IMG/VR virus record: IMGVR_UViG_3300036845_000360
Location: 1 to 32,053 of that record
Direction: 5' to 3' (one strand)
Source: a virus
Length of the DNA stretch: 32,053 bases
Within the stretch, counting starts at the first letter, position 1, and the number at the start of each line of letters is the position of its first letter. Positions 1 through 32,053 of this stretch are shown piece after piece. Position numbers and translations under genes: made by a program. The notes under the pieces are model-generated. The model made no database searches. It was not told where the DNA came from and saw nothing but the letters and a program-made list of their open reading frames with translations.

Positions 1-238
1 AGTGATGGGCTGCTGTTCTTCCATTCGCAAACGCCTCCAGTTCGGCCGGTACCGCCGCGCCGTTCTCCCTCGCCTTCTTGATGATTTCGCCGGCCGCGGC
101 CCGAACCTCGTTTTCAAAACCGTTGTTGTAAAGCAGCCGCAGGAGCCGCGCGAAGTTATCCATTCCGTGCTGGCCTTCAAACTCCAGCGAGAGCCTGATT
201 TTTAGTTCCTTCAAATTCGCCTTTTTCTTCTTCGTCAT
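1..238 (-). CDS. hypothetical protein, C-terminus cut by window edge
   Basis: Reading leftward from an ATG at 238 there is an open frame with no stop before the window ends, about 79 codons. The visible protein starts MTKKKKANLKELKIRL, with a very basic first six residues followed by a helical stretch and an acidic/alanine-rich part (EVRAAAGEIIKKARENG). Its ATG overlaps the stop of the gene to its right as ATGA (235-238), so it is very likely translated by coupling. It is the last visible gene of the small leftward operon headed by the ATPase at 1235-2662. I do not recognise a family. The opposite-strand frame over the same bases has no such context and was not called. Confidence 0.6.
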   Translation of the reverse strand, partial: MTKKKKANLKELKIRLSLEFEGQHGMDNFARLLRLLYNNGFENEVRAAAGEIIKKARENGAAVPAELEAFANGRTAAHH

Positions 239-480
239 TCTGTCGCCGCCCCCGTTGCGGCATAGAAGCCTGCCAGCCCGTCCTCATGCGCCTCTTTTCG
301 TTTCTCCCATTCCTCATCGGTGAGCTCCTCAACGTCTACATACCCGCCGAGAAACGACGAATAGATGTTGTGGTCCTCCAGGTCTAGCTTGTCGATCAAC
401 GCGCAAAATTGCTTCTCGGCTGCGGTTCCATCTGCGGCCTCGACATATCCCATGACCTTCGCAATGACGCGATATATCAT
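235..480 (-). CDS. hypothetical small acidic phage protein
   Basis: An 81-residue protein starting MIYRVIAKVMGYVEAADG, rich in Glu and Asp in its second half (DVEELTDEEWEKRKEAHEDG). The start is supported by a good ribosome site, GGGAGG, six bases before the ATG, and the ATG overlaps the stop of the 153-aa gene upstream (477-480, ATGA). The first 25 residues look like a beta strand followed by a helix, and the protein has no membrane segment or Cys motif. I do not recognise the family. It sits in the ATPase operon with other short genes, which suggests a small accessory role in DNA metabolism or host takeover, but nothing in the sequence states the function. Confidence 0.65.
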   Translation of the reverse strand: MIYRVIAKVMGYVEAADGTAAEKQFCALIDKLDLEDHNIYSSFLGGYVDVEELTDEEWEKRKEAHEDGLAGFYAATGAATE

Positions 481-938
481 CCGTTGCCTCCCTCTTCCAA
501 AAGCCTCGATGGGTCGATTGTCATAAGCGTTTCCATGCGCGGCTTGATGTGATCGGCCAGGGTGCGGCCATCGCGCAGCACCACATAGGGCATGATTATG
601 TCCCGTATGTCGATCACGCCGGCGTCTGCGGCTTCAAACATCGCTTTGAGATGCCAGTAAAGAACCCGCCACACCCGGCGTTCTTCCTGCTCTACATCCT
701 TGGCATAGGCCGCTGCATTCTTGAGGCTGTATCCGTTTTTCATCATCTTGGATACCGGGTGGCAGGATGCCATGACGCGAATGTGATATGGCTGTTTCGC
801 CAACGTGATCATTGCTTCAAACCCCTCGCGCGGCGGCTGGGATAGCAGCATCAAGCCGGTCCCTTTGTGGGCGTAGATCAGTTTGCGAATCGCATCCTGC
901 GACTTGGAAACCGCAACCTCAGTTGTCTCGTACGCCAT
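477..938 (-). CDS. conserved phage protein of unknown function, 153 aa
   Basis: Starts MAYETTEVAVSKSQDAIRKL and has the layout of a family I have often seen in phage early regions: an N-terminal 'vsKSq..I..ll' helix, a central beta part (GFEAMITLAKQPYHIRVM), a conserved 'RVWRVLYWHLKAMFEAADAGV' type helix at roughly residues 88-108, then a C-terminal 'vlrDGRTLADHIKPRM' segment. No enzymatic activity is established for these proteins to my knowledge. A strong ribosome site (GGAGG, about seven bases upstream) supports the start at 938, which overlaps the 44-aa gene upstream by 20 bases. Its position in an operon with an SMC-like ATPase fits a role in phage DNA metabolism, but that is inference from context. 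Confidence 0.75.
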   Translation of the reverse strand: MAYETTEVAVSKSQDAIRKLIYAHKGTGLMLLSQPPREGFEAMITLAKQPYHIRVMASCHPVSKMMKNGYSLKNAAAYAKDVEQEERRVWRVLYWHLKAMFEAADAGVIDIRDIIMPYVVLRDGRTLADHIKPRMETLMTIDPSRLLEEGGNG

Positions 939-1053
939 CGTTCGGCCTCCGCATCTTTACCGTTTGCGTGTGTTCTTTCCCGTCGAGGCCTTCAACGTAT
1001 TTGCGCCCAACGTAACGCTCGATTGTTTCGATGTGATCTATCAAGTTCGCCAT
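919..1053 (-). CDS. hypothetical 44-aa protein
   Basis: A longer frame exists up to 1200, but its first half overlaps the membrane-protein gene and has no ribosome site. The ATG at 1053 has a very strong one (AGAGGAGAAGT directly upstream), and it overlaps the TAA of the preceding gene as TAATG. The product begins MANLIDHIETIERYVGRKYV and continues with EGLDGKEHTQTVKMRRPND; it looks like one amphipathic helix plus a short polar tail. It overlaps the start of the next gene by 20 bases, so translation is probably coupled. I do not recognise the family. Confidence 0.6.
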   Translation of the reverse strand: MANLIDHIETIERYVGRKYVEGLDGKEHTQTVKMRRPNDGVRDN

Positions 1054-1223
1054 TACTTCTCCTCTCCCCGCCGTACCCGCACCGCCGTGCCCCATCCCGC
1101 GTGGAGCGCGATCATCAGGAACAATCCATATTCCAGAAGCCGGCCGCCGATGGAGCCGAGAACCGGCCCCACCACAAACAAGGCAATCAAAACCGCACAA
1201 ACTACATTCACCAGATCGTGCAT
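1053..1223 (-). CDS. small membrane protein, 56 aa
   Basis: A short gene between the ATPase and the 44-aa gene. It starts at the ATG at 1223 and ends in TAA at 1053. The product starts MHDLVNVVCAVLIALFVVGP, has a first hydrophobic segment at residues 5-23, a second at about 31-41 (EYGLFLMIALHAG), and a positively charged C-terminal tail (RVRRGEEK). An AGGAG / GAGGAAG ribosome site sits just upstream, the gene starts 11 bases after the ATPase stop, and its stop overlaps the next start by one base (TAATG). This tight packing, the signal and the good hydrophobic profile make it a real gene. Two-segment small membrane proteins in phages are often holins or superinfection-exclusion proteins, but the sequence does not decide. 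Confidence 0.65.
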   Translation of the reverse strand: MHDLVNVVCAVLIALFVVGPVLGSIGGRLLEYGLFLMIALHAGWGTAVRVRRGEEK

Positions 1224-1234
1224 CTTCCTCACTC

Positions 1235-2662
1235 CTAGTCGTTGCGAGCCTTGATGCGGCCCTCTTCCATCACGATTCCAACCTTGCCGCTGGTTTCCAC
1301 GCGCGCCATCACAACTTGGAATTTGTTCGCATCGGCTATTTCGTACATTGTCTTGATGCCCTTCTCGTCGAGAGCCTCGCCGTGGCGCACGAACAACACG
1401 CGCAGAACGGGATTCGCGGCCATGCCGATAAGCGTTGCGTATTTGATCTGCTCGCCTTCGCCCAGGTTGCCGAACGGAATCCCTTTGATGCGAATTTCCT
1501 GCTCGTCAAAGGTGAGCCCCTCCACCGGCAGCTTGGCATTGGATACTGCCTGTTCTTTCTTGCGGTCCCGATCCCTGATTGCATCGCTCAGGGCTTCGGC
1601 TTCCCTGTCCTTCGCTTCCTTGATCTTCTTCACGCGGTCATACTCGGCGCGCTGTTCGATGGCGCGGTTGGTGCGGTCTGCCGATTGCAGCTCGGCGGTG
1701 AGTGCGCTCACGTCAACCGGCTCGCCGGCGGGTGCTGCCTTGAACTTCTTCTCGGCTGCAATCTTTTGCTTCTCCAACTCCTTTGCTTCGCCCTGCTGTG
1801 TGGCGAGCGCAGCCTTGGCCGTTTTCAGCTCGGCCTCAATCCGCTCAATCACTTGGCGCTGCGTTTCGATCTGCGAGAGTTTGCGCTGTTCCGCAGCTAC
1901 CAGGTTCGCTGCCTCGATGCCGAGTTGCTGCTTGGCTGCAAATGTCTCTTGCGCCTTGATGTTGAGTTCCTGCGCCTGGTTGAGCTTGGAGAGAATGGAT
2001 GCGGTGTCGATCTTCTCTTTGGGCAGGCCTTCGAGTACTTCCATGCTCCTGAGCTGTGCATCCAGCATCGAAATATGCGCGTTGATTTCCTGGCGCCTCT
2101 GACGATCGGCCGCGTTCTGCTCCGCAATCGCTTCAAAGTCCACGTCAACCTTGGCAATCTGCTTGAGCATTTCAATCTGCTCATCAAGCTCCAGTTGCGT
2201 AAAGCCCAGCGGGTCAAACGTCAGGACGCCCAGCACATCGTCTAAAAATTCCTGCGGCGTTTTCTTCATGTCTTTATGTATGGCCGGCTCGATGGTCAGC
2301 GTCGGCGGGTTGCCGCTCTTGTTCATGGTGCGGCGTACGGTGAAAATTCTTTGCGTATCATCCTGCAACGTCAATTCAACCGTAAGCTCCTGATGGTTGC
2401 GGTTCACCAGGTCCTTGTTTTGCGTCGGCACCACGCGCAGGTCCTTGAACTTCGGCTTGTTGCCTTTGCCGGTATCCTTCACCCCGAACTTGCCGGCCTT
2501 GAGTCCCTTGAGTCCGAACCAGATACCATTGAGCACGCTGGTCTTTCCCTCGCCGTTGCCGCCGGTGATCTGCACCAGGCGTTTGCCGGCAAAGTCGGCG
2601 TTGAATACCTCGATGCGCTGAAAGCCTTCTTCCTTGACCTTCAAAATTGTTAGGTTCTTCAT
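1235..2662 (-). CDS. SMC/Rad50-like AAA ATPase of phage type
   Basis: A 475-residue ATPase with the split-head layout of Rad50/SbcC/RecF relatives. Residues 34-42 are a Walker A motif (GGNGEGKTS). Residues about 180-340 are a charged, heptad-like coiled coil. The C-terminal head has a signature-like NLGEGEQIKYATLIG (around 400-415) followed by a Walker-B-like segment LRVLFVRHGEALDEKG and a final VVMARVETSGKVGIVMEEG strand pair. The usual hhhhDE of Walker B is not seen; phage relatives I know show a similar RDG/LDE arrangement. It is shorter than full SMC proteins, so the coiled coil is short. The likely role is DNA repair or recombination, or DNA-end handling. The ATG at 2662 has AAGGGA upstream. 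It heads the left operon and has its own promoter candidate. Confidence 0.85.
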   Translation of the reverse strand: MKNLTILKVKEEGFQRIEVFNADFAGKRLVQITGGNGEGKTSVLNGIWFGLKGLKAGKFGVKDTGKGNKPKFKDLRVVPTQNKDLVNRNHQELTVELTLQDDTQRIFTVRRTMNKSGNPPTLTIEPAIHKDMKKTPQEFLDDVLGVLTFDPLGFTQLELDEQIEMLKQIAKVDVDFEAIAEQNAADRQRRQEINAHISMLDAQLRSMEVLEGLPKEKIDTASILSKLNQAQELNIKAQETFAAKQQLGIEAANLVAAEQRKLSQIETQRQVIERIEAELKTAKAALATQQGEAKELEKQKIAAEKKFKAAPAGEPVDVSALTAELQSADRTNRAIEQRAEYDRVKKIKEAKDREAEALSDAIRDRDRKKEQAVSNAKLPVEGLTFDEQEIRIKGIPFGNLGEGEQIKYATLIGMAANPVLRVLFVRHGEALDEKGIKTMYEIADANKFQVVMARVETSGKVGIVMEEGRIKARND

Positions 2663-2707
2663 TCATTCCCTTTCTCTCTCATAGGCATAGGCTTGGCCTA
2701 TTCATTT

Positions 2708-2721
2708 CACAATATCTTGTG
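2708..2721. promoter_or_regulatory. operator-like dyad CACAA-TATC-TTGTG
   Basis: CACAATATCTTGTG is a perfect five-base inverted repeat with a four-base centre. It overlaps the -10 element of the candidate promoter, a typical place for a repressor site. The dyad is short, so chance is possible, and no protein for it can be assigned from the sequence. Confidence 0.35.
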
Positions 2722-2738
2722 TAAGTTTTAAAAGGCAA
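2709..2738 (-). promoter_or_regulatory. candidate sigma70-type promoter for the ATPase operon
   Basis: Read leftward, TTGCCT (2733-2738) and TATTGT (2709-2714) are separated by 18 bases, with transcription expected to start near 2702, about 40 bases before the ATPase ATG. The region is AT-rich compared with the surrounding coding DNA. The match is moderate, not consensus. It lies just past the terminator that closes the late block, which is where a separate promoter would be needed. Confidence 0.4.
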
Positions 2739-2770
2739 GGGGATTTTGCATCTATGGACTGGCTATATAT

Positions 2771-2808
2771 AAAAAATGGGGGACGGATAATGAATATCCA
2801 TACCCCCC
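2771..2808 (-). terminator. rho-independent terminator of the late block
   Basis: Read leftward, a run of six G at 2803-2808, an inner GGATA/TATCC stem with a five-base loop, and a run of five C form a hairpin, immediately followed by A and six T (2771-2776 on the plus strand are A). It lies 35 bases beyond the stop of the last late gene (2843). The outer G/C arms are interrupted by a small asymmetric internal loop. The G-rich stem plus T tract in the leftward direction makes a terminator the best reading. Confidence 0.7.
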
Positions 2809-2842
2809 TCAGTGCACCGTTGTTGTTTTGCCTGGCACCATT

Positions 2843-3154
2843 CTATGGCTTTTTTGAGGCATCTCCGAACTGTTTTCGCGCAGCGTCAAGCTCGGCCTTG
2901 TCCTGCTTGGCCTGGCTCTGGCTTTCTGTGTAAGCCGACATTGCCTGTCGGCCCCAGGGGGATTTAATCAGCATGGCGCCGAGGGCGACCGCCGATCCCT
3001 CAAAGAAAAAATCCCATAGCTTTCCCGATCCCAGGTCGTGGCGAATATCGTACTTCGCCGGATCGAACGCCGCTGCAAGTGCCGCCGTCATGCCACCGCC
3101 CACCGCAGCTATCAGGGCCGTTTTTGCCCACTTCTTCATTGCCTGAGTGTCCAT
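2843..3154 (-). CDS. small membrane protein, holin candidate
   Basis: The chosen start is the ATG at 3154, which has GGGGAGGG seven bases upstream; the ATG five codons earlier has no ribosome site. The 103-aa product begins MDTQAMKKWAKTALIAAVGG. It has an Ala/Gly-rich hydrophobic segment at about residues 11-29, a second weaker one at about 54-68 (AVALGAMLIKSPWG), and a charged C-terminal helix ending KKP. Two segments with a charged tail and a position at the end of the late block, after the tail spike, fit a holin or spanin-like lysis protein, but I see no family signature and a virion membrane-associated role is also possible. The terminator follows directly. Confidence 0.6.
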   Translation of the reverse strand: MDTQAMKKWAKTALIAAVGGGMTAALAAAFDPAKYDIRHDLGSGKLWDFFFEGSAVALGAMLIKSPWGRQAMSAYTESQSQAKQDKAELDAARKQFGDASKKP

Positions 3155-3185
3155 CGCTTCCCTCCCCATATCGCCGACAGCTACA

Positions 3186-5882
3186 CTACCTTGCCACTCT
3201 CCAATTCAGCGTTGCCGCTGCCGGCGTGATGCTGGCCGCGCTGGGGTTGCAAACGAGGAAGTTGACGTTTCCCGCCGTGACGTAAGGCTTGACCACCAGC
3301 GCGTTATACGTCGCGTCGGGCGCTGCGTTGAATGCCCAACTGACCGCATCAGTAGCGAGTACACCCGTCCCGGCCACGGTGACTGATGCGGCGCAGGCGC
3401 CGCTGGCGATGGCAGCGGTTCCCAGGGTGGCCGTTCCGCTGGCGATAGTCAGCGCCACTGTTGCCGCCGACGCGCTCACGGGTATAGCCGTGTTGCCGAT
3501 CTTGGCAGACACGATGGTGCTGCCGCCGATCTGCACTTGATTGTTTACACCGGCAGCACAAGTCGCCAGATAGCCAACAGCAACGCAGTTGGAGACCGGC
3601 GAAGAACCACTGTAGGTGGCCGAATCTCCAAGAAATACTGAGAATGCCGGGCCGGTTGTGTCGGAGGAATTAAAACCCGCCTGGTAGCCTACGGCAGTGT
3701 TGTGATTGCCCGTTGTAGATGCCCTGAGCGTATTCGTTCCGATTGCCGTATTGTCATCGGCTGTCGCAAGTAAAAGCGAATTCACACCCATCGCAACGTT
3801 GTTCTGGCCTGACGTATTAGCTGCCAGCGCGGAGACTCCAAAGCCGCTATTGTTTGTGCCTGTGTTGTTTGCGAGGAGCGAATTGTAACCCACTGACGTG
3901 TTGTTTGTGCCCATTGAGGTCGCAGCCTGCGAAGAAGCTCCGACCGCCGTATTGCTGCCTCCCGTCGCGAGTTTCAGAGCTGCAGTTCCAATAGCCGTTG
4001 AGTTTGAGGAAGTTTGGATAGCGTTGAGTGCTAGAGTCCCAAGCGCGACATTGTTGCTGCCGGAAGTATTTGCAGCAAGGGCCTGAGTGCCAACTGCGGT
4101 GTTGTTCGTTGCGGTGTTTTGATAAAGGGCCTGCTGCCCAACCGCCACGTTATTAATGCCTGAAACGTTGTTAAACAGGGCTTGTGAGCCAATTGCGGTG
4201 TTGGAATTTCCGGTGGTGTTGTCCGCCGCCCCGTAACCAACGGCGGTGATTCCGCTTCCAGAGATATTCTTTCCCGCCGCCTGCACACCCACTGCTGTGT
4301 TGTCTGAGCCGGATTGGTTAAGTTGCAGCACCAGGTTTCCAACGCCTGTGTTTCCGAATCCTGTCGTGTTAGCCGCCAGTGCCGAATTTCCATATGCGGT
4401 GTTGCTGCCCGCTGTGTCGGAGGGCATTGCTCCGGTTCCCGCCGCTGTGTCCTGAAGCGCATTTGAAACCACACCCGGCGTCGGGAGGTACATCACGCTG
4501 CGAAAGGCATCCGCGATATGCTGGTGGCCGCAGTTGCCCGGATGGACCGGAAGGCCAAGGCTGGCCGTACACACTTGCCCGTTCGGAAGCGTGCCGCCTG
4601 CAAAGTCGGTGATGCTGTTCACATATGCGCGAGTGGGCGCGTAGAAAGCCAGCGCCCCATCTCCCGCCAGAGTGCTCACCACCGCCTGCGCTTGAGCATC
4701 ATACGCGCCTGTCACAGCGTCGGGTGCCCCGCCTCCCCCGCTCTGCATCTTGAGCACTCCGCCGATGTAGATGCGCGGCGGGGCCTGCGTAAGATTCGCC
4801 AGGGCTGAAGGCGTCGAAGGCACTGGAGAACCCGCCCACAGGAACGTGAAGGGATTGCCGCTGCCGGCCGCACTCACCGTGATCGTGAAAGTATGCGTTC
4901 CTGTACCCGTCAAAGCGTAGCGGTTCGCGAATGGGGCCTGTGTCCCGCCGTTGTGCGTAAGCACACTTTGGCCATTGAATCCGAATCCGTTGAGCGTATC
5001 TGTGATCACGCCGGAATCGATGTTCAGCCCCGCCGAGGATGTGCCTGTCGAGGTCGCCAGCCAGTTCACATACAAGCCCTGCGCTCCCGAGTTATAAAGC
5101 GTGCAGGTCAGCGTAGAGCCAGGCACGATGCTCTGAAGGGCGGCGACATTGCCAACGGAAACATTTGTCCACGTTCCAGTGGTAGCGCAGCTTGCTCCGG
5201 TGATTGCCGTCTGAGGCTGGATCTGCTGCTGCACCGGGATGGTCGCGTATGCCGCACCGCTCAAAAGCGTATGAAAATAATTCTGCTGGCATCCCGTGGT
5301 CGCAACCATGCCGCCGCAGAAGTTCGCGTCATTGGTCCCGATTTGAATGGTGGTGGGTGGGTTGCCATAGTAGTTAGGCGCGATCTTTGGGTATATCTGA
5401 TTGTTGACCTCATCGGCGGCTTGATCCCCGGAAACGGCATAATTTATGCCGGGATTGCCGCAGGCGTTCAGCAAGGCGGTTGCATAACGATGGGCCGCGT
5501 CGGTCGCGCCTGTGCCTACTGTGATCGAATCACCGAAAAGCGTACAACCGGAGGCGCTGAGTTGCAGCGATCCATTGCCCTTAAACGCGCTCCTTGTCAC
5601 AATAGTGCCAATCACATTTATGCTATTGCCGCCATCCGGCGTGGTGATGCCGCTTGCGCCGCCAAATATCCCACTGCTGTTGAATTGCATCTGGCCCGAA
5701 GATCCGGCCGGGTTGTTGGCCGTTCCGTTCGCAATGCAAGTGTTCGTGTTTGGAACGTAGACCTCGTTGGGAGCATTGCACTGGATCGGCCAGCGAACTT
5801 GCGTTGCGGGGTTCACCTGGGCGTGCGCGGCCGCGCAAAACAGAGCGAGTAAAAACAGGCGTTTACACCATGCAGAGCGCAT
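3186..5882 (-). CDS. tail spike/fibre with signal peptide, SGNH hydrolase domain and trimeric repeat stalk
   Basis: The start at ATG 5882 has GGGGAGGG upstream; an earlier in-frame GTG has no site. Residues 1-21 (MRSAWCKRLFLLALFCAAAHA) look like a Sec signal peptide with an AHA cleavage site. Around 113-460 lies an SGNH hydrolase: GDS with Ser119, AVSGDQAAD, GTND with Asn184 and a VHPGNCGH block with His447. The Asp that usually sits three residues before that His is Leu here, and a beta-rich insert occupies about 217-360. Residues 493-737 are about fifteen repeats of the form NTAVGxxALxxNTSGxN, like YadA-head or S74-associated stalks, which trimerise. The last 100 residues are a compact beta domain ending LNWRVAR. 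The protein probably binds and deacetylates or de-esterifies a surface glycan. Its position after the adaptor gene 5908-6486 agrees with a receptor-binding role. Confidence 0.8.
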   Translation of the reverse strand: MRSAWCKRLFLLALFCAAAHAQVNPATQVRWPIQCNAPNEVYVPNTNTCIANGTANNPAGSSGQMQFNSSGIFGGASGITTPDGGNSINVIGTIVTRSAFKGNGSLQLSASGCTLFGDSITVGTGATDAAHRYATALLNACGNPGINYAVSGDQAADEVNNQIYPKIAPNYYGNPPTTIQIGTNDANFCGGMVATTGCQQNYFHTLLSGAAYATIPVQQQIQPQTAITGASCATTGTWTNVSVGNVAALQSIVPGSTLTCTLYNSGAQGLYVNWLATSTGTSSAGLNIDSGVITDTLNGFGFNGQSVLTHNGGTQAPFANRYALTGTGTHTFTITVSAAGSGNPFTFLWAGSPVPSTPSALANLTQAPPRIYIGGVLKMQSGGGGAPDAVTGAYDAQAQAVVSTLAGDGALAFYAPTRAYVNSITDFAGGTLPNGQVCTASLGLPVHPGNCGHQHIADAFRSVMYLPTPGVVSNALQDTAAGTGAMPSDTAGSNTAYGNSALAANTTGFGNTGVGNLVLQLNQSGSDNTAVGVQAAGKNISGSGITAVGYGAADNTTGNSNTAIGSQALFNNVSGINNVAVGQQALYQNTATNNTAVGTQALAANTSGSNNVALGTLALNAIQTSSNSTAIGTAALKLATGGSNTAVGASSQAATSMGTNNTSVGYNSLLANNTGTNNSGFGVSALAANTSGQNNVAMGVNSLLLATADDNTAIGTNTLRASTTGNHNTAVGYQAGFNSSDTTGPAFSVFLGDSATYSGSSPVSNCVAVGYLATCAAGVNNQVQIGGSTIVSAKIGNTAIPVSASAATVALTIASGTATLGTAAIASGACAASVTVAGTGVLATDAVSWAFNAAPDATYNALVVKPYVTAGNVNFLVCNPSAASITPAAATLNWRVAR
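3672..4406 (-). repeat. degenerate tandem repeats encoding NTAVG stalk units
   Basis: About fifteen copies of a 48-51 base unit inside the tail-spike gene. The encoded core is N-[TSV]-[AG]-[VIFML]-G followed by a loop and [NT]-T-[SG]-G. The copies differ in DNA but keep the protein pattern, so the repeat is under protein-level selection. Tandem units like this can gain or lose copies by recombination, which would change the length of the fibre stalk. Confidence 0.8.
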
Positions 5883-5907
5883 CAGATAACACCCTCCCCG
5901 GCGCACC

Positions 5908-6486
5908 TCACACCACGCAAAGCGCGTCTATGCGGTCGCCGTCCTGGGTTAGAAAGTTGAGCGTTGCCGTCGTGCCCGTCGCCGTGTAGCTGTAGGTTGG
6001 GCGCGACTGATCCTTGGGCAAAAGTATCCCGTTGTAGAAAAGCCCCATGATCCTTCCCGGTGAAACGTAGCTGTTCCCTGGCACCGCGCCGGTGCACGGC
6101 GCCGTAATCAGGCCGCCCAGGTTGAACCCATAGGGCGGGACGATCTGCCCGGCGGTACTCAGGTCCACGGTTCCGGCTGCATTTGCAAACTGGTACATCC
6201 CCGCCTGAATCACATTCTTTTTCTGGTCGAGCACGGCAATTTCATAAAACGTGCTCCCCGGCTGAATCACATCGTTTCCGTAGAGCACTTGGCTGATCGG
6301 CGTAGAGCTGATCTGCGGTCCTACCATTTGCGGAACCGCGGCATCGCCCAGCATCCCCGCCCCTGGAACGCACGGCATCACAGGGCCGAAGCCGCAAAGG
6401 GTAACGCGCAGATAGCCGCCGAGCGCACCGCCGGCGAGGATGCTTTGCAGATTGGCTGTGAGCGTCACACCTGGCGTAGTAGGCAT
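5908..6486 (-). CDS. virion appendage protein, probable fibre adaptor
   Basis: A 192-aa beta-rich protein, MPTTPGVTLTANLQSILAGG..., with a YEIAVLDQKKNVIQAGMYQF segment in the middle and a C-terminal pattern NGILLPKDQSRPTYSYTATG...GDRIDALCVV. The last pattern (NG-x-LL, Y-x-Y, GD-x-I) is one I associate with C-terminal domains of phage receptor-binding or collar proteins. GAGGATGAG precedes the ATG at 6486. It ends one base after the non-used GTG of the tail-spike frame, so the two genes are tightly linked. The likely role is to connect the spike to the tail or act as a second receptor-binding unit. No catalytic motif is visible. Confidence 0.6.
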   Translation of the reverse strand: MPTTPGVTLTANLQSILAGGALGGYLRVTLCGFGPVMPCVPGAGMLGDAAVPQMVGPQISSTPISQVLYGNDVIQPGSTFYEIAVLDQKKNVIQAGMYQFANAAGTVDLSTAGQIVPPYGFNLGGLITAPCTGAVPGNSYVSPGRIMGLFYNGILLPKDQSRPTYSYTATGTTATLNFLTQDGDRIDALCVV

Positions 6487-6493
6487 CTCATCC

Positions 6494-6898
6494 TCACTTG
6501 AAAAACCAGACTGGCCCGATGTGTGCCGACCGGGGATGATCCTCGGGCCGCTTCAAAATCTCGCGCGTGAACCACTCGGCGGCGGGCTGGTTGGGCTCAA
6601 AGTAAAACAAAGCCCCCCCGGTAATGTCGGAAACATCGGCGCGGGTGTAAACCTCGTCGATCCGGTTGAGCAATGCCCGAACATTGCTAGACCGTAGATT
6701 CGGTATATAGGGGTCATATAGAGTAACTCTCTTTTCCGGTGCGCGCTGCACAACCTCCAGCCAATCGCCCCAGCCGGCGAAAACGCGATTGCGGAGCACA
6801 TAGGCAATCGCCATCATGTTGTTTACCCCGCCGTGGCGTTCGCCCTCTTCGATAGCGAATTGCGCCATCAATGCCCGTACATAGGTGTCAACGGTCAA
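6494..6898 (-). CDS. SleB-like cell-wall hydrolase (virion-associated lysozyme)
   Basis: Only the part after the stop of the upstream gene is convincing. A TTG at 6898 overlaps that TGA as TTGA and has GGGGAGG five bases upstream, giving 134 aa. Residues 15-40 (AIEEGERHGGVNNMMAIAYV and LRNRVF) match the EARGE...GM.AVA.V..NRV region of SleB-family hydrolases with Glu17/18/20 as candidate catalytic acids. The second half has ITGGALFYF, AEWF and a final IGPVWFFK, matching the TGGAxYF...W...IGxHxFY end of that family, with the usual His replaced by Pro-Val. The family cleaves peptidoglycan. In this position, between ejection proteins and tail fibres, it probably acts at entry, although use as an endolysin cannot be excluded. 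Confidence 0.7.
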   Translation of the reverse strand: MTVDTYVRALMAQFAIEEGERHGGVNNMMAIAYVLRNRVFAGWGDWLEVVQRAPEKRVTLYDPYIPNLRSSNVRALLNRIDEVYTRADVSDITGGALFYFEPNQPAAEWFTREILKRPEDHPRSAHIGPVWFFK

Positions 6899-7815
6899 AC
6901 CGGCCTCCCCAAACGGATTTGCCGATAGACCTGGAGCTGATAGCGATAGAAGGCCCCCGCCTCTCCGATCGGTGGCCCGAACGCTTGGTCTACTTCCTCT
7001 TCTGTGAGGATCTCCGCGACCATCAAAACCAATAGCGCGGTTCGCCATCCCCGGTACTTCTCTTTCATTGCTACGCCGTGTTCGTTGTAGCGCATGATTG
7101 ACCACTCGGGACCGTAGGGCTCCTGCAAGCTGGTGAGCGTCTTGCGTACCTTGCGGCCGGCGCGCGCGGCAAACCAATTCTCTGTAAGCAGATCCTTTTG
7201 CGCCTGGCTGCTGGCCATGCTCAGGCCCAGCAAATAGCCGTCCTCGTCCATCTCCTGAGGTTTCACCCAGGCATTGACCCCGACCAGGCCGTTCGAAGTC
7301 CAGTCATTGAGCCAGATCCGCGCATTGGGATGTTCCTCGAAACGGGCATCCACGCCGGCTTTCTGGATCCGCCTGATTACCTGGTTGGGGTGCAGGATGT
7401 TGACCATGCGAGCGCGTTCCTGCTCGCGCCGGGTCTTTTCGTCGTTGCCCCAATACTCCTGGCCGGGGAGCCGCTGCGCTTTGGCCTTCTCGCAATTCAA
7501 CTCATACAGCTCCAATGCCTCCTCTACCCATGCTTGCGGTCTGCGCTCTATGTTTTCCATATATCCCCGCTGTTCCAAGAGCTGCAACGCGGGATCGTGA
7601 AACGCCGGGGAATCAAACTCCCTGTCAAAGTCCTGGTTGACCATCTTGCGGCGCCGCGCGACTTGGGGATGCAGCGCCGCCCAGTCAATCGCATCCCAAT
7701 CTTCGCGCGATGCTTTGACGCTATCCTTGGCCTCGGCCGCTTCGCGCGCAAGGGCCGGATCGTAACGCATCTCAGGCGCGCTCTGATCCCACGGCTTGAT
7801 AATCACATTCGCCAT
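6895..7815 (-). CDS. hypothetical virion-block protein, 306 aa
   Basis: Starts MANVIIKPWDQSAPEMRYDP. It is highly charged and mostly helical with many Trp, Arg and Glu (for example WVEEALELYELNCEKAKAQR). No hydrophobic segment, no Cys cluster and no enzyme motif are visible. There is only a weak ribosome site (AGGCG), with an 18-base gap after the large ejection-type protein, so coupled translation is possible. The stop overlaps the TTG start of the hydrolase gene. Its place between ejection proteins and the hydrolase suggests a structural or internal protein. I do not recognise the family. Confidence 0.65.
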   Translation of the reverse strand: MANVIIKPWDQSAPEMRYDPALAREAAEAKDSVKASREDWDAIDWAALHPQVARRRKMVNQDFDREFDSPAFHDPALQLLEQRGYMENIERRPQAWVEEALELYELNCEKAKAQRLPGQEYWGNDEKTRREQERARMVNILHPNQVIRRIQKAGVDARFEEHPNARIWLNDWTSNGLVGVNAWVKPQEMDEDGYLLGLSMASSQAQKDLLTENWFAARAGRKVRKTLTSLQEPYGPEWSIMRYNEHGVAMKEKYRGWRTALLVLMVAEILTEEEVDQAFGPPIGEAGAFYRYQLQVYRQIRLGRPV

Positions 7816-7833
7816 ATATCGCCTATATGCGCC

Positions 7834-10623
7834 CTACTGGTTATCTCCCTGTTCATCCTGTTCCGGTGTTTCCATCGGAACCGCGATCATACGCGCAATC
7901 AGCGGCGCGGCTTGCTGGATACTGACACCGTTGCGAACTGCATATTCGACCATGTTTCCGATGTGCGGATTGGTCGCCGCGATGCGGAGTACTGCGCGCG
8001 TTGCCGCCGCGCCGCCCACGGCTCCCTCCCATCCCGAAAGCCCCATAGTGCGCGCCAGGGCCGTACCCCCGATTGCTCCTGCTGCCGTCAGCCAGCCGCC
8101 GCCCTGGATATTGCCGGTCAGAGTGTGCGAGACGCTCGAAAAAAGTTCATTTGTCGGCCTCGCGGTATTGGCTTTGGAGAGAAGTAGCGTGATCTGTTTG
8201 AGATTCGAGAGCCCATCTTTGCCGATGAGCTGCTCAAGCTGTTCGCGGTTGGTGCCATCGGCAAGATAGCTTTCCAACCGCTTCGCCTTGCCGGTGACCA
8301 CCCGCGGCAATCCTTGGTCGCTTTCCTCCATCGTGACGCCGTTTGCCATGCCCTCAAATACCGCGTGCAGCTCGTTGAGACGTGAAGACGATCGCCAGGC
8401 ATTTTTCGCCGTCATGTAATCCTGCATATTCACGGCACCGCGGTGCCTGTCAATCAGGTCTGAAATGCCATCATTGGCCTCGCGTAGATTGGCCTGGGCT
8501 TTCTCGTATGCCTCTACGGTGGTCGAGCGTTGCATGACCCCCTGCGCTTGCTTGGCCGCTTCTTTCAGCTTGTTGAACTCGCCGTCGCTTGCCTTGTCGA
8601 GCGTCTGATAGACCGGCTGCGCGGCCGATTCGATCTGACTTGCGGCATCTCCGAAGGTTCGCACCTGGCCGACCGCGCCGGCCACGTCGATGGGAGCGAA
8701 ACGCTGAGCATAGGGCGAGCTGTGATACATCCCCAACTGCTGCTGGAGATTCTGCCGCTGCGTCTCAATGGCTTGCTGCTGGGCATCGCTGAGTCTGGAA
8801 AATTCGGGGGTTCTCTGGAGGTCCTCGATCTGGCGCAACCAACCTTCGGCCTGCCGGGGATCGGTAGTTTCAAGATTGCCGCCGCCGGTTACTTTCTCGC
8901 CGGCCGCTTCCGGGGTTCGCGCCGTCGAAATGTCGGCTCCCGTTGAGCCTTCCGTAACCCCGACGCCAGGCCTGTAACCCGGCGCGCTGCTCCCCGTCTC
9001 GCGGGCAGTTCTAAATGCGTTTCCTTCGGGTGTTCTTACGGCATCCTGAGCCACCGGAGGTATTAACCCGCCCGATTGTTCGGCTCTGTCATACAAGATT
9101 GTGGCAAGTCCATTTCGTTTCCACTCATCTCTTACTACTACGTCCGGGTTGTACCGCTGACCGTTAGGCTCTTCTACTCTGGAATAACTTAGATCGCCTA
9201 TAGGAGTTCCCTTGTCATCAAAAGCTACGATTCTTCCCTCGTCGCCATCTCGACTGATGGCATGGACGAGCCTGACTTTCTCCCCGTTCTTTAGTGTCTG
9301 CGTCTCATAATTTCCTTCGGCAATGGCATTAGTCCAAAGACCATTTGGATTCCATCTAGAACTACTCCACCCGCCGCCTGTGCTTCCGGTGTATTCAATG
9401 GTTGGGCCTTTGGCGGTACCCATACCGGGCCGTATCGGTTCCCTCGTCGGCGCGCTGGCGGTCGTATATTGCGGCTCTTTGAATGCTGCCCGGCCTCCTA
9501 CTTTGGCGGCCGATTGTGCCATCTGGCCTTCCGGCAGCTCCTCGGTCCCGGTTCCTTCGAGCGTGAATTTGAAGGGTGCGGTTCCTTCCGGGGCCGGCAG
9601 CATCCGGCCGGCTTCTTCCGTGGCCGCGAATGCTGGCCGCGTCCGGTTGATTTCTCCGAGGGCGTTTGCCGTCGCCTGCGCCGCCGTGTTCTGAATGACT
9701 CGCTGGCCGGCCTCCTGCTGGGCCTGTGCGATGGCTGGCGCGCCTTTCGCGCCCGTATCCATAGGTTTGCCTGCCTCGTTCACCTGGGAGGCAAGGGCGG
9801 GCGTCTCTACGCCGCCAATCTCGATATTCCTGGGCGCGATGCCTTCTAGATACTTTTGCGCGCCTCCCATGCCCGCACTTAACCCGCCACCCATGACTGC
9901 CGCCACGGCCGATTGCTTCGGGTCCTCAGTGTGGGCATAGGTCTGCGCTCCCATTGCCGCTGCGTCTTGTGTTGCCTTCAGACCGATTGAAACCAGGCCG
10001 GCGACCTTCGGGTACTTCTGGAGCGTGGCCATGATCTGTTGCGCGCCTTTTAAACGCTCCGCACCTTCAACGGCTTTTGAAGCGACTCCCGCCGCTGTCG
10101 CTCCGCTGCCGGCCAGCTTTAACAACCCCTCGCCGGTCATGTACTCAATCGCTTGCTCCCCAACCTTGCCAACCGTCTCCAATGGATCTTGCGATTCGGT
10201 TCCCGCTCTCAGCCAGTTGGCCGCGTCCTTAACGTGCCGGTCGATGTGATAGCTGAGCGATTTCTGATAATCGGCTTCGGCCTGTGCGTCGGTGGCCTGG
10301 GGATTTTTATTTTTATATCCAGCCTTCCACTCGGCGGGGCTCTGGCTGATCATGTCGAGCAGGCCGCCCGCGCCTTCGCCCATGCCTTTCACAAATCCTG
10401 CTGCCGTGCTGCTGCCCCATCCCTGTGCCTGTTCTTCTGGTGTGCCGGCGAGATACTTCTCGGCTAACCCGCCAAGCCCGCCGCCCGATGGCGCCGGCGG
10501 CGGTGTCGCCGAATTCAAACTTGCCCCTGGAGGTAGCGGGGGCAAAGAGCCGCCGCCCGGCGTGTTGAGTGTCGCGCCGGCTGGAAGTGGCGGAAGTCCG
10601 TTTAAGGCTGCGCTGCCACCCAT
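7834..10623 (-). CDS. large internal/ejection protein with an embedded GNAT-like domain
   Basis: A 929-aa protein with a Pro/Gly-rich low-complexity N-terminus (1-50), long helical Ala/Gln-rich parts (60-345 and 570-830) and a Gly/Ala-rich hydrophobic region at 840-885. These are typical of large internal virion proteins ejected into the cell by podoviruses. Residues about 405-525 are different: a beta-rich part (RIVAFDDKGTPIGDLSYSRV) followed by VVVRDEWKRNGLATILYDRA, which matches the acetyl-CoA loop (R/Q-x-x-G-x-A) of GNAT acetyltransferases. DNA under that part has much lower GC than its surroundings. GAGGGG precedes the ATG, and the start overlaps the upstream gene by 22 bases. The domain may modify a host protein after injection, or may be a non-catalytic remnant. 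Confidence 0.7.
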   Translation of the reverse strand: MGGSAALNGLPPLPAGATLNTPGGGSLPPLPPGASLNSATPPPAPSGGGLGGLAEKYLAGTPEEQAQGWGSSTAAGFVKGMGEGAGGLLDMISQSPAEWKAGYKNKNPQATDAQAEADYQKSLSYHIDRHVKDAANWLRAGTESQDPLETVGKVGEQAIEYMTGEGLLKLAGSGATAAGVASKAVEGAERLKGAQQIMATLQKYPKVAGLVSIGLKATQDAAAMGAQTYAHTEDPKQSAVAAVMGGGLSAGMGGAQKYLEGIAPRNIEIGGVETPALASQVNEAGKPMDTGAKGAPAIAQAQQEAGQRVIQNTAAQATANALGEINRTRPAFAATEEAGRMLPAPEGTAPFKFTLEGTGTEELPEGQMAQSAAKVGGRAAFKEPQYTTASAPTREPIRPGMGTAKGPTIEYTGSTGGGWSSSRWNPNGLWTNAIAEGNYETQTLKNGEKVRLVHAISRDGDEGRIVAFDDKGTPIGDLSYSRVEEPNGQRYNPDVVVRDEWKRNGLATILYDRAEQSGGLIPPVAQDAVRTPEGNAFRTARETGSSAPGYRPGVGVTEGSTGADISTARTPEAAGEKVTGGGNLETTDPRQAEGWLRQIEDLQRTPEFSRLSDAQQQAIETQRQNLQQQLGMYHSSPYAQRFAPIDVAGAVGQVRTFGDAASQIESAAQPVYQTLDKASDGEFNKLKEAAKQAQGVMQRSTTVEAYEKAQANLREANDGISDLIDRHRGAVNMQDYMTAKNAWRSSSRLNELHAVFEGMANGVTMEESDQGLPRVVTGKAKRLESYLADGTNREQLEQLIGKDGLSNLKQITLLLSKANTARPTNELFSSVSHTLTGNIQGGGWLTAAGAIGGTALARTMGLSGWEGAVGGAAATRAVLRIAATNPHIGNMVEYAVRNGVSIQQAAPLIARMIAVPMETPEQDEQGDNQ

Positions 10624-12491
10624 TTACCACCCCTCACTACAAGCGTTTCGCCGTTCGCGCCTTTAGCCGTGGGCTCGCCTGGCTGTACTTTTAACGGGGT
10701 TGCCGCTGGAGCTGTGCCGCCCGGTGCGTTCGTCTGCGGCCCTCCACCTGGCTGCTGTACGCCGTGCCATTGCTGCAAATAGCGGTTATCTCCGATGATT
10801 TCCCGCTTGCGGTTGCCAAGCAGCTCACGGAATGTCGTAGAAACCTCTTTGAGTTGCTGCCTGTTGAAGTTTTTATTGAGAATGTCGATGCCTTGTTGCA
10901 GTTTTTTGTCGCTGGTGGAACTACCCGTACCGCCGCCCTGTAACACCTTCGCCACTTGATCGGCCACTTCAACAAGTGCCGTCTGATATGCGGCAACCTT
11001 AGAGTCGCCGCCGGCTATTTTTGCCCATTGGTCAATAGCGTTGATGGGGGGGTAATTACCCTGCTTGAGTTGGTCGGCCATCGCAACCACTGTGCCCAGG
11101 TTGCCGCTCTGGTTATCGCGGCCCACAAGCGAATTGAGGTAGTTCAAGGTGTTGTAGGTTTGCGTGTTGGTAGCAAATTTGTAATCGCCAGCGGCCTTGG
11201 CAATATCGAATGGCTTGCCGTACTTTGACAACGAATAGGCATTCGCCGCCGCCAACGTTGCATCGTAAGTTTTTGACCGCTTCGATAGATTTGTCGGGTC
11301 CATCGTGCCATCAACAAGCTGCTGAGCGTTGGAATTGAGCGTGTTCTGATCCGTGGCGTTATTGAGTACAGCGGTTTCGGAGCGATCTTTTTCAGCTCCC
11401 GCATACGCTTGCGCGGTCTGCCCGGCCCTCAATTTCTCTTCGCTCGTTTCCTTTTTCTCTTCTAACGTTTGCTTCTTCTGTTCTAGGTCGTTTTTCAGAT
11501 CATCCTGCGCCTGCATGTGTATCGTAGAAATCCACTCCCGCCTGGGAATTGAATCTTTCGGAATGGTGTAATTAACAGTCCTCAGTTTCCCGTCTGCCCC
11601 CTTTATTTGCTGCGTCACCGGGGTTTCTGGGTTGGACTTGGAATCAAGCCATGATGGGGTCACGATCGCATAATGCATACCCTGAACAGTCGGCTCGCCT
11701 TTGTCGTTGAACACAATATGCGGAACGCCCTGAATAAATCCTGTTGCCAGAGCAGTATGTAATTTAGGGTTCTGGTTCGCCATTTTGTAGGCGTCCATTT
11801 CGTTATCGACGTTCCCAAGATCAATGGAACCTTCGCCCCCGTCTTTAATAGCTTTCGCAAATTGATTTTCGCGGTCGATGTATTTCTGTGCATCTTCCAC
11901 CTTCATGCTCGCGTTTTCATAGGCAAGACGCGAGGTTTGCATATTCAGCATGGATAGATTTGCCTTCTGCAATGCCGCTTTCTGCTGTGCCTCAAAGTCC
12001 TGGTCAGCATCCTGCCGCGCCTGTTGGTCGCGTTGCCGCGCCATGCCCATTCCGGCCGCGACCCCCGCGCCGGCTCCGCGCAGCGCCCCGCCTGGTCCGG
12101 TGGTTCCTGCCTGAGCCGCGGCGCCGAATCCTGAGAGCGCGCCGGCAATGATCCGCTTCCATTGCGTACCAGGCCCGGAGGCTACGGGCGTAGCCGTCAA
12201 TTTTCCTGTGGTGGGATCGCGCGCGTACGATACATCGCCGGAACCGCCCAAAGCATTCAAGACGCCGTGATAAACCTTGGTGCCCCAGCTATCTTGCTTG
12301 AGGGCATGTTCGGTCGGTGTCATGTTTTGAAGCGGCGTTTCAGGAATGGACGCGCCGGTGGCCGGCGCAGTATCGGTAGTGGTCAGGACCGGCTGCGCTG
12401 GCGCATTCGACGCATCGGCAGCAGGGGTCGCCGGGGTCGCTGCCCCACCCGCCGCCGAATCTTGAGTATAGCCGTTGTCCATAGTGGGCAT
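10602..12491 (-). CDS. probable internal/ejection protein, 629 aa
   Basis: The frame extends to 12737, but the segment before 12491 overlaps the upstream gene and lacks a ribosome site. GAGGTAGGG precedes the ATG at 12491. The protein begins MPTMDNGYTQDSAAGGAATP, has an Ala/Pro-rich flexible part, an Ala/Gly-rich hydrophobic patch (RIIAGALSGFGAAAQAG), then long helices with Gln/Lys/Glu-rich coiled coil (DLEQKKQTLEEKKETSEEKL), and ends with ETLVVRGGKWVAAQP. There are no catalytic motifs. It is the middle of three consecutive helical proteins between the large tail protein and the hydrolase, the location where T7-type phages keep gp14/15/16-like ejection proteins. That assignment is positional. 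Confidence 0.65.
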   Translation of the reverse strand: MPTMDNGYTQDSAAGGAATPATPAADASNAPAQPVLTTTDTAPATGASIPETPLQNMTPTEHALKQDSWGTKVYHGVLNALGGSGDVSYARDPTTGKLTATPVASGPGTQWKRIIAGALSGFGAAAQAGTTGPGGALRGAGAGVAAGMGMARQRDQQARQDADQDFEAQQKAALQKANLSMLNMQTSRLAYENASMKVEDAQKYIDRENQFAKAIKDGGEGSIDLGNVDNEMDAYKMANQNPKLHTALATGFIQGVPHIVFNDKGEPTVQGMHYAIVTPSWLDSKSNPETPVTQQIKGADGKLRTVNYTIPKDSIPRREWISTIHMQAQDDLKNDLEQKKQTLEEKKETSEEKLRAGQTAQAYAGAEKDRSETAVLNNATDQNTLNSNAQQLVDGTMDPTNLSKRSKTYDATLAAANAYSLSKYGKPFDIAKAAGDYKFATNTQTYNTLNYLNSLVGRDNQSGNLGTVVAMADQLKQGNYPPINAIDQWAKIAGGDSKVAAYQTALVEVADQVAKVLQGGGTGSSTSDKKLQQGIDILNKNFNRQQLKEVSTTFRELLGNRKREIIGDNRYLQQWHGVQQPGGGPQTNAPGGTAPAATPLKVQPGEPTAKGANGETLVVRGGKWVAAQP

Positions 12492-12520
12492 ATAGTCCCT
12501 ACCTCGTTTGCACCTGTTCG

Positions 12521-13153
12521 CTAAGCGTGTGCTTTTCCGTACATCCAGCCGCCCGCCGCCTGGCTTCCAATGCCGCCCAGCGCGCCGATGATTGAGCCCC
12601 ACATCGAATTTTGCTGCTGCGTAATGGTGTTGGCTTCCGCGTTGGCCGTGCCCGCTGCTCCAGTTGCCGAACCCGAAAATGAGTTGGGGTTCCATCCCGC
12701 CGCGAGATCCTCTTCGCCGGCCACGGCCTGTTGCCATTCCTGGTGGCCCTGCCCGTAGCCGGCCTGCTGAATCTGCTGCTGTCCCATGCTCTCGGTCGTC
12801 GCCGCTTCGCTGGCGAGCTGCTCGCGCATCTGCGCCGTTGCTCCGCTGGTGAGATTGACGTTGCTGGTACCGCCGCCCTGCGTAGCAATCGAATCCTGCA
12901 ATGCCTTCTGCGCCGATCCGTAATTGCGCGCCGTTCCCTCAGTGGCGATGCTGTTGAGGTTTTGCACTTCGGCATCGGAAAAACCAAATTGATTGGGGCC
13001 TTTTGCGATGATGGGCGCGAATTGAGCATTCAACGTGTCCTGGATGCCTTTGAAATTCGAATAGGCCGTGTTGTATGCGTCGATCTGGGTTGCATAAAAC
13101 TGCGCCTCTTCGTCCTGCAATTTGAGCTGCGTACTAGATGGACCGCCGCACAT
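12521..13153 (-). CDS. probable internal/ejection protein, 210 aa
   Basis: The ATG at 13153 follows an AGGAGG site and lies within two bases of the upstream stop; the longer upstream extension overlaps the GNAT-like gene and is rejected. The protein starts MCGGPSSTQLKLQDEEAQFY and is dominated by Gln, Ala, Ser and Thr, with a helical first half and a C-terminal segment rich in Ala and Gly (SMWGSIIGALGGIGSQAAGG) that could contact a membrane. Small Gln/Ala-rich proteins with an amphipathic or hydrophobic C-terminus are common as the smallest member of podoviral ejection sets. I base the call on composition and position and do not recognise a defined family. Confidence 0.6.
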   Translation of the reverse strand: MCGGPSSTQLKLQDEEAQFYATQIDAYNTAYSNFKGIQDTLNAQFAPIIAKGPNQFGFSDAEVQNLNSIATEGTARNYGSAQKALQDSIATQGGGTSNVNLTSGATAQMREQLASEAATTESMGQQQIQQAGYGQGHQEWQQAVAGEEDLAAGWNPNSFSGSATGAAGTANAEANTITQQQNSMWGSIIGALGGIGSQAAGGWMYGKAHA

Positions 13154-13154
13154 A

Positions 13155-13613
13155 TCAAGCAACCTCCTGCGGTGGAATGAACCGCACCAGTTCGTTTGGG
13201 CTTGCCTGGAATCCCATGAAAACCCGTGCCAGTGCTCGCAGGTCGCTCGATTCGCTGTCGAATATCCATTCGGTACAGCCGGCATGTTTTAATCCGACTT
13301 CAAGAAAAGCCATGCCTTTCAAAAGCGCCATTCGCATTTGCCGGCGGTGTTCGCGGATCGAGCTCGCCCCCCGCGGCTGGGGCCGGAACTGGATATGCAC
13401 CCGCGAGGCGCGCGCGAGGCGAACGTACATCAGCTCTCCGTCGCCGCCCTCGATCACAAATGCGTTCGAGCGGGGATCTTCGCCCATGAAAAACTCAGGG
13501 GTCAAAACGCCGACGTGGGCTTCATCGGCCGCAATCCACTCCCTGAGCTGCGCCAGGTCTTTATCCTCGATCGCTCGCAGCGTGAAACCGTCGAATTTTG
13601 CGAGTTCGGCCAT
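13155..13613 (-). CDS. GNAT-fold acetyltransferase-like protein
   Basis: 152 aa beginning MAELAKFDGFTLRAIEDKDL, with the strand-helix opening of GNAT enzymes, then REWIAADEAH, a central beta sheet (NAFVIEGGDGELMYVRLARA), a helix over about 86-108 and an ending with TEWIFDS and a GFQASPNELVRF segment that resembles the usual 'GF....el' end of the fold. The R/Q-x-x-G-x-G/A loop is not obvious, so activity is uncertain. The ATG is overlapped by the upstream TAA (TAATG) and preceded by AGGGA. Proteins of this sort are found next to tail or ejection genes in other podoviruses. The role is unknown; it may modify a virion or host protein, or be a structural GNAT fold. Confidence 0.6.
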   Translation of the reverse strand: MAELAKFDGFTLRAIEDKDLAQLREWIAADEAHVGVLTPEFFMGEDPRSNAFVIEGGDGELMYVRLARASRVHIQFRPQPRGASSIREHRRQMRMALLKGMAFLEVGLKHAGCTEWIFDSESSDLRALARVFMGFQASPNELVRFIPPQEVA

Positions 13614-13846
13614 TAGAGTTCCCTGATTGGTAGATACCGCCGCGATGGGAGCCCAGGGGCCCGGTAGAACTGCCGCGAATAGGCATCGTTTCCGCTCGCC
13701 ATCGGGGGCAGGGAAGAAACCATGACGGGCATCATCCCCTGCAATCCAACAATCTCCAGCGGCGGCACAATCGCCATCTGCGGCTGCGGTGGGCTCTGTA
13801 CAGGCTGGCCATGCGTCGGTATTCGTGTGCTCCTGGCTGTGGGCAT
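13613..13846 (-). CDS. hypothetical Pro/Met-rich small protein
   Basis: 77 aa, MPTARSTRIPTHGQPVQSPP..., rich in Pro, Met and Gln, with little predicted structure and a basic end (LPSRRYLPIREL). Both ends overlap its neighbours by one base as TAATG, and GAGGAAGTA precedes the start, so it is part of a coupled chain between the large tail protein and the GNAT-like gene. I do not recognise it. Low-complexity linker-like proteins are common among minor virion components. Confidence 0.55.
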   Translation of the reverse strand: MPTARSTRIPTHGQPVQSPPQPQMAIVPPLEIVGLQGMMPVMVSSLPPMASGNDAYSRQFYRAPGLPSRRYLPIREL

Positions 13847-16800
13847 TACTTCCTCGCCTTCGTCGGCAATCTGCCGTAAATCGTGTATGTGAGCAATTCG
13901 TTGGGAAAGTTCTCAGCCGGCCATGAGAGTTCCACTTGCATGTGGCGCGCGACTTGTACGGTGTCGGGGTCCTGGCTGATCCAGCATCGCTGGGAAATCA
14001 AGCTCTTGCTCCTGGGCAGATTCGGCGGGTCTGGAACCACGTTGCGAAGCGTGTTGAATGTCCCTTCAATCTCGTCAAACAAAACGCCGATACTCAACGG
14101 CGATGCGCCGGCAATGGCCTTCTCTTCGCTGGTGATGAACTGCACCCCCACGAACAAACCAGGCTGCGCGAGCTGAATGGATCCAATATCCGCAATGGCA
14201 TCGTAGGGCGTGATATTGTCCCGATTCGCCGTGAGGTCGCGCATGAGGATCGGCCCATCGCTCGTTGGTCCCAGCAAGAGCCGGCGAATACCCGGCGAGA
14301 TTTCGAGCGAAGCAATGGCCTTAACCCCTCCCTCGATCAAGGCGCGATTGCTCCACACGTTCCCGCTCTCCGGGGCGGCCACCGCCGCCATTCGGTGCCA
14401 CCCCTGCGAGCCATCGGCAACATATAGAGCCATATCGCGGCTCGCGCCCTGGTGCCAAGCACAGTAGGTATTCGCCGGCACATATAACGAATCAAACTGA
14501 TCCCCGATGGGAAAGCCGACTTCTGTCTCGCCGGCGCCGGGGTCCATCGAAACGAGCTGACCGCTCACAAGCATCGCGTAAGCCGTCGAGCCGTTGACGC
14601 AAAATGCATCCTGGCTGGCCAGGCCGATGCCCTCCTGGAAGTTGACCACATAGAAAGGCGAATCGCTGGTGCCTTTGCCCAGCACTGCCCACACGTCCGA
14701 CTGCGTAAAGCAGATGAGCCCCACCGATGTGGGCCAGCAGGTGACGCCCAGGCTGGGGAAGGGAATTTGATTGAGCGGAGCAAAGGATTCGTTGCCGTTG
14801 CCTGTCACGACGTCGGGGCCTCCCGACCACACCAGGATGTTGCCCATCCATCCCCAAATGCGATTGAGGTAATAGCACTGCGGCAAAAAGCCGACCGGCG
14901 GCGGGGCGTTCGTGCTGTTGATCGGCGCGGTGATGAGGAAATTAAGCTGCCCCTGCTGCGGGGTTGTGGTGGACGATGGATCGGCGTTGGTGTCGGTGTA
15001 AATCCACGTCTGCCCAGCTCCGGGGTTGGGAAACTCATCGTCGTACATGAGCAGCGAGCCGCCCTGCACCGTGCGCCACAAAACAATGGTGTCGTACTGT
15101 GGATCGGCCAGGCCTTGGCCTTGAATCACGGCGAATTTTCCCAATCCGACTGTAAGCGGCTGGCTTAAAGGTGAAGCGGTGCCAATGTGTCCAGTGATGG
15201 AGTTCTTGCCCGAATAGGCCCATATCCACGGCGCGGTGTTGCCTTGGCTGTAAGGCCCGGCGTTAAGCCATTCCTGCGAGCCGTCTCCAATCATCGAGCC
15301 GGCTGTTGTGGGCCAGGTGGGAGCTGTGGCGCCGGATTCTCCAAGCTGCTGCGGCTTTTCGATGTATCCGTTGCCGTCAATGACTTGTTTTGCCATGCTC
15401 AGGGTTTGAGTCGCTCCCGGCCACGCATTTTGGGATCCGCTGTTTACCCATACGACCGTTCCATCTGTTACCTGTGTTCCCAGGCCTGCGCTCCACGCCG
15501 GTGCGTTCGCCCCGCTGGTTCCCGCCGTGATACAGGTGAACGTCTGCGTGACGGTTATCTGCTGCTGCGTAGTGGTCAGGATGTAATAGGGCGGGTAAGG
15601 TACGCTCTGGCCGGTCGTGACGTTGATGGTGTAGGTGAACGTCACCATCACCGAATTGCCCACCGCGTAAGCGGTCAATGCGACCCATGCCGAAGCGCCT
15701 AGATTCGTCCATACGCATGTGCCGTCTGCGGTCGTGCCTCCGGTCGTGACGTTCCACGCTGGAGCTGCGCCGCCGGTCACTCCTGCTGTTGTCAATCGCT
15801 GGAGATTGTTGTTGCTGTCCAGAATCACGAATGATGGCGCGTACCAGGTATTTGCGGCCCAATTCGGATAGATCGAGGGCGCGGCCGTCTGCGTAACGGT
15901 CGGGGGATTGGCCGGCGCATCGGCCCCCCAACCCTCGATGGCGGTTCCCATGTTTATCCATTGTTCTCCGCCGTCCTGCGTTGCCAGGCTCACCGTTGCA
16001 TTCCAGACCGGCTGGGTGGCGCCCGTGATCCCGGTCCCGGTGCTGGCCGTTCCCGTCTCCGTCGAGTAGGCCGTTACAGGGGGATTGCCGCCGCTCGCAA
16101 TCACCACGAAATGAACCTTGAGGCTGCTCTCTACAACTGCCGTGTAAGGCGTGGTGCCATTCAAACTTGGGACCGTTGTTAATCCGGCCAGCGTGAGCGC
16201 GATATTGCTCTTGATGCTGAGAGGCTTGCCAGGATCGAAATAGAGCGTGACCTTGCGCGCTCCTGCCGGCGAAGAAAGAGATTCGACCTGGATGTTTACG
16301 AGGTTGGCGGTCTGCGCGCCTATCGAGAGTTGCAGATTATTGTTTGTGTCCAGAATGAAATCGCCCGGCGCAAATTGCGTATTCGCGGCCCAGGCCTTGC
16401 CGCTGGTAACCCATTTTTTCGCGTCAACGCCATCGGAAAAATAGAGCACATTGCCGACACTCAGAAAGCAGGTGCGCCCGGCGCTCGGGTCTTTCGTCCA
16501 AAGGGTGATGTTGTTCGCCGGCCCGGTCACATCGCGCACGGTTCCATGTGTGGATCCACTCGCGGGGTCACAGCTCGCCATGATGTGAATTTGCTCTGAG
16601 CGGCCCTGAAAGCTGCGAAATTCATAGAACCGATTCACCGGCGGGATCGGCCCCGGATTGTAGACCGGATTTCCCGGCCTCCGAATCAGGGTTAGCCGGG
16701 TGCTGATTTCCACGTTTTTGCCGCCCAGCAGCCTATCATAGCGCGATGCAGAATAGAACTTCTGATAGAGATATGGGACCGCGCCAGGCCCCAGCGGATT

Positions 16801-16902
16801 GCCCTGTGTCCACATCCCTGTAAAAAACTCGTTGGTATGGAGCGGAGCTGCGGAGCTGGGCTCGATCTGCGCGCCGGCGGTTTGAAAGGGAGATTCGGGC
16901 AT
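13846..16902 (-). CDS. large tail protein (tail tube B / stabilisation beta-propeller type) with repeated surface modules
   Basis: The ATG at 16902 follows GGGAGGTTTAGG and lies directly after the upstream stop, giving 1018 aa. Residues 40-165 (YLYQKFYSASRYDRLLGGKN, then RLTLIRRPGNPVYN and LYFSDGVDAKKW) and 580-1018 (WSGGPDVVTGNG, WPTSVGLICFTQSDVWAVLG, WHQGASRDMALYVADGS) have the repeated short-strand pattern of the beta-propeller tail proteins that follow the connector in podoviruses. Between them lie residues 171-549, several copies of a W/Y-rich module with the pattern AP-x-W ... DG[TGS]-x-x-W-x-N-x-G, not expected in the core tail protein. The protein probably forms the tail nozzle, and the modules may be exposed binding domains. 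Confidence 0.7.
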   Translation of the reverse strand: MPESPFQTAGAQIEPSSAAPLHTNEFFTGMWTQGNPLGPGAVPYLYQKFYSASRYDRLLGGKNVEISTRLTLIRRPGNPVYNPGPIPPVNRFYEFRSFQGRSEQIHIMASCDPASGSTHGTVRDVTGPANNITLWTKDPSAGRTCFLSVGNVLYFSDGVDAKKWVTSGKAWAANTQFAPGDFILDTNNNLQLSIGAQTANLVNIQVESLSSPAGARKVTLYFDPGKPLSIKSNIALTLAGLTTVPSLNGTTPYTAVVESSLKVHFVVIASGGNPPVTAYSTETGTASTGTGITGATQPVWNATVSLATQDGGEQWINMGTAIEGWGADAPANPPTVTQTAAPSIYPNWAANTWYAPSFVILDSNNNLQRLTTAGVTGGAAPAWNVTTGGTTADGTCVWTNLGASAWVALTAYAVGNSVMVTFTYTINVTTGQSVPYPPYYILTTTQQQITVTQTFTCITAGTSGANAPAWSAGLGTQVTDGTVVWVNSGSQNAWPGATQTLSMAKQVIDGNGYIEKPQQLGESGATAPTWPTTAGSMIGDGSQEWLNAGPYSQGNTAPWIWAYSGKNSITGHIGTASPLSQPLTVGLGKFAVIQGQGLADPQYDTIVLWRTVQGGSLLMYDDEFPNPGAGQTWIYTDTNADPSSTTTPQQGQLNFLITAPINSTNAPPPVGFLPQCYYLNRIWGWMGNILVWSGGPDVVTGNGNESFAPLNQIPFPSLGVTCWPTSVGLICFTQSDVWAVLGKGTSDSPFYVVNFQEGIGLASQDAFCVNGSTAYAMLVSGQLVSMDPGAGETEVGFPIGDQFDSLYVPANTYCAWHQGASRDMALYVADGSQGWHRMAAVAAPESGNVWSNRALIEGGVKAIASLEISPGIRRLLLGPTSDGPILMRDLTANRDNITPYDAIADIGSIQLAQPGLFVGVQFITSEEKAIAGASPLSIGVLFDEIEGTFNTLRNVVPDPPNLPRSKSLISQRCWISQDPDTVQVARHMQVELSWPAENFPNELLTYTIYGRLPTKARK
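15256..16392 (-). repeat. repeated modules within the tail protein (AP-W...DGT-W-N-G)
   Basis: Within the tail protein, two copies of WAANTxxAPxxxILDxNNNLQ (residues 171-191 and 348-368) and four copies of a 25-30 residue segment with the pattern (T/A)(Q/A)P(V/A/T)W ... DG(G/T/S) .. W.N.G, ending at about residues 320, 403, 489 and 549. The best copy has TTADGTCVWTN. Repeats are divergent in DNA, so they are old or under diversifying pressure. The same module is present in the connector-like protein encoded at 17865-18872. Confidence 0.7.
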
Positions 16903-16903
16903 C

Positions 16904-17611
16904 CTAAACCTCCCTCGACCGGTACCGCTCCTGTACGGAAAGCCCCGCGCCCTGGAGCTGCATCGCAGCGCGCAGCCAGTTGCCAAGGAATAAATTGCGC
17001 TCAAGCTCCGAAAGCCCGCCTTGTGTGGCGAGCAGGGAAGTAACAAATTTCTGGTTGTATTCGTTGAAGCGCGCGTCATTGCCGATGAGCGACATAAGGG
17101 ACAAATGCCCCCACTGGCAGATGTAATTTTTTTCGTCTGGAATCGGGGACCAGGTCTGCGCCACGCTGTAAATCAACGGCGGCTTTTTCTGATAGGGCAG
17201 CACAACCGAATAGGACTGATCGGGTGCAGGCATAAGCCGGAAGGTGATGTTTCCGGTTCCATCGTCTATGTATGCGCTCGCGTGTGTGGGCCGCGCGCCG
17301 CTCGCGTCCTGCTCCAGAAAATGCTTTACTGCAATCGCCATCGGGCGGCCGCCTACAACGTTCGCCTGGACGCTGCCGCCTTCAAGAAAGCCGAACGCGC
17401 TCAAGCCTGAAACGGTAAAGTCCTGGTCAGCGGTCGTAAATGTGGCTATCCCGCGATTCCACGGCCAGGCAAACGGGGGGCCGAGCATCGTTTGAATCAC
17501 CAACTGCGCCGAGCTAACGGCGGGGTCCTCTCCGTTGATGAGGACCGGCTGCTGCTCAAGGAATGCAGCTTGCCAATTCAGAGTTTGCTGAATTGTGATC
17601 GTGCTAGCCAT
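16904..17611 (-). CDS. head-tail connector / tail tube A-like protein (paralog 1)
   Basis: The ATG at 17611 gives a 235-aa protein that begins MASTITIQQTLNWQAAFLEQ. The longer frame to 17674 would begin inside the preceding gene. The ribosome site is poor (AGGAGG lies about 30 bases away), so the start is the least certain part. The protein shares a pattern with the connector encoded at 17865-18872: S-T-x-T-I-Q at the N-terminus, QPVL, F-x-W-x-WNR near residue 50, QD[FY], a G-[FW]-[LI]-EG at about 75, and FR-[LI]-x-P-x-P before a helical C-terminus (ELERNLFLGNWLRAAMQLQ). Position directly before the large tail protein matches tail tubular protein A. Head completion is also possible. Confidence 0.6.
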   Translation of the reverse strand: MASTITIQQTLNWQAAFLEQQPVLINGEDPAVSSAQLVIQTMLGPPFAWPWNRGIATFTTADQDFTVSGLSAFGFLEGGSVQANVVGGRPMAIAVKHFLEQDASGARPTHASAYIDDGTGNITFRLMPAPDQSYSVVLPYQKKPPLIYSVAQTWSPIPDEKNYICQWGHLSLMSLIGNDARFNEYNQKFVTSLLATQGGLSELERNLFLGNWLRAAMQLQGAGLSVQERYRSREV

Positions 17612-17657
17612 GATTTCGCGGGTGCTCTGGCGATTCTCCGCGACCTCCTTTCCTCTC

Positions 17658-17861
17658 CTACTTGTGGCCCCCACGACGGCGTTTTTTCGCCGCCTTCTTC
17701 GCCGCGGAATTGCGCTTCTCGCGCCACGCTACCGCGTAAGCCTGCTTGATCGCCTGGCCGGTGCCGCTCTTAGCTTTGGTCTTGCGGAACCGCTCGCCGG
17801 TCTGAAATTCTTGGACGTTCTTTCTGAACGTCGCTTTGCTCGTTCCTTTTCGCAGTGGCAT
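17658..17861 (-). CDS. small basic protein, 67 aa
   Basis: MPLRKGTSKATFRKNVQEFQTGERF..., with Lys and Arg at roughly a third of the residues and a C-terminal run KKAAKKRRRGGHK. AGGAAGG precedes the ATG, and the gene lies between the two connector paralogs with only three bases between it and the upstream stop. It resembles short phage proteins with an 'SK.T..KN......G....QA..iA' pattern; no function is known to me. The charge makes a DNA- or RNA-contacting virion or head-completion role reasonable, but that is inference. Confidence 0.6.
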   Translation of the reverse strand: MPLRKGTSKATFRKNVQEFQTGERFRKTKAKSGTGQAIKQAYAVAWREKRNSAAKKAAKKRRRGGHK

Positions 17862-17864
17862 GGG

Positions 17865-18872
17865 TTACCTTCCTGGCCACACGTTGTAGAGGAATGGATT
17901 CGCGGGGCCTATGTCGATGCCGCCCTGTGCGGCTACCACGCTGCGATCTGGCACAAAGCCGGCATTGTCGGGCTCGCGGTCGCCCTGCTTCAATGCGGAA
18001 ACAATCGCGTTAATCCAAAGTTCGCGCTTCCGCTCAAATGCCATCTGCATTTGCGGATTGGGGCTCATCTGGTAAGAAAAGGCCTTGTAGCCCTCGCGGA
18101 ACCACACTGCGTAATCGTCGGGCACCGGGTTGATCTGCTGGCCCATCGACGTGAACGGCGGCGGGGCCTTGCGCTGGGCTATGACGTGGATCTCGTACAC
18201 GATCCCCTGTTGTGGAGGAAGAGGCAAGATGCGGAATCCCTGACTGTTGGGGTCGGCCACGGTCCATACACAGGTTCCATCGTTTACGGTCGTTCCCTCC
18301 GGAGAGTTGGCCGGTGCCGCCGGCGCCGTGCTGCCCGTAGTGCCGTATGTGGTCAGAATCAGGATGTTGCCGTTGGAGTCAAAAAAGTTGATGGGGGGAT
18401 TGGTCGGCGTAATCACCGCGCCGAGGGGTTGCGTGTATACCTTCAAGGCTCCAGGCCAGGGGCCGTAGTCGAGCTGATCGTTGGGGAACCAGTCAATTTT
18501 TGACGGGGGATTTCCCGATATGCTCGTGCGCTCAAGATTGCGAAGGGCTTGGATGGGATAGGTGGGCTTTGGCAACGATGTGTTGTTTATATCAATCCAA
18601 TATGCTCCCTCTATCCACCCTAGAGCGGAGGGCCATGTTGACGTGCTGAGTTGCGCGTAATCCTGCTGCCAAGAGTTGGTGTAAAAAGGCGGGATCTTCA
18701 TGCGGTTCCACTTCCAGTTGAACCGCTGGGAAATGAGCGCGCTCATTACATCGGTGGCGATGCCGCAGGCCGTGAGCGTCGAATAGCCGCCTACGGGCAG
18801 CACGGGCTGAAGTTCGCCCATACTACTTACATAGTCGTTCACGGCCTGAATCGTTACAGTTGACGAGCCCAC
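17865..18872 (-). CDS. head-tail connector-like protein (paralog 2) with inserted DGTCVW module
   Basis: The frame starts at 18935, but the GTG at 18872 follows GGAG at eight bases and directly follows the upstream stop, so a 335-aa product is preferred. It has the same landmarks as the protein at 16904-17611: TIQA, QPVLPVGG, F-x-W-x-WNR at 51-57, QQDY at 69-72, LGWIEGA at 84-90, and FRILPLPP at 213-220 followed by a helical C-terminus. Between the EGA region and FRILP it carries an insert (about 163-205) with DSNGN, LTTYGTTGSTAPA and TTVNDGTCVWT, which repeats in the tail protein. The likely role is a ring at the head-tail junction. It is not clear which of the two paralogs is the tail-tube component. 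Confidence 0.6.
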   Translation of the reverse strand: MGSSTVTIQAVNDYVSSMGELQPVLPVGGYSTLTACGIATDVMSALISQRFNWKWNRMKIPPFYTNSWQQDYAQLSTSTWPSALGWIEGAYWIDINNTSLPKPTYPIQALRNLERTSISGNPPSKIDWFPNDQLDYGPWPGALKVYTQPLGAVITPTNPPINFFDSNGNILILTTYGTTGSTAPAAPANSPEGTTVNDGTCVWTVADPNSQGFRILPLPPQQGIVYEIHVIAQRKAPPPFTSMGQQINPVPDDYAVWFREGYKAFSYQMSPNPQMQMAFERKRELWINAIVSALKQGDREPDNAGFVPDRSVVAAQGGIDIGPANPFLYNVWPGR

Positions 18873-18876
18873 GACG

Positions 18877-19137
18877 CTACTCCGCTTCTTCGGCTGGTTC
18901 CGGTGGCGGTTCGGGATTCGCCTGTCTCCAGGCAATGAGTTCGTTAGGCTTTAAGCCGGGCGGGGGAACGCCGGCCGGGGGCGGGACGCCTTCGGGCTCG
19001 GCGGCGGTTTCATCCTCATCGCTATCGTGCTTCGCGGTGCTATCAAATTCCTCTGCGTCATGCTCCTGCATAGTCTGCCTCGTCCTTCCTGCCTGCTTTT
19101 TGGGCGCGGCCTTTTTGCTTACGGTTTTGTGTGCCAT
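18877..19137 (-). CDS. acidic, Pro-rich small protein, 86 aa
   Basis: The ATG at 19137 follows GGAG at five bases; the longer frame would start inside the upstream gene. The product begins MAHKTVSKKAAPKKQAGRTR (basic) and then becomes strongly acidic and Pro-rich (FDSTAKHDSDEDETAAEPEG, then PPPAGVPPPGLKPNE). It looks intrinsically disordered, with no domain signature. A charged disordered protein between the Zn-binding-type gene and the connector could be a head-completion or assembly factor, but I do not recognise it. Confidence 0.55.
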   Translation of the reverse strand: MAHKTVSKKAAPKKQAGRTRQTMQEHDAEEFDSTAKHDSDEDETAAEPEGVPPPAGVPPPGLKPNELIAWRQANPEPPPEPAEEAE

Positions 19138-19147
19138 GTCTGCTCCG

Positions 19148-19600
19148 TTATGCAGCCGGAATAATCTCGAAAATCTTCCCGCCGCTTGGTGAATTGTCAG
19201 TGGGGAAACTGTCCCATTCCTTCCACTCTGCTGCCTTCTTTGCGTAGCCCTCGGGGTCGGCCTTCCTGCTGCGCGGGTCGGGTTTGCGAACTTCCTTGAA
19301 GCAGCGGGTACACATGATCGCAATGTCGCCGGTCGGATAGGTGTTGCGAATCACGCTGTAATTGTTGTCGTTCCCGTCTGCGAATCGGTTGTTCTTGCCG
19401 CCCTTGCGGTGTTTGCAAACACGCTGTCGCGCGGCAACGAGCTGCTCGCCCTTGATAAAGTCCTCTACCTGGCGTTTCCGCAAAGCCTCCAGTCGCGCCC
19501 GGCGTTCGTTGCGGTCGTTGATCTTCTCTTGCAGTTCCTCAATCTGGAGCTGCTTCCACTGGAGTTCGATGGCGGCGGTGTCAAGCGGTTTTTGGGCCAT
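19148..19600 (-). CDS. coiled-coil protein with Cys-His/Cys-Cys zinc-ribbon motif
   Basis: The ATG at 19600 has GGAGA nine bases upstream, giving 150 aa, whereas the frame to 19627 has none. Residues 8-60 are a long charged coiled coil (LQWKQLQIEELQEKINDRNE, then RRARLEALRKRQ). Residues 62-64 (CKH) and 97-100 (CTRC) form a CxH...CxxC pair typical of a zinc ribbon, followed by a basic stretch (KEVRKPDPRSRK) and a C-terminal KIFEIIPAA. The combination suggests nucleic-acid binding or a metal-stabilised structural protein in the head or tail module. I do not recognise a specific family. Confidence 0.6.
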   Translation of the reverse strand: MAQKPLDTAAIELQWKQLQIEELQEKINDRNERRARLEALRKRQVEDFIKGEQLVAARQRVCKHRKGGKNNRFADGNDNNYSVIRNTYPTGDIAIMCTRCFKEVRKPDPRSRKADPEGYAKKAAEWKEWDSFPTDNSPSGGKIFEIIPAA

Positions 19601-19618
19601 GTTCAATTCTCCAGCGGC

Positions 19619-19643
19619 GGGACACATAGAGGCTATATGTCCC
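19619..19643. other. intercistronic hairpin after the capsid gene
   Basis: GGGACA (19619-19624) pairs with TGTCCC (19638-19643), and ATAG with CTAT inside, with one mismatched pair and a short AGG loop. It begins 12 bases past the capsid stop (19655) and ends 19 bases before the next start (19600). No T tract follows in the leftward direction, so it is not a classic terminator. It may lower read-through into the less abundant downstream genes or protect the 3' end of the capsid message. Confidence 0.55.
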
Positions 19644-19654
19644 GCCTATGGTGA

Positions 19655-20824
19655 CTATGTGATGAGCGTTGGCGCGTCGATGTACCGCACACGTCCAACC
19701 GTGTCGGGCACAACGCCAGTCGCAAAGTTGAAGTTGTAAGCGGTTGAACCGCCAATCATCATGGCCGGATCGCTGGGGCTGGCATCGTCATACCGTTTGG
19801 TAATGACTTTCAGATTTCTCCAGTCGCCCTCATCAATATCGGTATTCTCCTTCGCGCCCAGCGAAACGACGATTACGCCGTCTTTGCCGTAGATGTAGGT
19901 GCGATAGGCCGTCACGCCGGCATGCCCCAGGTAGTTCGGCGTAGTGGTAACGATGGTGGATTCGTAGAACCGCACCCCGGCCCAGTGCATCACCATCACC
20001 TGGCCACCTTCACCGCTAGGCAGCTCCTTCAATGCGGCCTGGCCTTCGGGAGTGCGTTTCAGCACATCCGTAAGGCTATTGTTTGCAGCATCATTAAGCG
20101 TATCTGCCCACGCAAATGGAGGGATGATTCCGCAGAATTCGCCCTCTGTGAATGGCTTCACATTCCGCTGCCGCAAGCTGCCGACTGCGCTGGTGATGTT
20201 GTTTTTATTGAAAGGAATGTTGTAGGCATTCTGCTCTGAAACACTCGAATCAATCGCGCTTAGCGCATCGGTCGTGTTCTTGATGAGGTAGGCGATGGTG
20301 AGCGCGGCTTGATAGGCCAGCTCCTTGCCGCCGTTTTCAAGGGCAGGATCAATCGCAAGCTGCATGCTGAAGCGAGAATAATTCAGAAAATCCGCGTAGT
20401 TTCCGATAACGATCTTGTCTGAAAGGACGTTGATCGTTTCGCCGGTGCCGACCGTGCCTTCCGGCGCCTGGCTGAGATCGGGGCCGAACGTCACATATTC
20501 GAACAGGTTGAGCGTGTTGCCTGAGTTTTCAGGCAGCGGCCGGCGCTCCGTGCATCGGAGCTGCGGTGTCTCGGCCTTCAAGTTATCGACGAAGTTGCGA
20601 TCGTAGTAATTGACCTGAGTTTGCGTGAGGTTGTTGGTGAGGTTTGAAGCCGGCGAGTAGCCGGCGCAAAACTGAGCACGGTTCGCCAGGCCGCTCGCTT
20701 CACAGCGCACGAACCAGACGAACGATGAGCCCAGTGCGGCCAGCGCGTAGAGCAATGGGCGCCATACATTCAGCATGAGCCATTGCCTACGCCGGGCGAA
20801 CGTAGGGTCGTTGAATTCAGTCAT
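19655..20824 (-). CDS. N4-gp56-type major capsid protein
   Basis: 389 aa. The region from about residue 67 (LTQTQVNYYDRNFVDNLKAE) to about 160, including RRPLPENSGNTLNLFEYVTF, PEGTVGTGE and YADFLNYSRF, matches the N4-gp56 family of HK97-fold capsid proteins, as do the later RTYIYGKDGVIVVSLG and the C-terminal AMMIGGSTAYNFNFATGV. The gene follows a scaffold-like gene and the portal, as expected. The oddity is the N-terminus: residues 16-39 form a long hydrophobic stretch (VWRPLLYALAALGSSFVWFV), unusual for a capsid. GGGAG precedes the ATG at 20824, and no better internal start is apparent, so the segment appears to be translated. Confidence 0.85.
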   Translation of the reverse strand: MTEFNDPTFARRRQWLMLNVWRPLLYALAALGSSFVWFVRCEASGLANRAQFCAGYSPASNLTNNLTQTQVNYYDRNFVDNLKAETPQLRCTERRPLPENSGNTLNLFEYVTFGPDLSQAPEGTVGTGETINVLSDKIVIGNYADFLNYSRFSMQLAIDPALENGGKELAYQAALTIAYLIKNTTDALSAIDSSVSEQNAYNIPFNKNNITSAVGSLRQRNVKPFTEGEFCGIIPPFAWADTLNDAANNSLTDVLKRTPEGQAALKELPSGEGGQVMVMHWAGVRFYESTIVTTTPNYLGHAGVTAYRTYIYGKDGVIVVSLGAKENTDIDEGDWRNLKVITKRYDDASPSDPAMMIGGSTAYNFNFATGVVPDTVGRVRYIDAPTLIT

Positions 20825-20866
20825 GGTGCCGCTCCCGAATGAAGAATCACGGAAGGGGCTCTCTGC

Positions 20867-21694
20867 TTAACCCGCGCGCCGGCCTTGCTGCGATGCGTAA
20901 TAGCTCTCGCACCGCTCCAGCTCTGCGCGGTCTGTCTGTATGAGGCGTTTGTAGTCCTCTGACGACAGGTTTTGCAGTTGCTCCCGCGTGTACTTCAAAT
21001 GCGGTTTCCCGCCTGGTACCGGCGCGCGACCGCTAATGTCACTTGCGCGGATCGACGTTGAGTACCGCTGAGCGCGGGGCTTGGCGTTTGCGTCGGGAGC
21101 ATTGCGCTCTCGTTGGGCCTCGGGCTGTGGTTGATCTTCGCTTTCGGGTTTCTCCTGTAGCAGATTGGCTGCTGCGAGTGTCTCGAAAGCCTTCGTGTAG
21201 CTCAAAGTGTCCATCGGATTGAGCTTCTGCGCCTGCATGTATTTGGTCAGCGTATCAATGTTGTGCGGAGACGGGTACCATTCCGGTGTCCGTTCATAGA
21301 ACATTGACGCCGCCTGGGTCGCCGTGCGCGTCATGCGCTCCTGGCGTTCATCGGCTTGGTCCTTCTTAAAATCATCGACCGGCCCCACCACGCTTTCAAA
21401 CACGCGCGTAACCGCGCGATCCACGGTCGCCGGGTTCTGGAGGTCTGCGACCGTTTCCATACGTTCGGATGGAGTGAGGGGCTTGGGGCCGGCTGGGGCA
21501 GATGGGGGAGTATTGCCATTGGAGCCGCGGCGAAGTTCTAAAATGCGCTGATTGGCGTTCTCCTGGGAAGCTGCCAGCGCATCAAGGATCTGTTCGCGCG
21601 TCCCGCGAAAAACTGAAGGCGATGCCGTTGGGTCGCCGTCTACGGTGATGGTCAATTTGTGTTGACCGTTTCCAAGGTCTTTCCAAGTTCTCAT
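20867..21694 (-). CDS. probable scaffold protein
   Basis: 275 aa beginning MRTWKDLGNGQHKLTITVDG. It is highly charged and helical with a long unstructured middle rich in Gln, Glu, Pro and Ala (EKPESEDQPQPEAQRERNAP) and a C-terminal helix ending with YASQQGRRAG. Scaffolding proteins of podoviruses have this style: low sequence conservation, charge, a coiled-coil helix, and location between portal and capsid genes, which is where this gene lies. The start overlaps the upstream TAA (TAATG) and has GAGG eight bases upstream. No protease motif is visible. Confidence comes from place and composition, not from a signature. Confidence 0.65.
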   Translation of the reverse strand: MRTWKDLGNGQHKLTITVDGDPTASPSVFRGTREQILDALAASQENANQRILELRRGSNGNTPPSAPAGPKPLTPSERMETVADLQNPATVDRAVTRVFESVVGPVDDFKKDQADERQERMTRTATQAASMFYERTPEWYPSPHNIDTLTKYMQAQKLNPMDTLSYTKAFETLAAANLLQEKPESEDQPQPEAQRERNAPDANAKPRAQRYSTSIRASDISGRAPVPGGKPHLKYTREQLQNLSSEDYKRLIQTDRAELERCESYYASQQGRRAG

Positions 21695-22056
21695 TACGAG
21701 TCCTCGCCTAGATATGGAGTTTCCACACCTTGCAACAAATCTTCGAAGGTAGGCGGCGGCGACTCCGACCCCTCTTGCGTTCGCGTATGGTACGCATTAT
21801 TAACCTGTTTTTGGACGTAAGTAAAGAAAAGCCATGCGCCCTTGGCGAGCGCGTGACCGCCCAAAATCTCGTCCGGTTCGCCTACCGATGTATTGAAATG
21901 GGCCGTCTCCAGGGAAATACAGGCCTGCTCCATTACGTCAAGCAATGCCTCATAGCGCGGATCGTCGTAAAGCTGGGCGAGCATCTCGCGCGTCTGCGCC
22001 GAAAGCTGCAATTCGGTCACTTTCAGCGTTCGGAATGTGCGTAGACGTATCTCCAT
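21694..22056 (-). CDS. hypothetical head-module protein, 120 aa
   Basis: The ATG at 22056 lies after the portal stop (22058) and gives 120 aa; a GTG three codons upstream overlaps the portal end, and neither has a clear ribosome site, so coupling to the portal gene is assumed. The protein begins MEIRLRTFRTLKVTELQLSA, has two helical segments, a central GGHALAKGAWLFFTYVQKQ and an acidic Pro-rich C-terminus (EGSESPPPTFEDLLQGVETP). It is placed between portal and scaffold. I do not recognise it. Confidence 0.55.
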   Translation of the reverse strand: MEIRLRTFRTLKVTELQLSAQTREMLAQLYDDPRYEALLDVMEQACISLETAHFNTSVGEPDEILGGHALAKGAWLFFTYVQKQVNNAYHTRTQEGSESPPPTFEDLLQGVETPYLGEDS

Positions 22057-22057
22057 T

Positions 22058-24193
22058 TCAAGCACCAGGGGGAGCGTAGACGCTCTGATTGATTAGCTGC
22101 CTATCCCATCGCCGTTCATCCCAAAGCGCGGCCTCTTCGCTGGCCTGGCCAATCATCTGCTTGGCGAGGTCGGCTTCCTTCTGCTGGTCAATCTCGGCGG
22201 TCTTTGCCTGGTGCCGCGCGCCGATCGCCGCCACCTGGCCTTGAACCTTCTGCATACCGGGGTTCTGCTGCTGGTGCATCTGCTGTTCCTGCGGAGTCAT
22301 GCGACGGACGAGCTCGCGCGAATCCTTCCATTCCGAGACTTCCATGAACATATCCACCAGGACCTTGGCATCGACCATCCATCCCAGCGCGTTGAGCTGC
22401 TGAATGAGTGGCGCATTTTCAAATATCTGCACAAGCAGGGGAAGGGCCTGGGCCATCGCCTTTTTCGCGGCCAGGTGCGCGCCGGCGAGACACTCGAAAC
22501 GATCTTCACTTTGGTAGAAGTTGTTGGCATCGAGTTCAAAGGCATCGCCCAGCTCGCGGCCAAGTATCTCTCTGATCCTGTCGGGGCTGAGCCGCGATTT
22601 CACATAAAACTCAAGCAAGTCGATTGTCGGCAACAGGATGCCGTTTACGAAGTGGCCCACTGGCCCCTGAATTTTATTGGCGTTCGCCGCCATGATGCCG
22701 CCGGCGCCGGTCGCGGTTCGCGCCGCGCTCGATCCGCGCCCCGGTAAACTGCCCTGAGTGAACGCCTGATCTGCGCCGGTTGTGCTCTCTGCTGTTTGCG
22801 TAGCCGCTTGGAGTACGGTGAAGGCCTCGGGCGGAACCTTGGGGAGTTCAATAATTCCAAATACATCCCTGACGCTCTTTCCTGGCGCGACGTCCACATC
22901 AATGATCCCGCCCAGCCGTTGTCTGATTTGCTGGGTCGGCGCGTTGGCCCCGCGATCACGCAGATACATTTGATTGATTGCGAAACTGAGCAGGTCTAAA
23001 ACCGCATCCGTGAGCCCTTTTTCAATGCGCTGGTCTGAGCCCGCGAGCCTTCCCACTCCTATGCCGAATCCGGCGTTCGGAATGTTCCAGAAATTTGCGC
23101 TCATGTAAGGGAGACACGGCAATTCGTGTTCTTCCTTGCGGATCAAAACGCCGCGGTCGCCACCCTCGGGGCAAAGCACGGTGTAAATCCACTCTCTATC
23201 GTGCCGTTCGAGCATCTGGATGGGGCGCTGTATTGGATCCGCGCTGGCCGGAATCTCGGGGCTCTGTGCGTGGTGGATGGCCCAATTCTGGCCGCCCAAA
23301 TTCTCTTGCACAAGGCTGGGAGTAGCCGCGTTTCCTTCGTGAGAAAAGAAGTAGGCTTCAAGATCCTCCTGCGAGGGAATTGAATAGCCGCCCACCTGGT
23401 TGCCTTCTTCGTCCTTAATGATGGGCTGATTGCGGAGATTTTCAAGGTCCTCCCACGTTGGATAGCTGACGTGAACTACAAACTTGGCGTGTTTGTGAAG
23501 TGCGTTCGCTACATTCCATGTGGGATCAACCAGGAGTGAGCCCAGCTCGCAAACTTCGAAGGTGAGCCCTTCTTCAACAACTTCGGTATCGGTGACCACC
23601 AGTTCATTCGATTCCTTGGTGTGGATCGTCAATTCACCGAATGGGAGCTTGTATTTGATCGGCGCTGCTTTGGGTGCGCGCAGTTTTTTAATCTTCGTGT
23701 CTTTGCGCCATCCGACCTTGACCACTACTGTTCCAAACGTGGTCATGCTTTCAAGCGCGCGTTCGGATGTGGCCTCAAAATCGCACTCGTCGAGCAAGGC
23801 GCCGTAAAGCGCGGTTTTCGCGCGCGCCGTGGTCTGCGAGGTCGCAGGCCTGGGGCGAATGATGAACGGCGGCATCTCGTAAAAGATGCCCGATTTCATG
23901 GACGGGACCAGGCTGTTTACATGCTTGGCGACTGTGAACCGCGAGATGTTCGCGCGCGCCACGGTCGATCCTTCAAAGCTCTGGTTGGTGCGCGGCGACT
24001 GAAACAGTACATCGGCTTCGCGCCAGTGCAAATTCCACTGCTTCTGATCGAGAAAGGCTCGGGCTCGCCCCGCGTCCTGAATGGTGAGCTGGACCGCTGC
24101 ATCGTCGGTGTATTCACCATGAAGCGGGTTGCCTGTCCAATCGCCAGGTTCCAGACGGTTTGCGCCGTTGACCATGCCGGGGAGAGTCGCCAT
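22058..24193 (-). CDS. portal protein, podovirus type
   Basis: 711 aa. Length, charged helical segments with a long Gln-rich C-terminal tail (QEQQMHQQQNPGMQ) and internal landmarks such as VGWRKDTKIKKL, LGSLLVDPTW, EWIYTVLCPEGGDRGVLIRK, MSANFWNIPNAGFGIGVGRL and SDQRIEKGLTDAVLDLL are typical of P22/N4/T7-like podoviral portals, which form the twelve-subunit ring through which DNA is packaged and ejected. It lies between a small gene cluster after the terminase and the scaffold/capsid genes, the standard order. The start has a weak ribosome site (GGTGACGT) and follows the previous gene by 13 bases. A standard portal of this family is about this length. Confidence 0.85.
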   Translation of the reverse strand: MATLPGMVNGANRLEPGDWTGNPLHGEYTDDAAVQLTIQDAGRARAFLDQKQWNLHWREADVLFQSPRTNQSFEGSTVARANISRFTVAKHVNSLVPSMKSGIFYEMPPFIIRPRPATSQTTARAKTALYGALLDECDFEATSERALESMTTFGTVVVKVGWRKDTKIKKLRAPKAAPIKYKLPFGELTIHTKESNELVVTDTEVVEEGLTFEVCELGSLLVDPTWNVANALHKHAKFVVHVSYPTWEDLENLRNQPIIKDEEGNQVGGYSIPSQEDLEAYFFSHEGNAATPSLVQENLGGQNWAIHHAQSPEIPASADPIQRPIQMLERHDREWIYTVLCPEGGDRGVLIRKEEHELPCLPYMSANFWNIPNAGFGIGVGRLAGSDQRIEKGLTDAVLDLLSFAINQMYLRDRGANAPTQQIRQRLGGIIDVDVAPGKSVRDVFGIIELPKVPPEAFTVLQAATQTAESTTGADQAFTQGSLPGRGSSAARTATGAGGIMAANANKIQGPVGHFVNGILLPTIDLLEFYVKSRLSPDRIREILGRELGDAFELDANNFYQSEDRFECLAGAHLAAKKAMAQALPLLVQIFENAPLIQQLNALGWMVDAKVLVDMFMEVSEWKDSRELVRRMTPQEQQMHQQQNPGMQKVQGQVAAIGARHQAKTAEIDQQKEADLAKQMIGQASEEAALWDERRWDRQLINQSVYAPPGA

Positions 24194-24206
24194 ACGTCAC
24201 CGCTAT

Positions 24207-24437
24207 TCAAAGCACCATGCGTAATGGGAATACGCTCGGGAGAAATGGAGAGCTGCACTCCATTAGCTCCCGGTCGAAATCTTCCTGATTTGCTGCTGAT
24301 GGTACCGCAATCCGCAGCACCAGGCATTGCACATATATGCCCTTGTCAGTGTGACCCTCCCAAAGCCGGGCGGGAATGCTGGCTCCGTCTTGTTCTACGG
24401 AGATGATTTGATCCGTGTTCTCAATCAGGAGTTTCAT
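24207..24437 (-). CDS. hypothetical phage protein, 76 aa
   Basis: Starting at the ATG at 24437, which overlaps the preceding TGA as ATGA, the product reads MKLLIENTDQIISVEQDG and continues ARLWEGHTDKGIYVQCLVLR. The 'MKLLIENTD..' opening and the ARxWEGxTxxGIxVxC pattern are ones I have met in short conserved phage proteins, all without known function. It is beta-rich with one Cys. It lies directly before the portal and is probably coupled in translation to the Acb2-like gene. The longer frame to 24464 starts inside that gene and is rejected. Confidence 0.65.
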   Translation of the reverse strand: MKLLIENTDQIISVEQDGASIPARLWEGHTDKGIYVQCLVLRIAVPSAANQEDFDRELMECSSPFLPSVFPLRMVL

Positions 24438-24724
24438 TTTGCCGGCTGCTCTATTCTGTCCCATAGATCGCTGGTGTCAAGCGCGTTCCAAACGTCGCTC
24501 ATCTTGCGTAGCGCGGTTTGCTGGGCGGGGCAAATGGGCGTGTTTGCGATGATTACATTGGCAAGAGTGTAAAGCTCGGCGCGAATCGCCGTGTACTGTG
24601 CCTCATATTCAGGGCTCGGCTTGTCATAGCGAAAAAGCGTGTGAAGATTGTTCCGGTTTAGAACGTCTGAATAACGGTCTGATTGTTTCTTTGCTGACTT
24701 CTTTGCTGGCTTCTTAGCTGGCAT
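24434..24724 (-). CDS. candidate Acb2-like cyclic-oligonucleotide sponge (anti-CBASS)
   Basis: 96 aa with a Lys-rich N-terminus (MPAKKPAKKSAKKQSDR) and a compact helical hairpin at 24-82: HTLFRYDKPSPEYEAQYTAI, a helix RAELYTLANVIIANTPI, then CPAQQTALRKMSDVWNAL. The layout F-x-Y-x-x-P ... Y-x-x-I-R ... L-A-x-x-I ... P-x-[CS]-P-x-Q ... A-L-x-K resembles the Acb2/Tad1 hairpin domain (DUF7681-type), small phage proteins that bind cyclic oligonucleotide signals and so block CBASS or Thoeris defence. The usual C-terminal 'ANAaIA' is replaced by WNALDTSDLW, so binding is not guaranteed. It sits between terminase and portal, a common place for accessory genes. Confidence 0.5.
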   Translation of the reverse strand: MPAKKPAKKSAKKQSDRYSDVLNRNNLHTLFRYDKPSPEYEAQYTAIRAELYTLANVIIANTPICPAQQTALRKMSDVWNALDTSDLWDRIEQPAK

Positions 24725-24975
24725 CCAGCCTCCATGAAAGGTGTGTGAACCAATACAGAAATTCCGCAGCAGGGGCAGAGAAAAGCCTCATTCAGACAAG
24801 CGGGGTTGGTGCAAAGCGTCTGCTCTTGATTCGCCCAGGAACACATTTGAAGCTGGCCGGCACGAAAGCCAAGAACGCAAGGATCATCCTCACTACACCC
24901 GCACACGAAGCATTCGCCCGGCGGGTCGCTCAATTCGGTTCGTTCTTCTGGATGAACTCGCGCAACGTGTTGCAT
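24658..24975 (-). CDS. Cys-rich zinc-binding-type protein
   Basis: 105 aa, MQHVARVHPEERTELSDPPG, followed by a dense Cys cluster: C22, C25, C27, C33, C45, C55, C60, C67, C69 and C70, with the ECFVCGCSEDDPC segment that resembles short phage proteins of the 'CxVCGC' kind. These probably bind zinc. The start at 24975 has GAGG a few bases upstream. An alternative is a TTG at 24933, which overlaps the preceding TGA as TTGA. The C-terminus overlaps the next gene by 67 bases, a long but real-looking overlap because both frames keep their motifs. No function is known. Confidence 0.55.
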   Translation of the reverse strand: MQHVARVHPEERTELSDPPGECFVCGCSEDDPCVLGFRAGQLQMCSWANQEQTLCTNPACLNEAFLCPCCGISVLVHTPFMEAGCQLRSQQRSQQRNNQTVIQTF

Positions 24976-25157
24976 ACATCCTCGCGCCTTATATTCGACG
25001 TGTAGAAACAGCCGCCCTTTTCTCCAAACTCGACCATGAGCAAAACAAAGCCGTAGCCTAGAGGCATGGCCGCGCGCATCATGTTGCCAATGTCATTGAG
25101 AACCTTTTCGGCTTCCGGGTTCCGCACCTGAAAATCGCCGGGGATGCGCTCGGCCAT
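24930..25157 (-). CDS. hypothetical phage protein, 75 aa
   Basis: MAERIPGDFQVRNPEAEKVL... and GYGFVLLMVEFGEKGGCFYT. The 'GYGF.LL.V.F....CFYTSN..R.DV' pattern is familiar from short conserved phage proteins of unknown role. The TGA of the previous gene shares its last base with the ATG (TGATG), so translation is coupled. There is no membrane segment, and one Cys. It belongs to a run of short genes between terminase and portal that may be accessory or host-takeover genes. Confidence 0.65.
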   Translation of the reverse strand: MAERIPGDFQVRNPEAEKVLNDIGNMMRAAMPLGYGFVLLMVEFGEKGGCFYTSNIRREDVCNTLREFIQKNEPN

Positions 25158-25399
25158 CAGTCAACCTTTCCCTCAAATGGGACTGCAACGGTTTCGCCGT
25201 CGATTTCAAAAAGCGATGGCGCAAATGCCCCGCCCATGCCATGCAGCTCCACCATGCCGTTGGTGTAAACCTTCGTGCAGAGGATACCCGTACCAGGCTG
25301 CCAGTGGTGGAAGCGTACTTTATTGCCCAAAAGCCGCTGCCCAGCTTGTAGCTGGTCCTGGCCATCGGCATCCTGGGGCGGGTTGGAGGTTGCATTCAT
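25157..25399 (-). CDS. hypothetical protein, 80 aa
   Basis: MNATSNPPQDADGQDQLQAG..., then NKVRFHHWQPGTGILCTKVY and FAPSLFEIDGETVAVPFEG. It is beta-rich, with a polar N-terminal tail. No clear ribosome site precedes the ATG at 25399; instead the ATG lies in a short motif (TCATAGGC...GCTTGG read on the plus strand) that recurs at 2679-2696. The 42-base gap upstream is unusually long for this block, so this gene may have its own control signal. I do not recognise the family. Confidence 0.55.
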   Translation of the reverse strand: MNATSNPPQDADGQDQLQAGQRLLGNKVRFHHWQPGTGILCTKVYTNGMVELHGMGGAFAPSLFEIDGETVAVPFEGKVD

Positions 25400-25441
25400 A
25401 GGCTATGGCTTGGATATATAGCAGACATATTGAGAACATGT

Positions 25442-25636
25442 CTACTGCGCTTCTCCATCAAATGCCAGTAATTTCATCAGGCGTGTCATGACGTGTTGAC
25501 ACTCCGTAAACCCTGCCTTGAACATCAGTGCACCGAATTTTGCAAGATCCTCGCGGGTCGCCAGTCCTTCGGCTCGCAGGGTATCCGCTTGGGCAACGAT
25601 GCGCCTTGTCTCTTCGTGAAATTCGCCCAAGTCCAT
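25442..25636 (-). CDS. hypothetical small helical protein, 64 aa
   Basis: The ATG at 25636 has GAGGGA four bases upstream and lies just past the terminase stop; the frame to 25675 would overlap the terminase and is rejected. The product starts MDLGEFHEETRRIVAQADTL and is almost entirely helical (AEGLATREDLAKFGALMFKA), ending LMKLLAFDGEAQ. It has no motif. A small helical protein after the large terminase could be a packaging accessory, but small terminase subunits usually precede the large one, so I leave it unassigned. Confidence 0.55.
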   Translation of the reverse strand: MDLGEFHEETRRIVAQADTLRAEGLATREDLAKFGALMFKAGFTECQHVMTRLMKLLAFDGEAQ

Positions 25637-25650
25637 GCGTCCCTCGCGTT

Positions 25651-27342
25651 CTATCCACTCAGCCCCGGCATACAATCGCTCAAACCCTCATGACGCAGCG
25701 GCTCCCACTCGGGTTCCTCTTCCGGTACCGGCTCGGGCTCAGCGTACTGGCCGCGCCCGTAAACCCGGTTATAGGAATCCTCGGCAATGAACGTATTCCA
25801 CTGCTCATCATCGGAAGTCTCAAAGTCCTCGGCCGCGATGGAGGCCGGGAGTTTGGATGCAACGCGGCTAATCACGCTGGCCGTTTCGGTTTCCTCGATC
25901 ATGCCGAACTGGTATAGCTGCTTGAAAACCTCGGGCAGATTGGCGACGTCATTATGAAATAGAAGCCGGCCGGCCATCAGGTGAGGCTCGGCGCTTTTGA
26001 TCGTGAGCGCGCGCGCCGTCTCATCCTGTAAAAATTCGCTCCATAGGATTTCAACGCGCCAATTCTGAGCCAGGGCCTCATTGCGAATATGGTTTGCCAT
26101 CGTGGTTGCTCCGGGTGTTTCCTCGATTTCAACCCGATGGGTCTCCCAGCGCCGCGCGCAGGATACAAGGCGTTTTGCGAGTCCTGTAGGCGCCCATTGG
26201 CCGCGTATCACTTCCACGATGGTTATGCGCCCTTCGTGCTCGATCCCGACCGCGCCGGCGGCATACTTCGATTCCGCATATTCGAAGCGCCAGCAAATAT
26301 GAATCTTGTCATCTTGATGCGTCGATGTTTCAGGAACCTTCGAGGCTTCGAGCTTTTCCATTGGGAAGGTCGGCACAAAGTTCCCTTCGGCCACATTCAT
26401 GTATTGGGTCCAGTACGTTTCTGTATCGAGTTCCTTCTCAGCTCGCAGAAATTCCCAGGAAAGCTGCTCAGGGAACTGTAAAATCACGTCCCGCTCGGAC
26501 AATTCATCATCGTCCAGCTTGAAAGCGTGTGGGCGGTGAAGATAAGCCGGCTTCCAATAAAGCAAAGTATCGTCGCCGGCCTTCGCAATCAGATCGCCGT
26601 ACAGATCCATCGGCCCATAGCGCGTCCCGGTAATGTCGATCAGGCCGCTTTCTCCCAGCATCTTCAAATTCAAATAGAAGTTTTTGCGAACCTTCTTCAA
26701 GGCGAACGCGGTTTGTGAATTTCGATTGTCCTGCACATCCTCGCTTTTGATTATGTCGGGGTGCCAGCCCGAAAGAGATTGTTCGATCGACACCGCTTTG
26801 ATGGTGGGATCGCGCCGGAATTTGACGCGCGCCGGGGTATAAAACTCGCCGGCCTTGGGCAGCTTGGTAATGACGTGCTCTGGAAAGCAGATGTGAAAGG
26901 CAGTTCTCGGTGCATTGGCGGGGCAATAGAAATGGCTCGCGCATTCGGCTACGAACGCATCAGCCAGCGGCGAATCGGGCGAGTTAGACGCGCACATCGT
27001 CATGATCGCCACATCGGGGAAGTTCACAACCCACTGCACCGAATCAGCGATATTGAATGTGGTCTTGTACGTTTTTCGGGGAAGCAATACGATGCGGCGG
27101 CGTTTGTAGCGCGCGGCCTGGTAGAGCTGCCGCTCAAGCGCGAGAGCGGCATTCTCACCATCCTTTGGCGGGGTTTTCTTCACGAAAATATCGGCTACCG
27201 GCTGGTGCCAGATTTCCGTGATGCGGTGATAGCCCAGCCCCCATTTGGCGAGGAAAAACAAATCGGTCTGCATCCGGTATCGGATTTCGAGCCGGTAGGG
27301 TTCATCTTCCACCAGGCGCGGAATGTCGATGGGGTTTTGCAT
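25651..27342 (-). CDS. terL: terminase large subunit
   Basis: 563 aa. Residues 83-95 (RIVLLPRKTYKTT) hold the Walker A region in a PRK-x-x-K-T form. Around 194-203 (HPDIIKSEDV) is the Walker B region with Asp and the Glu-Asp that couples ATP hydrolysis. Further on, YGPMDLYGDLIA and the Cys/Trp/Asp-containing part at about 360-480 (GIEHEGRITIVEVIRGQWAP) are the nuclease half. The protein is of normal length. The adenine-binding N-terminus is the usual 'DLFFLAKWGLGYHRITEIWH'. Its ATG shares a base with the previous TAA. It packages DNA into the prohead through the portal. No clear small subunit is visible next to it. Confidence 0.85.
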   Translation of the reverse strand: MQNPIDIPRLVEDEPYRLEIRYRMQTDLFFLAKWGLGYHRITEIWHQPVADIFVKKTPPKDGENAALALERQLYQAARYKRRRIVLLPRKTYKTTFNIADSVQWVVNFPDVAIMTMCASNSPDSPLADAFVAECASHFYCPANAPRTAFHICFPEHVITKLPKAGEFYTPARVKFRRDPTIKAVSIEQSLSGWHPDIIKSEDVQDNRNSQTAFALKKVRKNFYLNLKMLGESGLIDITGTRYGPMDLYGDLIAKAGDDTLLYWKPAYLHRPHAFKLDDDELSERDVILQFPEQLSWEFLRAEKELDTETYWTQYMNVAEGNFVPTFPMEKLEASKVPETSTHQDDKIHICWRFEYAESKYAAGAVGIEHEGRITIVEVIRGQWAPTGLAKRLVSCARRWETHRVEIEETPGATTMANHIRNEALAQNWRVEILWSEFLQDETARALTIKSAEPHLMAGRLLFHNDVANLPEVFKQLYQFGMIEETETASVISRVASKLPASIAAEDFETSDDEQWNTFIAEDSYNRVYGRGQYAEPEPVPEEEPEWEPLRHEGLSDCMPGLSG

Positions 27343-27659
27343 TACATCGCCGGGGCGGTTTCTCCCTGATCCTGTAGCGCGCCGGCGCCGGCCCCCTGTG
27401 GCTGCTGCTGGGGCATCTCTTCGCCAAAGCCTGGCTGATCGCCCATGTGTTCGTCGAAGTGCTCGGCTACGGCTTCTTTGTCGGGCAATGCGTGTTCTTC
27501 GGTGTGCGAATGGCCTTCGCTGCGGGGTCCTTCGCCATGATGCTTGTGCACATGCGCGATATAGCCGCCGTTGTCGGCGCGCTCGTAGTGAACCCCATGC
27601 GTGTGCGTCTTGTGGCCTTTACCTTTACCTCCAAGTGCGTGGCGAATCTCTCGTTCCAT
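27342..27659 (-). CDS. His-rich protein, 105 aa
   Basis: The ATG at 27659 follows AGGAGGACGGAC, a strong site; the start at 27680 lacks one. The protein begins MEREIRHALGGKGKGHKTHT and has about fifteen His within 60 residues (HGVHYERADNGGYIAHVHKH, then EGHSHTEEHALPDKEAVAEH), followed by a Gln/Pro/Gly-rich tail. The His clusters suggest metal binding, or pH sensing, but no classic metal site is evident. Similar short His-rich proteins occur next to terminase or capsid genes in other phages. It sits directly before the large terminase and could be a packaging partner. Confidence 0.6.
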   Translation of the reverse strand: MEREIRHALGGKGKGHKTHTHGVHYERADNGGYIAHVHKHHGEGPRSEGHSHTEEHALPDKEAVAEHFDEHMGDQPGFGEEMPQQQPQGAGAGALQDQGETAPAM

Positions 27660-27693
27660 GTCCGTCCTCCTGTGCACCATCTGCGTTTAAGTT

Positions 27694-27725
27694 AGCGCGC
27701 GGGATATGTGTAGCTCCCGCGCGCT
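27694..27725. other. strong intercistronic hairpin, 11-bp perfect stem
   Basis: AGCGCGCGGGA (27694-27704) is followed by ten bases and its exact complement TCCCGCGCGCT (27715-27725). It lies in the 78-base gap between the virion-like gene (stop at 27738) and the His-rich gene (start at 27659). Leftward it is followed by AACTTAAACG, which has no T tract, so it is an attenuator, RNA-stability or processing element rather than a clean terminator. The stem is symmetrical and would also form in the rightward direction. Confidence 0.6.
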
Positions 27726-27737
27726 CTCTGGCGGGTT

Positions 27738-28310
27738 TTAGTATCCGGCCTCGAAGTTGTAAATGCTGCCGGTGTTTGCGCCGGCCGTTCCAAAGGTCAG
27801 CGCCACGGCCAGGAAGAACGCCGGGTTTGTCGGTTGGACGGGAACGCCGCCCTGGGTCACAGGTAGATTGCTGCCGTTGATTCCGGTAAGGACGTTTGCC
27901 AGTGGTGCCGACCCGTCAAAGAGGTTGTTTACCTGTTGACTGAAGGTGCCTTGCAGAAGGCCGCCGTTGGAATCAAATATCATGTTCGCTTCAATCCACC
28001 AGGTTGCCCATGTAGTGGCAATGGCGCGCGCCGTGCCGGAACCCAGCAGCGTCCAGTTCGCCGCCACCAGTGGGGCAGCAGGGACGGCCAGAGCTGCCAG
28101 CAAACTCGCGGTGCAGGTAAAAGCGCCGGCCGTGTGTGCGTTGCCTTCGGCGCGCACGGTGAAGCGTTTTCCCTCAATCGCCAGCGCGCCGGGAACGCCG
28201 ATAATGCAGGGAAGCTGCGGGTTAGAGGCCAGGGTAAAAACCTGGGCGGTTGCGACTGCTGCATTGACCACGTTGGCCGGTGCAGCGCGACGGATAGCGA
28301 TACTGCTCAT
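27738..28310 (-). CDS. probable abundant virion protein (decoration or head fibre)
   Basis: 190 aa with many Ala, Thr, Val and Asn, and few charges after residue 10. It has two or three beta-rich repeats (FTVRAEGNAHTAGAFTCTAS; GSGTARAIATTWATWWIEAN; NPAFFLAVALTFGTAGANTG) and ends with YNFEAGY. The ATG has one of the strongest ribosome sites in the window (AAGGAGGA, eight bases away), and the gene is followed by an isolated 11-bp hairpin, which together suggest strong, separately controlled expression. I read it as a capsid decoration or fibre-like protein. I do not recognise the family. Confidence 0.55.
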   Translation of the reverse strand: MSSIAIRRAAPANVVNAAVATAQVFTLASNPQLPCIIGVPGALAIEGKRFTVRAEGNAHTAGAFTCTASLLAALAVPAAPLVAANWTLLGSGTARAIATTWATWWIEANMIFDSNGGLLQGTFSQQVNNLFDGSAPLANVLTGINGSNLPVTQGGVPVQPTNPAFFLAVALTFGTAGANTGSIYNFEAGY

Positions 28311-28352
28311 TGTCGTATTCCTCCTTCAAGGAATAGCGGCCCGGCGACTGGC

Positions 28353-28697
28353 CTACTCTGTGCGCCAAGTGTTATCCGATTGGCTCTTAAATGCAAGCGC
28401 CGATCCATTCGACGGCCTGCCGCGCTTGCGCTTGGTGCCTTCCGATTCCATCCACTTGCGAAAATCGCGGCGCTCCGCGGGTGTCGATGGCTGATTGCAG
28501 TAGCGGCATTTCTTTGCGTCGTGCTTTCGCCGCCGGATATTTCTGAGAATGCGCGCGCAGTCCTTTGAGCATGTGACAGCCTCTCGAAGTACTCGGTCCT
28601 CTGGAATGGCTTTGGTGCACACACAGCAGCGCAGCTCATCGCGGCGTCTCTTCTTCGCCGCTACACTTCTTCGATCTGGATTCGTTTTAGGTGCCAT
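28353..28697 (-). CDS. small zinc-finger protein
   Basis: 114 aa with a basic N-terminus (MAPKTNPDRRSVAAKKRRR), then C24/C25/C27, C43/C47 and C64/C67 in an ELRCCVCTKAIPEDRVLREA plus VTCSKDCARILRNIRR layout that resembles FCS-type and HNH-adjacent treble-clef fingers. A KRKRGRPSNG patch follows near residue 90. The ATG is preceded only by a weak AGAAA, and the first 37 bases overlap the nuclease gene. A DNA-binding protein or small nuclease accessory is possible. There are no catalytic His-Asn residues that would make a clear HNH endonuclease. Confidence 0.6.
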   Translation of the reverse strand: MAPKTNPDRRSVAAKKRRRDELRCCVCTKAIPEDRVLREAVTCSKDCARILRNIRRRKHDAKKCRYCNQPSTPAERRDFRKWMESEGTKRKRGRPSNGSALAFKSQSDNTWRTE

Positions 28698-29041
28698 AGC
28701 ATTTTCTTTTTGAGTTGATACTCGCGCGTTTTCATGCCCTTTGCATCAAGGATGTGGTGTATTTCATTTTCGTCTGTGTAGGTGAAATCAGCCACATAAA
28801 ACACGGCGCGGTTGGGAGGATCTGCGGGGATCACTTCGATGCGAACCTGTTCCTGCAAGTCGAATATCTTGCCGCCGGCCGCAAGCGCATGGAGATTCGT
28901 GGCGACGTTCATTTCGCGCAGCGAAGCATATTTTCCGCGCTCGTCTTTGGGAGCGACGGCGTATTTGTTGCGCTTTGGCTCAACGCCTTCGATGTGCGCT
29001 GTCCAGGCGGCGCGCTCGGATCGAAAATTCAATCGTCCCAT
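28661..29041 (-). CDS. DUF1064/PD-(D/E)XK nuclease-like protein
   Basis: 126 aa, MGRLNFRSERAAWTAHIEGV. The segment KYASLREMNVATNLHALAAG contains the expected Ser..Glu (Glu43), followed by an L..Q strand, DFTYTDENE with Asp85, and LDAKGMKTREYQLKKK with Asp99 and Lys101, the catalytic core of PD-(D/E)XK enzymes in the DUF1064 family, which are phage endodeoxyribonucleases or Holliday-junction-resolving enzymes. GGGA precedes the ATG at 29041 at about eight bases. It is the first leftward gene of the late block and divergent from the RHH gene. Role: trimming or resolving replicated phage DNA before packaging. Confidence 0.75.
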   Translation of the reverse strand: MGRLNFRSERAAWTAHIEGVEPKRNKYAVAPKDERGKYASLREMNVATNLHALAAGGKIFDLQEQVRIEVIPADPPNRAVFYVADFTYTDENEIHHILDAKGMKTREYQLKKKMLWHLKRIQIEEV

Positions 29042-29072
29042 TCACCATTCCCGAAACTACAAGTTTTACTAG

Positions 29073-29102
29073 TTGACGTGCTGAAAAGCATACGCGTACA
29101 TT
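29073..29102 (+). promoter_or_regulatory. candidate promoter for the RHH gene
   Basis: TTGACG (29073-29078) and TACATT (29097-29102) are separated by 18 bases. Transcription would then start near 29109, almost at the ATG (29111), and no ribosome site precedes that ATG, so the message could be leaderless. A TGCT...AGCA dyad lies between the two elements. The spacing is one longer than ideal. No strong opposite promoter for the leftward nuclease could be placed. Confidence 0.45.
29079..29090. promoter_or_regulatory. TGCT-GAAA-AGCA dyad in the RHH promoter spacer
   Basis: TGCTGAAAAGCA is a four-base inverted repeat with a four-base centre between the -35 and -10 elements. The same arms recur around 29437-29447 (TGCTCCAAGCA) and 29499-29509 (TGCTCTGAGCA). 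This is a natural operator position for the RHH protein encoded 20 bases downstream. It is a short motif, so chance in a single copy is not negligible, but the family of three is less easily accidental. Confidence 0.45.
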
Positions 29103-29110
29103 CCATCCCT

Positions 29111-29386
29111 ATGTCTCCGAAAATTCCGCAAGCAGCAGCGAGAGAGCCTAAATTCATCGACGTCCGCGTTCGCTTCCATCCAGACGAATTGCGGCAGATT
29201 AAAGCTGCTGCTGCCAATCGTGGTCTTGGCTTTAATACGTTTGTGCGCCTGGTCTGCGCGGGAACGGCGGTACGTGTATTGAGCGAGGCTCCCGCAGAGG
29301 GGCTCGTTGGAAAATATCTCGATCTCAACTGCGTTTTGAACCGTGGCCGGCAACCGGAAGAAACCGCGTTGTCGGAGATTGCCTGA
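29111..29386 (+). CDS. ribbon-helix-helix DNA-binding regulator
   Basis: The frame extends to 28715 on this strand, but only the last 91 codons from the ATG at 29111 carry a protein pattern, and the earlier part overlaps the nuclease gene in reverse. Residues from about 14 (KFIDVRVRFHPDELRQIKAA) to 40 have the strand plus two-helix pattern of Arc/CopG-type ribbon-helix-helix proteins, with the 'HPDELRQIK...AAANRGLGFNTFVRLV' helices. The remaining 40 residues are a charged tail ending LSEIA. No ribosome site precedes the ATG, and the promoter lies so close that translation may be leaderless. Its likely role is to repress its own promoter and control the switch between the rightward and leftward operons. 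Confidence 0.7.
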   Translation: MSPKIPQAAAREPKFIDVRVRFHPDELRQIKAAAANRGLGFNTFVRLVCAGTAVRVLSEAPAEGLVGKYLDLNCVLNRGRQPEETALSEIA

Positions 29387-29397
29387 AGCATAAATTT

Positions 29398-29422
29398 GGC
29401 GGCTCGCCGGGGCCGTTTTTTT
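29398..29422 (+). terminator. likely rho-independent terminator after the RHH gene
   Basis: CGGC (29400-29403) pairs with GCCG (29412-29415) around an eight-base loop and is followed at once by seven T (29416-29422). The stem is short and the loop partly self-complementary, but the GC-rich arms and T tract fit a terminator. It starts 12 bases past the stop. Confidence 0.6.
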
Positions 29423-29435
29423 GTCGCTGCTAAAA

Positions 29436-29550
29436 ATGCTCCAAGCATGAGCCAGGCTTCCCCTTTTTGGGGGCATGGGCGGCGTGTGTTCGTGCCCATG
29501 CTCTGAGCATTCATCGAGCAGCCCCAAGCATCAGGAAATGACGATGCTCA
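29436..29550. repeat. repeat-rich control region / candidate origin upstream of the initiator gene
   Basis: Contains ATGCTCCAAGCAT (29436-29448) and ATGCTCTGAGCAT (29498-29510), two dyads with a three-base centre; AAGCAT (29526-29531) and ATGCTCA (29544-29550) as half-sites; and a perfect eight-base inverted repeat GCATGGGC / GCCCATGC (29473-29480 and 29494-29501) with a 13-base loop. No gene fits here; a leftward frame across it lacks any domain. These may be RHH operators, iterons, or both. The initiator gene starts 15 bases further on. Confidence 0.5.
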
Positions 29551-29564
29551 CCTGAGGTCGGAAT

Positions 29565-30689
29565 ATGGGAGTAAACGCATCCCCACGCGACGTAATGCCG
29601 CTGGACATAGGCCAATTTCTTTTAGACACTCACCATCTAACCCCTGTCGCTTCTTTCGCTTATCTCCATTTAAAAATGCACTATTGGCGATATGGGCCGC
29701 TGCCTGGCGACCCCGAATCACTGGCCGTAATCGCGCAGCTCTCGCCGGATGCAACAAGCATTGCTCAAGTAGCTGCTAAGCATTGGTTGCATGCAGGCGC
29801 AGACGGGCTCCTGCACAGTCCAGAGATGGATATTCTGAAAGCCTCAGCTATCACTAAACATCAGAAAGCACATGAGAAAGCACAGAAAGCCGCGCGTGCA
29901 AGGTGGGACAAAGAAAGGGCGAAACGTGGCGAATTAAAAGCGAATCATGCTCATGCTCCAAGCAATGCATCTGTAATGCGGGAACATGAGCCAAGCACAG
30001 CAAGCATGAACGGTTCCCCTCCCTTCCCCCTCGAAGGTTCCCCCCTGCACCCCCTTCCTAGTACCCCTATCTCTCCCCTCCGTCTCAGGGAGGTCTGTGC
30101 CCTCCCCGAACCCCACCCCCCAACGCGCGCGAGCGACGAGCCGGGAGCATCGGCCGCCGGCAACGGTCACCAGCCGGAAAACCGGCCGCCAGGCGTCGAG
30201 CCCGGAGCATCGGGGCATACGCAAGATGGTGAAAAGAAAGCGAAAACGATTTTAAGGCCACTAGGCGCGTTCGCTGGAGGCGCGGTGCACCAACCCCCGC
30301 TTAGGGTTGCTTCCGAGCGCGCCTACCCCCCTCAGAAAAATCGGGCGCACTGCGCCACAAATAGGGTCAGACCCACACTTGAGGGGTTAAGTGAAGATTT
30401 ACGATTTTCGGCCTTCCGAGACGAGATTTCGGTGTACTGGCGCAAGCAGAATCCGAAGCACCCAAATGTGCCGTTCGGGAAGCTCGATGAAAAGGCCTTG
30501 CGGGATCTGCTCAAGGATCGGCCGGAAATGCAGCTTGGGGATCTGAAAGAGCTGCTGTACAAGCGGTCGAAATCCGATTGTGTGAATCCGTCGCAGTTGG
30601 CGCGTCACTGGTTGCGACATATAGATGAGTTCACCGCCGGGCCGCTGGATCGTTCGCGCAAGCCGGCGCGTTCTGTGAGGTCGCTATGA
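29565..30689 (+). CDS. DUF1376-type replication initiator
   Basis: 374 aa, starting at the ATG at 29565 with GAGG seven bases upstream. Residues about 11-95 (MPLDIGQFLLDTHHLTPVAS, LHLKMHYWRYGPLPGDPESL, AVIAQLSPDA, DGLLHSPEMDI) match the DUF1376 domain found in phage replication and replisome organiser proteins. Residues about 105-280 are a low-complexity linker with polar, Pro-rich sequence, encoded by pyrimidine-rich DNA. Residues 285-374 (FRDEISVYWRKQNPKHPNVP, LLKDRPEMQLGDLKELLYKR) form a helical C-terminal domain, probably for contact with helicase or DNA. The gene probably acts to start phage DNA replication near itself, since repeats flank and enter it. It is the first gene of the rightward operon. 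Confidence 0.75.
   Translation: MGVNASPRDVMPLDIGQFLLDTHHLTPVASFAYLHLKMHYWRYGPLPGDPESLAVIAQLSPDATSIAQVAAKHWLHAGADGLLHSPEMDILKASAITKHQKAHEKAQKAARARWDKERAKRGELKANHAHAPSNASVMREHEPSTASMNGSPPFPLEGSPLHPLPSTPISPLRLREVCALPEPHPPTRASDEPGASAAGNGHQPENRPPGVEPGASGHTQDGEKKAKTILRPLGAFAGGAVHQPPLRVASERAYPPQKNRAHCATNRVRPTLEGLSEDLRFSAFRDEISVYWRKQNPKHPNVPFGKLDEKALRDLLKDRPEMQLGDLKELLYKRSKSDCVNPSQLARHWLRHIDEFTAGPLDRSRKPARSVRSL
29953..30007. repeat. intragenic repeats related to the upstream dyads
   Basis: ATGCTCCAAGCA (29953-29964) is identical in its first twelve bases to the upstream dyad at 29436-29447. CATGAGCCAAGCA (29985-29997) shares CATGAGCCA with the upstream copy at 29446-29454, and AAGCAT recurs at 30002-30007. 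They encode part of the initiator linker, where amino-acid sequence can drift. The layout is like phage lambda, whose origin lies inside the O gene, but the number of copies here is small. Confidence 0.45.
30016..30121. other. C-rich tract with G-quadruplex potential on the opposite strand
   Basis: C runs of 3-6 occur repeatedly: 30016-30019, 30021-30023, 30026-30030, 30040-30045, 30050-30054, then 30100-30102, 30104-30107, 30111-30114 and 30116-30121. The last four have loops of 1-3 bases, so the leftward strand has a four-run G-quadruplex motif. The tract encodes the Pro-rich linker of the initiator and follows the intragenic repeats. Strand bias in this piece is far stronger than in neighbouring coding DNA. 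Confidence 0.55.
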
Positions 30690-30886
30690 AACCGCATGTG
30701 TTTGTGATTGATGAGGCCCAGCGGCAAATGCTGTTGCTGGCAATTAGCTGGCTCGCCGTGGAACGCCCAGGATGGGATTTTATGGCGGGGGAGACGGCTG
30801 AGCTTCTGCACGGTCGGGAGATGTTCGAATCATTTAAGGATATGAGAAAGGAACCGCGGACCTATGAAGGATGCACTTGGCAGTGA
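30686..30886 (+). CDS. hypothetical protein, 66 aa
   Basis: The ATG overlaps the initiator stop (ATGA, 30686-30689) and has TGAGGT six bases upstream. The product is MKPHVFVIDEAQRQMLLLAI and continues SWLAVERPGWDFMAGETAELL with a C-terminal KDMRKEPRTYEGCTWQ. It is mostly helical with one hydrophobic face. The end overlaps the next start by 23 bases. I do not recognise it. The position after an initiator suggests a helper in replication or regulation. Confidence 0.65.
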   Translation: MKPHVFVIDEAQRQMLLLAISWLAVERPGWDFMAGETAELLHGREMFESFKDMRKEPRTYEGCTWQ

Positions 30887-31139
30887 GCTGAAAGAAAACG
30901 ACCTGGTTGCGCTGCAATTGGAACGGCCTTTGATTTGGGGCCGGGTGGTCAAGGTTGAAGAGGGCGGCATCATTACCGGAATTTCAGGCAAAGGGCAGGC
31001 TCAGGTGAAATCGAGTCGGATCATTATTGAGAGCCGTCATGTGATCGACGTTGACCCGCGAATGCCGGCGGTCGCGTTGCTGGCGCTGCGCGATGATGCA
31101 GAACCAAAGCCGCCGCCGCCCACAGAGATGCTGAATTGA
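30864..31139 (+). CDS. conserved hypothetical phage protein, 91 aa
   Basis: MKDALGSELKENDLVALQLE, then RPLIWGRVVKVEEGGIITGI, a beta-rich SH3-like core, followed by RIIIESRHVIDVDPRMPAVA, LLALRDDAEPKPPPP. The GSELKENDLVALQL...GxVVxVEEGG opening is one I associate with conserved phage proteins of unknown function. The start overlaps the previous gene by 23 bases and has only a distant AAGGA, so coupling is likely. The Pro-rich tail is disordered. Confidence 0.65.
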   Translation: MKDALGSELKENDLVALQLERPLIWGRVVKVEEGGIITGISGKGQAQVKSSRIIIESRHVIDVDPRMPAVALLALRDDAEPKPPPPTEMLN

Positions 31140-31152
31140 AACGGGGTGATGT

Positions 31153-31344
31153 ATGCCCATTGAGTGTGAGCTATTAGAGACGATGCCAGAGCCCATGGAG
31201 TATTGCCCGGCGTGTGGGGAGCAGTTTCGTTCGTTCATGCGCGGCCAGGTGCAATGCATGTTTCGTCGCTGGTTGAAGCGCCCGTACTGCTGCTGCATCT
31301 GTGAGAGCTGCAAAGAAATTGTGGGCTATGAGTATGGCAAGTGA
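31153..31344 (+). CDS. small zinc-ribbon protein, 63 aa
   Basis: MPIECELLETMPEPMEYCPA, then C18/C21, C35, and C46-C48/C50/C53 (YCCCICESCK). The CxxC pairs at the two ends suggest one zinc ribbon, with a basic middle (RRWLKRP). GGGGTGAT lies just before the ATG, 13 bases after the previous stop. Such small ribbons in phages often bind DNA or host polymerase; nothing more can be said here. It is the last gene of the rightward operon. Confidence 0.65.
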   Translation: MPIECELLETMPEPMEYCPACGEQFRSFMRGQVQCMFRRWLKRPYCCCICESCKEIVGYEYGK

Positions 31345-31403
31345 TCTGTCCTGACGCAGAGAGGAACCGTGGACTCATTGTCACGTCGCGGCACAGGGCA
31401 GCT

Positions 31404-31436
31404 AGGGGGTCGCATTGCGCGGCCCCTGTTTAATTT
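31404..31436 (+). terminator. hairpin closing the rightward operon
   Basis: AGGGG (31404-31408) pairs with CCCCT (31423-31427), with a CGC/GCG inner stem and an internal loop, followed by GTTTAATTT. The T tract is weak, but the position between the convergent ends of the rightward operon and the leftward gene at 31430 fits a terminator. The hairpin partly protects both directions. Confidence 0.5.
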
Positions 31437-31777
31437 GTGTGCATCTGTACGATCTGTCGATGCCCTTCAATCGCATCCTCGCGCGTGGCATAGCGGCGTA
31501 TCAGGTGGTCATGTATGCCACCAAAAACCATCGTTTCAAATAGGGATGTGTGCCGCTTGCCTGTTATTTCCGTCATGGCGTGGTTATAGTCGAGGCCGAG
31601 GAAAACGGTTGAGACTCGCACATTTGCAATTTGCGTAAGTGCGATTTTGCGGTCAGCCTTCTGCATCCACTCAGCCCAACTGAGTAGGCTTTTGGCACGT
31701 TGCGGGTTCCCATTCTCATCGAGGATGTATTGACCAATCCACGGCAGATCGTCGCTCCAACCATCATCGTCATGCAT
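31430..31777 (-). CDS. conserved phage protein of unknown function, 115 aa
   Basis: The frame reaches 31861, but the ATG at 31777 has AAGGA about ten bases upstream and gives MHDDDGWSDDLPWIGQYILD. Residues about 45-110 include QIANVRVSTVFLGLDYNHAM, SLFETMVFGG, RYATREDAIEGHRQIV, a pattern (STVFLGLD ... LFETMVFGG ... RYxTxxxAxxGH) that recurs in conserved phage proteins. No enzyme activity is known to me. It is transcribed alone, from the TTGACA promoter at 31861-31889, with a leader of about 75 bases, and lies opposite the rightward operon. A start at 31804 is possible but has no ribosome site. Confidence 0.7.
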   Translation of the reverse strand: MHDDDGWSDDLPWIGQYILDENGNPQRAKSLLSWAEWMQKADRKIALTQIANVRVSTVFLGLDYNHAMTEITGKRHTSLFETMVFGGIHDHLIRRYATREDAIEGHRQIVQMHTN

Positions 31778-31860
31778 AAGTAACTTTTCCTTTATCACGC
31801 TCATCCGTGCTGTCGCAATAAAATAATGACGCAGTGTGCCACATAATATAAGCGTAAGCA

Positions 31861-31889
31861 CCTATACATATACCACCATCCATTGTCAA
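31861..31889 (-). promoter_or_regulatory. sigma70 promoter for the 31430-31777 gene
   Basis: Read leftward, TTGACA (31884-31889) is a perfect -35 box, separated by exactly 17 bases from TATAGG (31861-31866) as the -10. Transcription should start near 31853. This is the clearest host-type promoter in the window. It suggests that the gene is expressed early or constitutively by host RNA polymerase. Confidence 0.7.
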
Positions 31890-32053
31890 GCGATCCTAAA
31901 AAGTGCCACCAGCGCGACCGTGCGGGAGAGCCGCGTCCCAAGAATGAGACGCAAAAATAAAAGGTGAGCAGAACAAGAAAGAGGCGCAGAAAGTAAAGGG
32001 GTTGTACATAAGGATAGACAGGTATTCGCAAATAATATATAAATTAGCAAATT
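31890..32053. other. right-end stretch without a gene
   Basis: No frame with a recognisable product. The first 70 bases are mixed; the last 60 become AT-rich (TATATAAATTAG near the end), with two copies of GCAAAT 19 bases apart (32028-32033 and 32047-32052). It could be a control region for genes to the right of the window. A weak TTGTAC (32002-32007) is present without a good -10. A leftward frame here (reaching 31801) has no domain and was not called. Confidence 0.4.

Follow-up and report, generated by a model that had tools for sequence, protein, structure and literature searches.

Two questions are raised by this locus: whether a stretch of low G+C content within the gene of a large virion protein encodes an acetyltransferase (GNAT) domain gained from elsewhere, and whether such an enzyme would enter the host together with the viral DNA. 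The window, i.e. the whole stretch of DNA analysed, comprises 32,053 nt of the virus record IMGVR_UViG_3300036845_000360 (positions 1 to 32,053). Its late module is podovirus-like, lies on the minus strand and encodes terminase, portal, capsid, adaptor, tail-tubular-like, gp13-position, gp14-like, gp15-position and 929-aa proteins and a GDSL-bearing tail protein (Table 1). The order tail-tubular-like / gp13-position / gp14-like / gp15-position / 929-aa gene / tail spike is common to the related contigs L003, L030, L031 and L033. The 929-aa gene comes after the tail tubular gene, completes the gp14-gp15-gp16 order and precedes the tail spike, the arrangement by which podoviral ejection proteins are recognised. 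Gene order and protein composition are the reasons for labelling the 929-aa product an ejection protein, which probably helps to thread the viral DNA into the bacterium; no profile names this function for it.

Table 1. Features of the window and of the domain within the 929-aa protein
Feature	Position	Strand	Basis
Tail-tubular-B-like protein, first of the ejection-protein gene block	13846..17079	-	Position and L003 homologue
152-aa protein at the T7 gp13 position	13155..13613	-	Kept in all relatives (alignment)
gp14-like small internal protein, N-terminus MCGGPSST	12521..13153	-	MCGGPSST start in relatives, same place
Second large internal/ejection protein (probable), gp15 position	10602..12521	-	ORF and gene order; L003 homologue at same place
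Large ejection protein (probable), 929 aa, T7 gp16 position	7834..10623	-	ORF and gene order
Inserted GNAT domain (predicted), codons 420-539	9007..9366	-	AT3 change-point; absent in four relatives; predicted GNAT fold
Acetyl-CoA pyrophosphate loop (motif A, predicted), K502-R-N-G-L-A507	9103..9120	-	R503, G505, A507 identical in 17/17 carriers
Second conserved motif, R530-T-P-E-G-N-A-F537, last-helix start	9013..9036	-	T531, G534 in 17/17; F537 in 15/17
Stretch homologous to Acinetobacter phage Ab9 GNAT, residues 434-551	8971..9324	-	tblastn, 39.2% identity, E 5e-17
Tail/spike protein, 906 aa	3186-5906	-	GDSL-like lipase/acylhydrolase match, PF13472

A single enzyme domain is recognisable in the 929-aa protein by family-profile search of its whole length. 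The NCBIfam scan of the whole protein yielded no match and that of the domain alone gave one, to ThiS (E 0.13), which is taken as chance; PADLOC on the whole protein returned weak, coiled-coil-like JetC matches only. Glycine/alanine-rich hydrophobic regions are found on both sides of the domain, and likewise on both sides of the insertion site in T7 gp16. Homology to gp16 outside the GNAT domain was considered and rejected: the GNAT domain accounts for the hhalign alignment, and the flanks, at ~11% identity, give no credible match. The gp16 topology of the 929-aa protein is therefore borrowed from gene position only.

Several neighbouring genes display features of their own. The 152-aa gp13-position protein retains 43-53% identity across all four relatives, and family-profile search of the window member gave no match; it may represent a second GNAT-like fold, by analogy with Alteromonas phage ZP6, in which a solo predicted acetyltransferase lies downstream of the tail tubular genes (PMC8515928). 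The PF13472 match of the 906-aa tail/spike protein (E 1.5e-7, residues 123-209) is slightly below the cut-off, and the protein is possibly a deacetylase or esterase acting on surface polysaccharide. Within the gp15-position gene (10602-12521), ~10800-11700 on the minus strand is of low G+C content (46-53%), and GC3 there falls less than in the GNAT insert. The tail-tubular-like protein of L003 (1-3390) bears an additional segment, starting CFTLNTRIKTEKGTRRIGEI, that resembles a Hint/intein-type insert and is absent from the window homologue (13846-17079).

The preliminary description had placed a low-G+C, GNAT-like domain at 9050-9410 and had suggested another source for it. The motifs it quoted are located in the 929-aa ORF at residues 464-483 and 495-514, and its hand base counts are exact (115 of 240 G+C at 9121-9360; 79 of 120 at 9541-9660). 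The low-G+C insert is real, with 48% G+C as compared to 61-63% on the flanks; its actual limits are ~9007-9366, and the earlier range is off by ~45 bases. An overall G+C dip by itself was rejected as proof of transfer, as the neighbouring gene reaches 46%, and a synonymous-codon test was used in its place because the G+C content of that gene is equally low in places. In this test, codons are drawn anew according to the codon usage found elsewhere in the window, which removes the effect of the protein sequence. The observed GC3 of codons 420-525 is 0.425 against an expected value of 0.663 (z -5.4), and 0 of 2000 simulations gave a value so low. A maximal-segment scan for A/T third positions, run blind to the position of the domain, returned codons 420-539 with a score that 0 of 5000 permutations matched, and this segment corresponds to the domain that homology had identified on its own (residues 434-551). 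Acquisition from another source is supported both by the synonymous codon composition and by the patchy occurrence of the cassette in unrelated ejection and virion proteins. The 929-aa protein gained its acetyltransferase-like domain recently, and the insert has a foreign codon usage.

Four relatives of the 929-aa protein were found in viral contigs (L030, L031, L033 and L032, the last being identical with contig L003), with 48-53% identity over the C-terminal query. The domain is cleanly absent, in frame, from all four, as would be expected of an acquired domain. The flanks in L030 are joined by a short linker, '...RAAFKEPQYTSASAPSRGATRPGGPHLEGQMGEGIRAAEGQTGADIR...', and at this place in the 929-aa protein the GNAT domain sits between '...RPGMGTAKGPTIEYTGSTGG' and 'EGSTGADIS...'. 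The insertion site is a Pro/Gly-rich linker that varies among relatives. No direct or inverted repeats occur at the insert junction, and there is therefore no sign of a mobile element belonging to the insert. Short-peptide searches of viral_contigs with the full-length protein and with the domain alone yielded no relatives, nor did the plasmid search; neither the domain nor the flanks have a relative in the genome contigs, so no bacterial donor was identified in them. Another feature of this family is a C-terminal extension of ~200 residues in the GNAT-less relative of L033 (4762-7674), absent from the others.

GNAT folds have a central mixed sheet with a splay between beta-4 and beta-5 and a CoA-binding helix after beta-4, and the consensus of their motif A loop is Q/R-x-x-G-x-G/A. 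The PF00583 profile matches the whole 929-aa protein below the cut-off (E = 0.003, 18.1 bits) and the trimmed domain above it (21.9 bits vs 20.7). A profile built without the window sequence finds the window domain at E 1.4e-17, and one built from the T7-like rows alone at E 4.8e-6. The GNAT assignment is firm because homologous phage domains were compared; PF00583 on the whole protein is weak. The AF2 model of the domain, made from ten alignment rows, is of moderate confidence (core pLDDT ~75-88, mean 70.6, pTM 0.65). Its best Foldseek match is HAT1 with acetyl-CoA (E 6.6e-5), nearly all of the top 50 being GNATs. With VIA, the protein-lysine acetyltransferase SlPat aligns over 102 residues (rmsd 3.5) at Z 8.3, which barely exceeds the level attainable by unrelated folds; the 50 rows are nearly all GNATs, two lysozyme-inhibitor entries being the exceptions. 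An independent model of a T7-like member matched ESCO1/2 (Z 9.3), and the minimal GNATs YjdJ and At1g77540 were also among its matches. Sequence search of solved structures gave weak GNAT matches among cyclic-nucleotide-binding regulatory subunits, which are taken as chance.

At moderate confidence, residues 420-539 are predicted to form a compact GNAT-fold domain, and the models, both structure searches and the motif alignment agree with the fold and intact acetyl-CoA loop proposed beforehand. Seven positions are invariant across all 17 carriers (G476, R503, G505, A507, Y511, T531 and G534), so the acetyl-CoA loop is kept, with K502 replacing R. Residue 502 is R in 16 of the 17 carriers and K only in the window protein, a conservative departure from Q/R; the loop reads K-R-N-G-L-A here as compared to R-R-K-G-I-A in most related domains. 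The last helix corresponds to domain residues 113-124 of the AF2 model. The alignment of the 17 carriers contains no conserved catalytic Glu on beta-4, no C-terminal Tyr and no clear general acid. Catalytic activity of the window domain is inferred.

The closest of the homologous domains belongs to a 2839-aa polyvalent protein of Acinetobacter phage Ab9 (39-41% identity, E 5e-21), and the two cluster together with support of 99/96. In the Ab9 protein, a PBECR5 nuclease domain adjoins the GNAT on its C-terminal side; injected polyvalent proteins are known for such an architecture (PMC5512222). Bacteroidota-type phages also carry the domain, namely in a 2510-aa protein in L013 and in the crAss-like phage phi14:2, phi13:2, L024 and L025. 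The phi14:2 carrier is recorded as detected in virions by MS/MS, and its gene adjoins that of the virion RNA polymerase.

T7 gp16 itself has no GNAT cassette, and the same domain occurs in gp16 (internal virion protein D) of the T7-like phages EcpYZU01, P7124, LET1, A7, PP74, FOPMU1, VAC71, pO103, ESh9, P7246 and WX2. The cassette is present in 14 T7-like records as against ~1200 records matching the same part of gp16, and is therefore rare and patchy. The Klebsiella phages FOPMU1 and VAC71 have it, and in relatives with 95% DNA identity precisely 561 nt (187 codons) are missing; the gp16 flanks of carriers are 98% identical in protein to those of P6760. Composition gave mostly no sign of recent transfer into the T7-like carriers: the insert is of low G+C content only in LET1, and the cassette therefore matches its surroundings in the other carriers. 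The gp16 of Shigella phage A7 (L005, 2208-7142) contains, just before the GNAT cassette, an additional charged, coiled-coil-like insert of ~130 residues, so more than a single insert can be accommodated here.

In the published model of T7 gp16, which is carried inside the head and leaves through the tail, residues 411-1118 (gp16-C) form a ring within the cytoplasm of the host; gp16-C binds DNA without sequence preference (PMC8954989). The 'clamp' mutations G737D, I754T and E761K abolish a pause in DNA entry (PMC8954989). The cassette is inserted after T7 residue ~718, within the part modelled in the cytoplasm and ~19 residues upstream of G737. Among T7-like members, dN/dS is ~0.08 in the domain as compared to 0.19 in the whole gp16; purifying selection therefore acts on the cassette, and the domain has a function of consequence. 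The domain is a movable, selectively maintained cassette in internal virion proteins of other phages, T7-like gp16 included. Its separate placement in T7-like gp16 suggests that an enzyme is brought in by some phages along with their DNA.

Injection of the 929-aa protein into the cell is likewise inferred, because of its gene order, the behaviour of T7 gp16 (PMC8954989) and the MS/MS record of the phi14:2 protein that carries a homologous domain. The explanation that we favour, and regard as fairly probable, is that a podoviral ejection protein has gained an acetyltransferase (GNAT) domain in frame, and that this domain is virion-borne and delivered with the DNA. As with T7 gp16, the 929-aa protein would be stored inside the head and leave it together with the DNA; the domain, located between two glycine/alanine-rich hydrophobic regions, would come to lie at the cytoplasmic face of the inner membrane, with access to acetyl-CoA. 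In this position it would acetylate the amino groups of at least one protein during the first few minutes, ahead of phage gene expression, with host transcription, translation or defence proteins as the likeliest substrates. In its simplest form, this proposal amounts to a tethered acetyltransferase that may be shown to the cytoplasm while the DNA enters. A bolder extension, which we hold to be doubtful, is that podoviral ejectosomes possess a standard exchangeable effector slot in their cytoplasm-reaching part, and that a GNAT at the entry pore, beside the clamp, acetylates the first proteins met (RNA polymerase or defence proteins, those of restriction included) or renders entry dependent on acetyl-CoA.

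The lack of a conserved catalytic base is compatible with a domain that binds acetyl-CoA or a protein without catalysis and contributes to the structure or regulation of the ejection machine, for instance by adjusting how incoming DNA is paused or clamped or by sensing arrival of the tip in the cytoplasm. The distance of ~19 residues between the gp16 insert and G737, mutation of which releases the DNA clamp (PMC8954989), also suits such a role. However, close relatives function without the domain, which is therefore not needed for ejection; the domain is also present in very different polyvalent and crAss-like virion proteins, for which no such clamp is known; and the CoA loop is invariant. 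We consider a non-catalytic role unlikely. An active enzyme might instead modify the phage's own ejection, virion or entering proteins, for example to free the DNA from lysine-rich surfaces of ejection proteins once acetyl-CoA is available, and both the expected tethering to the ejectosome and the DNA binding of T7 gp16-C without sequence preference (PMC8954989) agree with this. Modification in cis is nevertheless quite improbable, since most T7-like gp16s work without the domain and since its exchange among unrelated carrier proteins favours a substrate common to hosts over one confined to a single carrier.

Patchy presence and location in a Pro/Gly-rich linker variable between relatives are also what a neutral passenger would display, that is, recombination debris tolerated in a disordered linker and decaying. 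Such decay is very hard to reconcile with a dN/dS of 0.08, under that of the whole gp16, with motif residues invariant across phages of several host phyla, and with the separate occurrence of the domain in several carriers; a passenger is thus a highly improbable explanation.

GNAT domains in injected phage polyvalent proteins have already been described (Iyer 2017, PMC5512222). These resemble the window domain in being GNATs within very large, probably injected phage proteins of the late module. They differ in their carrier, which in the window is a 929-aa podoviral ejection protein; moreover, polyvalent proteins have at least two unrelated biochemical domains, as does that of Ab9 (GNAT and PBECR5), while the 929-aa protein has one recognisable enzyme domain. 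The searched text of that study makes no mention of gp16 or internal virion proteins. A literature search on ejectosomes and acetyltransferases, covering mostly open-access papers, found no paper on such a domain, and a review of ejection proteins makes no mention of acetyltransferases. Rac (gp28 of the phiKMV-like phage LUZ19) is, like the window domain, a predicted phage GNAT, and cleavage of the alpha subunit of host RNAP depends on the CoA pocket of Rac (PMC7552054); unlike the window domain, Rac stands alone, is encoded near the phage RNAP gene and is made during infection. T4 Alt, discussed in PMC5512222, is similar in concept, in that an enzyme stored in the head enters the cell with the DNA and modifies proteins, but it is an ADP-ribosyltransferase of unrelated fold and a free protein.

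The T7-like gp16 carriers are similar to the window protein in that the same cassette lies, in frame, in the last and largest ejection protein and is missing from close relatives. They differ in having an N-terminal lytic transglycosylase and flanks that are not detectably homologous, with ~30% identity in the domain. As far as found, what is new is that ejection proteins of podoviruses have gained a GNAT cassette; this applies at least to the window lineage and to T7-like gp16. If this holds, an acetyltransferase forms part of the DNA-delivery machine of some phages, among them T7-like relatives amenable to laboratory culture, and acetylation of host proteins could therefore precede the reading of phage genes. 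Pairs of Klebsiella phages that are nearly identical but differ in the presence of exactly 187 codons provide a natural experiment by which the idea can be tested. The case also shows that uptake of entire enzyme domains, of a type known from polyvalent proteins, is a way in which ejection proteins evolve.
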